Shown here in pieces: positions 1 through 64,000 of a stretch of DNA of 64,000 nt. The position numbers and the translations under genes are program-made. Positions within the stretch are counted from its first letter, which is position 1. Each line of letters opens with the position of its first letter. Origin of the DNA: Algoriphagus vanfongensis DSM 17529 (GTDB taxonomy: Bacteria; Bacteroidota; Bacteroidia; Cytophagales; Cyclobacteriaceae); NCBI RefSeq assembly GCF_000429465.1, contig NZ_AUBX01000011.1:427741-491740 (forward strand). The letters run 5' to 3'. The notes beneath the pieces were generated by a model. It was given only the letters and a program-made list of their open reading frames with translations, was not told the origin of the DNA and did not search any database.

Positions 1-282
1 CCCGTCCAAAGGAAGGATATATTTGCCGTTACTGGCTTTGATTCCCGTATTTCTGGCTTTGGTCACCCCTTCATTCTCCTTGTCGATGACTGTGATTTGG
101 TTGTTTTTAGCGGCAAGATCAAGCGCAATTTGCAGGCTGTGGTCTGTCGAACCGTCATTGACTACGATGAGTTCAATGTTGGAATATTCAGATTGTAGGG
201 CAGAAAGAATAGTCTCTTTCAGGTAAGGAGCTTGATTGTAGCAAGGGGTGATAATTGAGACCAGGGGGGAATTGCTGTTCAT
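1..282 (-). CDS. Family 2 glycosyltransferase, N-terminal fragment (runs off the left edge)
   Basis: Reading the minus strand from the ATG at 280-282 gives about 94 residues with no stop before the window edge. The translation starts MNSNSPLVSIITPCYNQAPY and contains VVNDGSTD and NEGVTKARNTGI, the nucleotide-binding signature of GT-A fold family 2 glycosyltransferases; the edge cuts just where the DxD metal motif is expected (YILPLDG). The enzyme would transfer a sugar from a nucleotide-sugar donor, typically in surface polysaccharide synthesis. Acceptor and donor cannot be told from this fragment. Seen: fold motifs. Inferred: role. Confidence 0.9.
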   Translation of the reverse strand, partial: MNSNSPLVSIITPCYNQAPYLKETILSALQSEYSNIELIVVNDGSTDHSLQIALDLAAKNNQITVIDKENEGVTKARNTGIKASNGKYILPLDG

Positions 283-593
283 GAGGTGCAAGCTAATTTA
301 AAGTTCGGAGCGAACCAACTTCCAAGGACATGGGATCTTTAGATTGAAAGTTGAATTCCTTAACTATTATCATTCTAGATTATAGAAAAATCCAATAAAA
401 AATTTGGAAAATTAAATGCTGTTCGTAATTTTACTTTGGTGATTAAACAACTTTTGTAAACTATTCTTTTTAAATCTCGAGGTTTTAAACCCTCAATTTT
501 CGAACTCTAATAGTTTTCTAAGAAATCCGGGTGAGCAACCCGGATTTTTTTTTGGTTTTATTTTTAGAAATTAGTGCAAATCAAAATTCTTCA
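283..593. other. Divergent intergenic region with a leader hairpin
   Basis: This 311-base AT-rich gap separates the leftward glycosyltransferase from the rightward DUF4421 gene and must hold promoters for both. The only clear structure is the intrinsic-terminator-like hairpin at 523-550. I found no exact TTTG-N19-TAnnTTTG promoter and no open frame worth calling. Confidence 0.5.
523..550 (+). terminator. Intrinsic terminator-like hairpin upstream of the DUF4421 gene
   Basis: A 9-bp GC-rich stem (AATCCGGGT / ACCCGGATT) with a 5-base loop is followed by a run of T. It lies 44 bases before the start codon of the rightward gene, with no rightward gene before it, so it is either an attenuator in that gene's leader or the end of a small RNA from 283-523. 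Confidence 0.75.
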
Positions 594-1625
594 ATGCCCG
601 TCCGTCTTCGTTTTCTATTCTTGCTAGGTATATTTTTGGTATGGGGTGATTTGGCCTGGAGTCAAAAATCCAACTTTGACTCAGCTTATGTGGAGGAGCA
701 GCCTGAAGTTTTGGGTTTGCGCTTATATTTTTCTAAAAAGTACACGGACTTGGTAGTCTATGTCCCCAAGGAAGACAGGAAGTATGTCTATCGACCCAAC
801 TCTGGCAATAACCTGGGACTTGGTTTTACCCACCAAAAATTCACTTTGAATGTCGCTTTTCCAGTTCCATTCCTCAATCAATCACGGCAAAAAGATTGGC
901 CTTTCTATCTGGATTTGCAGTCTCACATTTATCCCAAAAAGATGATAATTGATCTTTTTGGGCAATTTTATGAGGGGTATACGCTTAGCTCGGATCAGCT
1001 GGAAAACTCCGATGAAGATTATTTGCGGGAAGATTTGAAGCTCCGGCAGTATGGAGTGAATTTTAATTACCTCTTTTTTGGAGAGAAAATATCGCTCCAG
1101 GCTTCGTTTAATCAATCGATGATCCAAAAGCGATCAGCTTTTTCACCTTTTCTGGGATTTGAGATTTATGGTGGTAATATGAAAGGGGATTCCTTAGTGA
1201 TTCCAAGTTTTGAAGCGCAGTCGAATTTTAATTTTATCAAAGCAAGATATCTGCAAGCCGGACCAAATGCTGGGCTGGCGGGTACATGGATTTTTGGGAA
1301 GGGATTTTTTCTGACTGGCGTGGCTTCGGCAAATCTGAGCTTGGGCTTGGCCGAATGGGAAAATGATGTCCGGATTTTCAGAAAAGTAGGGGTGATTCCT
1401 ACTTTTTTCCTCAGGGGCTTTGCCGGCTACAATTCACGTCGTTTTTCAGTCAATGCCAATTATATTCTCAAGAATTTGGAGCTTGTGAGAGGAGGTCCCT
1501 TTGAGCAGGCTGTGAATACGGGTAATTATCGGATCAACCTCGTGTACAAGCTGAATGTGAGTGAGAAGTTTAGAAATAAATTTAGAAAAGTGAATCCTGT
1601 CCGGCTAATAGATAAAGATCTATAG
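594..1625 (+). CDS. DUF4421 family outer-membrane-type protein
   Basis: A 343-residue protein with a signal peptide (MPVRLRFLFLLGIFLVWGDLAWS, cut after about residue 23). The mature start FDSAYVEEQPEVLGLRLYFSKKY, the YRPNSGNNLGLGF motif and many alternating beta strands match DUF4421, a Bacteroidota family with a predicted beta-barrel fold and no assigned function. I chose the ATG at 594: the longer frame from 531 would begin inside the terminator hairpin and lacks the signal peptide at its start. Single gene, probably its own transcript. Family call is from memory of its N-terminal motif. Confidence 0.8.
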   Translation: MPVRLRFLFLLGIFLVWGDLAWSQKSNFDSAYVEEQPEVLGLRLYFSKKYTDLVVYVPKEDRKYVYRPNSGNNLGLGFTHQKFTLNVAFPVPFLNQSRQKDWPFYLDLQSHIYPKKMIIDLFGQFYEGYTLSSDQLENSDEDYLREDLKLRQYGVNFNYLFFGEKISLQASFNQSMIQKRSAFSPFLGFEIYGGNMKGDSLVIPSFEAQSNFNFIKARYLQAGPNAGLAGTWIFGKGFFLTGVASANLSLGLAEWENDVRIFRKVGVIPTFFLRGFAGYNSRRFSVNANYILKNLELVRGGPFEQAVNTGNYRINLVYKLNVSEKFRNKFRKVNPVRLIDKDL

Positions 1626-1683
1626 ATTTGGTCTGGAATGGGCATTTCCTTTAGTTTTGATCCTAATCCAAAATACGAATAGC

Positions 1684-3228
1684 ATGAATGATAGATTTGG
1701 AATTGCTGAATCCCTGAAAAATCTTGGAATCCAAGCCGAAAACTTGGGTGTATCTACCGGTCAAAAATGGTTTGACTCTGGTGAGTCCTATATCTCGTCT
1801 ATTTCGCCAGCCGATGGAAAACTCATCGCAAAAGTACAGGTGGCCAATGCGGAGACCTATGAGCAAGTGGTGACGTCTGCTCAGATCGCTTTTGAAAAGT
1901 GGCGCTTGATTCCCGCTCCTCAAAGAGGTGAGATCGTGCGAGAAATCGGAAATGCACTTCGTGAGAAAAAGGCGGATTTGGGAAAATTGGTTTCCTATGA
2001 GATGGGCAAATCCTATCAGGAGGGCTTGGGAGAGGTGCAGGAGATGATCGATATCTGTGATTTCGCAGTGGGGCTTTCCCGTCAGTTGTATGGTCTCACG
2101 ATGCACTCTGAGCGTCCTGGGCATAGAATGTACGAGCAGTGGCATCCGCTGGGGATTGTCGGAATTATTTCCGCTTTCAATTTCCCTGTGGCTGTTTGGT
2201 CTTGGAATACTGCCTTGGCCTGGGTTTGCGGAGATGTCTGTGTATGGAAACCTTCCGAAAAAGCACCTTTATCAGGTATCGCTTGTCAGCATATCGTAAG
2301 TCAGATTTTCAAAAAGCATGATTTGCCAGATGGAATTTCTTCCTTGATTGTCGGAGATTATCAAGTGGGAGAGATGCTTTCGCATGATACTAGAGTTCCT
2401 TTGGTTTCAGCTACTGGATCTACCCGAATGGGAAAATTAGTAGGCAAAGCTGTTGGAGAACGATTGGGGAGGTCCTTGCTTGAGTTGGGAGGAAATAACG
2501 CCATCATCATCACAAAGGATGCGGATATGGACATGGCCATTCGGGGAGCTTTGTTTGGAGCTGTTGGGACAGCAGGGCAAAGATGTACCTCTACGCGTCG
2601 ATTAATTATCCAAGAGGAGGTTTTTGATGAGGTAGCAAAGAGACTGGCTTCCGCCTATTCCAAATTGGTGATCGGCAATCCTCTGGATGAGAAGAATCAT
2701 GTAGGGCCGGTAATCGATCAAGATGCTGTGAAAATGTATGAAGATGCCATCGAGAAAGTGAAAGCCGAGGGTGGAACAGAAGTAGTGCCAGGAGGGGTTT
2801 TGTCCGGCGAAGGCTTTGAATCTGGCTGCTATGTGAAGCCTGCGATCTATGAAGCAGAAAATCATTATGAAATCGTGCAGCATGAGACTTTTGCGCCGAT
2901 TCTTTATTTGATCAAGTATAAAACCATCGCCGAAGCTATCGCGATTCAGAATGGAGTGCCTCAGGGGCTTTCATCTGCGATCATGACGACAAATATGCGT
3001 GAGGCGGAAGCCTTCCTTTCTGTGGCTGGTTCGGACTGTGGGATCGCCAATGTCAATATCGGTACTTCAGGTGCTGAAATCGGAGGGGCTTTTGGAGGTG
3101 AGAAAGAAACCGGGGGAGGAAGAGAGTCTGGCTCTGACGCCTGGAAGGCCTATATGAGACGGCAAACCAATACAATTAATTATTCCACTGCTTTGCCTTT
3201 GGCGCAGGGGATTAAGTTTGATATTTGA
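1684..3228 (+). CDS. ALDH7-type aldehyde dehydrogenase (alpha-aminoadipic semialdehyde / piperideine-6-carboxylate dehydrogenase-like)
   Basis: A 514-residue NAD(P)-dependent aldehyde dehydrogenase. Seen: SAFNFPVAVWSWN substrate/cofactor region, SATGSTRMGK, the general-base segment LLELGGNNAIIITKDAD, and catalytic Cys in GTAGQRCTSTRRL. The ELGGNNA form and the overall sequence fit the ALDH7 (antiquitin/AmaB) group, which oxidises alpha-aminoadipic semialdehyde in lysine breakdown. The ATG at 1684 is preferred over the upstream TTG at 1657. A strong intrinsic terminator follows. Substrate is inferred from family only; no other lysine-degradation gene is adjacent. Confidence 0.85.
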   Translation: MNDRFGIAESLKNLGIQAENLGVSTGQKWFDSGESYISSISPADGKLIAKVQVANAETYEQVVTSAQIAFEKWRLIPAPQRGEIVREIGNALREKKADLGKLVSYEMGKSYQEGLGEVQEMIDICDFAVGLSRQLYGLTMHSERPGHRMYEQWHPLGIVGIISAFNFPVAVWSWNTALAWVCGDVCVWKPSEKAPLSGIACQHIVSQIFKKHDLPDGISSLIVGDYQVGEMLSHDTRVPLVSATGSTRMGKLVGKAVGERLGRSLLELGGNNAIIITKDADMDMAIRGALFGAVGTAGQRCTSTRRLIIQEEVFDEVAKRLASAYSKLVIGNPLDEKNHVGPVIDQDAVKMYEDAIEKVKAEGGTEVVPGGVLSGEGFESGCYVKPAIYEAENHYEIVQHETFAPILYLIKYKTIAEAIAIQNGVPQGLSSAIMTTNMREAEAFLSVAGSDCGIANVNIGTSGAEIGGAFGGEKETGGGRESGSDAWKAYMRRQTNTINYSTALPLAQGIKFDI

Positions 3229-3233
3229 TATAG

Positions 3234-3267
3234 AAGGGCTAGTTAGAACAATGACTGGCCCTTTTGT
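3234..3267 (+). terminator. Intrinsic terminator after the aldehyde dehydrogenase
   Basis: A 10-bp stem AAGGGCTAGT / ACTGGCCCTT (one G-T pair) with a 10-base loop, followed by TTTTG, starts a few bases after the stop codon at 3228. Confidence 0.8.
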
Positions 3268-3320
3268 TTAAAATATTTGACCTCATTTTCAGTTGTTTAT
3301 GATTTTTGTTTAGGTGAGTA

Positions 3321-3351
3321 TTTGCCTAATTCAAAATTGAAACTACCTTTG
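3321..3351 (+). promoter_or_regulatory. Bacteroidota-type promoter for the tRNA-Val genes
   Basis: TTTG at 3321-3324, a 19-base spacer, then TACCTTTG at 3344-3351 match the Bacteroidota consensus TTTG-N19-TAnnTTTG exactly. Transcription would begin near 3357, about 30 bases before the first tRNA. Confidence 0.85.
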
Positions 3352-3385
3352 CATTCCCTTTCGGAAGGAAAGTGGTAAAAAGAAT

Positions 3386-3460
3386 GGGAGTTTAGCTCAG
3401 TTGGTTCAGAGCATCTGCCTTACAAGCAGAGGGTCGGGGGTTCGAATCCCTCAACTCCCA
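3386..3460 (+). tRNA. tRNA-Val (anticodon TAC)
   Basis: 75-base cloverleaf: acceptor GGGAGTT / AACTCCC, D-arm GCTC..GAGC, anticodon arm CTGCC-TTACAAG-CAG with TAC in the loop, T-arm with GGTTCGAATCC, discriminator A. CCA is not encoded. Identical to the second copy 28 bases downstream. Confidence 0.96.
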
Positions 3461-3488
3461 CTCCATTCTTTCAATGAAAATCCATTTT

Positions 3489-3563
3489 GGGAGTTTAGCT
3501 CAGTTGGTTCAGAGCATCTGCCTTACAAGCAGAGGGTCGGGGGTTCGAATCCCTCAACTCCCA
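3489..3563 (+). tRNA. tRNA-Val (anticodon TAC), second copy
   Basis: Base-for-base the same 75-base tRNA as at 3386-3460, in tandem after a short spacer and followed closely by an intrinsic terminator, so the two are co-transcribed from the promoter at 3321. CCA is not encoded. Confidence 0.96.
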
Positions 3564-3567
3564 CATT

Positions 3568-3600
3568 AGCCTCAGAGAAATCTGGGGCTTTTCTGTTTTT
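3568..3600 (+). terminator. Intrinsic terminator of the tRNA-Val operon
   Basis: Nine-bp stem AGCCTCAGA / TCTGGGGCT (one G-T pair) closed by a GAAA tetraloop, followed by TTTTCTGTTTTT. It is copied almost exactly at 3897-3927. Confidence 0.85.
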
Positions 3601-3812
3601 AAGCTACTCGCATTTATATATTTTATCCTCTTCAGATTGATGGATTTTTCATTGGGAAGACCTTTGGTGCCTCATTTAAATGAGATCATAAACACATATT
3701 ATTGTGGTCATACTGGTAAAGCCAATTGTTGGCTTTTTTTTCAAAGTGAAGTATAGTAACAGAGTGTGAAGTCAAATCCTGAGAGGGCATCTGGATAATT
3801 AATTGAAAATAA
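3601..3812. other. Gene-free stretch with an orphan terminator
   Basis: Between the tRNA terminator and the decayed tRNA copy I see no coding frame. The one structure is a hairpin AAAGCCAA / TTGGCTTT with a 3-base loop and a run of eight or more T at about 3718-3741. A terminator here with no gene before it allows a small RNA or decayed gene in 3601-3717, but nothing else supports one. Confidence 0.4.
3718..3741 (+). terminator. Orphan intrinsic terminator
   Basis: Perfect 8-bp stem, TTG loop and a long T run. No annotated gene ends here. Confidence 0.6.
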
Positions 3813-3892
3813 GAGTCAGCTCAGTTTGTTCAGATCATCCCGATACCATCGGGAGGGTCGGTGGGGCGATATTCGATCGGGATCAACTCCCA
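3813..3892 (+). pseudogene. Decayed tRNA-Val copy
   Basis: The stretch keeps the D-arm-like GAGTCAGCTCAGTTTGTTCAGA, a remnant of the variable region (GAGGGTCGGTGGGG) and the exact 3' end CAACTCCCA of the tRNA-Val genes. The anticodon arm is replaced by CCCGATACCATCGGG, itself a hairpin, and the T-arm is disrupted. The sequence immediately after it, through the terminator, repeats the sequence after the second intact tRNA, showing that a tRNA-plus-terminator unit was duplicated and then broke down. Confidence 0.75.
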
Positions 3893-3896
3893 CATT

Positions 3897-3927
3897 AGCC
3901 TCAGAGAAATCTGGGGCTTTTCTGTTT
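3897..3927 (+). terminator. Duplicated copy of the tRNA-Val terminator
   Basis: Repeats the 9-bp stem, GAAA loop and TTTTCTGTTT of 3568-3600. It now sits behind the decayed tRNA copy. Confidence 0.75.
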
Positions 3928-3934
3928 AAGAGAA

Positions 3935-3974
3935 AAAAAAGGCCTCAAAGAAAAAATCTTCGAGGCCTTTTTTG
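3935..3974. terminator. Terminator of the TonB receptor gene, bidirectional
   Basis: Stem AAAAAAGGCCTC / GAGGCCTTTTTT with A and T runs on the two sides, so it can act on both strands. It lies 11 bases past the end of the leftward receptor gene. Confidence 0.85.
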
Positions 3975-3985
3975 ACTTTGAGTTT

Positions 3986-5812
3986 CTACTCCAAATTCAA
4001 CATAAATCCTGCTCTAAACCATCGGCCAGGCATCTGTACCGTGCCTGACTCGATGTAGTCAGTATCAGTGATATTGGATGCTTCGGCAAAGAATCCGATT
4101 TTTCCGATTCGATTGTAATCCACTCGCATGTCCAAAAGGAAATACGGGTCCTGACTGATTCGTTCTACATAGCGCATTTTGGTGTTCCATTCCAGCTTTT
4201 GGCCGATTCCGATCAGTGCTCCGCCGATCACTTGGTTTTTCAAAGCAGTCAAGGCATAGCGCGTCTCGATCCCCGGTTGATTGATCAAATTGGCATCGAT
4301 GTAGTTGTAGGAAAATTGCAGCTCTTTGACCCGAATCAAAGCAGGTGAAGAGGCAAATCGATAGGCAAGAGAAGCCTCGATTCCGTGGAACTTCACTTCG
4401 TTGAAGTTTTGAGGCTGCCATGGGGTCTCCTCGTCTGGACGTGTCCACTCGATCAGATCATCCGTGTTTCTGTTGAAATAGACCAATTCAGCAAAAAGGC
4501 CAGCCTGATTCCATTTGGCTCCGATTTCAAAGTTTTGGGCTTGCTCTGGTTTCAAATCTGGATTCCCGATGTTGGTAGGTCCCTGATAGTACAAGTCGGT
4601 ATAGGTAGGGATTCTAAAGCTTTTGCCCAGTCCGGTATAAAATCTCAGTTTTTCGGTGGCTTGAAATCCTAGTTCCATTCCTGGAAAATGCTTCCAGCCA
4701 TAGTCGTTGTAATAATTGCTATAAATCCCAGCCCGAATGTCAAAGCCTCCAGTCAGGTTGACCAACTGCTCCAAAAAGATGCCTGCGAGCATCCTGTCAT
4801 GATTTCCCAGATTGGTGCTTTCGATTTTCTCCTCACGGATTTCCAGACCAAGTCCCGTTGTTCCCAATTTACTTTCGTAAGTCCCGTTGGTCTCCAGCGC
4901 ATAGGTATTGGAGGTGTGGAGGTTTCTGTAAAACTCCGGCTCGTTTCGTCTTAGCAGGTATTCGTCTGCATTTTTTCTCCAGTAAGCCCGTGTATTGAGG
5001 TGAAATCTTTCATCCGAAAAGGTGTGGCTCAGCGCCCCGACGGTCGTTTGGATACTTTCCCACTGATCGGGATAGGTACTGGCATAAAACCCATTAGCGC
5101 CGAAATCTCGGTCTGTATAGGCGATCATTCCTCTCAGGGAGTGCTTTTCATTCAGGTCAATCCCGTTTTCATAGAAAATATTGCTCACTTGGTAATCGGA
5201 ATTGTACCAATGTCCATTGGATTCATCATAGGAGATAGCCAAATTTTGCTTGAAGCTTCCGGCAGGCAGAGAACCGGCAAAATTGATTCCTTTCATCCCA
5301 AAATCTCCCGCATAGCCTTGCAGGCGTAAGCTTCGGCGATCGGACAGCTCAGTGATCACATTGACAGCGCCGGCATAGGCATTTTGTCCGAAGATTCTGG
5401 AGCCAGGCCCTTTCAAAACTTCCACCCGATCGATATTGATCATAGGTACGGGGATATTCATCATGTGATGTCCAGACTGCGGATCGGTCAGCTTGATGCC
5501 GTTCAAAAGCATCAGAGTCTGATTAAATGAGCCTCCGCGGATGCCGATGTCGGCTTGGACGCCTGTCACTCCCCGCTGTCGCACATCGACCCCAGGCACA
5601 AAAGAAAGTACTTCCTGAAGACTGCGTGCAGGGGTGGTTTCCAGCTGTGGTTTGGTGATGACGGAGATGTTTCTGCTCTGCTTGGAAAATGGAATCTGAA
5701 TCCGATTTTCCTGAATGATAATCTCTTCCAGATTTTGAGCTGTGGTGTCGTTTTGGGCGTTCGCCTGAAGACTGATCAGGCAGATAGCAGCCGCATAAAA
5801 CATTTTTCTCAT
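3986..5812 (-). CDS. TonB-dependent outer membrane receptor
   Basis: 608 residues with signal peptide MRKMFYAAAICLISLQANA. A TonB-box-like segment (EEIIIQENRIQ) leads into the plug domain with RSLQEVLSFVPGVDVRQRG, IRGGSFNQTLMLLNGIKL and VEVLKGPGSRIFGQNAYAGAVNVIT. The remaining ~430 residues form a barrel ending in a typical aromatic-rich strand (GRWFRAGFMLNLE). At this length it is a small BtuB/siderophore-like receptor without the N-terminal carboxypeptidase-regulatory domain of SusC proteins. No SusD partner is adjacent. The substrate cannot be named: I looked for a cobalamin riboswitch upstream and saw none. Confidence 0.92.
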   Translation of the reverse strand: MRKMFYAAAICLISLQANAQNDTTAQNLEEIIIQENRIQIPFSKQSRNISVITKPQLETTPARSLQEVLSFVPGVDVRQRGVTGVQADIGIRGGSFNQTLMLLNGIKLTDPQSGHHMMNIPVPMINIDRVEVLKGPGSRIFGQNAYAGAVNVITELSDRRSLRLQGYAGDFGMKGINFAGSLPAGSFKQNLAISYDESNGHWYNSDYQVSNIFYENGIDLNEKHSLRGMIAYTDRDFGANGFYASTYPDQWESIQTTVGALSHTFSDERFHLNTRAYWRKNADEYLLRRNEPEFYRNLHTSNTYALETNGTYESKLGTTGLGLEIREEKIESTNLGNHDRMLAGIFLEQLVNLTGGFDIRAGIYSNYYNDYGWKHFPGMELGFQATEKLRFYTGLGKSFRIPTYTDLYYQGPTNIGNPDLKPEQAQNFEIGAKWNQAGLFAELVYFNRNTDDLIEWTRPDEETPWQPQNFNEVKFHGIEASLAYRFASSPALIRVKELQFSYNYIDANLINQPGIETRYALTALKNQVIGGALIGIGQKLEWNTKMRYVERISQDPYFLLDMRVDYNRIGKIGFFAEASNITDTDYIESGTVQMPGRWFRAGFMLNLE

Positions 5813-5922
5813 TCGATAGATAGTAATTTTTGCGGGGCAAAAATGAATTGATAAAAGTCAAAATCCAATTTTTAGGCTAGGGCAAAAATATCCCTGCCCC
5901 AAACCGCTTGTGAAAAAGGTTC

Positions 5923-5952
5923 TTGGTGAATTTGAAGAAGCCCTTAATTTTG
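5923..5952 (+). promoter_or_regulatory. Promoter for the M1 metallopeptidase
   Basis: TTG at 5923-5925, 19-base spacer, TAATTTTG at 5945-5952: a full Bacteroidota match. The -7 box lies in the loop of an inverted repeat (AAGCCC / GGGCTT, about 5938-5958), which could be a regulator site. Confidence 0.75.
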
Positions 5953-5965
5953 GGCTTTGCAAAAA

Positions 5966-7927
5966 ATGATACCTATGATCAAAAGAATTATCACAGGCTT
6001 GATGTTTTCAGGTTTGCTGGCGGGCAATGTAGCTTTTGCGCAGCAAGGCAAAGAAAACAATCAGGCTATCTTCGGAGAGTTTATGAACAGGAAGGGTACC
6101 TATACCCGTACTGCTTCTGGAGTGCCTAGCGAAAACTACTGGCAAAATCAGGCCGACTACCAAATCGAGGTAGCATTGGATGAAGATGCTCATGTTTTGT
6201 CTGGGAAAATCAGCATTGCTTATACCAATAACAGCCCCGAGCCTTTGGACTTTGTATGGTTGCAACTGGAGCAAAACCGATTCACTGCCGATTCCAGAGG
6301 AACTCTGACCACCCCTGTGCAGGGCAACAGATACAATGGCGATACGGATGGTGGATTTGACATCAGCAATGTGGCTGCGAAAGTGGGCTCCAAAGGGTCT
6401 GTCTCTAGCAAGCACCTGATTACGGATACCCGTATGCAAGTTTGGTTTGATCAGCCGATTCCTGCCAAAGGCGGCGAAGCGACTATTTCTATGGATTTTT
6501 CATTCAAAGTACCTGTCAAAGGAATGGACAGAATGGGGCGTCTGGAAGTGGAAGATGGATGGATCTATGCCTTTGCGCAATGGTATCCTAAAATGGCCGT
6601 CTATGATGACATAGAAGGATGGAATGTAGAGCCTTACTTGGGTGCTGGCGAGTTTTATTTGGAGTATGGCAACTTTGATTACAAAGTGACCGTGCCGTAC
6701 GATCACATCGTGGTGGGCTCCGGTAAATTGATGAATCCAAAAGAAGTGCTTTCCAAAGAGCTTCAAAATCGCTATGCGCAAGCGCAGGAAAGTGATGAGA
6801 CAGTGACTCTGATCGGATTGGATGAAATCCAAAATACGGAAGTGACTCGTCCGAAGCAGGATGGTACAGTGACTTGGCATTTTCAGATCGAAAACTCCAG
6901 AGATATCGCATTTGCGACGTCCAAGACGTTTATTTGGGATGCTGCGAAAATCAACTTGCCAAGTGGCAAAACGATTTTGGCACAATCTGTCTATCCAAAA
7001 GAGTCTCATGGCGAAGAAGCCTGGTCTAGATCTACGGAATACTCCAAAGCTTCTATCGAGCATTATTCTGAGATGTGGTTTGAGTTCCCGTATGCAACTG
7101 CTACCAATGTCGCTGCTGATATCGGAGGAATGGAATACCCAGGCTTGAACTTCTGTCGCTATACCTCCAAGGGTCGTGGACTTTGGGGAGTGACGGATCA
7201 TGAGTTTGGTCACAACTGGTTCCCGATGATCGTCGGAAACAACGAAAGACGCTATGCTTGGATGGATGAAGGCTTCAATACCTTTATCAATCACTACTCT
7301 ACTTTGGCATTCAATAATGGAGAGTATCCTTCATCTCTGAATCAGACGAGAAGATCAAATACTTATTTCCTAAGCGAAACACGTGAAGGAATCGATACTT
7401 ATCCTGATGTAGTGGATATCAGTAATCTCGGAATGATTGCGTACAGAAAACCTGCTATCGGATTGATCGTCTTGCGTGAGTATGTCTTAGGTGAGGAGAG
7501 ATTTGACAATGCTTTCAAGTCCTATATCAAAACTTGGGCTTACAAGCATCCGCAGCCTTCTGACTTTTTCAATCATATGGAAAATGTAGCAGGAGAAAAC
7601 CTTTCTTGGTTCTGGAGTGGCTGGTTTTATGGCAATGGAAATGTGGATTTGGGTGTATCAGGAGTATTCCCTTATGCGGGCAACTCTCTAGTGGTCTTAT
7701 CCAATGAAGGCGATATTCCGATGCCAGTTCTAATGGAGATCGAATTTGAAGACGGTACCAAAGAGCGTAAAATGCTTCCTGTCGAAATCTGGCAGCGAGG
7801 CAAAGAATGGGCGCATATGATCGAGTCTGAGAAAAAGGTGAAATCCGTGACTGTAGATCCTGATAAGATTCTACCGGATGTCAACTTTTCCAATGACTCT
7901 TGGCCTCAAAAAGTTTATGAGGATTAA
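5966..7927 (+). CDS. M1 family zinc metallopeptidase, secreted
   Basis: About 653 residues with an N-terminal signal peptide (IKRIITGLMFSGLLAGNVAFA). Seen: the gluzincin zinc motif HEFGH in GVTDHEFGHNW and the third ligand Glu in AWMDEGFNTF about 19 residues on, plus the GGMEYPG substrate-binding motif. It probably trims N-terminal residues from peptides in the periplasm or at the surface. It is a shorter M1 subtype than the 852-residue lipoprotein at 24348-26906. Start: ATG at 5966; the ATG at 5975 is equally plausible because the promoter predicts a very short leader. It ends at a strong terminator and stands alone. Confidence 0.92.
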   Translation: MIPMIKRIITGLMFSGLLAGNVAFAQQGKENNQAIFGEFMNRKGTYTRTASGVPSENYWQNQADYQIEVALDEDAHVLSGKISIAYTNNSPEPLDFVWLQLEQNRFTADSRGTLTTPVQGNRYNGDTDGGFDISNVAAKVGSKGSVSSKHLITDTRMQVWFDQPIPAKGGEATISMDFSFKVPVKGMDRMGRLEVEDGWIYAFAQWYPKMAVYDDIEGWNVEPYLGAGEFYLEYGNFDYKVTVPYDHIVVGSGKLMNPKEVLSKELQNRYAQAQESDETVTLIGLDEIQNTEVTRPKQDGTVTWHFQIENSRDIAFATSKTFIWDAAKINLPSGKTILAQSVYPKESHGEEAWSRSTEYSKASIEHYSEMWFEFPYATATNVAADIGGMEYPGLNFCRYTSKGRGLWGVTDHEFGHNWFPMIVGNNERRYAWMDEGFNTFINHYSTLAFNNGEYPSSLNQTRRSNTYFLSETREGIDTYPDVVDISNLGMIAYRKPAIGLIVLREYVLGEERFDNAFKSYIKTWAYKHPQPSDFFNHMENVAGENLSWFWSGWFYGNGNVDLGVSGVFPYAGNSLVVLSNEGDIPMPVLMEIEFEDGTKERKMLPVEIWQRGKEWAHMIESEKKVKSVTVDPDKILPDVNFSNDSWPQKVYED

Positions 7928-7933
7928 AACATC

Positions 7934-7967
7934 AAAAACCCGATCAGTGTGATCGGGTTTTTTTTTG
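7934..7967 (+). terminator. Terminator after the M1 metallopeptidase
   Basis: Stem AAAAACCCGATC / GATCGGGTTTTT with a 5-base loop and a long T run, seven bases after the stop. Confidence 0.9.
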
Positions 7968-8105
7968 ATTCGAAATTATGATTTGGGTGGCAAAAAAGAT
8001 GAACAGAGGATCGAGTGCTACATACATCGGGCAGCGGACATCTGTCATCAAGCCAATAACCCAAAGAAAACTAAATAATAATGCAAAAGGAGCTATTCAT
8101 TGGTT

Positions 8106-8540
8106 TCAGTAATCATCATTGATCTCAAGCCAATAACCATCCGGATCTTGAATGTAGATCTGTCGGATTCCATCTACTCTAGTGGTGATCTTTCCTTTTT
8201 CTCCCGGCCAGTCTTCAAAGGGGTAATTGGTCTCTCTTAATCTTTCTATGAAGCTATCCATATCAGCCATGCTAAAGCAAAGGTGATTGGTTTTGGATAT
8301 TTCTGTGGGAGTGTTCTCGCGCTCTATGAGGTGCAGGGCTGTTCCACCACCGATGTCATACCAGGCATGAATTCCATCTTTGAATGGCTCCTCGATTTCT
8401 TGCAGCTTCAGGATTGAGGAGTAGAATTCCATGCTTTCTTTCAAGTCTGAGACATGGACAGCGATGTGGTTTGTTTTGATCTGCGCTATGGAGACTTGAG
8501 TTACAGCTGCGAGGAATAGGGTAAAAAGGAATTTTTTCAT
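8106..8540 (-). CDS. VOC (glyoxalase/dioxygenase fold) protein with signal peptide
   Basis: 144 residues. After a signal peptide (MKKFLFTLFLAAVTQVSIA) comes one VOC domain: TNHIAVHVSDLKESMEFYSSIL, then GTALHLIE, NHLCFSMADMD and IYIQDPDGYWLEI. The His of NHIAVHV and Glu of HLIE / WLEI are the usual metal ligands of glyoxalase-I-like proteins. A single module needs dimerisation to form an active site. Export from the cytoplasm is unusual for this family. The reaction cannot be assigned. Confidence 0.85.
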   Translation of the reverse strand: MKKFLFTLFLAAVTQVSIAQIKTNHIAVHVSDLKESMEFYSSILKLQEIEEPFKDGIHAWYDIGGGTALHLIERENTPTEISKTNHLCFSMADMDSFIERLRETNYPFEDWPGEKGKITTRVDGIRQIYIQDPDGYWLEINDDY

Positions 8541-8818
8541 GGACTGATTTTTTTGGATAGGGTCTTAAAGAAAGTGTTTTTGAAAAGCTGAGGCAAGGAT
8601 TAATTAATGTGTGTATCCGCTTTTGCACCACAAACCTAATTTCCTTTACTTGATATGGCCGGGTGACCGGTGACGGATGACCGAAGTTTGCTTAAACGGA
8701 ACTTCGATACTTTTTTCTGGCCGTCTAATAGATTTAAAAACTATAAGTCGAGAAATAATATTAGACAAAAAAGGCTGCCCGTTGGACAGCCTCTTGATTT
8801 TTTCTATAAAATGAGAAT
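8541..8818. other. Intergenic region between two leftward genes
   Basis: About 280 bases. It holds the terminator of the S41 protease gene at 8766-8793 and must hold the promoter of the VOC gene. No coding frame is convincing here. Confidence 0.4.
8766..8793 (-). terminator. Terminator of the S41 protease gene
   Basis: Read leftward: AGGCTGTCC / GGGCAGCCT stem (one G-T pair) with a 3-base loop, followed by TTTTTT. Confidence 0.85.
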
Positions 8819-10486
8819 TTACTCTTCTTCTTCTTCTTGCATTGCAGCACTGCTCAGGTCTGAGGCCATTGCGATTCTTTCTGCTTCGTCAAAAAGCTTC
8901 AGTGCCTGAAGATAGACTTCATTGATGTCATTGACCACCATGTAGAATGCGTCATCATCATAGAGCTGTCTGCCCAAGTGTGCTTTCATCAAAGTTCTCA
9001 GATATTCCTTGGACTTTTTGTAGTCTTCAGCGTCAAATTTGACCTTGTTCTTTTCGCCTACCTTGATGACTTCTTGAAGCATGGCGTCAGAGAATGTGAA
9101 CTCATTGTAATATTCCTGAACACTCATATCTGCAAACTTGCTCTTATTGTCCTCGGCGTACTCCAATACAAATTCTCTCGGAGAGTCTGAATTGAATAGA
9201 CGATTGACATACATAGAGCTAAGGGTCGTGTCAAGAGGAACGAAATAATCCGGCATGATGCCGCCGCCGCCATAGACGATCCGTCCTTTAGAAGTTTCGT
9301 ATTTCAGACTGTCATTGAACTTGATGCTGTCAGCAGAGAAAAACTCCCCATGCTCATAGCGCTGGATAAAGTCTTTTTCATACTCCTCATGATTGGCTTC
9401 ATAAGGTTTTTGAATAGATCTGCCAGAAGGAGTATAGTATCGCGCAATTGTCAATCGAAGTTCCGCACCATCCGAAAGATCGATTGGCATTTGTACCAGC
9501 CCTTTTCCAAATGATCTTCTTCCGACGATCAAGCCTCGGTCATTGTCCTGAATAGCGCCGGCAAGAATTTCTGATGCGGAAGCTGAGCCTTCATTCACTA
9601 GCACGATTACAGATCCTTGCTCGAAGATGCCGGGTCTGAACGCGTAAGCTTTTTGACTGTATTGGTCTACTTTCCCTTCTTGTGATACGATCAGTGCTTT
9701 TTCGCCTAGGATTTCATCGGCGATATTGATAGCAGCTCCCATATAGCCTCCTGGGTTGCCCTGAAGGTCAATGATCAACTTCTGCATGCCCTGCGCTTTC
9801 AGCTCATTGACAGACTCTTTGAATTCATCATAAGTAGTCGCAGCAAATCGCGTGATTTTGACATAGCCGATTTCCTTATTGACCATGTAGGAAGCATTGA
9901 TGCTGTATTGAGGGATTTTGTCCCGGGTGATATCAAAAGTGATCAGTTCAGGTTGATTTTTACGCTTGATATCGACTACGACTTGCGAACCCTTTGGGCC
10001 TCTCAAGAGATCAAATACATCCCGGTTGGTGACGCCTGTACCGGCTACAGTTTTACCATCGACTTTGATGATCTGGTCGCCAGATTGGATGCCGAGTGCT
10101 TCGGAAGGTCCACCAGTCAGAGGAGCTACCACGTAGATCGTGTCTCGGATGATGCCAAATTCCACTCCGATTCCGTCAAACTCCCCGTCTAGTTGGGATT
10201 GGGCCAGGGAAGCATCCCTAGCAGGAATATAGCTGGAGTGAGGATCTAGGTTTTCCAGCATCTTGGTGATGCCGAATTCCACCAGTTCATTGGTGTTGAC
10301 ACTGTCTACATAGTCCCTATTGATATAAGTCATGATTTCCTGGAGCTTGTAAAGGGCCGCTCTCAGGTCATTTTGATTACTTTTAGGTTCTGCAAAAGTG
10401 GCTCCGATCCAGATGCCGGCTGAAATAGCCAAAGCCAAAATAATAGGAAGCCTGATTTGCGCTTTTGAATTCTTAGTCTCGCTCAC
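8819..10486 (-). CDS. S41 C-terminal processing protease (CtpA/Prc type)
   Basis: 555 residues: an N-terminal membrane anchor (about residues 12-30), a helical region with LDPHSSYIP, a PDZ domain (GIQSGDQIIKVDGKTVAG) and the S41 catalytic core with NEGSASASEILAGAIQDND (catalytic Ser) and GRRSFGKGLVQ (catalytic Lys). It cleaves periplasmic proteins, often near their C-termini. It begins with GTG at 10484-10486 and ends in an acidic tail (QEEEEE). A paralogue of similar length lies at 60775-62436; this copy has a longer C-terminal extension with a Tyr-rich helix. Stands alone with its own terminator. Confidence 0.94.
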   Translation of the reverse strand: MSETKNSKAQIRLPIILALAISAGIWIGATFAEPKSNQNDLRAALYKLQEIMTYINRDYVDSVNTNELVEFGITKMLENLDPHSSYIPARDASLAQSQLDGEFDGIGVEFGIIRDTIYVVAPLTGGPSEALGIQSGDQIIKVDGKTVAGTGVTNRDVFDLLRGPKGSQVVVDIKRKNQPELITFDITRDKIPQYSINASYMVNKEIGYVKITRFAATTYDEFKESVNELKAQGMQKLIIDLQGNPGGYMGAAINIADEILGEKALIVSQEGKVDQYSQKAYAFRPGIFEQGSVIVLVNEGSASASEILAGAIQDNDRGLIVGRRSFGKGLVQMPIDLSDGAELRLTIARYYTPSGRSIQKPYEANHEEYEKDFIQRYEHGEFFSADSIKFNDSLKYETSKGRIVYGGGGIMPDYFVPLDTTLSSMYVNRLFNSDSPREFVLEYAEDNKSKFADMSVQEYYNEFTFSDAMLQEVIKVGEKNKVKFDAEDYKKSKEYLRTLMKAHLGRQLYDDDAFYMVVNDINEVYLQALKLFDEAERIAMASDLSSAAMQEEEEE

Positions 10487-10647
10487 GATTTTAAACTTTC
10501 GTTGGTTATTTTCTTATCAAAAACTACTGCCAAAAAGGAGTGTTTCAAAGAGGTTTGTGATAAACTTGGTAAAAGTTTATACGACGGGATCAGATAAAGG
10601 TCGGATAAAATCCCCAGTTTTCTATTAAAATAAATTATTTTTGTGAA

Positions 10648-11406
10648 ATGCGGACAGAGCAAAATTTCAATAAAGTTTTAGTGGGGGATCTTGTATCCGA
10701 AAACTATGTTTTTGCCTCTGTGCTGCATTATTTTGGAATCAGCTTTTACCAATATCCTACTCAATCGCTGGAGCAGGTGTGCAAAAAACATAAGGTAAAA
10801 CCGGGTCAGTTGATCTCAGAACTGGAAGCTTGGGCGGCACGAAAAGAGCCTAGTACAGAAGAGCTTTATCTGAATCCCATAGAGGTGCTGGTCGCCTATC
10901 TCAAAAAGAAACACTATTACTTTGTTCGTCAAGAACTTCCCTTTTTATCCAATTTGATTTCTGGTATTAGTCCGGAAAAAGAATTTCAGGGATTGATGAA
11001 TGACCTGAGGATTTTGTTTCCACTTTTTGTAGAAGACTTCATCCATCACATCCATGAGGAGGAAAGCCGACTCTTTAAAAGAATCGAATTGCTTCAGGAT
11101 ATTGAAGACGGCAACTTTTCACTGCACGATGCCCTGATTATTTTGCAGAGAGATCCTGTCAAATCTTTGGCAGATGAGCATGAAATCCACGATGATGAAA
11201 TGGAAGGAATCAGGAAGCTGACTTCGGACTACACACTCGCAGAAGATGCTCCTCTGACCATGCGGGTCTTGTACCATGAGCTTCAAAATTTTGAACAAGA
11301 GCTGATCATCCATGCCCAAATCGAGGATGAACTGCTTTTTCCTAAGGCGATAGAGCTGGAAAAGGAAGCCATCAGAAAAATCACCAACAAAATAAAAATC
11401 AACTAA
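10648..11406 (+). CDS. Hemerythrin-domain protein of the RIC (ScdA/YtfE) type with an altered N-terminal motif
   Basis: 252 residues. The C-terminal two thirds is a hemerythrin-like di-iron helical bundle with spaced ligands: FIHHIHEEESRLF, ADEHEIHDDEME, YHELQNFEQEL and HAQIEDELLFPKA. RIC proteins repair iron-sulfur clusters after nitrosative or oxidative damage. The N-terminal segment LHYFGISFYQYPTQSLEQVC is laid out like the ScdA N-terminal domain, but the normal Cys-Cys-Gly-Gly is Tyr-Gln-Tyr-Pro, so that domain's cysteine chemistry is gone. First gene of an operon: its TAA overlaps the ATG of ruvX by one base. Function in repair is therefore less certain than the fold. Confidence 0.85.
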   Translation: MRTEQNFNKVLVGDLVSENYVFASVLHYFGISFYQYPTQSLEQVCKKHKVKPGQLISELEAWAARKEPSTEELYLNPIEVLVAYLKKKHYYFVRQELPFLSNLISGISPEKEFQGLMNDLRILFPLFVEDFIHHIHEEESRLFKRIELLQDIEDGNFSLHDALIILQRDPVKSLADEHEIHDDEMEGIRKLTSDYTLAEDAPLTMRVLYHELQNFEQELIIHAQIEDELLFPKAIELEKEAIRKITNKIKIN

Positions 11407-11819
11407 TGCCCAGAGTTTTAGCCATTGATCTGGGGACCAAACGCACAGGATTGGCAGTGACCGATCCATTGCAGATGCTGGCCAATCCCTTGGAAACGAT
11501 CGAGACATCCACGTTGCTGGATTACTTGAAAAAATACATCCAGCGGGAAGAGGTAGAGGCGATCGTGCTAGGGTATCCCCGAAAATTGAATGGAGAAGAA
11601 ACGGAAATGACTCCAAAGGTGTTGGCGATGAAGGAGACGCTAGTTCAGGCTTTTCCAAATTTAAAAATAGAATTGGTGGACGAGCGCTTTACCTCCAAAA
11701 TGGCCATGCAGTCGATGATTGCCATGGGCAGCAAAAAGAAAGACCGACGAGAAAAGTCCGGGAATCTGGACAAGGTCAGTGCCGCCATCATCTTACAGTC
11801 GTATTTAGATAGAAAATGA
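11406..11819 (+). CDS. ruvX: Putative Holliday junction resolvase / pre-16S rRNA nuclease YqgF
   Basis: 137 residues, the normal size. RNase H-like fold motifs: RVLAIDLGTKRTGLAVTDP at the start (catalytic Asp), VLGYPRKLNGEE, VDERFTSKMA (second acidic cluster) and DKVSAAIILQSYL at the end (third Asp). The family processes the 5' end of 16S rRNA and was first proposed as a recombination nuclease. It starts in the stop codon of the hemerythrin gene and overlaps def by four bases (ATGA), so the genes are translationally coupled. Confidence 0.95.
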   Translation: MPRVLAIDLGTKRTGLAVTDPLQMLANPLETIETSTLLDYLKKYIQREEVEAIVLGYPRKLNGEETEMTPKVLAMKETLVQAFPNLKIELVDERFTSKMAMQSMIAMGSKKKDRREKSGNLDKVSAAIILQSYLDRK

Positions 11820-12370
11820 TATATCCGATCGTAGCTTACGGAAACCCGATATTGAAGCGGGAAGCAGAGGAAATAAAAGAAGGAACAGACCTGAATAAAT
11901 TAATCGAGGACATGTATGCCACCATGGATCATGCCAGTGGTGTAGGTCTTGCTGCGCCCCAGATCAATCAGGGAGTGAGGCTTTTTGTCATCGACAGTAC
12001 CTTGATGCTGGATGAGGAAGACGAAGAGACAGGCATTCGCCGCGCATTTATCAATCCCATTATTTTGGATGAATATGGCAATAAATTCTCTTTTGAAGAG
12101 GGATGTTTGAGTATTCCGGATGTGAGAGCAGAAATTATCCGTCCTGAGACATTGACGATCGAGTATTTTGACGAAAACTGGAACCTGAAAGAAGAGGAGT
12201 TTTCGGGAATGACCGCCCGAGTGATCCAGCATGAATATGACCATCTTGAAGGGGTTCTTTTCGTGGATTACCTCAAGGGCCTAAAGAAAAGACTCGTGCA
12301 GTCCAAACTCATCGAAGTGAGCAAAGGGAAAGTGTCCACGGATTACAGAATGGTCTACCCGGTCAAGTAA
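11816..12370 (+). CDS. def: Peptide deformylase
   Basis: 184 residues. All three family motifs are present: GVGLAAPQI (motif 1), EGCLSIP (motif 2, metal-binding Cys) and QHEYDHLEG (motif 3, HExxH). It removes the formyl group from the N-terminal methionine of new proteins in the cytoplasm. It overlaps ruvX by four bases and is directly followed by the nitrilase gene with no gap. Confidence 0.97.
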   Translation: MIYPIVAYGNPILKREAEEIKEGTDLNKLIEDMYATMDHASGVGLAAPQINQGVRLFVIDSTLMLDEEDEETGIRRAFINPIILDEYGNKFSFEEGCLSIPDVRAEIIRPETLTIEYFDENWNLKEEEFSGMTARVIQHEYDHLEGVLFVDYLKGLKKRLVQSKLIEVSKGKVSTDYRMVYPVK

Positions 12371-13171
12371 ATGAATACCTCGCTACACATAGCGATGATC
12401 CAAACGGATCTTTATTGGAAAGACAAAGTGGCCAATCTGGCCATGCTGGAAGAGAAGATCTGGGGAATTGAGGAAGAAGTCGATTTGATTGTGCTACCTG
12501 AGATGTTCCCAACTGGATTTAGCATGGATGCTGAGGAGCTGGCCGAACCTATGAATCTGACTGTCTGCAAATGGATGAAGCAAATGGCTTCCCAGAAAAA
12601 AGCAGTCGTATGTGGCAGCGCGATCGTCGTGGCTGGAGGAGAATATTTCAACCGTTTTTTGTGGGCGCAGCCTTCTGGCGAAATTCAATTTTACGACAAA
12701 CGTCATTTGTTTCGAATGGCTGAGGAGCATGATCACTTTTCGGCCGGACAATCCCAACCTGTTTTTGAATGGAAAGGGTGGAAGATCCTTCCGCAGGTTT
12801 GTTATGATCTGAGGTTTCCCATTTGGTCCAGAAATCAGCATAGTGATGAGGGGATGGCATTTGACCTCATGCTTTATATAGCATCCTGGCCCGCACCAAG
12901 AGCTTCGGCGTGGGATATTTTGTTGCCAGCGAGAGCGGTAGAAAATCTCGCTTATGCCATAGGGGTCAATCGGGTGGGGATAGACGGCAATCAAATCCCA
13001 TATGTAGGTCATTCTGCCGTGTATGATTTCAAAGGCAATGCCGCTATTCACTTGGGAGAAGACGAATCAATCGGCCTCATCACGCTTCACAAAGAGGAGC
13101 TTTTGGCCTATAGGGAGAAGTTTCCTGCCTGGATGGATGCCGACGATTTTGAGATCAGGAATAGAAACTGA
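12371..13171 (+). CDS. Carbon-nitrogen hydrolase, YafV-type omega-amidase
   Basis: 266 residues with the nitrilase-superfamily Glu-Lys-Cys triad: LPEMFPTGF (Glu), YDKRHLF (Lys) and QVCYDLRFP (Cys). The DKRHLF and CYDLRFP forms match the YafV/NIT2 omega-amidase branch, which hydrolyses alpha-ketoglutaramate and related omega-amides. It begins right after the def stop codon, the last gene of the hemerythrin-ruvX-def unit. No signal peptide, so cytoplasmic. Confidence 0.9.
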   Translation: MNTSLHIAMIQTDLYWKDKVANLAMLEEKIWGIEEEVDLIVLPEMFPTGFSMDAEELAEPMNLTVCKWMKQMASQKKAVVCGSAIVVAGGEYFNRFLWAQPSGEIQFYDKRHLFRMAEEHDHFSAGQSQPVFEWKGWKILPQVCYDLRFPIWSRNQHSDEGMAFDLMLYIASWPAPRASAWDILLPARAVENLAYAIGVNRVGIDGNQIPYVGHSAVYDFKGNAAIHLGEDESIGLITLHKEELLAYREKFPAWMDADDFEIRNRN

Positions 13172-13184
13172 CTTTGGTTTTGGT

Positions 13185-13200
13185 ATTCCATTAATGGAAT
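13185..13200. promoter_or_regulatory. 16-bp perfect palindrome at the icd promoter
   Basis: ATTCCATTAATGGAAT is its own reverse complement and its last base is the first base of the putative -33 TTTG box of icd. It has no T run, so it is not a terminator; an operator for a dimeric regulator is the best reading. Confidence 0.5.
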
Positions 13201-13229
13201 TTGATACCAGGATATTTTCCGTATTTTAG
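13200..13229 (+). promoter_or_regulatory. Candidate icd promoter
   Basis: TTTG at 13200-13203, an 18-base spacer and TATTTTAG at 13222-13229 (one base off TAnnTTTG). Start near 13235 would give a leader of about 117 bases. Confidence 0.6.
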
Positions 13230-13327
13230 CCCCGCAATTTTCTAGCTCTTTTTCTCCTTTTTCTGTTGAAATCTCGGGCTACGGATCGATCGGATCTAGC
13301 ACGAGTAAGAGAAAAATGACATTTTAA

Positions 13328-15583
<2,256 letters not shown>

Positions 15584-15589
15584 GCAATG

Positions 15590-15616
15590 AAAACCGGGAT
15601 ATTGTCCCGGTTTTTT
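15590..15616 (+). terminator. Terminator of icd
   Basis: Stem AAAACCGGGA / TCCCGGTTTT with a 5-base loop and T run. Confidence 0.9.
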
Positions 15617-15737
15617 GCTTTTTATTGGTGAAGAACTGTATTTTCGTCACTTATAGATCAAAATCCAGCGCTCATGTAATTGCGCGTCTGTTTTGGATTT
15701 ATTTTTCCATATTAATTTTTAGACCATACGAAGTGAA

Positions 15738-16466
15738 ATGATCAGAGCAATTCTTGTGGATGATGAAAAGCATGCGCTTGAATCATTGGAGATTCTTTTA
15801 GAATTGAATTTTCCGGGCAAGTTTCAAATTCTTGCCAAGTGTAGTTCTGTAGCGCAAGCCTTGCCTGCTATACAAAAATTTGATCCCGACCTTGTTTTTT
15901 TGGATATCCAGATGCCACAGCAAAATGGATTTTCCTTGCTGGAGAGTCTTCCATTTCGGGAGTTTGAGGTGATTTTCACTACAGCTCATCAGGAGTATGG
16001 AATAGAAGCGATCAAAAATGAGGCCTTTGATTATCTGCTAAAACCTATCGATATCGTCGAGCTGAATAAGACTGTTTCTCGGTATCTGAACAAACTTAAG
16101 TCTAAAGAGGATGCCGAAGCCAAATTGGAGAGCCAGCTTCGAGGAAATCAAATGATCAGGCTGAAATCCCAAACGCACGATGATTTTGTCTCACTAGATG
16201 AGATTCTTTACCTGGAAGCTTCTGGCAACTACACAGTTTTTCATTTGGAAAGTGGAGAAAAACTAACCGTCACCAAGCTTTTGCTCCACTATGAAAAGCG
16301 CTTAAAATCCAGCAACCTTTTTACTCGAGTCCATGATAAGATCTTGGTGAATTGTACCAAAATGCATCGCTATGAGAAGAAAGAGGGAATGATGATCCTG
16401 AAGAACGGCGACAAAATCTCTGTTTCTGTCAGAAAGAGTGCAAATCTGAAAGATGGGTTTTATTAA
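15738..16466 (+). CDS. LytTR-family response regulator
   Basis: 242 residues. Receiver domain with acidic pocket (ILVDDE), phospho-Asp in LVFLDIQMP, Thr in FTTAHQEY and Lys in YLLKPID; then a LytTR DNA-binding domain (ILYLEASGNYTVFHL, LFTRVHDKILVN, GDKISVSVRKS). It is the partner of the histidine kinase that starts inside it: the two frames overlap by 14 bases. Its targets are unknown; LytTR proteins bind short direct repeats upstream of regulated genes. Confidence 0.95.
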   Translation: MIRAILVDDEKHALESLEILLELNFPGKFQILAKCSSVAQALPAIQKFDPDLVFLDIQMPQQNGFSLLESLPFREFEVIFTTAHQEYGIEAIKNEAFDYLLKPIDIVELNKTVSRYLNKLKSKEDAEAKLESQLRGNQMIRLKSQTHDDFVSLDEILYLEASGNYTVFHLESGEKLTVTKLLLHYEKRLKSSNLFTRVHDKILVNCTKMHRYEKKEGMMILKNGDKISVSVRKSANLKDGFY

Positions 16467-19440
16467 GAAGCTGCTTTTTCTTTTTTGGATCTTTTTGGTC
16501 CTCGTGAGTTCAGCTCATTCTCAGCAAGTTCCATCTCATAATTTTACCACGGCCGATGGACTTCCCAATAATGCTATTAGATCACTATTGGTAGATTCTA
16601 GGGGGATTTTGTGGATTGGTACTGAAAATGGACTATCTAAATTTGAAAACGGTGTTTTTCAAAACTTCTATGAGGAAGATGGATTGGGTTTTAATAGCTG
16701 TTGGGCTATAGCCGAAGACAAGAATGGAAATCTATGGTTTGGAAGCTATGGAGGGGGGGGGGCAGTTTTTGATGGAAGTGAATTTCATGTTTTTACGGAA
16801 GAAGATGGATTGACTGACAATAGGATCAGGCGATTTTATGCTTATAAGGACCAAATGCTGATTGGTACCGAAGATGGAGTCAGCGTTGCGGATATTCACA
16901 CTTTTGACATTCATCCTATTCCCGCCACTCAAAAGGAAAATGATCTCAATTATACCACTGGCTTTTTTGAAAATGGAGACCATTTGTTTTTTACCACATA
17001 TCGGAGCGGAACTTATGAGCTGGATCTCTCTGGAGATAGTCCCAAAGTTTCTCTTGTAAATGAATGGCTTCCTATTTATTCGATATTTCAGAAAGGAGAA
17101 GATTTATTTTTGGCGGACAAAGGGTCTATCAAAAAAGTACGGCTTTCTGATTTTTTGAATGGAGAAAAGCCTTCTGAAAGCTTCGGGCAGTCAATTGTAT
17201 GGCAAGAGCTAGAAGGTCTCCAAGGAGAAAGTTTTCTGATTGCTGCCAGTACATTTTCCAAAGATGGCGGGGTGTTTTGCTATCGTGATGGAACTTTGGA
17301 AAACCTCAATGCTTGGTTTGGTGTCGAGTCAAAGTTTATTCAGGCTGGGGCTATTGACAGAGATCGGAAGTTGCTTTTTCTTGGCTCTCAAACCAAAGGT
17401 CTTTATCAGGTTAGGCTGGATGATGCGATTATCTATGAGCAACTGGATCAATTGGAGGTGAAGGGGATCGCAGGTGACAGCGTGAAACACGGGATTTTGA
17501 CGAACGAAGGGCTAGAAATACGTGATGCAAAAGGCGATGTGAATTTCGCCAAAGCAGTAGACTTGAAGCAAAAACAAGCAGAATATTACCGATTTTATCC
17601 TTCCAAAATCCCCCAACATAGTGATGGGTTTTTTGAATTGGACCCGAATATACCTGCTGAGGAGATTGAGTTTTACGAGCTACACAAGCAGGAGGGATCT
17701 TTTTGGGCAAATTCGAATATTGGCATTTTTCAGCTGAGTCTGGATGGGAAGCTGCAGAACTATCTCCCCGTACATGCCTATAGTATAGGCTTCACTCCGT
17801 CAGGCGAACTCTTGGAGACAAGTCCTTATGCCGGGGTTCGGATTTATTCAGATCCTGCCAAGATGGAATACAGCTATCATCAGCCAGATCATCCTCATAC
17901 GCCTTTGCAAATAGTGCAGGTGATTACTTCCCAAAATCGGACTTTTTTAGCCTCCGTCTTTCATGGGTTGTATCAGTATGAGCATCAGAATTTTTTGTCC
18001 TACAAAAAAGCCGAGATCTGGGATGAATTGAAGTTTAAAACCTTACATGATTTGGGAGACGGGAAGCTGCTAGTAGGGACAGAGTTTGGAGATCTTTATC
18101 AGATTCAAGTCGAGCCGGAATTCGAAATCTTGAGAAAATGGCCGAAAGAAGAGTTGCTGGGGACTTCAATTCTTTTTATCGAATCCTTTCAAGATGTGTT
18201 TCTTATCGGAACCGAACTCGGTCTTCATATTTTGAAGGGAGATGAGATTCGATTTTGGTCTCAAGGTGGAGGGGATTTTGACCGGGTGTACAAAAATGCT
18301 AAGCGGATTGAGGACAAATTGTACATCGGGCTGGATAAGGGTTTTTATGTCTTGGATATTCCGGGCCTGATATCAAAGGAATATGCTCCAATTCAACTGG
18401 CAATATCTGAGCTCAAGGTCAACGCGAAACCTGTTTCGTCCTCTGAATTTCGTTGGTTTGTCTATCAGGGAGGATCGATGAATCTGGACGCCCAAGAAAA
18501 TTCTCTGGCGCTTCGTTTTCAGCCGAAAGGAAACTTGAATGAAAGCAAACTTCGCTACCGCTATCGTATCAAGCCTGATGCAGATTGGACAGAGTTTGGT
18601 GATGAGCCGCTCATTGAATTGACCTTTTTGCCATCCGGAAAATATAAAGTGGAGGTGGAAACTCACGATTTGTTTTCTGGGAAAATTTCAAAATCCGAGT
18701 TGCTCAGTTTCTCAATTGCGCGGCCTTATTTTTTGCAAGCCTGGTTTTTGATTTTGGTGGGATTGGGCTTGGTAAGCTTGTTTTTCTTGATTTACCAAAT
18801 AAGGATGAAGCAGGTAAAAAATAGATCTCAGCTTAAGGAAAGATTGACTGAGCTCAAACTGGAAGCATTGCAATCCCAGATGAACCCGCATTTTATTTTC
18901 AATGCGATCAATAGCATTCAATATTATATCCTGAAAAAAGACACTTCTCAAGCCTTGGAATACTTGGGTAAATTCAGCCGATTGATCCGGAGTACACTGG
19001 AGCAGAGTAGTAAGAGTCAGGTAACTTTGAAGGAGGAAATCGCCTATCTGACCAAGTACATCGAGGTGGAAAATATCCGGATGGATAATCGAGTTCGGTG
19101 GGAAATTCAGGGGAATGCGCTGGATAAGAAAGATGATGTCCTACTACCGCCCATGCTGATTCAGCCTTTAGTGGAGAATGTATTCAATCATGCCTTTGCA
19201 ATCGAGCATCCTGATCCCAAACTGACGATCACGTATGATTTCTTGCCCGACCATCGTCTACTCTGTATAGTCAAGGACAATGGTACAGGGATGGGGCATT
19301 CGGATAGGGCTCATGAATCCAAAGGCATCCAAATGATTCGTGAAAAGCTCAGCCTCCTGCCCGGCTACTCACCCAAAAGCCTCACGATTCACTCCAGTTC
19401 TAATGGGTGTGAAGTGCGGGTGATTGTTTTTTGTGGGTAA
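16453..19440 (+). CDS. Membrane sensor histidine kinase with periplasmic beta-propeller, LytS type
   Basis: 995 residues. Signal peptide (about 1-23), then two-component-regulator propeller repeats (LPNNAIRSLLVDSRGILWIG, NGNLWFGSYGG, and later LLVGTEFGDL, FLIGTELGL) to about residue 640, a Y_Y_Y-like beta domain, one membrane helix near 765-787 and a LytS-type kinase domain: phospho-acceptor His in MNPHFIFNAINSIQYY, N-box LVENVFNHA and DNGTGMG. It senses a periplasmic signal and phosphorylates the regulator encoded just before it. Odd: a run of ten G at 16753-16762 encodes Gly-Gly-Gly and is a slippage-prone site near the 5' end. Confidence 0.93.
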   Translation: MGFIKKLLFLFWIFLVLVSSAHSQQVPSHNFTTADGLPNNAIRSLLVDSRGILWIGTENGLSKFENGVFQNFYEEDGLGFNSCWAIAEDKNGNLWFGSYGGGGAVFDGSEFHVFTEEDGLTDNRIRRFYAYKDQMLIGTEDGVSVADIHTFDIHPIPATQKENDLNYTTGFFENGDHLFFTTYRSGTYELDLSGDSPKVSLVNEWLPIYSIFQKGEDLFLADKGSIKKVRLSDFLNGEKPSESFGQSIVWQELEGLQGESFLIAASTFSKDGGVFCYRDGTLENLNAWFGVESKFIQAGAIDRDRKLLFLGSQTKGLYQVRLDDAIIYEQLDQLEVKGIAGDSVKHGILTNEGLEIRDAKGDVNFAKAVDLKQKQAEYYRFYPSKIPQHSDGFFELDPNIPAEEIEFYELHKQEGSFWANSNIGIFQLSLDGKLQNYLPVHAYSIGFTPSGELLETSPYAGVRIYSDPAKMEYSYHQPDHPHTPLQIVQVITSQNRTFLASVFHGLYQYEHQNFLSYKKAEIWDELKFKTLHDLGDGKLLVGTEFGDLYQIQVEPEFEILRKWPKEELLGTSILFIESFQDVFLIGTELGLHILKGDEIRFWSQGGGDFDRVYKNAKRIEDKLYIGLDKGFYVLDIPGLISKEYAPIQLAISELKVNAKPVSSSEFRWFVYQGGSMNLDAQENSLALRFQPKGNLNESKLRYRYRIKPDADWTEFGDEPLIELTFLPSGKYKVEVETHDLFSGKISKSELLSFSIARPYFLQAWFLILVGLGLVSLFFLIYQIRMKQVKNRSQLKERLTELKLEALQSQMNPHFIFNAINSIQYYILKKDTSQALEYLGKFSRLIRSTLEQSSKSQVTLKEEIAYLTKYIEVENIRMDNRVRWEIQGNALDKKDDVLLPPMLIQPLVENVFNHAFAIEHPDPKLTITYDFLPDHRLLCIVKDNGTGMGHSDRAHESKGIQMIREKLSLLPGYSPKSLTIHSSSNGCEVRVIVFCG
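16753..16762 (+). repeat. G10 homopolymer inside the sensor kinase gene
   Basis: Ten consecutive G bases about 300 bases into the kinase coding sequence. The frame is intact here. A one-base change would truncate the protein. Confidence 0.9.
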
Positions 19441-19526
19441 AAAATTGACGCTTATTCAGAGTTTTGAGGCAGTTGTTAAACATCCATAAGTCAACCTGTT
19501 CGAATCCATATTTTTAAATAAAAAGA

Positions 19527-20141
19527 ATGATTCCATTAATAGCAGCAGCAATAGCCTTAATAGGCGTAGCAACCGGAGGGTATCACTTTTTTAAAGAGAA
19601 GAACACAATTTATATTACCACCCTTGGCCTTAGAGGTAGCGGAAAAACAATACTACAACTTGCAATAAGGAACATTGCCCCTGAAAAATACCTGACTATT
19701 TCCACTGATGAGTTAGACGAGGTAATTCTAAAAAGAGGAGAGAATTCTATTACAATAAAAAAGGGTAACGATATTTCAGGCGATCCAGCCATGCTGCGTA
19801 GTTACACGACAGAAGAAATCGAAAAATCAGACGTTGTCTTCTGCCTATTTAATGCAAATGATTTTTTGATTGAGAAGGATCACCCAAGGAACGAGGTTTT
19901 TAGCTATTTCACCAAAATTGTAATCCCGAGTATCGATAGTTCTAAGAGAATGTTTTTTGTTGGAACTCATGCAGATCTACTACCTAAAAGAGCGCAAAAT
20001 CAAAAAGAAATAATGGGTCTTCTAAAACAATCCATCAAAGAAAATAATAAGAATTTCGAGTTGAAAGCAGATGCTTTTATTTTCCTTGATCTGACAAAAA
20101 AAGAAGAGATTGAAAAATTAGTGGAAAAACTGTTTAAATGA
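19527..20141 (+). CDS. Small Ras-like P-loop GTPase with N-terminal membrane anchor
   Basis: 204 residues. Residues 1-18 are a hydrophobic helix (IPLIAAAIALIGVATGGY) that should anchor the protein with the domain in the cytoplasm. GTPase motifs: Walker A GLRGSGKT (34-41), a switch-II-like DISGDP near residue 84, VVFCLFNANDF, and a THAD at about 149 in place of the specificity motif NKxD. The family resembles Arf/Ras-like GTPases rather than translation factors. First gene of a tight operon; its stop overlaps the next ATG by four bases. AT-richer than flanking genes, suggesting transfer. I do not recognise a named family. Confidence 0.75.
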   Translation: MIPLIAAAIALIGVATGGYHFFKEKNTIYITTLGLRGSGKTILQLAIRNIAPEKYLTISTDELDEVILKRGENSITIKKGNDISGDPAMLRSYTTEEIEKSDVVFCLFNANDFLIEKDHPRNEVFSYFTKIVIPSIDSSKRMFFVGTHADLLPKRAQNQKEIMGLLKQSIKENNKNFELKADAFIFLDLTKKEEIEKLVEKLFK

Positions 20142-20581
20142 TGGAGAATATAGTTTTTATTCAGCATGAAAAGCTCTCAGGGTCGTCTTATATTTTTTTA
20201 AATGAAGAACTTCTTTCTAAAAGCAAGGCCAGTACAATTAATTTGAAAGAAAGATTTTCACCTAGTGGTTTTAACGCCAAATTAAAAAAAATAAAGCACC
20301 CGAAAACAACGGTGAAAAGGACCCTTTTTGGAAGTTTCATCATCACCGGTTGCTTAAATGAAAAAGATGAAATTGGTAGGACAATGATGTTTAGCTGTTC
20401 TTTTTCAGGTTCAAAAAATGAGTTTGAAAAATACATAATTCATTGTCTCTCTCAGATTAACAAAACCATCAATCCTATTAGCTTATTGCAAATACAGGAT
20501 GGGATCCAAAGATTCACTCTCGTGAAGACTATGGTCGTCACCTCGGCACTCGCAATCACTGCATACTTAATTTTCAAATAA
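20138..20581 (+). CDS. Unknown tail-anchored membrane protein of the GTPase operon
   Basis: 147 residues, not recognised. A soluble N-terminal domain with beta-rich character (FGSFIITGCLN, MMFSCSFSGS) and a single C-terminal hydrophobic helix (VKTMVVTSALAITAYLIF) predict a tail-anchored protein facing the cytoplasm. Basic and Lys-rich. It overlaps the GTPase gene by ATGA and ends three bases before the next start, so it is co-translated and a likely partner or regulator of the membrane-bound GTPase (inference from arrangement only). Confidence 0.7.
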   Translation: MMENIVFIQHEKLSGSSYIFLNEELLSKSKASTINLKERFSPSGFNAKLKKIKHPKTTVKRTLFGSFIITGCLNEKDEIGRTMMFSCSFSGSKNEFEKYIIHCLSQINKTINPISLLQIQDGIQRFTLVKTMVVTSALAITAYLIFK

Positions 20582-20583
20582 CA

Positions 20584-21312
20584 ATGTTGAAAGACTCTCC
20601 TCAATCAATAATTATATTGAATGATTTAGACCATCGTTCTCTAAAATACAATCCAAGTTTTACCGGAGATGATAAGAATGAATTTTTATCCATTGAGAGG
20701 ATGCCGGGAAAAATGAAATTCCCTGGAGGAGTAGAAGTAAATCAAACCTATATCCTTCACCCTTTTTCACCTAACTCCTACTACCCTATCTCTTTTGATA
20801 GAGATAAAATCCAAAGAATGAAAATGCAAAAATTTAGTCAACTAGCTGGACATCTTGGTGCTAAATCATTTCAATCAAAAATTTCCTCTTACAAGAAATT
20901 CGGGTTTAAGATTAATGGAAATGCAAAAATAGAAACCTTTAAATTCTCAGCTGGAGAAAACGCAGGAGCTGAGTTTACTTTTGAAAGAGAAAAAAAATAT
21001 AAATTAAAAAACACTTACTCAGAGATCGATACTCCTGCCTTTAATAAGGCAATTGATTATGCTCGTCAGACAGGCTTAGATAAAGATGAGGAAATGATGG
21101 ATTTCGTCAATTCCCGAAACCCTGAGAATCCAAGTTTACTAACATCTCAAACTATTTCTACAAGCTTGAGCACCGAGTTAAATTTTGCTATAACATATGC
21201 CGCACATTTAAATGCTATGGTTAAGAAACTTAATCTTGGAACTAACATAGGATTGGATGCGAATGTGTTTTTTTTAGAACACATTGATTTGGACATCAAA
21301 ATTCAATTTTAA
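20584..21312 (+). CDS. Unknown 242-residue protein of the GTPase operon
   Basis: Not recognised. No signal peptide or clear membrane helix. The N-terminus (SIIILNDLDHRSLKYNP, MPGKMKFPGGVEVNQTYIL) is beta-rich; a middle section (KAIDYARQTGLDKDEEMMDF) is helical; the C-terminus ends in alternating hydrophobic strands (GLDANVFFLEHIDLDIKIQF). It is Lys-rich and AT-rich like its two upstream neighbours and seven bases separate it from the next gene. Could be the effector or the target-recognition part of the module. Nothing in sequence fixes a function. Confidence 0.65.
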   Translation: MLKDSPQSIIILNDLDHRSLKYNPSFTGDDKNEFLSIERMPGKMKFPGGVEVNQTYILHPFSPNSYYPISFDRDKIQRMKMQKFSQLAGHLGAKSFQSKISSYKKFGFKINGNAKIETFKFSAGENAGAEFTFEREKKYKLKNTYSEIDTPAFNKAIDYARQTGLDKDEEMMDFVNSRNPENPSLLTSQTISTSLSTELNFAITYAAHLNAMVKKLNLGTNIGLDANVFFLEHIDLDIKIQF

Positions 21313-21319
21313 AAAATAT

Positions 21320-21571
21320 ATGCCCACCCACCTCTGCGAATACTGCGGCACTCCATCGCCTTCCATCACCATGCTGACCAGCATGACTTGTCCTCGGCAT
21401 CCTAGGGGAGCTCATCAAGGGAAGCATAAGCTATATGAAGGAGGCCAGATGCAGAGCTATACCTGTAAATTTTGTGGGATCACAAATCCAAGTCTTATCA
21501 ATCTCACATCCATGAAATGTCCCCATCATCCTAATGGACATAGCCATGGATTTCACTCCCCAGCACTTTAA
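21320..21571 (+). CDS. Small two-repeat zinc-motif protein (CxxCG ... CPxHP)
   Basis: 83 residues made of two copies of one ~35-residue unit: CEYCGTPSPSITMLTSMTCPRHP and CKFCGITNPSLINLTSMKCPHHP, each followed by a Gly/His tail (GAHQGKH, GHSHGFH). Each unit offers Cys-x2-Cys, Cys and His ligands, enough for one zinc ion, so it should be a small zinc-ribbon-like protein. I chose the ATG at 21320 because the upstream extension overlaps the previous gene and lies outside the repeat. Function unknown. It is directly followed by the HNH gene. Base composition is less AT-rich than the first three genes of the operon. Confidence 0.7.
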   Translation: MPTHLCEYCGTPSPSITMLTSMTCPRHPRGAHQGKHKLYEGGQMQSYTCKFCGITNPSLINLTSMKCPHHPNGHSHGFHSPAL

Positions 21572-21579
21572 ATAAAATT

Positions 21580-22023
21580 ATGTCCAGACCCTACCATAGA
21601 GGAGAAATCAACAAAGCCTTCGAAAAAGTCAAAGCAGAACTTCACGCTCAAGCGGTGTTAAAAGGTGGAGGAAGAGCTTCCTATCTTGACTCTTATACCG
21701 GAGCACAGCTCTGGGGAGGGGACCCTTATGATTACGATCATATCTATCCCTCAGAGATGGTTCATTCTTTGTATAAGGATCAGTTTTCGGATCTAGAGAT
21801 CGCAGAGATCGTCAATGTTCCTGAGAATATCGCGGTGACTCTTCGAAGTATCAATCAATCAAAGGGAAAGAAGAGCCCAGAATTGTGGTTGGAAGATCCT
21901 CGTCTATTGACTGCTAATTTGGTTGATCTAAACCTACTCCGTTCTGCCATACAAAAAGCAAAAGCAGCAATCGATAGAAAAGTGATAGCGCTGGGAGGGC
22001 AGATTGCTACAGTTATCTACTAA
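21580..22023 (+). CDS. HNH-type nuclease
   Basis: 147 residues. The centre reads DPYDYDHIYPSE, then about 40 residues later SINQSKGKKS: this Asp-His-Ile-x-Pro ... Asn ... Lys arrangement is the HNH (beta-beta-alpha-metal) nuclease motif, with His as general base and the Asn/Lys closing the site. No signal peptide and no DNA-binding domain besides the nuclease. Last gene of the five-gene unit, nine bases after the zinc-repeat gene. It could be a defence effector, a toxin domain or a homing-type enzyme; the context favours the first two, without proof. Confidence 0.75.
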   Translation: MSRPYHRGEINKAFEKVKAELHAQAVLKGGGRASYLDSYTGAQLWGGDPYDYDHIYPSEMVHSLYKDQFSDLEIAEIVNVPENIAVTLRSINQSKGKKSPELWLEDPRLLTANLVDLNLLRSAIQKAKAAIDRKVIALGGQIATVIY

Positions 22024-22117
22024 TTTGACACAGCTGTTTATTTCCAGATATTCTAAAAGTTTAAGATTCTATACTTGTGAACTTTTAGATTGTAATCAAA
22101 TAAAGTATTAGTTTTTT

Positions 22118-22157
22118 AAACGGGTCTTTTTCGGGGTGATAAAAGATCCGTTTTTTT
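22118..22157. terminator. Bidirectional terminator between the HNH and protease genes
   Basis: Stem AAACGGGTCTTTT / AAAAGATCCGTTT (one G-T pair) with a 10-base loop and a T run; it serves the rightward operon and the end of the leftward protease gene. Confidence 0.75.
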
Positions 22158-23028
22158 ATGCCCTTTCAAAAGCAACTCCATGCTCAGTCAAGAATTCCTT
22201 GATCACGCCGACATGGATGCATTCTCCCAAGTGGATAAAAGCATAGTCATTGATCTTTTTACTTTTTCCATGAGCTATGATTTCCTTGTCTTCCATGTCA
22301 AATCCCAGGTGAAGATGTTTCGTGCGGCTTTGCATGCCGATGATTCGACCTTCGGTATCAAAAAGTGGTCCTCCGCTTTGACCTCTCAAGCCGGGAGTAC
22401 TCATCTCGATTCCATACACTTTGCCTCCCTTCCCTCCCAAAAACCGGGTGACCATGCCTTCTATTGGAAACCGTGGAGATCTAGCTGCTCCTTCCTGAGT
22501 CCATTCGAGTACTTGTTTGTCAGGGTTGAACCGGAAATTTGAAAATTCAGGAAAAGGGAATCCAAGCCTGCAAAGCATCGCACCGGGCTGAACAGCTTGA
22601 TCATCATCCAAAAACCTGGGAATAGAATTGATAAGCAGTTTCTCAAAGCCACTGAACTGGATCAGAGCAAGATCATATTCTGGATGGGCGATAAACTTGA
22701 TATTGTTCATTCGATCAACGCAATCCACGAAAGTGATTCGCATTTCAGCAGTGCTTTGCGGAGTTAAGCCTAGTGATTTTGCAAGGTTGTTTTGCTGCTT
22801 GCCATTCATGCCTTGGCTTTGTTGCTGAAACGTAGCCATTTGCTTATTCACCTTGTCTGCATGGGTGATCCATTGAGCGACATGCTTGCAGGTCAAAGCC
22901 CAGCCTTCTTGGTTTACAAAAAATAAGGTGGCCGAACCTCGTTGGATTTGTGGGTTCCCGAAATTTCTGGAAATAGAGTGGACGGCCCGGGTATAGCCGG
23001 AAACTTCCTCAATAGCTTTGACAAACAT
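22156..23028 (-). CDS. Cytoplasmic trypsin-like serine protease
   Basis: 290 residues with a full S1-type catalytic triad: His49 in TCKHVAQW, Asp119 in PEYDLALIQ and Ser218 in RGQSGGPLF. The GxSGGP context and barrel segments (GRIIGMQS) are those of HtrA/trypsin-like peptidases, but there is no PDZ domain and no signal peptide, so it should work in the cytoplasm. A Gln/Asn-rich insert (residues about 65-85) separates the His and Asp. It faces the GTPase operon across a shared terminator. Cytoplasmic trypsin-fold proteases occur in bacterial conflict systems, but also elsewhere; a link with the operon is only positional. Confidence 0.85.
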   Translation of the reverse strand: MFVKAIEEVSGYTRAVHSISRNFGNPQIQRGSATLFFVNQEGWALTCKHVAQWITHADKVNKQMATFQQQSQGMNGKQQNNLAKSLGLTPQSTAEMRITFVDCVDRMNNIKFIAHPEYDLALIQFSGFEKLLINSIPRFLDDDQAVQPGAMLCRLGFPFPEFSNFRFNPDKQVLEWTQEGAARSPRFPIEGMVTRFLGGKGGKVYGIEMSTPGLRGQSGGPLFDTEGRIIGMQSRTKHLHLGFDMEDKEIIAHGKSKKINDYAFIHLGECIHVGVIKEFLTEHGVAFERA

Positions 23029-23155
23029 GCGTGCTTAATTTTCAGTCAAATTAACCATTCAATGCTCAAATGGTCTGGATTTTCGGATTTTTAGAAATTT
23101 TTATTTCCCGAAATCGTTTGAAAAACAGAAGATGGAAGAAAGCCCATTGGAGAGC

Positions 23156-23186
23156 TTTGGCTAGCGGAAAAATTGTAATAACTTAG
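23156..23186 (+). promoter_or_regulatory. Promoter of gap
   Basis: TTTG at 23156-23159, a 19-base spacer, TAACTTAG at 23179-23186, one base from the Bacteroidota -7 consensus. Leader of about 80 bases before the ATG at 23272. Confidence 0.7.
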
Positions 23187-23226
23187 CCGAGCCCGATGAT
23201 TTTTGGCCAAATGAGGTCGATTTTAG

Positions 23227-24276
<1,050 letters not shown>

Positions 24277-24292
24277 GTCACTCTTAAAGCAT

Positions 24293-24332
24293 AAAAAGGG
24301 TCGTTCAATTTACTGGACGACCTTTTTTGTTT
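24293..24332 (+). terminator. Bidirectional terminator between gap and the M1 aminopeptidase
   Basis: Stem AAAAAGGGTCGTTC / GGACGACCTTTTTT, with A and T runs on either side; the two genes converge on it. Confidence 0.85.
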
Positions 24333-24347
24333 GTAGCTCCTAGTGGC

Positions 24348-26906
24348 CTACTTGGTGATTTCTTGAGCTCTTCTCAGGTTGTCACTGGCTTGCAGGATTT
24401 TATTTTTTAGGTTTTTGTCCAGTTCAGGATGGCTTTCCAAATAGCTCTGAACTTCCTGCCAAGCTCGCGGATCTTGATATTGACCAAATGTTGAAACGGC
24501 CCATCTTTTAGGGAAAAATATGTCTCCGGTCAATTGAATCTCCTGAATCAATTCCAAGGCAAGTGACACGTGTTTGATGCTTTCGGCCTGTCTCAAAGGA
24601 TGATGGATGAAGTCACATGCTGCAAGTACCCAGGATTCTTTTTCGCGGTTTTTGGCATCTTTGAATGAGACAAAAAGAGAATCACGAACGGACGCATCCT
24701 GCGAAAGGGAAGGCACAAGAAAGTCAAATCGCTTGATTTTGTCTGGGTTTTCCAGTCTGGCTCTTTCTTTTTCCAAAATGGTTTCTGACTCTGGATGTCC
24801 ATAAAGTGCCAGTTTCATTGCTAGACTGGTGAAGTCATCCTGATTCAATTTCAAGTTGGGAATGGTCAATTGAGAATCCCAGATTTGATAGAGTTTTTGC
24901 ACTCCCGTTGACTTATACGCAATGCCGGAGTAGAGTGAATACAACCCCTTTTTGATATTTGCAGATCTGGTGCTTTGAAGCTGATTCCAAATCGCTTTTT
25001 CCAATTCAGGAAGAATTGCTTCTCTTTCCTGAATATTCAGGAAATCCCAAAAAATGGAAGAGGAATAGCCAGAAACCAAGCGAAAAAGGATTTCATTTTC
25101 TTCGGATTCCAATGCTGGCAAAAAGCTATGGAGAGCGATTTTTGGGCTTAATTTACCCGCTAAGGTGTTTTCATAAATATTGATAAAGGTCTGGGCTCGT
25201 CCGACTTCCTCATCGAATTTTGTGAGCAGGTCCATGCTTTCTTCTTGGATTGGAAATACCCCATAGCCCATCCCATCACTGTTGTAGAAGATTGCATCCG
25301 GCTGATCCAAACCTATCGCTTCTGTAATGGCTAGACTTTTTTCCTGGATATTTACATCGAAAGGTTTATTTCCATCCGAATAAAGGAAGGTGATTTCAAA
25401 TAGCTGCGGCCAGAGTTTGTCGCTTCCATCCTCAGCGGATTGACTGATGGAAAAGGCTTTGATTTTGCCATTTTCATCGATTTCCAGACTTTCTTCGAAA
25501 ATCGGTCTGCTGGATTGGTTCACCCAGACCTCTGACCATTTTTTAAGGTCTATTTCGCTTTGTTTGTCCAGTCTTGTCACCAAGTCATTCCAGTCAGCAT
25601 TGGAGTTGGCAAAGTCTCGGATATACTCTTGAATTCCCTTTTGAAAGGCCTTTTCGCCAATGTTAGCTTCCAACTGACGCATCATGATCGGAGCCTTGCT
25701 GTATATGATGTTTCCGTACAGAGAACCTGCGTTTTTCAGATTGGCCAAATCCTGACGGATCGGATTGGTTCCCCAGGTCCTGTCCTCGGCATAAGCTGCT
25801 GGATAATTACTAGTCAAAAAGAGCAAATCATGGTTGATAGACGGGAAGTTAGGGTTGACGATTTTTCCTGCCATAAAATTGGCAAAGACCTCTTTCATCC
25901 AGACGTCATTGAACCATCTCATGGTCACCAAATCTCCAAACCACATGTGAGCCGTCTCATGACCGATCAATTTGGCCCGGCTCAGCAGTTCTGATTCGGT
26001 GGCATTTTGGTCATAGAAAAGCGCACTCTCTCTATATTGAATCGCTCCGACATGCTCCATGCCTCCGTATTGGAAGATTGGGATGGTGGCGAAGTCCATT
26101 TTTTGAAAAGGAAATGGGTAGTCAGTATATGATTCTAGAAAACGTACCGCCTGCTGATGTAGCTTGAACTGCTCGGGAATACTGGCGTCGATTTTTTCTT
26201 GCTTTGTTTCGCGGTAGAGAACTTTTTGAGCTAGTATTTCGGTATTGCTAGCTTCTTCAAATTTCCCGGCAACAAATGAGAAAAGGTAAGTACTCATCAG
26301 GTCCGATTTGCCAAAAGTATGTTTGGTGAATTCTCCTTTGTTTTCTTGGTCAATTTCAGGGCCTCCTGCCAGGACTTTCCAGCCTTTTGGAGCGGTAATG
26401 GTCAAGGAATAGTTTGCTTTCAAATTTGGCTGGTCAAAACAAGGGAAAAGTGTGCTGGCTCTGTCCGGAACCAAAAGCGTATAAAGGAACTCCTCGTTTC
26501 TATTGAGTGATAACTCGCCAGCGAGGAATTCAATTGAGATTTCGTTTGGTCCTTCTTCCAAAAACTCAGGCGATATGATCAGATGCTCTTGCTCATGGCG
26601 GATATCGGCAGCCTCTCCATTGACTTTTAAAGAAAGTAGGTGAGAACTCTCTTCATTGAAATCCAGAATGAGGGGCTGATCTATCCTAGAAAGAGAAAGC
26701 TCCAAAGTCAAATAAGAAGAAATCGGATCTTCCAGTTTGTTGGGAATTGAGAAATCTAATTTATAATGGATGTCTGAAATTTGTTCTTTCCTGAAATCAG
26801 CCAATTCGATAGAAATCCCGGGATCGTAAAAATGCTGGTCAGCAACAGGTGATTTGCAAGAAAAAACAAATAGTAAAAGGCCGAAAATCAGGAGGAGGTT
26901 TTTCAT
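24348..26906 (-). CDS. M1 family aminopeptidase N-like lipoprotein
   Basis: 852 residues. Lipoprotein signal (MKNLLLIFGLLLFVFSC, lipobox Cys17), then the M1 N-terminal beta domain, the substrate-binding GGMEHVGAIQ, the zinc motif HETAHMWFGD and third ligand Glu in WMKEVFANF. A long helical C-terminal domain of ERAP/PepN type completes the usual length. It cleaves N-terminal residues of peptides; the lipid anchor places it at the cell envelope. This is the longer of two M1 peptidases in the window. Confidence 0.94.
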   Translation of the reverse strand: MKNLLLIFGLLLFVFSCKSPVADQHFYDPGISIELADFRKEQISDIHYKLDFSIPNKLEDPISSYLTLELSLSRIDQPLILDFNEESSHLLSLKVNGEAADIRHEQEHLIISPEFLEEGPNEISIEFLAGELSLNRNEEFLYTLLVPDRASTLFPCFDQPNLKANYSLTITAPKGWKVLAGGPEIDQENKGEFTKHTFGKSDLMSTYLFSFVAGKFEEASNTEILAQKVLYRETKQEKIDASIPEQFKLHQQAVRFLESYTDYPFPFQKMDFATIPIFQYGGMEHVGAIQYRESALFYDQNATESELLSRAKLIGHETAHMWFGDLVTMRWFNDVWMKEVFANFMAGKIVNPNFPSINHDLLFLTSNYPAAYAEDRTWGTNPIRQDLANLKNAGSLYGNIIYSKAPIMMRQLEANIGEKAFQKGIQEYIRDFANSNADWNDLVTRLDKQSEIDLKKWSEVWVNQSSRPIFEESLEIDENGKIKAFSISQSAEDGSDKLWPQLFEITFLYSDGNKPFDVNIQEKSLAITEAIGLDQPDAIFYNSDGMGYGVFPIQEESMDLLTKFDEEVGRAQTFINIYENTLAGKLSPKIALHSFLPALESEENEILFRLVSGYSSSIFWDFLNIQEREAILPELEKAIWNQLQSTRSANIKKGLYSLYSGIAYKSTGVQKLYQIWDSQLTIPNLKLNQDDFTSLAMKLALYGHPESETILEKERARLENPDKIKRFDFLVPSLSQDASVRDSLFVSFKDAKNREKESWVLAACDFIHHPLRQAESIKHVSLALELIQEIQLTGDIFFPKRWAVSTFGQYQDPRAWQEVQSYLESHPELDKNLKNKILQASDNLRRAQEITK

Positions 26907-26974
26907 GTGTCAAGAATCAGCATTCTTGATGCAATTACCAAAGCTTTTTGGATGAATGAGTTTGGTGGGAGAAT

Positions 26975-27009
26975 GGAAAATGCAGCCCATTTTAGGCTGC
27001 ATTTTTTTT
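26975..27009. terminator. Terminator between two leftward genes
   Basis: Perfect stem AAAATGCAGCC / GGCTGCATTTT with a 7-base loop and T or A runs on both sides. It ends the leftward gene at 27027-27479. Confidence 0.85.
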
Positions 27010-27026
27010 GACTTTATTTCAGAACT

Positions 27027-27479
27027 TTACTTGAGGTATGCCAGCAGTTCTGCTCCGGGTAATTCACTTGATTTGTAATAGAGGCTTACTTGATGATTTT
27101 TGTGGGCTTCCTCAAATTTGCGGAGCTCAGCGACAGAGATCTTCATTGCTTTGTTTTCATCCCGTGAATCAGCAAAGGTCCATTGCGTGAGTTCATGCCC
27201 CTGATCATCTTTCAATACGATGGCTCTGTTGCTTCCGGCTCCTTTTAGTGTGCAGTGGGTGTATTTGACCCAAAGCATATCTTGGGCTTCGGCTTTTTCC
27301 AGTTGGAGGGTTCTGAGGTTCAGGGGCTGATTGACAAATTGCTTCATGATCAGCTTTTCATTCAAATGAATCTCGTAACTGTCCAACCCATAATCAGGGG
27401 CAAATGCTGTCGTAGAGAATCCTATGACAAGAAGTAATAGGATGCCTTGCAAAGCGGATTTTACATTCATTGTTTTCAT
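27027..27479 (-). CDS. Secreted protein of unknown function
   Basis: 150 residues with a signal peptide (KSALQGILLLLVIGFSTTAFA). The mature part is beta-rich, with DSYEIHLNEKLIMKQFVNQPLNLRTLQL, CTLKGAGSNRAIVLKD and LYYKSSELPGAELLAYL. It looks like a family I have seen in Cytophagales and Flavobacteria as a conserved hypothetical, but I cannot name it. It is transcribed away from the membrane LytTR regulator at 27777, across a 297-base gap, and may be its target. Confidence 0.75.
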   Translation of the reverse strand: MKTMNVKSALQGILLLLVIGFSTTAFAPDYGLDSYEIHLNEKLIMKQFVNQPLNLRTLQLEKAEAQDMLWVKYTHCTLKGAGSNRAIVLKDDQGHELTQWTFADSRDENKAMKISVAELRKFEEAHKNHQVSLYYKSSELPGAELLAYLK

Positions 27480-27776
27480 GGTGTTTTTGTTTTAGTGAAA
27501 ATTGTATTAGGTATTTTTTAACTTGTAAGAGATCCTTCTGCCGTCTTTGCCTTGGCCAAGCGCGTTTGACCTGCGAAGAATTCTTTCTCAGATTTACGGC
27601 TATGAAATCCAAAAGGAAAAGGGGAGGATGGATTAGTAGATCAATAACAAAGCTTTTAGACATTCGGAAGATTTCAGGATTGTGTCCGTTGGTCTAGATT
27701 ATCTGCTGTTGGTCTATTCTTGGTATGCGTTGATGCTAATTGTCCGTAATTGATTAGAGCTAACCCATTTTGAATA
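27480..27776. other. Divergent promoter region
   Basis: 297 bases between the leftward secreted protein and the rightward LytTR gene. A near direct repeat TCCGTTGGTCTA / TGCTGTTGGTCTA occurs at about 27686-27715, which is the kind of short direct repeat a LytTR protein binds. No exact promoter consensus was found. Confidence 0.45.
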
Positions 27777-28571
27777 ATGTATCTAAACTCCTCCGTGAAA
27801 AAATCAATTTCTACTAAGGTTTTCCATCTTTTGTTTTGGACAGTGATCACTCTGATTTTTATTTATGACAGGAGATACCTGATTCTGAAATTTCAGCTGA
27901 CTGAGCACTTTGTAGCCTGTGTGCTGGTTAGGATGCTTTTGCTCATCTCTCTGGTTTATTTCCACTTGAATGTTCTGATTCCCCATTTTTATAAAACTGG
28001 GAAGATCATCCGATATGTGGTTTTTCTCCTGGCTTCGCTTCTGGTATATGTCAGCTTGCAAAATCTCTATGATATCTACCTCTATGGCTTTGTGATCGGA
28101 GATGTCAAAAGCAGGGATTTTTGGAGCGCTTTTCCCTATAATTTTATCACCACACTTTGGTATTTGGCTTTGAGTACTGCTCTCAAATACGGCTTGGATA
28201 GATTCATGTCCAGTCAGAAAACGGAGGTGTCTGACAATGCTGAGGATCAGGGTGAGCAAGAGCGACGGATATTCTTGAAAACAGGGACCAAGCAGGTGAT
28301 GACGGATTTGGATGCGATTACCCATGTCAAAGGACTAAAAGATTATTCGATTGTTTTCACCGACGATGAACAGATCATCGTAAAAGGCTCACTGAAAAAT
28401 GCGGGTGATTTGCTTGGTGATAAAAAGCTGGTCAGAGTCCATAAATCCTATTTGGTTGCTTTGGATCGCATCAAGACTGTCCAGCACAATCAGATCATAG
28501 TAGGAAGTCACTCCATACCGATCGGGAGATCTTATAAAAGGGATCTATTTGAAGTGCTGGAATTAGCCTGA
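27777..28571 (+). CDS. Membrane-embedded LytTR transcription regulator
   Basis: 264 residues. Four hydrophobic helices in the first ~145 residues (FHLLFWTVITLIFIY, VLVRMLLLISLVYF, VVFLLASLLVYVSL, FITTLWYLALSTAL), a linker rich in acidic residues, then a LytTR DNA-binding domain (THVKGLKDYSIVFTDDEQI, LVRVHKSYLVALDRI, IGRSYKRDLFEVLEL). There is no receiver domain, so it likely responds directly to a membrane signal. Repeats in the upstream divergent region may be its own site. Confidence 0.9.
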   Translation: MYLNSSVKKSISTKVFHLLFWTVITLIFIYDRRYLILKFQLTEHFVACVLVRMLLLISLVYFHLNVLIPHFYKTGKIIRYVVFLLASLLVYVSLQNLYDIYLYGFVIGDVKSRDFWSAFPYNFITTLWYLALSTALKYGLDRFMSSQKTEVSDNAEDQGEQERRIFLKTGTKQVMTDLDAITHVKGLKDYSIVFTDDEQIIVKGSLKNAGDLLGDKKLVRVHKSYLVALDRIKTVQHNQIIVGSHSIPIGRSYKRDLFEVLELA

Positions 28572-28617
28572 GTCTAGGGTTTAGGGTTGTCTCTTCGCTT
28601 TGGATTCCTGTAAAAAT

Positions 28618-28647
28618 AAAAAAGCAGACCATTTTTAGTCTGCTTTT
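28618..28647 (-). terminator. Terminator of the tRNA operon
   Basis: Stem AAAAGCAGAC / GTCTGCTTTT with an 8-base loop; in the leftward direction it is followed by a T run. It immediately follows the 3' end of the last tRNA-Lys. Confidence 0.85.
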
Positions 28648-28648
28648 G

Positions 28649-28721
28649 TGATCCCGCTGGGGCTCGAACCCAGGACCCTAACATTAAAAGTGTTATGCTC
28701 TACCAGCTGAGCTACGGAATC
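28649..28721 (-). tRNA. tRNA-Lys (anticodon TTT)
   Basis: 73-base cloverleaf on the minus strand: acceptor GATTCCG / CGGGATC, D-arm GCTC..GAGC, anticodon loop CTTTTAA, T-arm CTGGG-TTCGAGC-CCCAG, discriminator A, no encoded CCA. Identical to the copy at 29042-29114. Last tRNA of a Lys-Pro-Arg-Lys operon. Confidence 0.96.
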
Positions 28722-28829
28722 ATGTTTTTTACCAACCTGCTGTCGGTAGTTTCATACTCTGGCTCCCGAACAAATCGAGATGAGTAAAGAATCAAAGAAA
28801 AAGCGGAAAAGAATTCCGCTCTTTGATAG

Positions 28830-28903
28830 TGATCCGCTTAGGATTCGAACCTAAGACCTACTGCTTAGAAGGCAGTTGCTCTATCCAGCTGAGCTAGCGG
28901 ACC
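28830..28903 (-). tRNA. tRNA-Arg (anticodon TCT)
   Basis: 74-base cloverleaf: acceptor GGTCCGC / GCGGATC, anticodon arm CTGCC-TTCTAA-GCAG with TCT, T-arm TTAGG-TTCGAAT-CCTAA, discriminator A, no encoded CCA. Third in the leftward tRNA operon. Confidence 0.95.
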
Positions 28904-28916
28904 TGAATAAATAAAG

Positions 28917-28990
28917 TCGGGGTGGCAGGATTCGAACCTACGACCTCCACATCCCAAATGTGGCGCGATACCGGGCTACGCTACACCCCG
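28917..28990 (-). tRNA. tRNA-Pro (anticodon TGG)
   Basis: 74-base cloverleaf: acceptor CGGGGTG / CACCCCG, anticodon arm CCACA-TTTGGGA-TGTGG with TGG, T-arm with GGTTCGAATCC, discriminator A, no encoded CCA. It starts 13 bases upstream of the tRNA-Arg. Confidence 0.96.
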
Positions 28991-29041
28991 ATGACTTTAA
29001 ACTCGTACTCTTTTTTAACTCCTTGCAAGTTAAATTCTATG

Positions 29042-29114
29042 TGATCCCGCTGGGGCTCGAACCCAGGACCCTAACATTAAAAGTGTTATGCTCTACCAGC
29101 TGAGCTACGGAATC
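29042..29114 (-). tRNA. tRNA-Lys (anticodon TTT), first gene of the tRNA operon
   Basis: Base-for-base identical to the tRNA-Lys at 28649-28721. The spacer upstream of it shares the elements ACCAACCTNCTG and AGTAAAGAATCA with the spacer upstream of the other copy, evidence of a local duplication. Confidence 0.96.
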
Positions 29115-29321
29115 ATGTCTAATATCACCAACCTCCTGTTGGTGTGTCGATGCTTTACATCCCGATGGTAATCGGACTAAGTAAAGAATCATTGATACTC
29201 GGAATTGACGTTTTTTAACGTCTTTTCCTGAAATTTTATCCTTTCAAAGTGACTCCCTGACCTTGCTTTTTGTCAGATCATTGCCGTAATTGGACTGCAA
29301 ATTTATGACTCTGATTTCTAA

Positions 29322-30047
29322 ATGCCAAACACCAAATCAATCTTTCTCGCAAAACTTTTATTATTTTTCTCATTTGTTCTACAAAGTATTCATTGTCAGG
29401 CAAATATAAATGAGCTAAAAAAAGCAGATTCTTTGTTTGACCAAAGAAGCTACAAAGAAGCCATGGAAATCTATGCTCCAAACTATCAAAAGGGGCTCTA
29501 CTCTCCCTCGATGCTCCTCAAAATGGCCTTCATCGCCGAGGGTACCGGAGACAAAGAGCAGGCGACACTTTACCTGAGCAAGTATTACGATCTCAATCCC
29601 AATACGCAAACGATATCCAAGATCAAGACTCTTACGGGGCAAAGTACTCTTTATGGGTATGAAGTAAGTGATGGAGGAAGATTTGTTCTCTTTCTGGTAG
29701 AGTACAAAGAAATTATTGTGGGACTCTTGACTTTGTTTTTACTGCTTTCTCTGATTTCCAACTGGTGGGTAGGGAAGAAGATGGATAAGTCCGCTTCTTA
29801 TTGGCCTACAGTTTTGCTGATATTGCTGATTTTTCTTGCAAATAACTTTCTTCAAGGGCCTAGAACAGGTCTCATCACGCACAGTCCCACATTCATTGTC
29901 TCTAAGCCTTCAGCGGGCGGTGAGCTAGTCGATCGGGTAGAGCCGGGTCATCGTATCAAGATCAAATCTGGGAAAGATATCTGGTACGAGATAGAGTGGA
30001 AAAATAAAATAGCGTATATCAAAAAAGATCACATCACTCGCTTGTAA
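29322..30047 (+). CDS. BatE-like TPR and SH3 membrane protein
   Basis: 241 residues. Signal peptide (about 1-26), a TPR-like pair (ADSLFDQRSYKEAMEIYAPN, SPSMLLKMAFIAEGTGDKEQATLYL), two membrane helices (EIIVGLLTLFLLLSLISNWWV and WPTVLLILLIFLANNFL), and a C-terminal bacterial SH3 segment (TFIVSKPSAGGELVDRVEPGHRIKI ... WYEIEWKNKIAYIKKDHI). This layout is that of BatE in the Bacteroidota aerotolerance (Bat) operon, but no MoxR or vWA gene is next to it, so it may be a stand-alone paralogue. Confidence 0.7.
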   Translation: MPNTKSIFLAKLLLFFSFVLQSIHCQANINELKKADSLFDQRSYKEAMEIYAPNYQKGLYSPSMLLKMAFIAEGTGDKEQATLYLSKYYDLNPNTQTISKIKTLTGQSTLYGYEVSDGGRFVLFLVEYKEIIVGLLTLFLLLSLISNWWVGKKMDKSASYWPTVLLILLIFLANNFLQGPRTGLITHSPTFIVSKPSAGGELVDRVEPGHRIKIKSGKDIWYEIEWKNKIAYIKKDHITRL

Positions 30048-30050
30048 TCA

Positions 30051-30084
30051 AAAAAGCCCCTCGATTCAGATCGAGGGGCTTTTG
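30051..30084. terminator. Bidirectional terminator
   Basis: Perfect 13-bp stem AAAAGCCCCTCGA / TCGAGGGGCTTTT between two convergent genes, with A and T runs on the two sides. Confidence 0.92.
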
Positions 30085-30086
30085 CA

Positions 30087-30827
30087 TTAGAGCTTTTTGA
30101 CTAGCACATTTCTGAAGTGAACTTCGTCTCCGTGATCTTGGAGAGCGATTTTCCCCTTTTTATAGGTGCCAAAGCCTTTCATGTCTTTGAACTTGCTATC
30201 AGCGATCAGTGCTTCCCACTCAGGCGTCCACATGGTAGTCTCTACTACATTGACTCCATTGAGTACTAGAGTGAGGTTGCCGTTGTCTGAGATGATTTCA
30301 GCTTGATTCCATTCGCCTACAGGCTTCACGGTTTCTTCACTGCTTACGATGAGATCATAAAGGTCTCCGGCTCTATGGGAGATGATTTTGGCATCTGGAT
30401 GGCCGTCGTTATCCAAGACCTGCATCTCAGGGCCTGTTTGCCAGCAATACTGGTATTCTGGTGACTCATGCACATAGAAGATCACTCCGCTATTGCCATT
30501 TTTTGCAATTTTCCATTCATACTTCAAATGGAAATTTTCAAATTCCTCGTCACTGACGATGTCACCACCGTCTCCGGTCTGCCAGCCATCTTTGTTGGCA
30601 GCATCTAGGTATAGCTCGCCGTTTTCTACTTTCCAGGCTTTGCCTACTTCTCCGCCGCCGTATTTGTGCCATCCCGCGAGGGATTTGCCATCAAACAACT
30701 GGATCCATTCCTCTGCCGGGGTCTCGGTCGTCGGAGTTTCTTCTACTGCGGTTTCTTCAGTTTTTTGACCAGAACAGCCGATCATGAGACCGGCTGCCAT
30801 AGTCATTATTAAATAACTCTTTTTCAT
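30087..30827 (-). CDS. DUF1080 (3-keto-disaccharide hydrolase family) lipoprotein
   Basis: 246 residues. Lipoprotein signal with lipobox LMIGC (Cys18), a Thr/Glu-rich linker and one DUF1080 domain of LamG-like jelly-roll fold: WIQLFDGKSLAGWHKYGGG, WKVENGELYL, FHLKYEWKIAKNGNSGVIFYV, GPEMQVLDNDGHPDA and KGKIALQDHGDEVHFRNVLVKKL. Members of this family hydrolyse 3-keto-glycosides or bind them. Last gene of a leftward unit of four genes (Gfo/Idh/MocA, epimerase, cytochrome c, this) whose content matches a glycoside 3-oxidation pathway. It starts one base after the cytochrome gene ends. Confidence 0.9.
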   Translation of the reverse strand: MKKSYLIMTMAAGLMIGCSGQKTEETAVEETPTTETPAEEWIQLFDGKSLAGWHKYGGGEVGKAWKVENGELYLDAANKDGWQTGDGGDIVSDEEFENFHLKYEWKIAKNGNSGVIFYVHESPEYQYCWQTGPEMQVLDNDGHPDAKIISHRAGDLYDLIVSSEETVKPVGEWNQAEIISDNGNLTLVLNGVNVVETTMWTPEWEALIADSKFKDMKGFGTYKKGKIALQDHGDEVHFRNVLVKKL

Positions 30828-30828
30828 C

Positions 30829-31257
30829 TTATTTTTTCAATAGCAAAATATATCTCACCATGTCCTTGGCGTCTTCTTCGCTTACTCCAGGATGTGGAGT
30901 CATGGCTACTTCGCCCCAAACACCTACTCCTCCTTGAATTACCTTCTTAGCGAGTGTTTCCACATTTTCTTCTGTGGATTCGTATTTGTCTGCCACATCA
31001 GCATAAGCAGGACCTACGATTTTCCGCTCTACCATGTGGCAGGTTTGGCAATCGGATCCTTTGATTTTTTCTAAGCCTTTGATGTAGATGGGGTCATCTT
31101 TGTACTTCTCTTCCAGGCTGATCTCTTTAGCTGGTTCAGGGGAAGCAGCAGCAGGGCTAGCACTGGTACTTTCGGAAGAAGATTCTCCTCCACCACAAGC
31201 ATAGGCCATGCCTGCGAGGGCTACAAGGCCCAGGTTTAATAGATTTTTAGTTTTCAT
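30829..31257 (-). CDS. c-type cytochrome lipoprotein
   Basis: 142 residues. Lipoprotein signal (LVALAGMAYAC, Cys21), a Ser/Ala/Pro-rich linker, then a class I cytochrome domain with haem motif CQTCH and distal Met in VAMTPHPGVSEEDAKDMVRYIL. It carries one covalent haem and faces the periplasm. Placed among sugar-oxidising genes it is the likely electron acceptor of the GMC dehydrogenase encoded at 34805 (inference from known GMC/subunit 3/cytochrome c glycoside 3-dehydrogenases). Confidence 0.92.
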   Translation of the reverse strand: MKTKNLLNLGLVALAGMAYACGGGESSSESTSASPAAASPEPAKEISLEEKYKDDPIYIKGLEKIKGSDCQTCHMVERKIVGPAYADVADKYESTEENVETLAKKVIQGGVGVWGEVAMTPHPGVSEEDAKDMVRYILLLKK

Positions 31258-31284
31258 TTGAACTATGTTGGATTAATCGGTTTC

Positions 31285-32337
31285 TTAGATTCCTAGTACT
31301 TTTTTGTTGAAAGACTCGTCTGCTCCCGTGCCTGCGAAATCATCGAATGCTTTCTCTGTCACACGGATGATGTGTGAGTCGATAAAAGGAGCTCCTTCTG
31401 CAGCGCCTTGCTCAGGATGCTTGATGGCACATTCCCACTCCAAGACAGCCCATCCATCAAAATCGTACTGGGAAAGTTTGCTAAAAATTCCACTAAAATC
31501 AACTTGACCATCTCCCAAAGATCTGAATCGACCAGCGCGCTCGACCCAGCCTTGGAATCCGCCATAAACTCCCTGCTTGCCGGTAGGGTTGAACTCAGCA
31601 TCTTTTACGTGGAATGCTTTGATTCTATCGTGGTAAAAATCAATGAATTGAAGGTAGTCAAGGCATTGCAATACGAAGTGACTCGGATCGTAGAGAATGT
31701 TTGCTCTTTTGTGTCCGTTGACCTTATCTAGAAACATTTCAAATGTCACTCCATCATGCAAATCCTCACCAGGGTGTAGCTCATAGCAGACGTCGACGCC
31801 GTAGGTGTCAAACTCATCCAAAATTGGCGTCCATCTTTTGGCAAGCTCTGTGAAGCCAGTCTCCACTAGTCCGGCTGGTCTTTGTGGCCAAGGATAGACG
31901 GTATGCCACATCAGGGCCCCGGAGAAGGTCGCGTGGGATTTTAGTCCGAAATTGGCTGAAGCTTTTGCTGCATATTTCAGCTGCTGGGTAGCCCATTCTG
32001 TTTTTCCTTTGAGGTCTCCTTTGAGGTTTGCTGGTGCAAATCCATCAAATAGTTCGTTGTATGCTGGGTGCACAGCTACCAATTGTCCTTGTAGGTGCGT
32101 GGAGAGTTCTGTGATTTGCATTCCGGTGTCCGCGACTATTCCGGCAATCTCGTCAGCGTAGGTTTTACTTTCTGCTGCCTTTTGCAAATCAATCAGACGG
32201 GAATCCCAACTTGGGATCTGTACTCCTTTGTATCCCAAGTCTGCCATGTATTCGCAGATGCTTTTGAGACTGTTGAAGGGGGCTTGGTCATCAGCAAATT
32301 GAGCTAAGAAAATAGCAGGTCCTTTGATCGTTTTCAT
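31285..32337 (-). CDS. Sugar phosphate isomerase/epimerase (TIM barrel, AP endonuclease 2 family)
   Basis: 350 residues, no signal peptide. TIM-barrel motifs: GYKGVQIPSWD, ELSTHLQGQLVAVHP, VCYELHPGEDLHDG (Glu and His ligands), NILYDPSHF (Asp and His), KAFHVKDAEF and AVLEWECA (Glu). These give a divalent-metal site typical of xylose isomerase-like enzymes. Its place between a Gfo/Idh/MocA oxidoreductase and a cytochrome suggests it acts on keto-sugars in the same pathway. The exact reaction is not determined by sequence. Confidence 0.9.
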   Translation of the reverse strand: MKTIKGPAIFLAQFADDQAPFNSLKSICEYMADLGYKGVQIPSWDSRLIDLQKAAESKTYADEIAGIVADTGMQITELSTHLQGQLVAVHPAYNELFDGFAPANLKGDLKGKTEWATQQLKYAAKASANFGLKSHATFSGALMWHTVYPWPQRPAGLVETGFTELAKRWTPILDEFDTYGVDVCYELHPGEDLHDGVTFEMFLDKVNGHKRANILYDPSHFVLQCLDYLQFIDFYHDRIKAFHVKDAEFNPTGKQGVYGGFQGWVERAGRFRSLGDGQVDFSGIFSKLSQYDFDGWAVLEWECAIKHPEQGAAEGAPFIDSHIIRVTEKAFDDFAGTGADESFNKKVLGI

Positions 32338-32368
32338 TTTTTTGAATGGTTATTTTATTGGTTTGAGA

Positions 32369-33538
32369 TTATTTTTCTACTACGAATGGAGTCCATTTGA
32401 CTTCCGATTGAGTGCTGGATAGGACGTGGTCGATGAAAGCCATGCCTCGAATCCCATCCTCGATGCCTGGATAATCTTCCCATTCAGCTTTGGGAGTTTC
32501 TCCGGCTCTTTCTGCATAGATGCATCTGGCAAAGTTTCTATACAGATTGGCGAAGGCTTCCACGTAGCCTTCCGGATGTCCGGCAGGAGTTCGGGTGTTT
32601 TCATTGGCCAACGAACCTAAATAGCCAGAGCCTGCACGAAATATCTGAGCTGGTTGCTCCGGGTAGCGGACGATGAGACTGTTGTTGTCTTCCTGCTGCC
32701 ATTCCAGTCCTCCTTTGTCTCCAAAGACTCTGATTTTGAGGTTGTTTTCCAGTCCAGTGTCAGTCTGTGAGGCCATCAACACACCAGAGGCTCCATTCTC
32801 AAATCGCATCAGTACCACTCCGTCGTCATCGATGGGTCTTCCGTCTACTTTGATGTAAAGATCAGCGCAGAGCTTTTCCATTTTGAGGCCAGATACATAC
32901 TCTGCCAGATGGAAAGCATGCGTGCCAATGTCCCCCATGCAACCTGCAAGGCCATTTCTTTTAGGGTCTGTTCTCCACTCGGCCTGCTTGTTGTCTTCAT
33001 GCTCGAGGAGCTTGTACAGCCAGCCTTGCGGATATTCTACATAGACTTTGTGAATTTTTCCGAGTTTCCCTTCTTCGATCATTTGCTTGGCCTGCTTGAT
33101 CATCGGGTAGCCGGAGTAGGTATGGGTGAGTAAAAAGCGGCGATCGCTCGCTTTGACAATATGATAAAGCTCTTTGGCTTCTTGGTAATTGAGGGTCAAA
33201 GGCTTGTCCAGCGCTACATGAAATCCAGCTTTGAGAGCCTTGACTGTCGGGTCAAAATGGACATTGTTTGGAGTGACGATCACGACGACATCGATTCTCT
33301 CATCCTCTGGCAGCTCCAGTTCTTTGGCAAACATCTCATCGTAGTTGGCATAGACACGAGATGGGTTGAGCATCAGTTCTTCTCCCCGTTGCTTGGATCT
33401 TTCGGGATTGGAAGAAAAAGCGCCAGCAGCCAGTTCAAAAAGTCCGTCCATTAAAGCTCCATTGAGATGAATGGCTCCTATAAATGAGCCTGGTCCACCT
33501 CCTATCAGTCCGATTTTGAGTTTCTTGTTTGTTGACAT
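32369..33538 (-). CDS. Gfo/Idh/MocA family oxidoreductase
   Basis: 389 residues. Rossmann domain with GLIGGGPGSFIGAIH, nucleotide-proximal VIVTPNNVHFDP and DKPLTLNYQEA (the EKP-like motif carrying the catalytic-site Lys), and in the second domain GCMGDIGTHAFHLAEYVSG with the catalytic Asp and His. It uses NAD(P) to oxidise or reduce sugar hydroxyl/keto groups, in this setting plausibly the reduction of 3-keto-glucose. First gene of the leftward unit, divergent from the hydroxypyruvate isomerase-like gene. Confidence 0.93.
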   Translation of the reverse strand: MSTNKKLKIGLIGGGPGSFIGAIHLNGALMDGLFELAAGAFSSNPERSKQRGEELMLNPSRVYANYDEMFAKELELPEDERIDVVVIVTPNNVHFDPTVKALKAGFHVALDKPLTLNYQEAKELYHIVKASDRRFLLTHTYSGYPMIKQAKQMIEEGKLGKIHKVYVEYPQGWLYKLLEHEDNKQAEWRTDPKRNGLAGCMGDIGTHAFHLAEYVSGLKMEKLCADLYIKVDGRPIDDDGVVLMRFENGASGVLMASQTDTGLENNLKIRVFGDKGGLEWQQEDNNSLIVRYPEQPAQIFRAGSGYLGSLANENTRTPAGHPEGYVEAFANLYRNFARCIYAERAGETPKAEWEDYPGIEDGIRGMAFIDHVLSSTQSEVKWTPFVVEK

Positions 33539-33897
33539 GGGTCAGTATCTATATTCTGGTTTATTGGGATGAAATAATTCATTTAAAGCCAAAAAATCCC
33601 CTTCTCTTGGATTGGGTTTAGGGAAATGTTGACTAGTAGTCTCAGAGAGTTATGAGTGGCTTTTGTCAATATTTGGGTCAAGTGACAAGATCGAATTGGG
33701 TGCTTAAAATACAGGAAAAAGCCCGAATTCTAAACTTATCTTTGATAACACGAGCAGGTTTCAAACATTGTGTTCGCTTTAGAATTTTACAAACGGGGCT
33801 TCATTTGCTCAGATCCTTCTGGTATTTCAGTTTTGCTTTTGTTATTTTTCACGACCCTTTTTGGGGATCTCGAAATAAAACAATAATCCAAATCAAA
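33539..33897. other. Divergent control region of the sugar-oxidation locus
   Basis: 359 bases. It contains an exact rightward -7 box TATCTTTG at 33737-33744 without a good -33 box, and a CG-containing pair of segments CACGACCC/GGGATCTCG before the gene. An open frame runs from 33652 into the downstream gene, but its start is not supported (see the gene at 33898). Confidence 0.4.
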
Positions 33898-34776
33898 ATG
33901 ACCAAACCTATTGACCAAGGAAGAAGGGAAAGCTTTAAAAAAGTTTTGCTGGGAGGGGCTGCTCTCGGGAGCCTTTCTTCTTTCGAATCCAAAAAAGAAT
34001 CCCCTTATCAACTGAAGGGAAATATCAATCATGGTGTTTGCCATTGGTCCATGCGTCCCTTGTCCATCGAGGAGCTCTGCGTGGGGATCAAAAAAATAGG
34101 ATTCAATGCTATAGACCTTATCGGGCCGGACAACTGGCATATCTTGCAAGAGCATGGAGTTCATTGCTCTATGTGTAATGGCGCCGAACTCGGGATTCCT
34201 GATGGATGGAACGATCCGAAATTTCATCCCGAACTGATCAAACGATACGAGGAAGTGATTCCTTTGGTCGCCAAAAATGGCTACACCAATCTGATCTGCT
34301 TCTCGGGCAATCGTCGAGGAATGGATGATGAACTAGGGATGAAAAACTGTGCCGAGGGACTCAAGAAAATCCTTCCTTTGGCAGAAAAGCATGGGGTCGT
34401 GTTGCAGATGGAATTGCTCAACAGTCGGGTCAATCACAAGGACTACATGTGCGACAAGTCTGCTTGGGGCGTGGAGCTGTGTAAAATGATCGGCAGCGAA
34501 AATTTCAAACTTCTCTTTGATATCTATCACATGCAGATAGATGAAGGAGACTTGATCAGATCTATACAAACAAATCATCAATACTTTGGTCACTATCATA
34601 CGGCTGGCAATCCGGGCCGGAATGAGTTGGACGATAATCAGGAAATCTATTACCCTCCGATCATGAAGGCAATCGTGGAATCGGGCTTCAAAGGGTATGT
34701 TTCCCATGAGTTTATCCCCAAGGCCGAGGACAAGCTGGCATCCCTGGCTCAGGCTGTTCAAGTATGTGATGTATAA
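33898..34776 (+). CDS. Hydroxypyruvate isomerase-like TIM-barrel protein with Tat signal
   Basis: 292 residues from the ATG at 33898, which places a twin-arginine type start (RRESFKKVLLGGAALGS) at the N-terminus; the frame upstream is open but does not look like protein. TIM-barrel motifs: HGVCHWSMRPLSIEE, LQMELLNSR (Glu), KLLFDIYHMQ (Asp), FGHYHTAGNPGRNELD (His) and YVSHEF (Glu), as in hydroxypyruvate isomerase/OtnI. The Tat signal places it in the periplasm, unlike classic cytoplasmic Hyi. It starts the rightward arm with the GMC oxidoreductase 28 bases behind it, so a role on oxidised sugars is likely. Confidence 0.88.
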   Translation: MTKPIDQGRRESFKKVLLGGAALGSLSSFESKKESPYQLKGNINHGVCHWSMRPLSIEELCVGIKKIGFNAIDLIGPDNWHILQEHGVHCSMCNGAELGIPDGWNDPKFHPELIKRYEEVIPLVAKNGYTNLICFSGNRRGMDDELGMKNCAEGLKKILPLAEKHGVVLQMELLNSRVNHKDYMCDKSAWGVELCKMIGSENFKLLFDIYHMQIDEGDLIRSIQTNHQYFGHYHTAGNPGRNELDDNQEIYYPPIMKAIVESGFKGYVSHEFIPKAEDKLASLAQAVQVCDV

Positions 34777-34804
34777 TTAAAACTTATAACCTAAAGACCG
34801 AATT

Positions 34805-36484
34805 ATGGCTAATGAATCGTATGATGCTATCGTAGTAGGATCAGGCATCAGTGGCGGTTGGGCTGCCAAAGAACTCACAGAAAAAGGGCTGAAAGTCCTG
34901 CTCTTGGAAAGAGGCCCAGACGTAGAGCATGTGACTGATTACAAAACGGCTACTTTGCCACCTTGGGAAATCCCCCACAGAGGGAGGAGAACTCAGGAGA
35001 TGTTGGAAAATCACCCTAATCTAAGAAGAGACTACGTGCTAAATGAGTTGAACCTGGACTGGTGGGCACATGAAAGTGACTCTCCTTATGTGGAGGAAAA
35101 ACCATTCACATGGTTTAGAGGATATCAAGTTGGTGGTCGATCCCTATTGTGGGGAAGACAGTCCTACAGGTGGGCTGATGTGGATTTTGAGGCCAATGCC
35201 AAAGATGGTATCGCAGTAGACTGGCCGATTCGCTACAAAGATCTGGCTCCATGGTATTCTTATGTGGAAAAGTTTGCAGGGATATCTGGTAATAAGGATG
35301 GCTTGGATATCCTTCCCGATGGGGAGTTTATGCCACCGATGCCGATGAACTGTGTGGAGAAAGATGCTTCGGAGAAAATCAAAGCTCATTATAAAGGAGC
35401 ACGTAACTGGATCATGGGCAGACCAGCCAATATTACCCAGCCTTTGCCGGGTCGTCCAGGCTGTCAGTATAGAAGCAAATGTTCCCTTGGATGTCCGTTT
35501 GGCGGATATTTCAGTACGCAGGCCTCTACCTTGCCAGCGGCTAAGGCTACGGGCAATCTAACTTTGCGACCATGGTCTATAGTGAGACGCCTCATCTATG
35601 ACAAAGACACTCAAAAAGCAACGGGAGTAGAAGTGGTAGATGCAGAGACGAATCAGACTATAGAGTATGATGCTAAAATCATCTTCCTTTGTGCTTCAGC
35701 ATTCAATAGTACTGCGATCCTGATGCGTACAGCCACCGATATTTGGCCAGGTGGATTGGGGTCTAGTTCTGGTGAACTGGGACACAATGTGATGGATCAT
35801 CACTTCCGTCTTGGGGCAGGCGGTACGATCGAAGGTTACGAGGACAAGTACTATTTCGGTAGAAGACCGACTGGACTTTATATTCCGAGATTTAGAAATC
35901 TCAATGGAGAAAAAAGAGACTATATCAGAGGGTTTGGCTATCAAGGTGCAGCCAGTAGAAGTGGCTGGAGCAGAGATGTGGCTGAGTTGAACTTTGGAGC
36001 TGCGATGAAAGATGCTTTGACCAAGCCAGGTCCGTGGAGCATTGGTTTCACTGCGTTTGGAGAGATTTTGCCTTACCATGACAATACAATCAAACTCAGC
36101 GACTCTGTCAAAGATAAATGGGGGATGGAAGCATTGGTCATGAATGCAGAGATCAAAGACAATGAAATCAAAATGCGAAAGGATATGATGGCTGATGCAG
36201 CAGAAATGCTGGAAGTCGCCGGAGTCAAAAACGTAGGTACTTATGACAACGGGTATACGTTTGGTCAAGGTATCCACGAAATGGGAACCGCCCGCATGGG
36301 GAGAGATCCTAAAACCTCGGTTTTGAATGGTAACAATCAGGTGTGGGAAGCTAAGAATGTGTTTGTGACGGATGGTGCCTGTATGACATCTGCAGCTGCG
36401 CAAAACCCATCTTTGACCTATATGGCGCTGACGGCTCGGGCTGCAAGTTTTGCAGTGGAAGAGCTGAAAAAGCGTAATCTCTAA
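34805..36484 (+). CDS. GMC-family FAD-dependent oxidoreductase, probable glycoside 3-dehydrogenase catalytic subunit
   Basis: 559 residues. FAD-binding DAIVVGSGISGGWAAKELTEKG, GYQVGGRSLLWGRQSYRW, a Cys-rich stretch (GCQYRSKCSLGCPFGG), and the GMC C-terminal signature with active-site His and Asn: GIHEMGTARMGRDP, and QNPSLTYMALTARAA. No signal of its own; such subunits ride out with a Tat-signal partner, here the subunit 3-like protein encoded next. Known relatives oxidise C3 of glycosides. It forms an operon with genes at 33898, 36502 and probably 37111. Substrate inferred from neighbours. Confidence 0.9.
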   Translation: MANESYDAIVVGSGISGGWAAKELTEKGLKVLLLERGPDVEHVTDYKTATLPPWEIPHRGRRTQEMLENHPNLRRDYVLNELNLDWWAHESDSPYVEEKPFTWFRGYQVGGRSLLWGRQSYRWADVDFEANAKDGIAVDWPIRYKDLAPWYSYVEKFAGISGNKDGLDILPDGEFMPPMPMNCVEKDASEKIKAHYKGARNWIMGRPANITQPLPGRPGCQYRSKCSLGCPFGGYFSTQASTLPAAKATGNLTLRPWSIVRRLIYDKDTQKATGVEVVDAETNQTIEYDAKIIFLCASAFNSTAILMRTATDIWPGGLGSSSGELGHNVMDHHFRLGAGGTIEGYEDKYYFGRRPTGLYIPRFRNLNGEKRDYIRGFGYQGAASRSGWSRDVAELNFGAAMKDALTKPGPWSIGFTAFGEILPYHDNTIKLSDSVKDKWGMEALVMNAEIKDNEIKMRKDMMADAAEMLEVAGVKNVGTYDNGYTFGQGIHEMGTARMGRDPKTSVLNGNNQVWEAKNVFVTDGACMTSAAAQNPSLTYMALTARAASFAVEELKKRNL

Positions 36485-36501
36485 TCTTAAAAGAAAAAGC
36501 T

Positions 36502-37059
36502 ATGACTATGAATAGAAGAGACGCTCTAAAAAGTGTCGTACTCATGATGGGAGGAACCATGGTAGGTGCTACTGCTATCCTGACAGGTTGTGCTCCGGAC
36601 AAGCAGATCGAGGGTTTGAATTTCGAGCCTGAAGATGTGGCTTTCTTGGATGAGTTGGGAGATACGATCATTCCGACGACTGATACACCCGGAGCGAAAG
36701 CTGCCGGTATTGGTTCGTTTATGGTCATGATGGTCCAGGATACCTATGATGCAGAGCAGCAGCAGGTATTTGTGGACGGACTGAATAAAATCAGAAAAGA
36801 TTTCAAAAGTGAAAAAGGGACTGATTTCGTCGGAGCTCCTGAAGCCGATCGATTGGCTTATCTCAATGGCCTCTTTGAGCAATATAAATCCTCTGAGGAA
36901 AGAGAACCGAAGGTCATAAATATGTTGAGAGATTTGACAGTTTTAGGTTACTTTACATCTGAAATCGGTGCTACTCAAGCGTTGAATTTCGTCGAAGTGC
37001 CTGGTCGCTACGATGGATGCATCGATTTGAAGCCGGGAGACAAAGCGTATGCTATTTAA
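36502..37059 (+). CDS. Gluconate 2-dehydrogenase subunit 3-like protein
   Basis: 185 residues. Tat motif NRRDALKSVVLMMGG with lipobox-like ILTGC, then the subunit 3 fold: FLDELGDTIIPTTDTPGAKAAGIG, and the conserved RDLTVLGYFTSEIGATQAL...PGRYDGCIDL. It acts as the small, Tat-bearing partner that exports and stabilises the GMC catalytic subunit encoded 17 bases upstream. A terminator follows about 20 bases after its stop. Confidence 0.92.
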   Translation: MTMNRRDALKSVVLMMGGTMVGATAILTGCAPDKQIEGLNFEPEDVAFLDELGDTIIPTTDTPGAKAAGIGSFMVMMVQDTYDAEQQQVFVDGLNKIRKDFKSEKGTDFVGAPEADRLAYLNGLFEQYKSSEEREPKVINMLRDLTVLGYFTSEIGATQALNFVEVPGRYDGCIDLKPGDKAYAI

Positions 37060-37077
37060 TTTTAACCTATAAATTCT

Positions 37078-37105
37078 AAGCCTGCTCCTATGGGGCAGGC
37101 TTTTT
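37078..37105 (+). terminator. Intrinsic terminator between the subunit 3 gene and the epimerase gene
   Basis: Stem AAGCCTGC / GCAGGCTT plus a T run. The next gene starts only six bases later, so readthrough or a very close promoter must feed it. Confidence 0.8.
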
Positions 37106-37110
37106 CGATT

Positions 37111-38013
37111 ATGAACAAACCTAGTAGAAGAAAATTTATCCAAATGGGCTCCATGATGGGGCTAGGAGCGGCATTGATGCCGATGCAGTTTTGTACACCT
37201 GCCAAAAAGGAAGAAGCAATCGTCACAGACCCGGAAGTGGTCAAGCAGACCTTGAAATCCTTTGGGATTCAGCTTTATTCTGTGAAGGATCAAATGGCAG
37301 AAAATGCCCAGGAAACCATGAAATCTTTAGCCTCCTATGGGTATAAGCAGTTTGAGGGGTTTGATGGCGGAGAAGGGATCTTGTGGGGAATGACTCCTGC
37401 GGATTTCAAATCATTGAACTCCGAGATAGGTGTTGATTTTGTGGCTACGCATTGTGACGTCTTCAAAAACCTTGAAGCGCAGGCTGAGCAAGCGGCAGAA
37501 GTGGGGATGAAATATCTTATTTGTCCTTGGATCGGCGGGCAGGATTCTATCGATAAGTACAAGGCGATTGCAGACCAGTTTAACCAAATTGGAGAGACGC
37601 TGAAAGGCTACGGGCTGAAATTTGCCTATCACAATCATGACTACACTTTCGTAGATCTTGAGGGACAGATGCCTCAGGATGTATTGATGGATCAGACCGA
37701 TCCTGCACTGGTAGATTTCGAAATGGACATCTATTGGGTCCATGTGGCCGGAGTGGATCCTGAAGCGTATATGAAAAAATATGCAGAACGATTCCGACTA
37801 TGCCATGTCAAAGATGCGGCTGCAGGGATAGAAAATCCACATGAAAGAGGTGTGCTGTTGGGTAAAGGAGAAATCCCTTTCGCCAAGCTGATCAAAGAAT
37901 CGCAGGCTATTGGGATGGATTATTTCATCATAGAGCAAGAGCAATTTGATGGAGTGACTCCGATGGAAGCGGCCAAGCAAAATGCCGCTTACCTGAGTCA
38001 GTTGGAGTATTAA
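37111..38013 (+). CDS. Sugar phosphate isomerase/epimerase with Tat signal
   Basis: 300 residues. Tat-like start (PSRRKFIQMGSMMGLGAAL) and lipobox-like MQFC; the ATG at 37111 is preferred to an in-frame ATG at 37090 that lies within the terminator hairpin. TIM-barrel metal motifs: FAYHNHDYTF (His), VDFEMDIYWVHVAG (Asp), LCHVKDAA (His) and YFIIEQEQFDG (Glu). This is the periplasmic type of epimerase-like enzyme common in 3-keto-sugar loci. Its stop overlaps the stop of the convergent gene at 38010. Confidence 0.9.
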   Translation: MNKPSRRKFIQMGSMMGLGAALMPMQFCTPAKKEEAIVTDPEVVKQTLKSFGIQLYSVKDQMAENAQETMKSLASYGYKQFEGFDGGEGILWGMTPADFKSLNSEIGVDFVATHCDVFKNLEAQAEQAAEVGMKYLICPWIGGQDSIDKYKAIADQFNQIGETLKGYGLKFAYHNHDYTFVDLEGQMPQDVLMDQTDPALVDFEMDIYWVHVAGVDPEAYMKKYAERFRLCHVKDAAAGIENPHERGVLLGKGEIPFAKLIKESQAIGMDYFIIEQEQFDGVTPMEAAKQNAAYLSQLEY

Positions 38014-38660
38014 ATCATTCCTTTGGTTTCTTCGGATTTTCTGAAGACCAAGAGGAACATGACGATGATCAAGATAATCAGCAGAGCCACTTCAAATTGA
38101 GCCCAAATCTGGGAGCGATTGATGAGAACTTTGGCTTTGCTGATTAATTTTTCGCCTTCTTCCATCTGGATATTATTTAGATTGTCCAGGTCTTTTCGGG
38201 CGAGAGAGATTTTTTTGTCATACAGCTTGACCTGGCTGATATTGACGCCAGCGGAGTCGCTGTAGAGGAGGTCGTAGGATTTGATGTTGAGATCGTTGAC
38301 AATAATTTTTTTGAACTCACTCAGGTATTCTTCTTCTTTTGGGGTCAGTTTTGTCTTCTCAAAATCATCGATGATCCGCATGATGGAGGCTTCCTGACCT
38401 TGGATTTCATTGAGCACTTTGGAGTAATCATAGTCAAGGTTACAGTGGTCGATGAGCTTTTGGATCTGAAAGAGGCTCTCGGATATTTCAAAAATATAAC
38501 CCACCACGATCAGTCGGTCATTGTACACTTCGGTAAAAGTGGAGCTGATACTCCTGAAAGATTGGCGTTCGATCAGATTTTTGGCATAAATCAAAAGAAG
38601 CAAAATGCTGATAATCAACAGGGCACGGATTTTTCTCTTTTTTAATCGGGTATCAGGCAT
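38010..38660 (-). CDS. Four-helix-bundle sensor-like membrane protein, no output domain
   Basis: 216 residues: two membrane helices (ALLIISILLLLIYAKNLIE near the N-terminus and VALLIILIIVMFLLVF near the C-terminus) bracket a ~150-residue helical region resembling the MCP-type four-helix-bundle ligand domain (STFTEVYNDRLIVVGYIFEISESLF). The usual HAMP or signalling domain is missing; only about ten residues follow the second helix. Stop codons of this gene and the epimerase gene overlap by three bases. Confidence 0.75.
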   Translation of the reverse strand: MPDTRLKKRKIRALLIISILLLLIYAKNLIERQSFRSISSTFTEVYNDRLIVVGYIFEISESLFQIQKLIDHCNLDYDYSKVLNEIQGQEASIMRIIDDFEKTKLTPKEEEYLSEFKKIIVNDLNIKSYDLLYSDSAGVNISQVKLYDKKISLARKDLDNLNNIQMEEGEKLISKAKVLINRSQIWAQFEVALLIILIIVMFLLVFRKSEETKGMI

Positions 38661-38732
38661 AGAATTAGTATTACTAACAAGTACTTTTTCCTAGTATAGG
38701 AAATCTTGAAGAATTTCCCAAGGTAAAGGGAT

Positions 38733-39530
38733 TTACTCTTTTGGTCCGGGAGGGCTATCATAGACCCTCACGTAGTCGATTTCCATTCGTTGGGGCCAGA
38801 TAGAGTCATCTACTCCTTTTTGCCCACCCCAGTTTCCACCGACAGCGATATTCAGGATCAAATGGAAGGGCTGATCAAAGGGCCATTCTTCGAAATCTCC
38901 TCCCGTATTGGCAAAGGTAAAGTACTTTTTGCCATCTAGATAAAAGTCGATCTGATCTTTCTGCCAGTGAATCGCATAGGTATGAAAATCTTGATGAAAT
39001 GTGTCCACTTTCACTTGCTTTCCTTTTTGCGTACTTCGGGTGTGATTGAATGCTTCGGTATGCACTGTGCCATGAACTACGCCTGGATCAAATCCGACAT
39101 GCTCCATGATATCTATTTCGCCACTTTTTGGCCATCCTCCATAGGTGGCTTTATCGGGCAGCATCCAGATAGCTGGCCAGGTGCCGCGCCCTTCCGGGAG
39201 TTTGGCTTTTACTTCAATGTATCCATACTTCCAGCTGGCAAGACCGCGAGTCAGCAATCTGGCCGAGCTATAACCTTTTGGGTAGGCCGAGTCCTGAATG
39301 GCTTCGATGATCAAAAGTCCGTCTTCGACACGTGCATTTTTCAGGTCTTTTTCAGTGTAGTATTCGAGTTCGTTATTGCCCCAGCCAGAATCTCCTACAT
39401 CGTATGTCCACTTGCTAGGGTCTGGTAGTCCGCTTTGGTCAAATTCATCTGACCAAAGAAGGTTTTGGGCGGGAAGATCTATGCAGGAGGCCAGCAGCAA
39501 GAAGGCTGGTATAAAAAAACGCAGTTTCAT
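38733..39530 (-). CDS. Glycoside hydrolase family 16 (beta-1,3-glucanase type), lipoprotein
   Basis: 265 residues. Lipoprotein signal (FLLLASC, Cys16). GH16 motifs: LLWSDEFDQSGLPDPSKWTYDVG, GYIEVKAKLPEGRGTWPAIWMLP and catalytic GEIDIMEHVG with the two glutamates of the retaining mechanism. The WPKSGEIDIMEHVG form is that of laminarinases (endo-beta-1,3-glucan hydrolases) rather than agarases. Single gene. A lipid-anchored glucanase would supply glucosides to the neighbouring oxidation locus (inference). Confidence 0.93.
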   Translation of the reverse strand: MKLRFFIPAFLLLASCIDLPAQNLLWSDEFDQSGLPDPSKWTYDVGDSGWGNNELEYYTEKDLKNARVEDGLLIIEAIQDSAYPKGYSSARLLTRGLASWKYGYIEVKAKLPEGRGTWPAIWMLPDKATYGGWPKSGEIDIMEHVGFDPGVVHGTVHTEAFNHTRSTQKGKQVKVDTFHQDFHTYAIHWQKDQIDFYLDGKKYFTFANTGGDFEEWPFDQPFHLILNIAVGGNWGGQKGVDDSIWPQRMEIDYVRVYDSPPGPKE

Positions 39531-39677
39531 GGTATTTTGGGTTTATCAGTCAAGCTAGGCTAAAGCTTTGAGATTTGAAAGAGCAACTAAAAAATAAAAG
39601 AATGAGAAAACACTCAGGCAAGCTCTTTTAAGCCTGATGGGAGAATTGTAACTTGTCCACATAAACCCAAATAAATC

Positions 39678-40844
39678 ATGGCATATTATCACAGACTCGG
39701 CAAAATTCCCCCGAAGAGACATACCCAATTTAGACAGCCTGACGGCAGCCTTTACAAGGAAGAATTAGTCAGTTCCAAAGGTTTTTCGGGAATATATTCC
39801 AATCTATACCATATCTATAATCCCAATTCGGTCAGATCCATCGGAACCCCCAAGCCTTTTGATTGGAAGATAGCTGAAGGGCACGGTCTTAACCAAACCC
39901 ATCTCAAAACAGCAGGGGTCGAAACAACAGGCGAGGATTACTTGAGTGCTCGCAGGATGCTGATGAAAAACAACGATGTGATGATGGGAATCTGCTCTCC
40001 CAAAAGGAGGAAAATGGATTCTTATTTTAAAAATGCGGATGGGGATGAGTTAATCTACATTCACGATGGAAAGGGAGTGCTTTACTCTCAATTTGGAAAG
40101 CTGGAAGTTGAAAAAGGAGATTATGTGGTGATTCCCCGGACGACGATCTATCGATTTGAATTTGAAGAGGAAGGGCCTTTGCGTCTTTTGATCATAGAGT
40201 CCCATGGTCCAATTGAGACTGTCAAGCGGTATAGAAATGAAGTGGGTCAATTATTGGAGCATTCTCCTTACTGCGAAAGGGACATTCGGCCTCCTCATGA
40301 ATTGCACATTGAAGAGGAAAAAGGGGAGTATCTAGTACAGATCAAAAAACAAGGGGTGCTTCATCAATATTCTTATGATCACAGCCCTTTGGATATCGTA
40401 GGTTGGGATGGGTATCTGTATCCATATGCCTTGTCTATTTATGATTTCGAACCAATTACTGGAAGAATTCACCAACCACCACCAGTCCATCAGACTTTTC
40501 AGGCTTGGGGATTTGTGATTTGTTCTTTCGTGCCAAGGTTATTTGACTATCATCCTCTGGCAATTCCGGCTCCTTACAATCATAGCAATATTGACTCGGA
40601 TGAAGTACTGTATTATGCGGAAGGAGAATTTATGAGTCGAAAAGGAATCGATAGAGGCTCATTTACGATTCACATGGGAGGACTTCCTCACGGGCCTCAT
40701 CCGGGAACTGTTGAGAAATCTATCGGAGCCAAATCCACTGAGGAATATGCCGTGATGCTGGATACTTTTCGGCCCTTGCAGATCACTACGGATGCGTTGG
40801 AATTCGTCGACAAAGACTATCCAATGAGCTGGACAGAAGATTGA
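39678..40844 (+). CDS. hmgA: Homogentisate 1,2-dioxygenase
   Basis: 388 residues, the shorter bacterial form. Seen: YHRLGKIPPKRHTQFRQPDG at the start, IHQPPPVHQTFQAWGF in the middle, and the cupin iron site NHSNIDSDEVLYY with the later PHGPHPG supplying a His ligand. It opens the ring of homogentisate to maleylacetoacetate in tyrosine/phenylalanine breakdown. No other pathway gene is adjacent. It shares a bidirectional terminator with the convergent phosphatase gene. Confidence 0.93.
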   Translation: MAYYHRLGKIPPKRHTQFRQPDGSLYKEELVSSKGFSGIYSNLYHIYNPNSVRSIGTPKPFDWKIAEGHGLNQTHLKTAGVETTGEDYLSARRMLMKNNDVMMGICSPKRRKMDSYFKNADGDELIYIHDGKGVLYSQFGKLEVEKGDYVVIPRTTIYRFEFEEEGPLRLLIIESHGPIETVKRYRNEVGQLLEHSPYCERDIRPPHELHIEEEKGEYLVQIKKQGVLHQYSYDHSPLDIVGWDGYLYPYALSIYDFEPITGRIHQPPPVHQTFQAWGFVICSFVPRLFDYHPLAIPAPYNHSNIDSDEVLYYAEGEFMSRKGIDRGSFTIHMGGLPHGPHPGTVEKSIGAKSTEEYAVMLDTFRPLQITTDALEFVDKDYPMSWTED

Positions 40845-40862
40845 TCATTTCGATAAAGACAC

Positions 40863-40898
40863 AAAAAAACCAGAATGAATCCATTCTGGTTTTTTTGA
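40863..40898. terminator. Bidirectional terminator
   Basis: Perfect stem AAAAAACCAGAATG / CATTCTGGTTTTTT with a 4-base loop, between convergent hmgA and the phosphatase gene. Confidence 0.92.
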
Positions 40899-40910
40899 TT
40901 TCATGATTTC

Positions 40911-42539
40911 TTAATCTACAATCTCTTGGATCGGTTGGCCTGTAGCGCCATTTGGAAGTCTGATATCCAAAAGCATAGATAAGGTAGGGGCGATGTCCGT
41001 GATCGTAGCATATCTTGAGCTGCTTCCTTGAGGGACATTCCATCCATAGAAGAGGATAGGGACATTGGTGTCGTAGGAGAATCCGGTGCCATGTGAGGTG
41101 CCACGTGGTCCGCCTGTCAACCAAGCTGGCTCTAGGATAATGAGGATGTCACCAGATGACTTATGATTGTAGCCCATTTGAAGGAGATGTGGACGCAATT
41201 CGGTGAAAGCCGAAGTCTTCATCGTATGCGCAGTGTAGACTTCTTTGATGCCGTTGAATCGCAGAAGGAAATTAGCGAGTTCTTCTTGTACGTCTGCAAG
41301 ATTTAGTTTCTGGTCTCTGATCAGCTTATGATTGAGAAAAATTTGTTCATTGGATGCATTGAGTACCCAGTCTCCTTCGCCATAGACAGTATTCATGTAG
41401 CCTTTGACCTGACTAATAACATACCCCACGTTGAGGTTGCCGGCAGGCACATTTTCACTTTCCATGTAAGTGGCTACGTCTGCCACGCCATGATCAGCCG
41501 AAAGGAATACGAGGTAGTTTCCTTTGCCCACTGTCTCATCCAAATGCTCCAATAGACTTTCGATCTGCAAATCCAGTCTTAGGTAGATGTCTTCCAGTTC
41601 TTTGGAGGTAGGGCCAAATCGGTGTCCTACATAATCTGTAGAAGAGAAGCTGACCGCCAAAAAGTCGGTTTCTTCTCCTTGTCCCAGCTGCTCACCCTCG
41701 AGAGCTGCCAAAGCAAAGTCCAATGTAAGTTGGTTGCCATAGGGAGTCGTCGAAATCAATCCATAATCCCCATTGTCTTCTCTCAGGGCTGCAAGATCAT
41801 AAGGGAAGGTAGGGGTGTCTTTTCCATTGAAGGGAGCTTCGAAATCATTATTGTCATCAATGCTTTGGACATAGGTATCGATAGGATAGAGTGTCTCCCA
41901 CGTTTGGGATAGGTACTCATCTGGTTTTTTTTGCGCATTGAAAGCTTTCACCCATTGAGGAAGTTCTTTTTTGTAATAGGATGAAGTCATGAACTCTCCA
42001 TTGTCGCTATCATACCAATAGGCATCGCCAAGATGACCAGCAGGCAAACTCGCCCCTCTGTCCTTGATCGCCAGACCTACTACTTTGGATCTTTTATTGG
42101 TAGCAAATCTCAATTCATCAGTGATCGTAGTGGTCAGGAGGTTGCGTGGAGAAATCTGTCCAGAAGATGGTGTGCCACCTATATTATAGACCGTGCTATC
42201 CTCAGCGCAGTAGATGGATTTGTCTAGGCTTCTTACATACCAGTTGTTTCCGATGATGCCGTGAGTGGCTGGTGTCGCACCGGTATAGACGGACGCATGA
42301 CCTGGACCTGTATAAGTAGGGATGTAATTGTAATGCCCGTTTTTCATCATAAATCCTTCTCCGATCATTCGCTTGAATCCTCCGTCAGAATATCGGTCCG
42401 CAAATCGGTAGAGATACTCTTGCCGCATCTGGTCGACGACTATTCCGACGATCAATTTGGGCTTTTCGGGACTTTGCTGAGCTTTGGCTCCCAAAACCAT
42501 AAAAATGGAAAGGAAGAGGGATAATGTAGTTTTCTTCAT
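40911..42539 (-). CDS. pafA: Alkaline phosphatase superfamily protein, PafA type
   Basis: 542 residues from the ATG at 42537-42539 (signal peptide KKTTLSLFLSIFMVLGAKA). Metal-site motifs: GIVVDQMRQEYLYR (Asp), the Thr nucleophile in YTGPGHASVYTGATPATHGI, TDYVGHRFGP (Asp, His), FLSADHG (Asp, His) and GTSHGTGF (His). The Thr nucleophile separates PafA-like phosphate monoesterases from Ser-type PhoA. It frees phosphate from organic monoesters in the periplasm. A candidate promoter lies just upstream. Confidence 0.9.
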   Translation of the reverse strand: MKKTTLSLFLSIFMVLGAKAQQSPEKPKLIVGIVVDQMRQEYLYRFADRYSDGGFKRMIGEGFMMKNGHYNYIPTYTGPGHASVYTGATPATHGIIGNNWYVRSLDKSIYCAEDSTVYNIGGTPSSGQISPRNLLTTTITDELRFATNKRSKVVGLAIKDRGASLPAGHLGDAYWYDSDNGEFMTSSYYKKELPQWVKAFNAQKKPDEYLSQTWETLYPIDTYVQSIDDNNDFEAPFNGKDTPTFPYDLAALREDNGDYGLISTTPYGNQLTLDFALAALEGEQLGQGEETDFLAVSFSSTDYVGHRFGPTSKELEDIYLRLDLQIESLLEHLDETVGKGNYLVFLSADHGVADVATYMESENVPAGNLNVGYVISQVKGYMNTVYGEGDWVLNASNEQIFLNHKLIRDQKLNLADVQEELANFLLRFNGIKEVYTAHTMKTSAFTELRPHLLQMGYNHKSSGDILIILEPAWLTGGPRGTSHGTGFSYDTNVPILFYGWNVPQGSSSRYATITDIAPTLSMLLDIRLPNGATGQPIQEIVD

Positions 42540-42560
42540 GTTTAAGAATCTAAATGCGCC

Positions 42561-42590
42561 CAAAGATAAGGATATCGGACTTTTGGTAAA
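42561..42590 (-). promoter_or_regulatory. Candidate promoter of the phosphatase gene
   Basis: Leftward -7 box TATCTTTG (CAAAGATA at 42561-42568 on the plus strand), exact to consensus, 22 bases before the start codon. The -33 region is only TTTA-like. Confidence 0.5.
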
Positions 42591-42650
42591 TTAAGACTTT
42601 GTTAAATGGCAGGAAGAACAGATCTTCAAGTCAAGAATAAACGTGAATTT

Positions 42651-44249
42651 ATGAAAAAACTGACCTTATTGGCTCTTTGTATTGGGATGATCCAGATAGC
42701 CTTCGCCCAGTCTTATTTTGAAGACGGACTCAGTGCCGAGTGGCATCGGGGACGGAGAGAAGCTATCCGGGAAATGATGCCTCCCAATTCGGTAGCGGTG
42801 ATGTTTAACAATCCCGTGAAAAATCGTTCCAATGACGTGGATTACATTTACCATCCCAATACGGATTTTTACTACCTGACGGGGCTGCGGGAGCCTAATT
42901 CCGCGCTATTAATTTTTTCGGAGAAAAGAGTGATAGACGGTGTGGAAACGGATGAGATCATCTACGTTCAGCCGAGAGATCCTCAGTCTGAGATGTGGAA
43001 TGGAAAAAGACTGGGGACGGATGGGGTCAAGGAAAAACTCGGTTTTGAGGTAGCGTATGTGTTTGATGATTTTGGTAAGAAGCCTGCTGTGAGCTTTTCA
43101 GATTTTGAGAAAGTGCTCTCTTTCAATTTGAGTGATGATATCGAGAGCAGCAGTAGCAATGCACCCTTGAAGAAGATGGTCAAAGACTTCAAAAAGTCAT
43201 CCGGCTATCCGATGGAGGTCTCCGATACACAGCTTCAGTTATATGAGCTGATCCGTGCCACAGACCTAGAAAATTCGGCAAATGTGGCTCAAGTCATCGG
43301 TCGCTATCAGCAGCGCTATCCGGAAATATCCGACGATCCGATCATCAAAGATTTTTTGGTGGCTGACTCTCCGGAGAAAAGAATGCAGGTAAAGGATCAG
43401 GTTCCGGAATCGAAGAGTGATATTTTTTCCTTGGAGAAAATGTTCAATGTCCTTCGTGAAGTGAAAACTCAGGAAGAAATAGCCTTGCTGAAATCAGCTG
43501 CCAAGATCTCGGCAATCGGCCAGGTGGAGGTGATGAAAGCTGCTCAAGTAGGGATGTCCGAAAGAGAAATTCAGGGGATTCATGAATTCATCTATAAGCG
43601 CTATGGAGCGGAGGAGCTCGGCTATCCTTCCATCGTCGGGGGAGGCAACAATGGTTGCATTCTCCACTACATCGAAAATGACATGCAGCATGTCAATGAG
43701 CGATTGCTCTTGATGGACTTGGGTGCTGAGTGGAGAGGCTATACGGCAGACGTGACCCGCACGATTCCCATCAGCGGGCAATTCACTGAAGAAGAAAAAG
43801 CTATTTACGAATTGGTTTTTAAGTCTCAGGAAGCAGGTATTGCTCTTTGTAAGCCAGGAGTAGAATTCAGCGAAATCGGACAGGTCACTCGTCAGATCAT
43901 CAACGATGGACTAGCGGAGCTAGGAATCATTCAAGCTGGACAAAGACATACCTATTTTCCGCATGGGACGAGCCATCACTTGGGGCTGGATGTGCATGAC
44001 AGAGGAGGATATGGTCCTTTGAAAGAAGGGGTGGTACTCACCGTCGAGCCGGGCATTTACATTCCCGAAGGAAGTGATTGTGATCCAAAGTGGTGGGGGA
44101 TTGCCGTGAGGATAGAAGATGATATTCTGGTGACGTCCGACGGCCCGGTCAATCTGTCTGGAGATGCTCCAAGAACTGTCGAGGCAATTGAGGCCATGAT
44201 GAAAATCCCAAGTGTCTTGGAAAACTGGGTGCTGCCGGAAATTGATTAA
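42651..44249 (+). CDS. Xaa-Pro aminopeptidase, M24B family, secreted
   Basis: 532 residues from the ATG at 42651, which begins a signal peptide (KKLTLLALCIGMIQIAFA). The N-terminal non-catalytic domain (NDVDYIYHPNTDFYYLTG) is followed by the pita-bread catalytic domain with metal ligands: LLMDLGAEWRGYTADVTRT (two Asp), HGTSHHLGLDVHD (His), VLTVEPGIYIP (Glu) and GIAVRIEDD (Glu). It removes N-terminal residues preceding proline. Divergent from the phosphatase gene. The in-frame extension to 42606 would hide the signal peptide. Confidence 0.93.
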   Translation: MKKLTLLALCIGMIQIAFAQSYFEDGLSAEWHRGRREAIREMMPPNSVAVMFNNPVKNRSNDVDYIYHPNTDFYYLTGLREPNSALLIFSEKRVIDGVETDEIIYVQPRDPQSEMWNGKRLGTDGVKEKLGFEVAYVFDDFGKKPAVSFSDFEKVLSFNLSDDIESSSSNAPLKKMVKDFKKSSGYPMEVSDTQLQLYELIRATDLENSANVAQVIGRYQQRYPEISDDPIIKDFLVADSPEKRMQVKDQVPESKSDIFSLEKMFNVLREVKTQEEIALLKSAAKISAIGQVEVMKAAQVGMSEREIQGIHEFIYKRYGAEELGYPSIVGGGNNGCILHYIENDMQHVNERLLLMDLGAEWRGYTADVTRTIPISGQFTEEEKAIYELVFKSQEAGIALCKPGVEFSEIGQVTRQIINDGLAELGIIQAGQRHTYFPHGTSHHLGLDVHDRGGYGPLKEGVVLTVEPGIYIPEGSDCDPKWWGIAVRIEDDILVTSDGPVNLSGDAPRTVEAIEAMMKIPSVLENWVLPEID

Positions 44250-44430
44250 TGCCTCCCGCAATTCTTCTGAAATTCTCGCGGCGGCGCTGCGTCTCTGCGA
44301 GAATTAATCTTTAACGATGCACAACTCATCAATGGAATTATACAAGTCGCCAAAAATCTTTAAGTAAAACCTTTTTGCTTTGCCTCTTTTGGATTTTACG
44401 AGGAGATTTCAGCAAATGAATACAAATAAA

Positions 44431-44463
44431 AAAACTCTCGTAGCGTCACAGCGAGAGTTTATG
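44431..44463 (-). terminator. Terminator of the carboxypeptidase-regulatory-domain gene
   Basis: Stem AAACTCTCG / CGAGAGTTT with an 11-base loop; in the leftward direction a T-rich run follows. Confidence 0.75.
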
Positions 44464-44482
44464 TTTTACTCAGTTTGAGGTT

Positions 44483-45121
44483 TTACTTACTCTTCAAGTC
44501 TCCTCTTTTAATAGATCTGATGAATTGCGACCATGCAAATGGGTCCAATAGTCTCAAAGGTCTAGGACCATACAAATCCTGATTTTGGAGCATCATGCCT
44601 TCCTGGAAATAGCGGAAATTCTCATTGCCAGACGCAGGCATGGATTCAGCCCAGCGCAGAAGCATTTCTGGACTCATATTGGAGCGGCTGATGGACATAG
44701 GGTCTACAACCGTCATGGCTAGAATCGCATCTTTGAATTCTTCCTCGGTAGGATAGGGCATTACCTCGATTTCAGCCAAAGCAATTTCATCCACCTCCAT
44801 AGTCAGGATCAAACTTAGCCTATCATTTTGTACATTTTCCGGTACTTTAAACGTTTGCTTTTTTAAGCCAATGAAGCTAAATACCACGCTGTCTCCTTCT
44901 AATACTGGCATAGAAAAATAGCCGAATCGTCCAGAGCTGGTGCCCCTGCCTTTATTGGGGACGTAGACATTGACCCCTGCTACAGCATCAGTGCTGTCAG
45001 CATTGAGGATGATCCCTGAAAGCTGGATCACTTTCTTTTCATCTTGGGCCTGAGCAAGTTGAGTTGAAAAAAAGAATCCTAAAGCTAGGAACAAGTATGT
45101 TGGTAAAATAGATTTCTTCAC
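44483..45121 (-). CDS. Secreted carboxypeptidase-regulatory-like domain protein
   Basis: 212 residues starting with GTG at 45119-45121 in front of a signal peptide (KSILPTYLFLALGFFFSTQLAQA). The first half is the CarboxypepD_reg/CNA-B-like fold (QLSGIILNADSTDAVAGVNVYVPNKGRGTSSGRFGYFSMPV ... DSVVFSFIGLKKQTF). The second half (EEEFKDAILAMTVVDP ... RPLRLLDPFAWSQFIRSI) is a helical tail conserved in similar Bacteroidota proteins. It resembles the N-terminal extension of TonB receptors but has no barrel. Function unknown. Confidence 0.85.
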   Translation of the reverse strand: MKKSILPTYLFLALGFFFSTQLAQAQDEKKVIQLSGIILNADSTDAVAGVNVYVPNKGRGTSSGRFGYFSMPVLEGDSVVFSFIGLKKQTFKVPENVQNDRLSLILTMEVDEIALAEIEVMPYPTEEEFKDAILAMTVVDPMSISRSNMSPEMLLRWAESMPASGNENFRYFQEGMMLQNQDLYGPRPLRLLDPFAWSQFIRSIKRGDLKSK

Positions 45122-45229
45122 AAGTGATAGGGACTAATTTGGCAAAGCGTCAAGCTTTCTAGCTGCGATTATACCCTAATTTCGGGTGATTTTTTAATTT
45201 CACCCAGAAATCAGCGTTAAAACTTACTA

Positions 45230-45613
45230 ATGCGACTCAAAAACATCAGTTTAACCTATGGTCTTAGGATCTTCAAAGCTTTGGGAGAGGAGCCCCGTGT
45301 ACGCATTATCCATCTGCTGATGCTGAACAAAGAACTGACGATATCGGATCTGGAGCATATTTTGGATTTCACCCAAACCAAGACGAGCAGGCATCTGATC
45401 TATCTCAAAAATGCCGGACTTCTCGGGAGCCGCAGGGTAGACCAATGGATGTTTTACTACATTCTGGAAGAGTATCTCGAAATCTTTCAGGCGATTTTTA
45501 AGTTTATCCAAAAAGACCCACGGCTGATCCGGGACCAGGAACTGTTTGAAATCCTAAAATCCAATCGGGAGCTCGCCATTAACAAAATTCAAAACAATCA
45601 ATATCGACGTTAA
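45230..45613 (+). CDS. ArsR-family winged-helix regulator
   Basis: 127 residues. Winged-helix pattern of ArsR/SmtB proteins: ALGEEPRVRIIHLLMLN, ELTISDLEHILDFTQTKTSRHLIYLKNAGLLGSRRVDQWMFYYI. The metal-binding cysteine box (ELCVCDL) is replaced by ELTISDL, so it is not an arsenic- or zinc-sensing type by that site. It starts a two-gene unit with the HAD phosphatase, four bases apart. Ligand unknown. Confidence 0.9.
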   Translation: MRLKNISLTYGLRIFKALGEEPRVRIIHLLMLNKELTISDLEHILDFTQTKTSRHLIYLKNAGLLGSRRVDQWMFYYILEEYLEIFQAIFKFIQKDPRLIRDQELFEILKSNRELAINKIQNNQYRR

Positions 45614-45617
45614 TTCC

Positions 45618-46313
45618 TTGAAAGCTTACCAACATCTTTTTTTCGATCTGGACCACACCTTGTGGGATTACGATCGCAATGTCAGCGAATCACTTTCTGA
45701 GTTGTACACTTCTTATGCTTTAGTGAACTTGGGCATTCCTACTTTTGAGAAGTTTTCCGAGGCTTTTCATGCGGTCAATTTCCAGCTCTGGGATTGGTAC
45801 AATGTCGGAAAGATCGACAAGATCAATCTGCGAAAGGAGCGTTTTCCGAGGATTTTCACTCATGCTGGAGGTTTGGCAGATGCGATTCCTGCAGGTTTCG
45901 AGGAGGATTTTATGGATCGTACCAGTTCCAAGCCGCACGTCTTTCCACACTCCAAGGAGATTTTGGGCTACCTCAAAGGAAAATATAAGATCCATGTGAT
46001 CACCAATGGTTTCAATGAGTCTCAGGCAAAAAAACTCAAATCCTCAGGTTTGGATATCTATTTTGATCTGGTAGTCACCTCTGAGACGACCGGACACAAA
46101 AAGCCCGACCCCCGAATTTTCCACTATACGATGGATCAGCTTCAGACCAAATCTGAGGATTGCCTGATGATAGGGGATAATCCAGATTCAGATATTCTGG
46201 GAGCTCAGCGAGCAGGGATTGATCAGGTCTTTTTCAATCCTGAAAGAAAGGAAATTGCTTTAAGTCCAACTTATGAAATCCATCACCTGCGAGAATTGGA
46301 GGCTCTTTTGTAA
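45618..46313 (+). CDS. YjjG-type HAD nucleotidase
   Basis: 231 residues starting with TTG at 45618, the only start that keeps HLFFDLDHTLWDYDRN (motif I, nucleophile and acid Asp). Motif II IHVITNGF, motif III Lys in TGHKKPDPRIF and motif IV MIGDNPDSDILGA complete the HAD set; the cap domain matches YjjG, which dephosphorylates non-canonical pyrimidine nucleotides. Cytoplasmic. Co-transcribed with the ArsR-like gene. Confidence 0.9.
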   Translation: MKAYQHLFFDLDHTLWDYDRNVSESLSELYTSYALVNLGIPTFEKFSEAFHAVNFQLWDWYNVGKIDKINLRKERFPRIFTHAGGLADAIPAGFEEDFMDRTSSKPHVFPHSKEILGYLKGKYKIHVITNGFNESQAKKLKSSGLDIYFDLVVTSETTGHKKPDPRIFHYTMDQLQTKSEDCLMIGDNPDSDILGAQRAGIDQVFFNPERKEIALSPTYEIHHLRELEALL

Positions 46314-46344
46314 TCCAAACTCCTTTCATTCGCTCGGGATGACT

Positions 46345-46352
46345 TATCTTTG
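46345..46352 (+). promoter_or_regulatory. -7 box of pruA
   Basis: TATCTTTG matches the Bacteroidota -7 consensus exactly, 33 bases upstream of the ATG; no -33 TTG at the right distance. Confidence 0.45.
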
Positions 46353-46384
46353 GCCATTCAGAAATCATATAAACTCCAAATAAT

Positions 46385-48019
46385 ATGTTAAAAGGTTTTT
46401 TCAATGTGCCGACTCCTGTCAATGAGCCGGTGAAGTCCTATGCCCCGGGTAGCCCGGAGAGAAAAGAATTGCAGGCAATGTTGGCGGAGCTTCGATCCAA
46501 AGAAGTAGATGTGCCAATGTATATCGGCAGCGAAGAAGTACGGACTGGAAATAAGCAACCGATGTCTCCTCCTCATGATCATCAGCATGTGTTGGGTCAT
46601 TTCCATGAGGGAGATGCTTCTCATGTAGAGCAGGCTATCAATGCTGCTTTGGGAGCAAAAGAGGCTTGGGAAAACCTGGCTTGGGAACAAAGAGCGGCTA
46701 TTTTCTTGAAAGCTGCGGATTTGATCGCAGGACCTTACAGAGCGAAAATCAATGCTGCTACCATGCTGGGGCAGTCTAAGAATGCATTCCAGGCAGAAAT
46801 CGATGCGGCTTGTGAATTCATCGATTTCTTGAATTTCAATGTGAAATACATGACTGAGATATATTCTCAGCAGCCGCCAGTTTCTGGAGGCGGAGTGTGG
46901 AATCGTCTGGAACAGCGTCCTTTGGAAGGTTTCGTGTTCGCCTTGACTCCTTTCAACTTTACCGCTATTGCTGGGAACCTACCAGCATCAGCAGCTATGA
47001 TGGGCAATACCATCGTGTGGAAGCCGGCTTATACGCAGATTTATTCTGCGAATGTCTTGATGGAAGTGTTCAAAGAAGCGGGAGTTCCTGATGGTGTGAT
47101 CAACTTGATCTATGTGGATGGTCCTGTGGCTGGGGAGGTGATTTTCAAGCATCCTGATTTTGCTGGGATTCACTTTACGGGTTCGACTGGGGTATTCCAG
47201 CATATTTGGAAAACTATCGGTGAAAATATCCATGGCTACAAATCTTACCCAAGAATCGTAGGAGAGACGGGTGGAAAAGACTTTGTAGTAGCTCATAAAT
47301 CTGCTGATGCCAAAGCCGTAGCCACTGGTTTGGTTCGTGGAGCTTTCGAATTCCAAGGTCAGAAATGTTCTGCTGCATCTAGAGCTTACATCCCATCGAA
47401 CCTTTGGGAAGATGTGAAAAAATACATGCAGGAAGATCTTGCCTCCATGAAAATGGGAGGTACGGAAGACTTCACCAACTTCATCAATGCGGTAATCGAT
47501 GAGAAAGCCTTTGATAAAATCTCCAACTACATCGCCAAAGCAAAAGAAGCAGACGGAGTAGAGGTGATAGCAGGCGGCAACTATGATAAGTCCAAAGGTT
47601 ACTTCATCGAGCCAACTGTCCTTTTGGCGCAAGATCCGATGTACACCACGATGTGTGAGGAAATCTTCGGTCCGGTATTGACGATTTATGTTTACGATGC
47701 AGAAAATTTCGAGCAGACTCTAGAATTGGTCGATCAGACATCTCCCTATGCCTTGACAGGAGCTATTTTCTCTCAAGATCGCTATGCCGTGGAATTGGCA
47801 ACGACCAAATTGAGAAATGCAGCTGGAAACTTCTATATCAATGACAAACCTACTGGAGCAGTAGTAGGACAGCAACCATTTGGTGGAGCAAGAGCTTCCG
47901 GAACGAATGACAAAGCCGGATCCATGATCAACTTGTTGCGTTGGGTTTCCCCTCGTACGATCAAAGAAACATTTGTCTCTCCAAAAGACTACAGATACCC
48001 ATTCTTGGGAAAAGATTGA
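46385..48019 (+). CDS. pruA: L-glutamate gamma-semialdehyde (pyrroline-5-carboxylate) dehydrogenase
   Basis: 544 residues, matching the single-function P5C dehydrogenase found in Bacteroidota and mitochondria. Seen: FALTPFNFTAIAGNLP, HFTGSTGVFQHIW, GETGGKDFVVAH (general-base Glu) and catalytic Cys in FEFQGQKCSAASRAY, and the C-terminal FGGARASGTNDKAGS. It oxidises glutamate semialdehyde to glutamate in proline breakdown. The proline dehydrogenase is not in the window. Codon use is that of a well-expressed gene. Followed by three successive hairpins. Confidence 0.95.
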   Translation: MLKGFFNVPTPVNEPVKSYAPGSPERKELQAMLAELRSKEVDVPMYIGSEEVRTGNKQPMSPPHDHQHVLGHFHEGDASHVEQAINAALGAKEAWENLAWEQRAAIFLKAADLIAGPYRAKINAATMLGQSKNAFQAEIDAACEFIDFLNFNVKYMTEIYSQQPPVSGGGVWNRLEQRPLEGFVFALTPFNFTAIAGNLPASAAMMGNTIVWKPAYTQIYSANVLMEVFKEAGVPDGVINLIYVDGPVAGEVIFKHPDFAGIHFTGSTGVFQHIWKTIGENIHGYKSYPRIVGETGGKDFVVAHKSADAKAVATGLVRGAFEFQGQKCSAASRAYIPSNLWEDVKKYMQEDLASMKMGGTEDFTNFINAVIDEKAFDKISNYIAKAKEADGVEVIAGGNYDKSKGYFIEPTVLLAQDPMYTTMCEEIFGPVLTIYVYDAENFEQTLELVDQTSPYALTGAIFSQDRYAVELATTKLRNAAGNFYINDKPTGAVVGQQPFGGARASGTNDKAGSMINLLRWVSPRTIKETFVSPKDYRYPFLGKD

Positions 48020-48025
48020 TTGCTA

Positions 48026-48133
48026 CGACCTTTGAGGAAAACCCCCAAGGTCTTTTATGTTATTTCAAACCTTCGAGGTCATAGAGATCTCAAAGGTTTT
48101 TTAGAAGCCTCGGATTAATTCCGGGGCTTTTTT
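48026..48133 (+). terminator. Three successive hairpins after pruA
   Basis: GACCTT...AAGGTC at about 48027-48052, AAACCTTCGAG...CTCAAAGGTTT at about 48067-48101, and AAGCCTCGGA...TCCGGGGCTT at 48106-48130, each followed by a T-rich stretch. The last is the strongest terminator. Confidence 0.7.
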
Positions 48134-48135
48134 AT

Positions 48136-48240
48136 TTCCCACAGATAGACACAAATTGAAAACACAGGTTTACACTGATCTTTTATCGATTTTACTAGTC
48201 AGCGGGTATCTGTGATTTTTTCTGTGCGAATCTGTGGGAC
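48136..48240. repeat. Imperfect inverted-repeat element
   Basis: The ends CCCACAGATAGACACA and TGTGCGAATCTGTGGG are inverted relative to one another around about 75 bases. Similar CCCACAGAT/ATCTGTGGG boxes are frequent between genes in Bacteroidota (from memory). No coding capacity. Confidence 0.6.
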
Positions 48241-48297
48241 AAAAAAAACGACTGAATCTCTCCAGCCGTTCGTAAATCGTAATTCTAAAATCGTAAA

Positions 48298-49044
48298 TCA
48301 AGTATACATCGCTCCATTCACATGAAGCACCTGTCCTGAGATATAGGTACTCATATCTGATCCCAAGAACACGCAAGCATCTGCAATCTCTTCAGGCTTT
48401 CCACCTCTTTTCATTGGAATAGCTTCTCTCCAACCTTGTACGGTTTTCTCATCCAAAACTTCTGTCATTTCAGTTTCGATGAAACCTGGAGCGATCGCAT
48501 TGCAACGGATATTTCTGGATCCCAATTCCAAAGCAACTGATTTGGAGAAACCGATGATCCCTGCTTTAGAAGCAGCATAGTTTGCCTGACCGGCATTTCC
48601 TTTGGCACCGACTACGGAGGTCATGTTGATAATAGATCCAGCTTTGGCTTTCATCATGGTGCGAGTCGCTGCCTTCACGGTGTTGAAGCAGGATTTTAGG
48701 TTGACGTTCATGATTTCATCCCAAGACTCTTCGGTCATTCTCATCAACAGGTTGTCACGGGTGATTCCTGCATTGTTGATCAAAATATCCAATCCACCAA
48801 AGTCAGCGACTACACTACTTACCAAGTCTTCGGCAGCTTGGAAATCTGAGGCATCTGAGCGATACCCTTTGGCTTTCACGCCAAATTCAGCCAATTCAGA
48901 TTCCAATGCTTGTCCTTTTTCTACGGAGGACAAATAAGTAAAAGCGACATTTGCTCCTTCCTGAGCGTATTTGATGGCAATGGCTCTTCCGATGCCCTTG
49001 GAGGCTCCGGTGATCAATGCGGTCTTTCCTGAAAGTAAACCCAT
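48298..49044 (-). CDS. fabG: 3-oxoacyl-ACP reductase
   Basis: 248 residues. SDR motifs: TGASKGIGRA (NADPH binding), ILINNAGITRD, catalytic Ser-Tyr-Lys in MTSVVGAKGNAGQANYAASKAG and NAIAPGFIETEM. It reduces 3-oxoacyl-ACP in fatty-acid elongation. Single gene; no other fab genes next to it. An exact leftward -7 box TAATTTTG lies about 20 bases upstream. Confidence 0.95.
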   Translation of the reverse strand: MGLLSGKTALITGASKGIGRAIAIKYAQEGANVAFTYLSSVEKGQALESELAEFGVKAKGYRSDASDFQAAEDLVSSVVADFGGLDILINNAGITRDNLLMRMTEESWDEIMNVNLKSCFNTVKAATRTMMKAKAGSIINMTSVVGAKGNAGQANYAASKAGIIGFSKSVALELGSRNIRCNAIAPGFIETEMTEVLDEKTVQGWREAIPMKRGGKPEEIADACVFLGSDMSTYISGQVLHVNGAMYT

Positions 49045-49294
49045 GAATTATTAAAATTTTGTTTTGCCAAAATTAGAAAAAAAGCCAGAAGAATCGTTTC
49101 CGAAGAAATTACATTTCAAATTGTATGAATTTTCAAGTGATAAAACTGGTCCTTGTTGAAAATGTAGAATATTGTGGAAGTCAAATGGTTTCTATCAAAA
49201 ATTCATTTGGTGAAAATCCTCTTGGGCTGAGTAATGCTTGTTTTTGAATGATTTCGAGGCCTTTTTCCAAATTTTTTTCTGAAGTCAAAAGGTC

Positions 49295-49302
49295 TATTTT
49301 TG
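49295..49302 (+). promoter_or_regulatory. -7 box of lpdA
   Basis: TATTTTTG, exact to consensus, about 36 bases before the ATG; the -33 position reads TTTT. Confidence 0.5.
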
Positions 49303-49337
49303 CATAGTTTCAAATCGTTATAAAACCAAAATAATAT

Positions 49338-50735
49338 ATGTCTTCTACCAAATTTGACCTAATCGTAGTGGGAAGCGGACCAGGTGGCTATGTAGCTGCA
49401 ATCCGTGCATCTCAGTTGGGCTTGAAAACTGCTATCGTTGAAGCAGCTGAGTTGGGAGGTATCTGCCTCAACTGGGGCTGTATCCCAACCAAAGCTTTGC
49501 TCAAAAGTGCTCAGGTATTCGAATACATCAATCATGCTGCAGACTACGGGATCACCGTAAAAGATGCCAAAGCTGATTTTGATGGTATGGTCAAAAGGAG
49601 TCGGGGAGTCGCTGATGGCATGTCCAAAGGTGTCAACTTCCTGATGAAGAAAAACAAAATTGAAATCATCGCCGGTTGGGGCAAAGTGCAGCCTGGCAAA
49701 AAGGTAGAAGTAGCAGATAAAGACGGAAAGAAAACTGTCTATGCTGCTGACAATATTATCATTGCTACGGGTGCGAGATCCAGAGAATTGCCTTCTATGA
49801 AAATGGATGGTAAGAAAATCATCGGATACCGTGAAGCAATGACTTTGGCGAAACAGCCTAAGAAAATGGTCGTGGTAGGTTCTGGTGCGATCGGAGTAGA
49901 GTTTGCGTATTTCTACAGCTCCATCGGAACAGAAGTGACTATCGTGGAATTCATGGATAGAATCGTTCCTGTAGAAGATGCTGAGGTTTCTAAAGCTTTG
50001 GAAAAACTCTATAAAAAGTCTGGAATGACCATCATGACTTCTTCTGAAGTAACAGGTGTGGATACCAAAGGAACTGGTTGCAAAGTGACTGTGAAAACCG
50101 CTAAAGGTGAAGAAACTTTAGAATGTGATGTGGTTCTTTCTGCTGCAGGTGTTGTTTCTAATTTGGAAAACATTGGCTTGGAAGATGTCGGGATTTTGGT
50201 GGACAAAGGAAAAATCAAAGTGGACGAATACTACAAAACCAATATGCCGGGTTACTATGCAATTGGTGATGTGATTCCTGGACCGGCTTTGGCTCACGTA
50301 GCTTCTGCAGAAGGGATTATTTGTGTAGAAAAAATCGCAGGTCATTCTCCAGAGCCTTTGGATTATGGCAATATCCCAGGATGTACTTACTGTTCTCCAG
50401 AGATCGCTTCTGTAGGTATGACTGAAGCAAAAGCGAAGGAAGCTGGCTATGAGTTGAGAATCGGTAAGTTTCCATTCTCTGCATCTGGTAAAGCCTCTGC
50501 CGCTGGCGCTAAAGACGGTTTCGTGAAATTGGTATTCGACAAGAAATACGGAGAGCTTCTAGGTGCTCACATGATCGGAGCCAATGTCACTGAAATGATC
50601 GCTGAGATCGTTGCTGTTCGTAAATTGGAGACTACTGGGCATGAATTGATCAAAACTGTCCATCCTCACCCAACCATGTCAGAAGCAGTGATGGAAGCTG
50701 CAGCTGCTGCATATGATGAGGTGATCCATTTGTAA
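49338..50735 (+). CDS. lpdA: Dihydrolipoyl dehydrogenase
   Basis: 465 residues. FAD-binding IVVGSGPGGYVAAIRASQLG, redox disulfide in GGICLNWGCIPTKALL, NAD-binding VVGSGAIGVEFAYFY, second FAD segment YAIGDV, and the catalytic His-Glu in HPHPTMSEAVMEA. It is the E3 subunit that reoxidises dihydrolipoamide in pyruvate and 2-oxoglutarate dehydrogenase complexes. The E1 and E2 genes are not nearby. Highly biased codon use. Confidence 0.97.
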   Translation: MSSTKFDLIVVGSGPGGYVAAIRASQLGLKTAIVEAAELGGICLNWGCIPTKALLKSAQVFEYINHAADYGITVKDAKADFDGMVKRSRGVADGMSKGVNFLMKKNKIEIIAGWGKVQPGKKVEVADKDGKKTVYAADNIIIATGARSRELPSMKMDGKKIIGYREAMTLAKQPKKMVVVGSGAIGVEFAYFYSSIGTEVTIVEFMDRIVPVEDAEVSKALEKLYKKSGMTIMTSSEVTGVDTKGTGCKVTVKTAKGEETLECDVVLSAAGVVSNLENIGLEDVGILVDKGKIKVDEYYKTNMPGYYAIGDVIPGPALAHVASAEGIICVEKIAGHSPEPLDYGNIPGCTYCSPEIASVGMTEAKAKEAGYELRIGKFPFSASGKASAAGAKDGFVKLVFDKKYGELLGAHMIGANVTEMIAEIVAVRKLETTGHELIKTVHPHPTMSEAVMEAAAAAYDEVIHL

Positions 50736-50758
50736 TAGACCTACATTAGATACATTTT

Positions 50759-50789
50759 GAAAGCCCGTTTTAAAAAGCGGGCTTTTTTC
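50759..50789 (+). terminator. Terminator of lpdA
   Basis: Stem AAAGCCCGTTT / AAGCGGGCTTT followed by T run, 24 bases after the stop codon. Confidence 0.9.
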
Positions 50790-51002
50790 GTGATTTTTCT
50801 GAACTTAGAAGAGCATAAACCTGAAATATACATTTGACTTCCTATTCCAAGGCTAAAATACTTCAAAATCAATCGCTTTGCTGCATTGAACTCATTCACC
50901 AGAGCGGTGCTATGCTTCATTCGTTTAATGCTTGATTTTCTCGTATTTTAACCTCTCACTACGGATTCAAAAGCATAATCCAGGTTAAACCAATTCAACA
51001 GA

Positions 51003-51458
51003 ATGGAACTTCAACTTTCGACACCGGCCTTACTTTTTTCAGCCATCACCCTATTGATGCTGGCTTTCACCAATCGCTTTTTGGCCATCGCCAGTTTGAT
51101 ACGGGGATTGCATAAGAAGTTTGTAGAAAATCCAGATGAAGAAATGATCGTCGAGCAGATCCATAATCTCCGCAAGCGCCTTTCATTGATCAAAAACATG
51201 CAGCTCTTCGGGGTATTTAGCTTTCTATTATGCGTGGTTTGTATGTATTTGCTGTTTCATGGCTTTACTGCCGCCGCCAACTGGGTTTTCGTCGGGAGCA
51301 TGGCTTCTTTGCTGATCGCTTTAGGTTTGTCTTTGTTTGAGATTCAGATTTCGACGAGGGCTTTGAACTTGGAGTTGGCTGATATGGAAGAGATTTTCAA
51401 AAAGAGAAGTGGAAGCTTGGACTTCCTTTTCAAAAAAGAGAATAAAAAGAATGAATAA
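51003..51458 (+). CDS. DUF2721 membrane protein
   Basis: 151 residues with three hydrophobic helices (LLFSAITLLMLAFTNRFLAIASLI, FGVFSFLLCVVCMYLLF, VFVGSMASLLIALGLSLFEI) and the RxxxLHKKF / IHNLRKRLSLIKNM linker of DUF2721, an uncharacterised inner-membrane family. It overlaps the phosphodiesterase gene by eight bases, suggesting co-translation. Confidence 0.8.
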   Translation: MELQLSTPALLFSAITLLMLAFTNRFLAIASLIRGLHKKFVENPDEEMIVEQIHNLRKRLSLIKNMQLFGVFSFLLCVVCMYLLFHGFTAAANWVFVGSMASLLIALGLSLFEIQISTRALNLELADMEEIFKKRSGSLDFLFKKENKKNE

Positions 51459-52401
51459 GTTTTATGGAGGGATACTTTCCCTTTTTCTGATTGTGGCTTG
51501 CCAGACTAATTCGGGGGAAAAAGCTACGCTACTCGCTTCTCAGGAAAGCAATCACTATATCCGACTGATTAATCTGGATGAAACCAGACAATTTTATACC
51601 TGGACTGCAGATCGGATTCCTTTGGTTTCTGCTCATCGTGGAGGGCCCTATCCTGGTTTCCCGGAAAATGCCATCGAGACTTTTGAAAATGTTTTGAGGT
51701 TCACTCCGGCCATTATTGAGTTGGATGTGGCGATGACCAAGGATTCGGTTTTGGTCTTGATGCATGATGATGAATTGGACCGAACGACCACCGGAACAGG
51801 CAAAGTGGAGGATGTGACCTACGAATACATCCAAGGGCTTTTCTTGGAAGATAATGACGGGAAAAAGACCGATTTTAAAGTCTCAACTTTGGAAGAAGCT
51901 TTGAACTGGAGTAAAGGGAAAGCTCTTTTGACAGTCGATATTAAGCGTTCTGTTCCTTTTGAAATGGTAGTCGATGCAGTTCGTGAAACTGAGTCAGAAC
52001 CCTATGCGGCTTTGATTTCCTATACATTTCCTGCAGCAAAGAAGCTTCATGAGTTGGCTCCGGAACTGATGCTTTCTGTGACCATCCGAAATGAAGATGA
52101 AATTCGAAGGTTTGAAGAAACTGGAATTCCTTGGACCAGAGTCATTGCCTTTACTGGAGTAGCAGAGAGAAATCCAGAATTCAATAAAGCTCTCCATGAA
52201 AAGGGAGTGTTTACGATTTTGGGAGTCCTGGGCAACCTAGATCGAATGGCGGAGAGCAGAGGAGTTGAAGTGTATGCTTCCTTTGTCCAAAAAGGAGCGG
52301 ACATTCTCGCTACGGATCGACCGATCGAAGCCGCAAAAGTCTTAAAAAGTTTAAGTCCATCCACCAGTTCAAAATCACCCTATTTTACCCATGTTGATTG
52401 A
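51451..52401 (+). CDS. Glycerophosphodiester phosphodiesterase, lipoprotein
   Basis: 316 residues from the ATG at 51451 (lipoprotein signal with LFLIVAC). GDPD motifs: AHRGGPYPGFPENAIETFEN, ELDVAMTKDSVLVLMHDDELDRTTTGTG (metal ligands and catalytic His) and LLTVDIKRS. It hydrolyses glycerophosphodiesters to glycerol 3-phosphate and alcohol; the lipid anchor puts it in the periplasm. Its 3' end overlaps the start of ltaE by 11 bases. Confidence 0.93.
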   Translation: MNKFYGGILSLFLIVACQTNSGEKATLLASQESNHYIRLINLDETRQFYTWTADRIPLVSAHRGGPYPGFPENAIETFENVLRFTPAIIELDVAMTKDSVLVLMHDDELDRTTTGTGKVEDVTYEYIQGLFLEDNDGKKTDFKVSTLEEALNWSKGKALLTVDIKRSVPFEMVVDAVRETESEPYAALISYTFPAAKKLHELAPELMLSVTIRNEDEIRRFEETGIPWTRVIAFTGVAERNPEFNKALHEKGVFTILGVLGNLDRMAESRGVEVYASFVQKGADILATDRPIEAAKVLKSLSPSTSSKSPYFTHVD

Positions 52402-53410
52402 TTTAAGAAGTGACACTTTGACCCGGCCTACTCAGGGGATGAAAGAGGCGATGTTTTCAGCTCCGATAGGAGATGATGTGTTTGGAGAAGATCCGACCGT
52501 CAATGCCTTGGAGGAGAAAATTGCTAAGATGTTTGGGATGGAAGCCGCTATTTATTGCCCTTCCGGCACGATGACCAATCAGATTGCCATTCGTCTTCAT
52601 ACGGGAATCCAGACTGAAGTGGTCTGCCATGAGCATTCCCATATTTATCTCTATGAAGGAGGAGGGATAATGGCTAATTCACTGGCTTCGGTGAAGCTTT
52701 TGCCCGGAAAATTGGGAAAAATCACTGCTTCTCAAGTGGTTGATACGATCAATCCTGACGATGTACATGCTCCCGAGACGACCTTGGTTTCTCTGGAAAA
52801 CACCATGAACAAAGGTGGAGGTAGCATTTATACCTTGGATGAGATCAAACCCATTCAAGCGATTTGCCAAGAAAAGGGAATCAAATTTCATTTGGATGGA
52901 GCGAGACTTTTCAATGCATTGGTTGAGACCGGAGAAAGTCCTGCGGATTGGGGAGCTGAATTTGATACGATTTCTATTTGCTTGAGCAAAGGCTTGGGTT
53001 GTCCGGTTGGATCAGTTCTTTTAGGATCTAAAACCGCCATCAAAAAAGCCAGAAAGGTCCGGAAGGTATTTGGAGGAGGAATGCGGCAGGCTGGATTTTT
53101 GGCGGCTGCGGGAATCTATGCTTTGGATCATCAGGTAGAGCGACTCAAGGAAGATCATCAAAGAGCTAGGACTTTGGGAGCAATGCTTTCCAAGCTGCCG
53201 GTGGTTTCAGAAATCTTCCCTGTTACGACAAATATTGTCATAGCCCGACTGGATGGAATGCCTCCAGAAGTATTTATGGGTAAATTGGACGAGCAAAACA
53301 TCAAATCAGTCAAATTTGGGAAGGACTTGGTTCGTTTTGTGACTCATTTGGACTTTACGGATGAGCATTTGGCTGAATTTGAAAAGACAATCAACATTCT
53401 GAAGACTTAA
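52391..53410 (+). CDS. ltaE: Low-specificity L-threonine aldolase
   Basis: 339 residues. PLP-enzyme motifs: DLRSDTLTRPTQGMKEAM, PSGTMTNQIAIRLH, HEHSHIYLYEGGG, FHLDGARLFNALVE and SICLSKGLGCPVGSVL with the PLP-binding Lys. It splits L-threonine (or allo-threonine) into glycine and acetaldehyde. The last gene of a DUF2721-GDPD-ltaE overlapping chain. Confidence 0.93.
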   Translation: MLIDLRSDTLTRPTQGMKEAMFSAPIGDDVFGEDPTVNALEEKIAKMFGMEAAIYCPSGTMTNQIAIRLHTGIQTEVVCHEHSHIYLYEGGGIMANSLASVKLLPGKLGKITASQVVDTINPDDVHAPETTLVSLENTMNKGGGSIYTLDEIKPIQAICQEKGIKFHLDGARLFNALVETGESPADWGAEFDTISICLSKGLGCPVGSVLLGSKTAIKKARKVRKVFGGGMRQAGFLAAAGIYALDHQVERLKEDHQRARTLGAMLSKLPVVSEIFPVTTNIVIARLDGMPPEVFMGKLDEQNIKSVKFGKDLVRFVTHLDFTDEHLAEFEKTINILKT

Positions 53411-53464
53411 GATTCCAGTATTCTTTTGTCTTGATTCTGGATTCTAAAATCTTGATACTAAAAA

Positions 53465-54727
53465 ATGAACTCCACCCCATTGGCAGAACGGATGCGTCCC
53501 ACCCGATTAGAAGATCTGATCGGACAGGACCATTTGTCATCACCTAATTCTTTTCTATTCAAAGCGATTAAATCTGGAAATGTCCCTTCCTTGATCTTGT
53601 GGGGACCTCCGGGAGTAGGCAAGACGACCATTGCCAATATCATTGCGAATGAAATAAAGGCTCCTTTCTATACGCTTTCGGCGATCAGTTCTGGAGTGAA
53701 AGATATCCGTGAGGTGATTGAGAAAGCGAGATTTCAGCAGGGAGTGGTACTTTTTATCGATGAAATTCATCGCTTCAATAAATCTCAGCAGGATGCCTTG
53801 TTGGGCGCTGTGGAGAAAGGAATCATCCGATTGATCGGAGCGACGACCGAGAACCCTTCTTTTGAAGTGAATGCAGCCCTTCTTTCAAGATGTCAGGTTT
53901 TTACGCTGAATTCACTGGGCAAGCCTGAGTTAGAAGCTATGATTCAGCAGGCCTTGGAGAAGGATTCTGATTTGAAGAAAATCAAGGTGGATTTGAAGGA
54001 AATCGATGCCCTGTTAAGGATTTCTGGAGGAGATGGTAGAAAGCTTTTGAATTTGCTGGAAATCGTCATCGATGGGATCAATGAGAATCCTTGTGAGATC
54101 ACCGATGAGAAAGTCATGAGTATTGCCCAGCAAAAAGTGGCGCTGTATGACAAGTCGGGCGAGCAACATTACGATATCATTTCGGCTTTTATCAAGTCCA
54201 TTCGCGGTTCTGACCCGAATGCTGCCGTTTATTGGCTAGCAAGAATGATCGAAGGAGGAGAGGATGTGAAGTTTATTGCCAGAAGATTGGTGATTTTGGC
54301 TTCAGAAGATATCGGCAATGCTAATCCAAATGCTTTGCTTTTGGCGACTAATTGCTTTGAGGCCGTGAAGATGATCGGCTATCCAGAGTCGAGAATTATT
54401 CTTTCCCAGTGTGTGACTTATCTGGCGAGCTCTCCAAAAAGCAATGCGGCCTACATGGCGATCAACCAAGCCCAATCTTTGGTTCGTGAAACGGGCGATT
54501 TATCTGTCCCGCTTCACCTGAGAAATGCTCCGACGAAATTGATGAAGGATCTGAACTATGGGAAAGCATACAAATACTCCCATGATTTTCCGGGAAATTT
54601 CGTGAATCAGGAGTTTCTTCCGGATGAAATCGTCGGGCGTACTTTGTACGAACCCGGAGAGAATGCGAGGGAGAATGAATTGCGGAGATTTTTGAAATCC
54701 AGATGGGCGGATAAGTACGGATACTGA
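53465..54727 (+). CDS. rarA: Replication-associated recombination protein A (AAA+ ATPase)
   Basis: 420 residues, standard length. Seen: PLAERMRPTRLEDLIGQDHL, Walker A GPPGVGKTT, Walker B LFIDEIHRFNKSQQD, sensor 1 GATTENPSFEVN and the MgsA C-terminal tetramerisation region (SPKSNAAYMAINQA, PLHLRNAPTKLMKDLNYGKAYKYSHD). It handles stalled replication forks and gaps. Own transcript, 54 bases after ltaE. Confidence 0.96.
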   Translation: MNSTPLAERMRPTRLEDLIGQDHLSSPNSFLFKAIKSGNVPSLILWGPPGVGKTTIANIIANEIKAPFYTLSAISSGVKDIREVIEKARFQQGVVLFIDEIHRFNKSQQDALLGAVEKGIIRLIGATTENPSFEVNAALLSRCQVFTLNSLGKPELEAMIQQALEKDSDLKKIKVDLKEIDALLRISGGDGRKLLNLLEIVIDGINENPCEITDEKVMSIAQQKVALYDKSGEQHYDIISAFIKSIRGSDPNAAVYWLARMIEGGEDVKFIARRLVILASEDIGNANPNALLLATNCFEAVKMIGYPESRIILSQCVTYLASSPKSNAAYMAINQAQSLVRETGDLSVPLHLRNAPTKLMKDLNYGKAYKYSHDFPGNFVNQEFLPDEIVGRTLYEPGENARENELRRFLKSRWADKYGY

Positions 54728-54926
54728 GCTGTCTCGACTCGCTAAGTGGATAATTATTTCAGTATTGATTTTTTTATTTGCAAGCTTTATGATTTTTTAA
54801 GGGTGTGATTGTGCTGATCGGTGTATTTTTAATGAAAATTAGAAGATATTGTCCATTAGTGGACGATTGAGGCGTTTTCACCGATGCTCAGATCACATTT
54901 CAGATAACAAACCCTTAATTTTTACC

Positions 54927-56255
54927 ATGAGAAAATTAATTGCTTTAGGCCTACTGACGGGAGTGCTTGCTACCCCTGCTTTGGCTCAAAAGAAAATTGA
55001 ATTCAAGGAATTTACCTTGGACAATGGATTGCATGTCATCATGCATCAGGACAATTCGACTCCGATAGTCAATACTTCTGTTTTGTATCATGTCGGATCG
55101 AAAAATGAACAGCCAGATAGAACTGGCTTTGCGCACTTCTTCGAGCACTTGATGTTTGAAGGAAGTGAAAACATCGAAAGAGGTCAATATATGAATATCA
55201 TTCAGGGCCGCGGCGGGACTTTGAATGCCTACACCTCTAATGACATTACATTTTACTACGAAACCCTCCCTTCCAATGAGCTGGAACTGGCTCTGTACAT
55301 GGAAAGTGAGCGGATGCTCCATTCCAAAGTGGATATTACAGGAGTGGAGACGCAGCGGGAGGTAGTGAAAGAAGAATATCGTCAGAGCTATGAAAATAGA
55401 CCTTATGGTACGATTCTATTGGAGACACTCAAAAGAGCGTATTCCGAGCATCCATACCGATGGGCTCCGATTGGTTCTTTGGATGACTTGAACGCTGCCA
55501 AAATCGAGGAGTTTCAACAGTTTTATAAGGACTTCTATGTGCCAAACAATGCGACTTTGACGATTGCAGGGGACATTGATTACAAGCAAACTGAAGAGTG
55601 GGTGAGAGCTTATTTTTCCGAGATTCCGAAAGGAACCAAAGAAATCTACAGACCCAATGTCTCTGAGCCCAAGAAAACAACCGAAATCCGGGATGTCATC
55701 TACGACAATATTCAAATCCCTGCAGTGATCCAGGCCTACAATCTTCCTCCTCAGACTCATCCGGATTCCTATGCGATGAATATGTTATCTACCTATTTGA
55801 CTGGTGGGAATTCATCTTTGATGACGAAGGAGTTGGTAGATAAGCAGCAAAAAGCACTGGCAGTAGCTGCAATTCCTTTGGAACTGGAAGACGGTGGACT
55901 ATTCATCATGTATGGTATTACCAATATGGGAGTGGCACCGGAAGATTTGGAATCTGAAATTGATGTTTTGCTGAGAAAAGTACAGCAGGAAGGTATCTCT
56001 GATCAGGATTTTGCGAAGCTTCAGAATATCATGGAAAACAATATTGTCAGCAGCAATTCGTCGATGGCTGGTGTGGGAGAAAATCTGGCACAAGCGCATG
56101 TAATCTATGGAGATACAGACTATATCAACAAAACCATGGAAAACTACAGCAAGGTGACTCAGGAAGATATCAAGCGGGTAGCCAATGAATATCTCAATTT
56201 GGAAGGTCGAGTGGTGCTTTACTACCTACCGAAACCAAAAGATGCGACTGAATAA
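54927..56255 (+). CDS. M16 family zinc metallopeptidase (active subunit)
   Basis: 442 residues from the ATG at 54927 (signal peptide RKLIALGLLTGVLATPALA). The inverted zinc motif HxxEH is present as HFFEHLMFEG, with the distal Glu in the following helix (VKEEYRQSYENRPYG). M16 proteins cut peptides in pairs of homologous halves. The next gene encodes the partner without the metal motif. The in-frame ATG at 54849 would extend into non-coding-looking sequence. Confidence 0.92.
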   Translation: MRKLIALGLLTGVLATPALAQKKIEFKEFTLDNGLHVIMHQDNSTPIVNTSVLYHVGSKNEQPDRTGFAHFFEHLMFEGSENIERGQYMNIIQGRGGTLNAYTSNDITFYYETLPSNELELALYMESERMLHSKVDITGVETQREVVKEEYRQSYENRPYGTILLETLKRAYSEHPYRWAPIGSLDDLNAAKIEEFQQFYKDFYVPNNATLTIAGDIDYKQTEEWVRAYFSEIPKGTKEIYRPNVSEPKKTTEIRDVIYDNIQIPAVIQAYNLPPQTHPDSYAMNMLSTYLTGGNSSLMTKELVDKQQKALAVAAIPLELEDGGLFIMYGITNMGVAPEDLESEIDVLLRKVQQEGISDQDFAKLQNIMENNIVSSNSSMAGVGENLAQAHVIYGDTDYINKTMENYSKVTQEDIKRVANEYLNLEGRVVLYYLPKPKDATE

Positions 56256-56282
56256 TTGTTTCAACTTAAAATTAGCAAATCG

Positions 56283-58331
56283 ATGAAAAGATATATTCTA
56301 ACCTATTTCATGGCCTTTTTGGTGGCCAATCTTGCTTTTTCGCAAGTTGATAGAAGCAAATTTCCCGAACCAGGTCCAGCGCCTGAAATCAAAATCGCAG
56401 ATGCCGAGACATTTACTTTGGACAATGGTCTGAAAGTGTTTTTGGTCAAGAATGATAAACTTCCGAGAGTTTCTTTTACCCTGATTTTGGATAGAGATCC
56501 TTTGTTTGAGGGAGACAAGGCTGGTTTGACAGGTTTTGTGGGACAAATGATGACTTCCGGTACGACTACCCGTACTAAGGATCAATTGGATGAAGAGGTG
56601 GACTTTATAGGCGCAAGTCTTAACGCCGGCTCGACTTCGATTTCAGCTTCGTCCCTTAAAAAGCATCAGGCCAAAATTTTGGATCTAATGACTGATGTGC
56701 TGTACAATCCGTCCTTTCCGGAGGAAGAAATGGAAAGACTGAGAAAGCAGACTTTGACAGCTTTGGCACAAAGCAAAGACAATCCCAATGCGATCTCTGG
56801 AAGAATGGCTTCCGCGATGGTCTATGGAAAAGATCATCCTTATGGTGAGGTAGAGACAGAGGAGACAGTCAATAATGTGACTGTTCAGGATGTGAAGCAA
56901 TACTATCAGACCTTCTTTAAACCCAACATTGCCTATCTGGCAATCGTGGGAGATATGGATAAAAGTGAGGCAGAAAAGGTCGTGAAGGAGTATTTTTCTG
57001 CTTGGAAACCTGGAGATGTGCCTACTTTTGACTACACAGTTCCTTCCAGACCTGCGGTCAACCAAGTTGGTCTTGTAGACAGAAGCTCAGCAGCCGTGCA
57101 GACAGTAGTAGATGTCGTACAGCCGGTTCAGTTGAATATCGGGGATGAGGATTATATCCCAAGTAGACTGCTCAATCAAATCTTTGGTGGAGGATCTTCT
57201 TCAAGATTGTTTATGAACTTGAGAGAAGACAAAGGCTATACTTACGGAGCCTACTCTTCTATCAGCGCTGATAAATTGGTGGGCGAAATATCCGCCAATG
57301 CCTCTGTTCGTACGGAAGTGACAGACTCTGCCATCGTGGAGATTTTGCATGAGTACAACAAGTTGGTAGAGGGCGGAGTGACGCAAGAAGAGCTGGATAA
57401 GGCGAAGGCTTATTTGACAGGGTCATTTGGACGATCTCTGGAGAGTCCTGCTACGATTGCCAACTTTGCTTTGAATATCGAGCGATATGACCTTCCAGCA
57501 GACTACTACAAGACTTATCTTCAAACCATGAATGCGATGTCTGTTGCGGATATCAATGCTACAGCCAAAAAATTAATGGATCCATCAAAACTGTATATTA
57601 CCGCAGTGGGAAATGCAGCCGAGATCCAGAACAAGTTGGCTCAGTTTGGAGAAGTGAAGCTGTATGATAACATGGGCTTTCCTGCCAAGGAACTGACAGC
57701 AGATGCAGATATGACTGCAGAGAAAGTATTGAGCAAGTATTTGGAAGCTATCGGTGGAGCCGAAAAGGCAAAAGCTATCAAAACGGCCACCATGAAACTG
57801 GATGCAGATGTGATGGGAACTGCCCTGACGATCGAGATGTATTACGATGCTGAGGGAGGCAAATATTCTCAAAAAACTTTGGTAGGTGGCAATGTCATGC
57901 AGATGACGTCGATTCTTGAAGAAAGCGGATCAGTGAGTGCTCAAGGGCAAAGCATGAATTTGACACCGGAGCAATTTGCCGATGCCAAAGTGAATTCATA
58001 CCTATTCCCAGAGGCTTGGCTGGCAGAGTTGGGTTACAAGGCTACCTTGGATGGTTTGAAAGATGTAGAAGGAACTCCAGGCTATAAAGTGATCATGGAG
58101 TCTCCTGCAGGAGCCAAACTGATTAATTACTATGATGCTGAAACTGGCTTGAAAATCAAAAATGAAAATCCATTGTCCGGTGATACCTTCTTCAAGGATT
58201 ATCAGGAAAAAGAGGGCGTGCTACTTCCTATGACCTGGGTTATCAAGTCTCAGATGATTCCGGTTCCTTTGGAAGGGAAAATGAGTGCTGTCGAGATCAA
58301 TCCTCCTTTGACAGAAGAGGATTTCAAATAA
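56283..58331 (+). CDS. M16-like protein, metal motif lost, with extra C-terminal domain
   Basis: 682 residues from ATG 56283 (signal peptide KRYILTYFMAFLVANLAFS). The first ~450 residues follow the M16 layout (FTLDNGLKVFLVKNDKLPRVS, LLNQIFGGGSSSRLFMNLREDKGYTYGAYS), but HxxEH is replaced by GFVGQM, so it is the non-catalytic partner of the upstream peptidase. Residues ~470-682 form an extra domain (VLSKYLEAIGGAEKAKAIKTATMK ... YDAETGLKI) like the outer-membrane lipoprotein-sorting (LolA/LolB-like) fold. The gene follows its partner by 27 bases. Confidence 0.9.
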   Translation: MKRYILTYFMAFLVANLAFSQVDRSKFPEPGPAPEIKIADAETFTLDNGLKVFLVKNDKLPRVSFTLILDRDPLFEGDKAGLTGFVGQMMTSGTTTRTKDQLDEEVDFIGASLNAGSTSISASSLKKHQAKILDLMTDVLYNPSFPEEEMERLRKQTLTALAQSKDNPNAISGRMASAMVYGKDHPYGEVETEETVNNVTVQDVKQYYQTFFKPNIAYLAIVGDMDKSEAEKVVKEYFSAWKPGDVPTFDYTVPSRPAVNQVGLVDRSSAAVQTVVDVVQPVQLNIGDEDYIPSRLLNQIFGGGSSSRLFMNLREDKGYTYGAYSSISADKLVGEISANASVRTEVTDSAIVEILHEYNKLVEGGVTQEELDKAKAYLTGSFGRSLESPATIANFALNIERYDLPADYYKTYLQTMNAMSVADINATAKKLMDPSKLYITAVGNAAEIQNKLAQFGEVKLYDNMGFPAKELTADADMTAEKVLSKYLEAIGGAEKAKAIKTATMKLDADVMGTALTIEMYYDAEGGKYSQKTLVGGNVMQMTSILEESGSVSAQGQSMNLTPEQFADAKVNSYLFPEAWLAELGYKATLDGLKDVEGTPGYKVIMESPAGAKLINYYDAETGLKIKNENPLSGDTFFKDYQEKEGVLLPMTWVIKSQMIPVPLEGKMSAVEINPPLTEEDFK

Positions 58332-58351
58332 AAATTTAGAATTTGAAAAGA

Positions 58352-58390
58352 AGAAGGCTGCCTTTGCTGAAAGGGCAGCCTCTTTTTTTC
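58352..58390. terminator. Bidirectional terminator
   Basis: Stem AGGCTGCC / GGGCAGCCT with flanking A and T runs, between convergent genes. Confidence 0.88.
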
Positions 58391-58395
58391 ACTAC

Positions 58396-60036
58396 TTACT
58401 CCATCCATGTTTTCCGAAGTGTGTTTTCCTCTTCGATTTCAATAGTCAGTTTGGGGAAATAGGTGGTGTCACTCATCGCATAACTTTGTTTGTGGACGGT
58501 GCCATTAATTCGTTGAATCCGTAGTTCGATCTTTTCAGGACTGAATTTCACTTCTTCGACCAGGTCACCTATCATGAGTTGATGGTAAGCCGGGCTATGG
58601 GGATGTATTTTTTTTATTTGGTCTTCTGCTAGGATTACACCCAAGTGATGTGTCAATTTTGATTCGTGTGGCTTGGAAGCGATGTTCAATCCAAGATTGC
58701 CTATTTCAGACTTGAGGAAATCAATGATGGATTTATTGCCTGCGATGTAATCTTGGAAAAACAGATCAGCATTCCAGTTTTTAGTATTTCTTGCTATGAG
58801 TTGCCAAAAGGAATAATGCCGGTATCCTCGCTTTTGCTTTCCAAATTTGAGCCAAGCTAGCTTCATAATCTGCGGAAGTGAGTGCCCGTGTTTCAGTAAA
58901 ACAATATCTAATGCAAAGGCAATTAGGGCGCCATTGGCATAGATGTTTTGTTTTCTATCAGGAGCACCTTCCTGATAGCCATCCAACCAGAGGTCCCTCG
59001 AAGATTCTAGAATTGACTGATGCATCCATCCAAAGTGCTGAGCGACGCGGTTGAGGGTTTTTTCTAGCTCTCTGCTATACTCAGCTAAGTCAAAGAAACC
59101 TGATTTCAACAGATAAAGATCCCCCATGTAAGTAGTGATCCCTTCTAGTATCCAGCCTGTGTCGCTGTAGTTTTCTTTGGAAAAATCGTAAGGGTAAAGT
59201 TCCGACGGACGAATCCTGCATACGTTCCAGCTGTGATAGAGCTCATGCGAACTCACGCCGATCAAGTCGGCGAGGTTTTCTTTATTCTGTAGTTCCGTAG
59301 CAGGACCGTAGGTGATCACAGTGCCTTTTTGATGTTCTACACCATGGTAATGCTTATAGGGTAGGAGTTGGTAGATGAAGTGGTATTCTTCTTCTGGGAA
59401 TTCCCCGAAGTCTCGGATTTGTTTTTGTGTAAACTGCTCAAAAACCTGCAGGAATTTTTCCTTTTCAAAATGGATTTCGCCATGAAACCACAAGTTGAAA
59501 TGAGTGCCCTCTACCTCATAGGTCCATTGTGTGAGTTGCTGAGCAGCCAGCAAAGTCGAGTCTGCCAGTTCCTGAAAATCCTTGGCGAGATATCCATCTT
59601 TTGTAGCGGGAAGTGTGCAGATGACTTTTGGGAAATGGGGGTTAGAAAACCGAATGGAGTAGGGAATATTGGCAATTCCCTTGACCTCTAGACAGCAATT
59701 CACAAAATTGACATAGACCTGCTGGTCATCTATCCATGAGGACCCGGCATCCATCTTGCCCGCAAAATACTCGTATCTGACGCTGTAGACTCCACTAGCT
59801 TCTGCGGAGAAAGTCCAAGAATCTTTGCTTGTCTTCGAGAAAATCACAGGAGAGCCATCGGGCTGAACAATGCTGAACTCCCGGATATTTTGTGCATAAT
59901 TTGCCAGCTGATACCTTCCTGCACGCCATGCGGGCAGCTGTAACTGGATTTTTGCAGGAAACTGAATCGGGATAGAAAGTTGGATTTGAAGGTATTGAGA
60001 GCAAGGATTTGCGGTGGAAAGGGTGTATTCTAGCAT
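58396..60036 (-). CDS. M61 family glycyl aminopeptidase-like metallopeptidase
   Basis: 546 residues. N-terminal beta domain (LPAWRAGRYQLANYAQNIREF), zinc motif HELYH in GVSSHELYHSWNVCRIRP and third ligand Glu in WILEGITTYMGDLY, then the M61 C-terminal domain with a PDZ-like tail (PAYHQLMIGDLVEEV). It cleaves N-terminal glycine or alanine from peptides. No signal peptide seen, so it is cytoplasmic. The ATG at 60034-60036 is a good start. Confidence 0.92.
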   Translation of the reverse strand: MLEYTLSTANPCSQYLQIQLSIPIQFPAKIQLQLPAWRAGRYQLANYAQNIREFSIVQPDGSPVIFSKTSKDSWTFSAEASGVYSVRYEYFAGKMDAGSSWIDDQQVYVNFVNCCLEVKGIANIPYSIRFSNPHFPKVICTLPATKDGYLAKDFQELADSTLLAAQQLTQWTYEVEGTHFNLWFHGEIHFEKEKFLQVFEQFTQKQIRDFGEFPEEEYHFIYQLLPYKHYHGVEHQKGTVITYGPATELQNKENLADLIGVSSHELYHSWNVCRIRPSELYPYDFSKENYSDTGWILEGITTYMGDLYLLKSGFFDLAEYSRELEKTLNRVAQHFGWMHQSILESSRDLWLDGYQEGAPDRKQNIYANGALIAFALDIVLLKHGHSLPQIMKLAWLKFGKQKRGYRHYSFWQLIARNTKNWNADLFFQDYIAGNKSIIDFLKSEIGNLGLNIASKPHESKLTHHLGVILAEDQIKKIHPHSPAYHQLMIGDLVEEVKFSPEKIELRIQRINGTVHKQSYAMSDTTYFPKLTIEIEEENTLRKTWME

Positions 60037-60075
60037 TATTTAATCAATTGACATTCAATAAATGTAAGTCGGTTG

Positions 60076-60106
60076 TTTGAATTTCAGAAAAGGCTACATA
60101 TCTTTG
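60076..60106 (+). promoter_or_regulatory. Promoter of the rpmH-rnpA operon
   Basis: TTTG at 60076-60079, a 19-base spacer and TATCTTTG at 60099-60106: an exact Bacteroidota promoter, with about 75 bases of leader before rpmH. Confidence 0.85.
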
Positions 60107-60186
60107 CAGTCCTTTTTGAGGGGTAAGCCATTTGCTTCTCTTCAAAATAGAAGCTAAACGAAAGAAATCAGTTAAAGATATAAGTC

Positions 60187-60345
60187 ATGAAAAGAACATT
60201 TCAGCCTTCTCGCAGAAAAAGAAAAAATAAGCACGGCTTCAGAGAAAGAATGTCTTCTGCTAACGGTAGACGAGTGCTTAAAGCTCGTAGAGCAAAAGGG
60301 AGAAAAAAATTGTCCGTTTCCTCTGAAAAGACCTTGAAGAAGTAA
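60187..60345 (+). CDS. rpmH: 50S ribosomal protein L34
   Basis: 52 residues. The sequence [20 protein letters not shown], followed by [22 protein letters not shown], is the L34 signature. Normal L34 is 44-46 residues; the C-terminal [10 protein letters not shown] tail is the longer Bacteroidota form. First gene of an operon whose promoter is clear; rnpA follows after 47 bases. Confidence 0.97.
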
Positions 60346-60392
60346 TTCTTCGGGGTAATTTCGTAAGTTGCAGTTAGATTTCTGTCCTTGCG

Positions 60393-60782
60393 ATGAACTA
60401 CAGATTACCAAAGAGTGAGCGGCTTTATGCCCAAAAAGCTATCAAGGAACTTTTTAACGAAGGTTCCTCTTTTTTTTTATACCCCTTCAAGGTCATGTAC
60501 CTCAGCAAGGACGGGGAGGATGCGTCTTCACCTCAGGTCCTTTTTTCAGTTTCTAAGAAAAAGGTGAAACGAGCCGTGGGCCGCAATCGCCTCAAAAGAA
60601 GAATTCGGGAGGCGTATCGCCTTAACAAACATTTGCTTCAAAATCCCGATCGTAGCCTGTATCTTGGCCTGATCTATGTGTCATCAGATGACCTGAGTTT
60701 TGCCGAGATTGAGAAAAAAGTGAAAATCATTTTGGAAAAGACATCCACTCTCATCACACGAACTACCGAAAGCCATGAATAA
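60393..60782 (+). CDS. rnpA: Ribonuclease P protein component
   Basis: 129 residues, standard size. The RNR motif is complete in KRAVGRNRLKRRIREAYR, and KVMYLSKDG ... VLFSVSKKK is the preceding strand region. It binds RNase P RNA and helps mature tRNA 5' ends. Preceded by rpmH as in most bacteria; its end overlaps the S41 protease start by eight bases. Confidence 0.96.
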   Translation: MNYRLPKSERLYAQKAIKELFNEGSSFFLYPFKVMYLSKDGEDASSPQVLFSVSKKKVKRAVGRNRLKRRIREAYRLNKHLLQNPDRSLYLGLIYVSSDDLSFAEIEKKVKIILEKTSTLITRTTESHE

Positions 60783-62436
60783 AACAATAAAAAATCGTCT
60801 TCTACTGCTAGTAGGGGCAGGACTGCTTATTAGCGGTTTTTTTGCTTTCACTGTCAAAAATGACAAGCTATTCACCCTCGCTAAAAACATAGATATTTTT
60901 GCGACTCTGGTGAGAGAGCTGGATTCTTACTATGTAGATGAGATTGATCCGGATGAGTTGGTGACCATAGGGATCAATGCGATGCTGGAGGAGTTGGATC
61001 CCTATACTGAATATGTGCCTGAGGAAGAGTCAGCTGATTTCAGAATGCTGACGACCGGGGAATACGCAGGGATCGGAGCTTTGATCGGAGGACGCGGAGA
61101 TGGGAATATCATCATTATGCCTTACACTGGATTTCCGGCTCAAAACGCCGGTTTGAAAATTGCGGATAGATTACTCCGAGTGGATTCCGTTGATGTTACG
61201 GAAAAAGTAACCTCTGATGTGTCGGAGCTACTCAAGGGGCCAGCGAATACACCTGTTTTCATTCAAGTGGTGCGAGATCGGGATACCTTGGAGTTTAATC
61301 TGATGCGAAAGAAGATTTCGCTGAAAAATGTGCCTTACTATGGGAAGCTGGATGAAAAAACCGGTTATATCAAATTGGGAGATTTCACGACCAATGCCTC
61401 AAACGAAGTGCGTACAGCACTAGTCAGCCTCAAGGAACAAGGGGTTGAAAAGTTGGTGCTTGATCTGCGTGATAATCCAGGAGGTTTGCTGAACGAGGCG
61501 GTTGAGATTGTCAATCTATTTATTCCTAAAGGAAAAGAAGTCGTAAAGACCATAGGGAAACTTGAGAATGTGAATTTCACCTACAAGACTACCAAAACCC
61601 CGGTAGATAAGGATATTCCTCTTGTCGTATTGATCAATGAGCGAAGTGCTTCAGCCTCTGAGATTGTCGCTGGAGCTTTGCAAGACTATGATCGAGCTGT
61701 TTTAGTTGGAAGAAAATCTTTTGGCAAAGGATTGGTGCAGACTACCATTCCTTTGACCTATAATGCTCAGATGAAAGTCACTACGGCCAAATACTATATC
61801 CCAAGTGGTAGATGTATTCAGGCGATTGATTATGCACAAAGTCGGGAAAACGGCGAGCTGATCTCTGTTCCGGATTCTCTGAGAAAGGAATTTAAGACTA
61901 AAAATGGAAGGATTGTATTGGATGGGGCTGGCATCGAGCCAGATTCCACTGTCGATGCAAAGTCTTATGCACCGATCACCTATAGTCTGGTGGCGCGTAA
62001 TCACGTCTTCGACTTTGGTACAGAATACTTTTATAAGCATCCGTCCATTGCCAATCCGAGAGAATTTGAGATTTCAGATCAGGAGTACGAGGGCTTTGTC
62101 TCTTGGCTGGATGGCAAAGAGTATGACTACACGACTTATTTGGAAAAGTCAGTGGAGGATATGAAAAAAATTGCCGAAAAGGCTCCGTATTACGATGAGA
62201 TTAAGAGTCAAATCGATTCGCTGGAAAAACGTGTACACCATAGCAAAGAACAAGATTTGATCACCTATAAGGACGAAGTCAAAAAAGTGATTTCCGAGGA
62301 GATCATTTCCAGGTATTATTTCCAAGAAGGTATGATCGAAGCGGGGCTGGATGAGGATAAGGATATCCAGCAAGCGATGAAGCTGCTGGATTCTCCACAG
62401 TTAGTTCGTTCCATCTTGACTGCTTCTGCTCCATGA
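60775..62436 (+). CDS. S41 C-terminal processing protease (second copy)
   Basis: 553 residues. Membrane anchor at about residues 9-25, helical region with LDPYTEYVPEEE, PDZ domain (PAQNAGLKIADRLLRVDSVDV), and the S41 core with NERSASASEIVAGALQDYD (Ser) and GRKSFGKGLVQTT (Lys). Compared with the copy at 8819-10486 it lacks the poly-Glu tail. It overlaps rnpA by eight bases and tsaB by four, so it is in the rpmH-rnpA operon. Confidence 0.95.
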   Translation: MNKTIKNRLLLLVGAGLLISGFFAFTVKNDKLFTLAKNIDIFATLVRELDSYYVDEIDPDELVTIGINAMLEELDPYTEYVPEEESADFRMLTTGEYAGIGALIGGRGDGNIIIMPYTGFPAQNAGLKIADRLLRVDSVDVTEKVTSDVSELLKGPANTPVFIQVVRDRDTLEFNLMRKKISLKNVPYYGKLDEKTGYIKLGDFTTNASNEVRTALVSLKEQGVEKLVLDLRDNPGGLLNEAVEIVNLFIPKGKEVVKTIGKLENVNFTYKTTKTPVDKDIPLVVLINERSASASEIVAGALQDYDRAVLVGRKSFGKGLVQTTIPLTYNAQMKVTTAKYYIPSGRCIQAIDYAQSRENGELISVPDSLRKEFKTKNGRIVLDGAGIEPDSTVDAKSYAPITYSLVARNHVFDFGTEYFYKHPSIANPREFEISDQEYEGFVSWLDGKEYDYTTYLEKSVEDMKKIAEKAPYYDEIKSQIDSLEKRVHHSKEQDLITYKDEVKKVISEEIISRYYFQEGMIEAGLDEDKDIQQAMKLLDSPQLVRSILTASAP

Positions 62437-63125
62437 GTCAAATCCCAATTCTCTCTATAGAAACTTCCACTGACGTGTGCTCTGTCGCGATTCATCTTTC
62501 GGGAGAGCTCAAGGCTTGTGCAGAACTGAATGAAAAAGGTGTGCATTCAGCGAAGATTATGAGTTTGATAGAAGAAGTGCTTCGTAAAGCTTCTTTGCAA
62601 ATTTCAGATTTGAAAGCAGTGGCAGTATCTGAGGGGCCGGGTTCTTATACCGGGCTGAGGATAGGTGTTTCTACGGCCAAAGGACTTTGTTTTGGTTTGG
62701 GTATTCCGCTGGTAGCGGTGAATACACTGCAGGGTTTGGCTTTTCAGCTAAATCAGGCCGATAAGCAAGCCACAATCATAGCCTTGTTGGATGCCAGAAG
62801 AATGGAGGTGTATAGTCAGGTGTTCTCTGCTCAAGGGGAGATTTTGAGAGAATTGAAAGCAGAAGTGCTTGATGAATTGATTTATGCCGGCTATTTGGAT
62901 CAAGGTCTGGTTTACTTCATTGGAGATGGAGCTGGCAAGGCAAGTTCCTTGATTCAGCATCAGAATGCTCAATTTTTGGAGAACCAAGTTTCTGCCAATT
63001 CTGTTGGTGAAATTGCATGGCTGAAATATGAAAAGCAGGAATTTGAAGACCTGGCTTATTTCGTGCCCAACTATTTAAAAGAATTCAAAGCACTTCATTC
63101 TAAGAAAAACCCCTTATTGGCATGA
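62433..63125 (+). CDS. tsaB: tRNA threonylcarbamoyladenosine biosynthesis protein TsaB
   Basis: 230 residues. ASKHA-fold motifs: ILSIETSTDVCSVAIH at the start, AVSEGPGSYTGLRIGVSTAKGL in the middle and ALLDARRMEVYSQVF. TsaB partners TsaD and TsaE to make t6A37 in tRNAs that read ANN codons. It is inactive alone. ATGA overlaps link it to the S41 gene before it and the DUF2480 gene after it. Confidence 0.95.
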   Translation: MSQIPILSIETSTDVCSVAIHLSGELKACAELNEKGVHSAKIMSLIEEVLRKASLQISDLKAVAVSEGPGSYTGLRIGVSTAKGLCFGLGIPLVAVNTLQGLAFQLNQADKQATIIALLDARRMEVYSQVFSAQGEILRELKAEVLDELIYAGYLDQGLVYFIGDGAGKASSLIQHQNAQFLENQVSANSVGEIAWLKYEKQEFEDLAYFVPNYLKEFKALHSKKNPLLA

Positions 63126-63631
63126 GTGAGATAGTCAACCGAGTAGCGCAAAGTAGCATTGTATCTGTTAATCTGGAGGAAGGATACCCTAGAGAAGAAA
63201 GAGTGTTGTTTGATCTCAAGCCTTTCTTATTTCAGGAGTTGGTGTTGAGAGAGAAAGATTTTCGGGCTCAGCTAAAGGAACAGGATTGGTCTACCTTCGA
63301 AGGGAAATGGGTTGCAGTGACCTGTAGCGTGGATGCAATTATACCTACTTGGGCATATATGCTCGTTGGGACATATCTGGAAAATGTCGCTAGTGGCTAT
63401 GTGCTCGGAGATTTATCTGACTTGGAAAACCACATTGCGAAGATTCATGTTTCTAAATTTGATGTAGAATCAGTCAGAGATCGACCAGTTGTGATCAAGG
63501 GATGCAGTGAATTGCCGATCCCGCTTTATGCGTATGGAAGTCTCCTTTCCTTGGTTCAGAACCACGCAAAGTCCATAATGTATGGAGAACCGTGTAGTAC
63601 GGTACCACTTTTTAAAAAGCCAAAGTCTTGA
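63122..63631 (+). CDS. DUF2480 family protein
   Basis: 169 residues matching DUF2480, a Bacteroidota-restricted family: EIVNRVAQSSIVSVNLEEGYP at the start, LVLREKDFRAQLKEQDWS, and TCSVDAIIPTWAYMLV with a conserved Cys. No signal peptide or membrane helix. Function unknown. It ends the rpmH-rnpA-S41-tsaB operon, overlapping tsaB by ATGA, so a role in tRNA or translation biology is possible (inference). Confidence 0.85.
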   Translation: MSEIVNRVAQSSIVSVNLEEGYPREERVLFDLKPFLFQELVLREKDFRAQLKEQDWSTFEGKWVAVTCSVDAIIPTWAYMLVGTYLENVASGYVLGDLSDLENHIAKIHVSKFDVESVRDRPVVIKGCSELPIPLYAYGSLLSLVQNHAKSIMYGEPCSTVPLFKKPKS

Positions 63632-64000
63632 TTCTGAATCGGCTGTGAATTTACTTTAAAAAACTTCTCTTTTTTTTTGGTGGTAGGTATTGTGGACTCG
63701 GATAATTCTCGGATATTTGCACTCCCAATCGACGCAAACGGCGCTGGGAAAATTTGAAAAACGGGGTAGAGCAGGAGGATGGTTCTGGTGATATCGGGGC
63801 CGATGAAATGAGAGAGCAGAGACGTTGAAAAAAATATTTCAAAAAGTTTTTGTGATTGAAAAAACTTCTACTACCTTTGCAAACCCAATCGGAAAGAGAT
63901 CGGGAAATAAAAACAGAAAAACACGGAAAACGGGCTGAATAGGCAGTTTTTTGGCAGAAACCGGAAACGACCGGTATCAAGTTCTTTGAAGTGATGTAAG
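63632..64000 (+). other. Intergenic region ending in a probable rRNA operon leader
   Basis: 369 bases with no plausible coding frame. It contains an exact promoter at 63849-63879 and a leader with GTTCTTTGAAGTGATGTAAG at the window edge; TTCTTTGA just before the 16S gene is typical of Bacteroidota rRNA operons (from memory). The operon itself would lie to the right. Confidence 0.6.
63849..63879 (+). promoter_or_regulatory. Strong Bacteroidota promoter, probably of an rRNA operon
   Basis: TTTG at 63849-63852, a 19-base spacer and TACCTTTG at 63872-63879, then CAAACC: same -7 box and spacing as the tRNA-Val promoter at 3321. A long untranslated leader follows. Confidence 0.85.

Follow-up and report, generated by a model that had tools for sequence, protein, structure and literature searches.

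Organization of the locus

The window, that is the whole stretch of 64,000 nucleotides of Algoriphagus vanfongensis DSM 17529 analysed here, contains a unit (15738-22023) in which a five-gene block, A to E, is preceded by genes for a LytTR regulator and a propeller kinase. The gene order is LytTR regulator, propeller kinase, A, B, C, D, E. The features of the unit and its immediate surroundings are the following.

15647..15676, + strand: weak LytTR-like repeat (9-12-9) preceding the regulator gene, the thirteenth-ranked PWM match in the window
15738..16466, + strand: LytTR-type response regulator (Pfam Response_reg 1.3e-19, LytTR 1.3e-14)
16453..19440, + strand: membrane histidine kinase, resident part (Pfam Reg_prop propeller repeats, Y_Y_Y and His_kinase)
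19448..19477, + strand: LytTR-type operator-like repeat at the slot entrance, ACGCTTATT-N12-GCAGTTGTT, after the kinase gene and about 50 bp before A
19527..20141, + strand: A, N-terminally anchored small Roc/Arf-like GTPase
20138..20581, + strand: B, tail-anchored protein; 4-base overlap with A
20584..21312, + strand: C, a domain without structural match; gap of 2 after B
21320..21571, + strand: D, 83-residue zinc-repeat protein, resident in Algoriphagus; gap of 7 after C
21580..22023, + strand: E, HNH (His-Me finger) nuclease by fold, resident and the family marker; gap of 8 after D
22009..22038, + strand: second LytTR-type repeat, which lies at the slot exit and overlaps the stop of the HNH gene
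22121..22157, + strand: terminator hairpin and T-run at the end of the unit
22156-23028, - strand: trypsin-like protease, outside the unit

The first-pass annotation had described five rightward genes with overlaps or gaps below ten bases, which the coordinates bear out, and had taken the two-component pair for a housekeeping flank. The latter was mistaken: the kinase, zinc and full-length HNH genes are found in the same six of 58 related genomes (genus sample), the regulator adjoins a kinase homologue in the loci of 8 relatives, and the pair is part of the unit. The reported AT-richness of the first three genes is real. A, B and C have the three lowest GC contents (0.351, 0.338 and 0.331) among the 55 ORFs of the window (mean 0.438, sd 0.031); the values for D, E and the kinase gene are 0.484, 0.437 and 0.426.

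The facing protease

The leftward protease was correctly described as having an intact catalytic triad, with His (CKHV), Asp (EYDLALI) and Ser (GQSGGP) motifs, and as lacking a signal peptide, no strongly hydrophobic stretch being present. A terminator shared with E was also proposed, and a hairpin with compensatory changes, kept in 8 loci, indeed lies between the two genes. The convergent arrangement invites the idea that the five genes and the protease form one module, in which the protease would be the effector or the activator of the HNH protein; protease-activated nucleases have been published for Hachiman and AVAST, although these pairs, in the part of the source available, use an MBL-fold nuclease (PMC12799240). 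We regard this as very improbable, since the protease is encoded in 27 of 58 relatives, adjoins gap in each of the 25 genus genomes that carry it, whether the block is present or not, and stands beside icd at the empty site. It occurs at 7 of 40 HNH loci and was not seen at the other 33 within the fetched flanks. The protease is a genus-core gene and not part of the unit.

Proteins encoded in the unit

Protein A (204 residues) carries the motifs GLRGSGKT, DISG and THAD, its best hydrophobic stretch begins at residue 1, and it ends after a single G domain, in agreement with its initial description as an N-terminally anchored small GTPase. An alignment profile of 8 rows matches the Roc domain of LRRK2 (E 3.5e-11), where THLD is aligned, and also Arf-like proteins. 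The G1 (GxxxxGKT), G3 (DxxG) and G4 (T/S-H-x-D) motifs are present in 8/8 rows, which places A among Roc/Arf-like GTPases, and a Gln after DxxG is present in none of them. Protein B was likewise rightly called C-terminally anchored, its best hydrophobic stretch beginning at residue 128 of 147; Asp77 and Arg81 are invariant in an alignment of 7 rows.

Protein C belongs to a family of 56 proteins, its own sequence included. Structural comparison of its AF2 model (mean pLDDT 79.4) returned no convincing match. The domain also occurs in TPR-like fusion proteins. Homologues occurring mostly alone would have spoken against the module first proposed, and this was not the case where it was looked at: in 385 genomes from the same family as the window's, full-length C is HNH-linked in 3/3 carriers, and partial C-like matches lie inside longer proteins in four further genomes, two of them at HNH loci.

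The assignments of the last two genes also held. Protein D contains two CxxC...CxxH repeats. The model of E matches HNH/His-Me-finger nucleases, with a beta-beta-alpha-metal fold and conserved His and Asn; E is an HNH nuclease by fold, and DNA cleavage is predicted. Members of this family have been found fused in single ORFs, once to a membrane protein and once to a helical module protein.

Distribution and occupation of the site

In 20 genomes the chromosomal site between icd and the protease gene is an empty stretch of 41-430 bp; in four it is occupied by about 6 kb. The block is not a fixed core locus. Three kinds of middle are found at this one site. Among the 58 related genomes, C is present only in the genome of the window, as is A apart from one weak match. 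In a class sample of 395 genomes, the kinase was found in 5 and the HNH gene in 2. Slots without HNH also exist, with the order kinase, 161 aa protein and zinc protein in G321, and kinase and TPR-C fusion in G677.

Of the two parts of the proposed check, a variable site and neighbouring defence loci, the first was borne out. As to the second, comparison of the window with PADLOC models (E cutoff 1e-10) returned single proteins only (two Csa3 models and IetA; each one of 55 members), so that there is no obvious defence island in the window.

LytTR-type repeats at the ends of the slot

The published form of LytTR sites is a 9-12-9 direct repeat, according to the part of PMC6193735 available. The unit combines a LytTR domain with direct repeats of 9 bp separated by 12 bp, which are putative binding sites. 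A PWM derived from 15 further loci, applied to 127942 positions, ranked the slot-entrance repeat first and the slot-exit repeat second. The half-sites were picked by eye, and in a spacing scan over 21 loci the 21-base spacing gave a z of 7.9. All of the 7 other loci at the same site have an equivalent of the exit repeat no more than about 20 bp from where HNH ends, and weak repeats similar to the one preceding the regulator gene occur 52-62 bp before it in L069, L071 and L077.

Probable exchange of modules beside the HNH gene

Using HNH as bait, 40 loci were collected. A GTPase module lies within four ORFs of HNH at 21 of them, and is of the A-B-C type, of the IIGP type or of a dynamin type that includes Eleos LeoA/LeoBC; a recognised GTPase near HNH is absent at the remaining 19. 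Of the 227 ORFs lying no more than three genes from HNH, 26 encode GTPases, versus 4 of 256 farther off, counts that are biased because the loci were found via HNH and GTPases were called mainly on Walker-A ORFs near it. The kinase is near HNH at 18 of the 40 loci, and in addition at L106. The zinc protein is present at 9 loci, all labelled Algoriphagus, and absent at 31. A WYL-regulator cluster occurs at 13 (one member scanned), the family also neighbours HerA, FRG and WYL genes, and dynamin-like and EcsC proteins are encoded at sister loci.

Module types appear shuffled relative to the HNH tree, on which they change 22 times against a shuffled mean of 23.1. In 24/24 scored loci the middle is AT-richer than the rest and the GC content of HNH is above that of the middle. 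A sharp breakpoint is also visible, since homology to G030 restarts one base before the start codon of D. From tree, breakpoint and composition together, we infer that the middle modules were exchanged; A-B-C is the exchangeable part of the unit.

Such a pattern might also be expected if HNH were a mobility nuclease, acting in a homing-like manner or in cassette exchange, with the GTPase modules as cargo and no joint function. Neighbours that change while HNH remains, the exact breakpoint at the zinc start codon and the repeats at each slot end all suit this explanation. We nevertheless consider it unlikely. The HNH gene exceeds the middle in GC and is close to its surroundings, and on the HNH tree the six Algoriphagus rows of the site fall into a single starred set, which is not the behaviour of a freely moving gene. 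Moreover, one functional class is over-represented among its neighbours (subject to the calling bias near HNH), the single-ORF fusions mentioned above speak against mere cargo, and searches of phage and plasmid collections gave no match.

A putative immune switch

The reading that we favour, with moderate confidence, is that of a slot which in different species carries unrelated GTPase/membrane modules between a resident two-component pair and a resident HNH nuclease, the whole likely being an immune switch with the module as predicted licensing factor of the nuclease. Exchangeable modules likely gate one resident nuclease. As a putative first step, the propeller kinase would respond to a signal from the envelope and, through its LytTR partner, switch on the entrance operator. 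A and B are predicted to reside at the inner membrane, and because A is devoid of the usual catalytic Gln, B may tune its GTP state via the invariant Arg. C, together with D, would relay this state to E, which would then cut phage or host DNA.

The immune role is suggested by gene company, namely Eleos-type dynamins, IIGP-type GTPases, HerA, FRG and WYL. The GTPase-nuclease module of immunity type first proposed survives as a patchy, variable, operon-like unit with immune genes as neighbours, its immune function being argued from context, and loses its protease partner. Sensor kinases are unusual in phage defence, and this, like the lack of an obvious defence island in the window, counts against the immune reading. 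The favoured reading is also weakened by the slots that lack HNH, by the 19 HNH loci with no recognised GTPase nearby and the 31 with no zinc protein, by the kinase being near HNH at only part of the loci, and by the unequal counts of kinase and HNH in the class sample. Instead, the slot could be an envelope-stress or lysis-response locus unrelated to phage, serving for instance as protection from membrane-active antibacterials; its GTPases would remodel the membrane, and the HNH protein would clear DNA or act in cell death. The propeller type of the membrane kinase, the hydrophobic anchors of A and B and the sister loci with dynamin-like and EcsC proteins agree with such a role. It appears improbable to us, as the varying middles, the patchy distribution and the Eleos, IIGP, FRG and WYL neighbours suit immunity better.

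A bolder form of the immune-switch reading can be put forward only tentatively. The LytTR pair and the two operator repeats would bound a socket into which GTPase sensors of any fold are swapped, all served by one HNH executioner through a shared adaptor (e.g. the C domain). Equally tentatively, the pluggable sensors might comprise Roc/Arf-like, IRG-like, dynamin and dynamin-HerA proteins, the receptor portion of this immune locus being hot-swapped between strains of Bacteroidota.

If the immune reading is true, small GTPases, bacterial relatives of interferon-inducible GTPases and Eleos dynamins would be served by one constant nuclease, and the way in which immune GTPases of bacteria halt infection, still an open question, could be tested directly on a single effector. 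A classical two-component sensor would also be tied to the regulation of immunity. The order kinase, operator, slot, HNH would then offer a search key for new GTPase immune modules.

Comparison with known systems

Septu is composed of the PtuA ATPase and the PtuB HNH protein. It resembles the present unit in pairing an NTPase with a small HNH, but none of the proteins A-E matched a PtuA or PtuB model with an E cutoff of 1. Eleos, represented among the PADLOC models by the dynamin-like proteins LeoA/LeoBC, shares with the present unit membrane GTPases at the core, and LeoBC-LeoA pairs adjoin a member of the same HNH family in L093 and L095. In contrast to these sister loci, which qualify as Eleos by LeoA/LeoBC, the window encodes a single-domain Roc/Arf-like GTPase, and A has no PADLOC match at E up to 1.

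DO-GTPase/GAP1 systems (Kaur et al. 2020, PMC7159879), as far as the accessible text describes them, also combine a GTPase switch, zinc-bearing and membrane-anchored parts and variable effectors. However, A contains a single G domain, and in the present unit it is the GTPase that varies beside a constant nuclease. Pfam gave no DO-GTPase or GAP1 match for A-E with an E cutoff of 1. Roc domains, which provide the profile nearest to A, are also those of the AP-GTPase (Roc-COR) conflict systems (PMC8195603, in the part available). A differs in having an N-terminal hydrophobic stretch and no COR domain or LRRs; no COR Pfam match was obtained for it.

Nuclease-protease pairs, according to the available part of Tuck et al. 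(2025, PMC12799240), were acquired by unrelated immune systems; their nuclease is of MBL fold and is activated by the protease. The unit of the window is not such a pair, its trypsin-like neighbour being inherited independently of HNH; it has an HNH nuclease and no linked protease, and it occupies a fixed site together with a sensor pair. What the two share, within that part of the source, is one nuclease gene beside many unrelated immune modules.

Composition of the unit

The five rightward genes, A to E, that the first-pass annotation had described were confirmed at their coordinates and belong to a larger unit, in which a response regulator, an overlapping histidine kinase and A to E lie on one strand, followed by a terminator and a convergent protease:

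14009-15580, icd, left flank of the unit
15738-16466, + strand, LytTR response regulator (Response_reg 1.3e-19, LytTR 1.3e-14)
16453-19440, + strand, propeller histidine kinase (Reg_prop, Y_Y_Y and His_kinase domains)
19448-19477, entrance repeat, LytTR-type 9-12-9 site
19527-20141, + strand, A, Roc/Arf-like GTPase
20138-20581, + strand, B, tail-anchored protein
20584-21312, + strand, C, domain without structural match
21320-21571, + strand, D, zinc protein
21580-22023, + strand, E, HNH nuclease
22009-22038, exit repeat, LytTR-type 9-12-9 site
22156-23028, - strand, protease

None of A to E matched Pfam or NCBIfam above cut-off, and the PADLOC models gave only weak matches, for E; their identity was therefore sought through profiles, folds and context.

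Among 58 genomes compared, kinase homologues (E up to 1e-100) and zinc-protein homologues each occur in six, and HNH matches in seven, of which six are long and the seventh (G034) spans 29 residues. Kinase, zinc protein and long HNH match are common to the window's genome (G000), G017, G024, G025, G030 and G035, kinship among the genomes being ignored in this count. The two-component pair, formerly read as a housekeeping flank, is thus part of the unit. In G024 the unit occupies another site, in the order regulator-kinase-middle-HNH-zinc, and in G035, which is in short contigs, the kinase is on one contig and zinc-HNH on another. Among the same 58 genomes C was found in the window's genome only, and A there and as a weak, partial match in G017 (E 8.4e-4, 23% identity). 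The association is looser in a class sample of 395 genomes, with the kinase (E up to 1e-100) in five, of which two reach only 31% identity, and HNH in two. G321 carries regulator-kinase-161 aa-zinc with no HNH match; in G677 (L137) regulator and kinase are followed by a TPR-C fusion, and HNH was not found within the 10 kb fetched.

The protease had been proposed as a partner, which was not borne out: the protease-gap order is seen with and without the block, and the protease is no part of the unit. It is present in 27 of the 58 genomes, at 41-430 bp from icd in 20 (the empty site) and at 5963-6581 bp in four (the window's genome, G030, G017 and G025); the spacing was unmeasured in three (G032, at a contig edge; G045 and G050, with no icd match nearby).

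A varying middle

At the icd-protease site, the slot between the kinase and the zinc and HNH genes differs in content. The window carries A-B-C there. G025 has a GTPase of the IIGP family (Pfam IIGP 2e-42, scored on its copy L067), and G030 and G017 combine a protein of 195 and 176 residues, respectively, with a membrane protein of several helices. Window and G030 DNA align at 83% as far as base 19480 and again from 21319, one base ahead of the zinc gene's start codon. The AT-richness earlier ascribed to the first three genes held, A, B and C being the top three among 55 window ORFs, and the middle is AT-richer than both the remaining locus and HNH in 24/24 loci, those of the 40 HNH loci with a hand-delimited middle. 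The icd-protease site of A. ornithinivorans (L068) holds A-B-C too; since the A of this species is only 25% identical to that of the window, against 70% for HNH and 62% for the kinase, middles of the same type look independently acquired.

LytTR-type repeats

LytTR sites are described, in a passage of PMC6193735, as two 9 bp repeats with a spacing of usually 12 bp. For the stretch 3' of the kinase stop, the best agreement between two 9-mers was scored at each spacing in 21 loci, some of which share descent. It stands out when the two starts are 21 bases apart (mean 6.48 vs 4.62 in simple shuffles, z 7.9; remaining 23 spacings, z -2.2 to 2.2). A repeat matrix was made from half-sites picked by eye in 16 of these loci, some in registers differing from the best pairs of the scan; L080, L083, L088, L094 and L097, with no visible half-sites, were left out. 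With the window excluded (15 loci), the top-scoring of 127942 window positions is 19448, and the runner-up, 22009, falls at the HNH stop. Exit repeats, which played no part in building the matrix, are close to where HNH ends, no more than about 20 bases away, in all seven other loci at the icd-protease site. From the end of the entrance repeat to the first slot gene there are about 50-63 bases in the window and in L067, L068, L069, L071, L073 and L077; in L135 the by-eye entrance site is missing from the four best matrix matches.

Between 22009 and 22157 of the window a promoter-like TATACTTG and then the terminator come after the exit repeat, and the stretch between contains no sizeable ORF. 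The interval possibly encodes a short RNA, and covariation supports the terminator hairpin only.

HNH loci and their neighbours

Scanning one genome per species (alignment A1) gave 40 HNH loci, all Bacteroidota by record titles, and 21 have a GTPase module within four ORFs. A-B-C is found at seven (L068, L081, L087, L088, L092, L099, L102), the IIGP cluster, Pfam-scanned on L067 only, at six (L067, L071, L076 as C-terminal part only, L080, L086, L105), and dynamin-type modules at eight (L082, L093, L095, L098, L100, L101, L103, L106), with clear LeoBC and LeoA proteins in L093 (8.4e-84, 4.4e-86) and L095 (7.3e-92, 1.2e-144). Further neighbours are HerA (L100), FRG (L081), EcsC (L089) and 13 WYL-type regulators that form one cluster (one member scanned). 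The fetched flanks contain the kinase at 18 loci (a fragment in L082, on the opposite strand in L080), a wider fetch adding L106, and the zinc protein at nine, all titled Algoriphagus; it is absent from the flanks of L068. GTPases make up 26/227 ORFs within three genes of HNH vs 4/256 farther away (Fisher p 5e-6), in a test that was not blind, most of its candidates being Walker-A ORFs close to HNH.

Module labels change 22 times on the HNH tree vs a shuffled mean of 23.1, and 68 of 200 shuffles were equally low; the tree has 36 rows, with five of the 40 loci omitted and labels set by hand (six 'none'; L078 called dynamin-type from HerA/TM partners only). HNH distances correlate with those of the kinase (Spearman 0.39, 0/2000 permutations as high, 16 loci) and of C (0.63, 8/2000, 8 loci), and weakly with those of A (0.36, 133/2000, 8 loci); for A and C the value is 0.79 (1/2000). 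Shared taxonomy can yield such correlations.

Several other arrangements were seen. Belliella aquatica has, downstream of its intact HNH, a degenerate second copy (L078:6339-6779) without the catalytic His and SKGK motif, and L097:5791-6906 fuses HNH to the C-terminus of a membrane protein, adjoining a free HNH. Proteins of 69-74 residues (cluster 11) recur at seven of the 40 loci (L079:5070-5294, L080, L081, L084, L091, L097, L101) and at L113 and L135, a LytTR-type site preceding the gene in L081 and L084. A UDG-like protein, below cut-off (E 0.0011, L080 copy scanned), lies upstream of HNH in L080 (3411-4103) and immediately ahead of A-B-C in L092 (4428-5114). The kinase-anchored slot of G321 (L115:386-1125) holds a 161-residue membrane protein and the zinc protein. 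At loci with and without HNH, a C-like domain lies behind TPR-like repeats and ahead of repeated helical units:

L134:4123-6060, TPR-C-like fusion
L135:4909-6942, TPR-C-like fusion
L136:156-1589, TPR-C-like fusion
L137:4159-6210, TPR-C-like fusion, assigned by similarity to L070

Interpretation

What was observed is co-occurrence, position and family membership; the rest we infer. On balance, the slot is best explained as an immune switch, because its sensor-like modules vary, the nuclease is constant, the operator is dedicated, occurrence is patchy and neighbours are shared with recognised immune GTPases. The closest ideas in print, in passages that do not contain the window's arrangement, are the DO-GTPase systems (PMC7159879), the AP-GTPase systems (PMC8195603) and recruited nuclease-protease pairs (PMC12799240).
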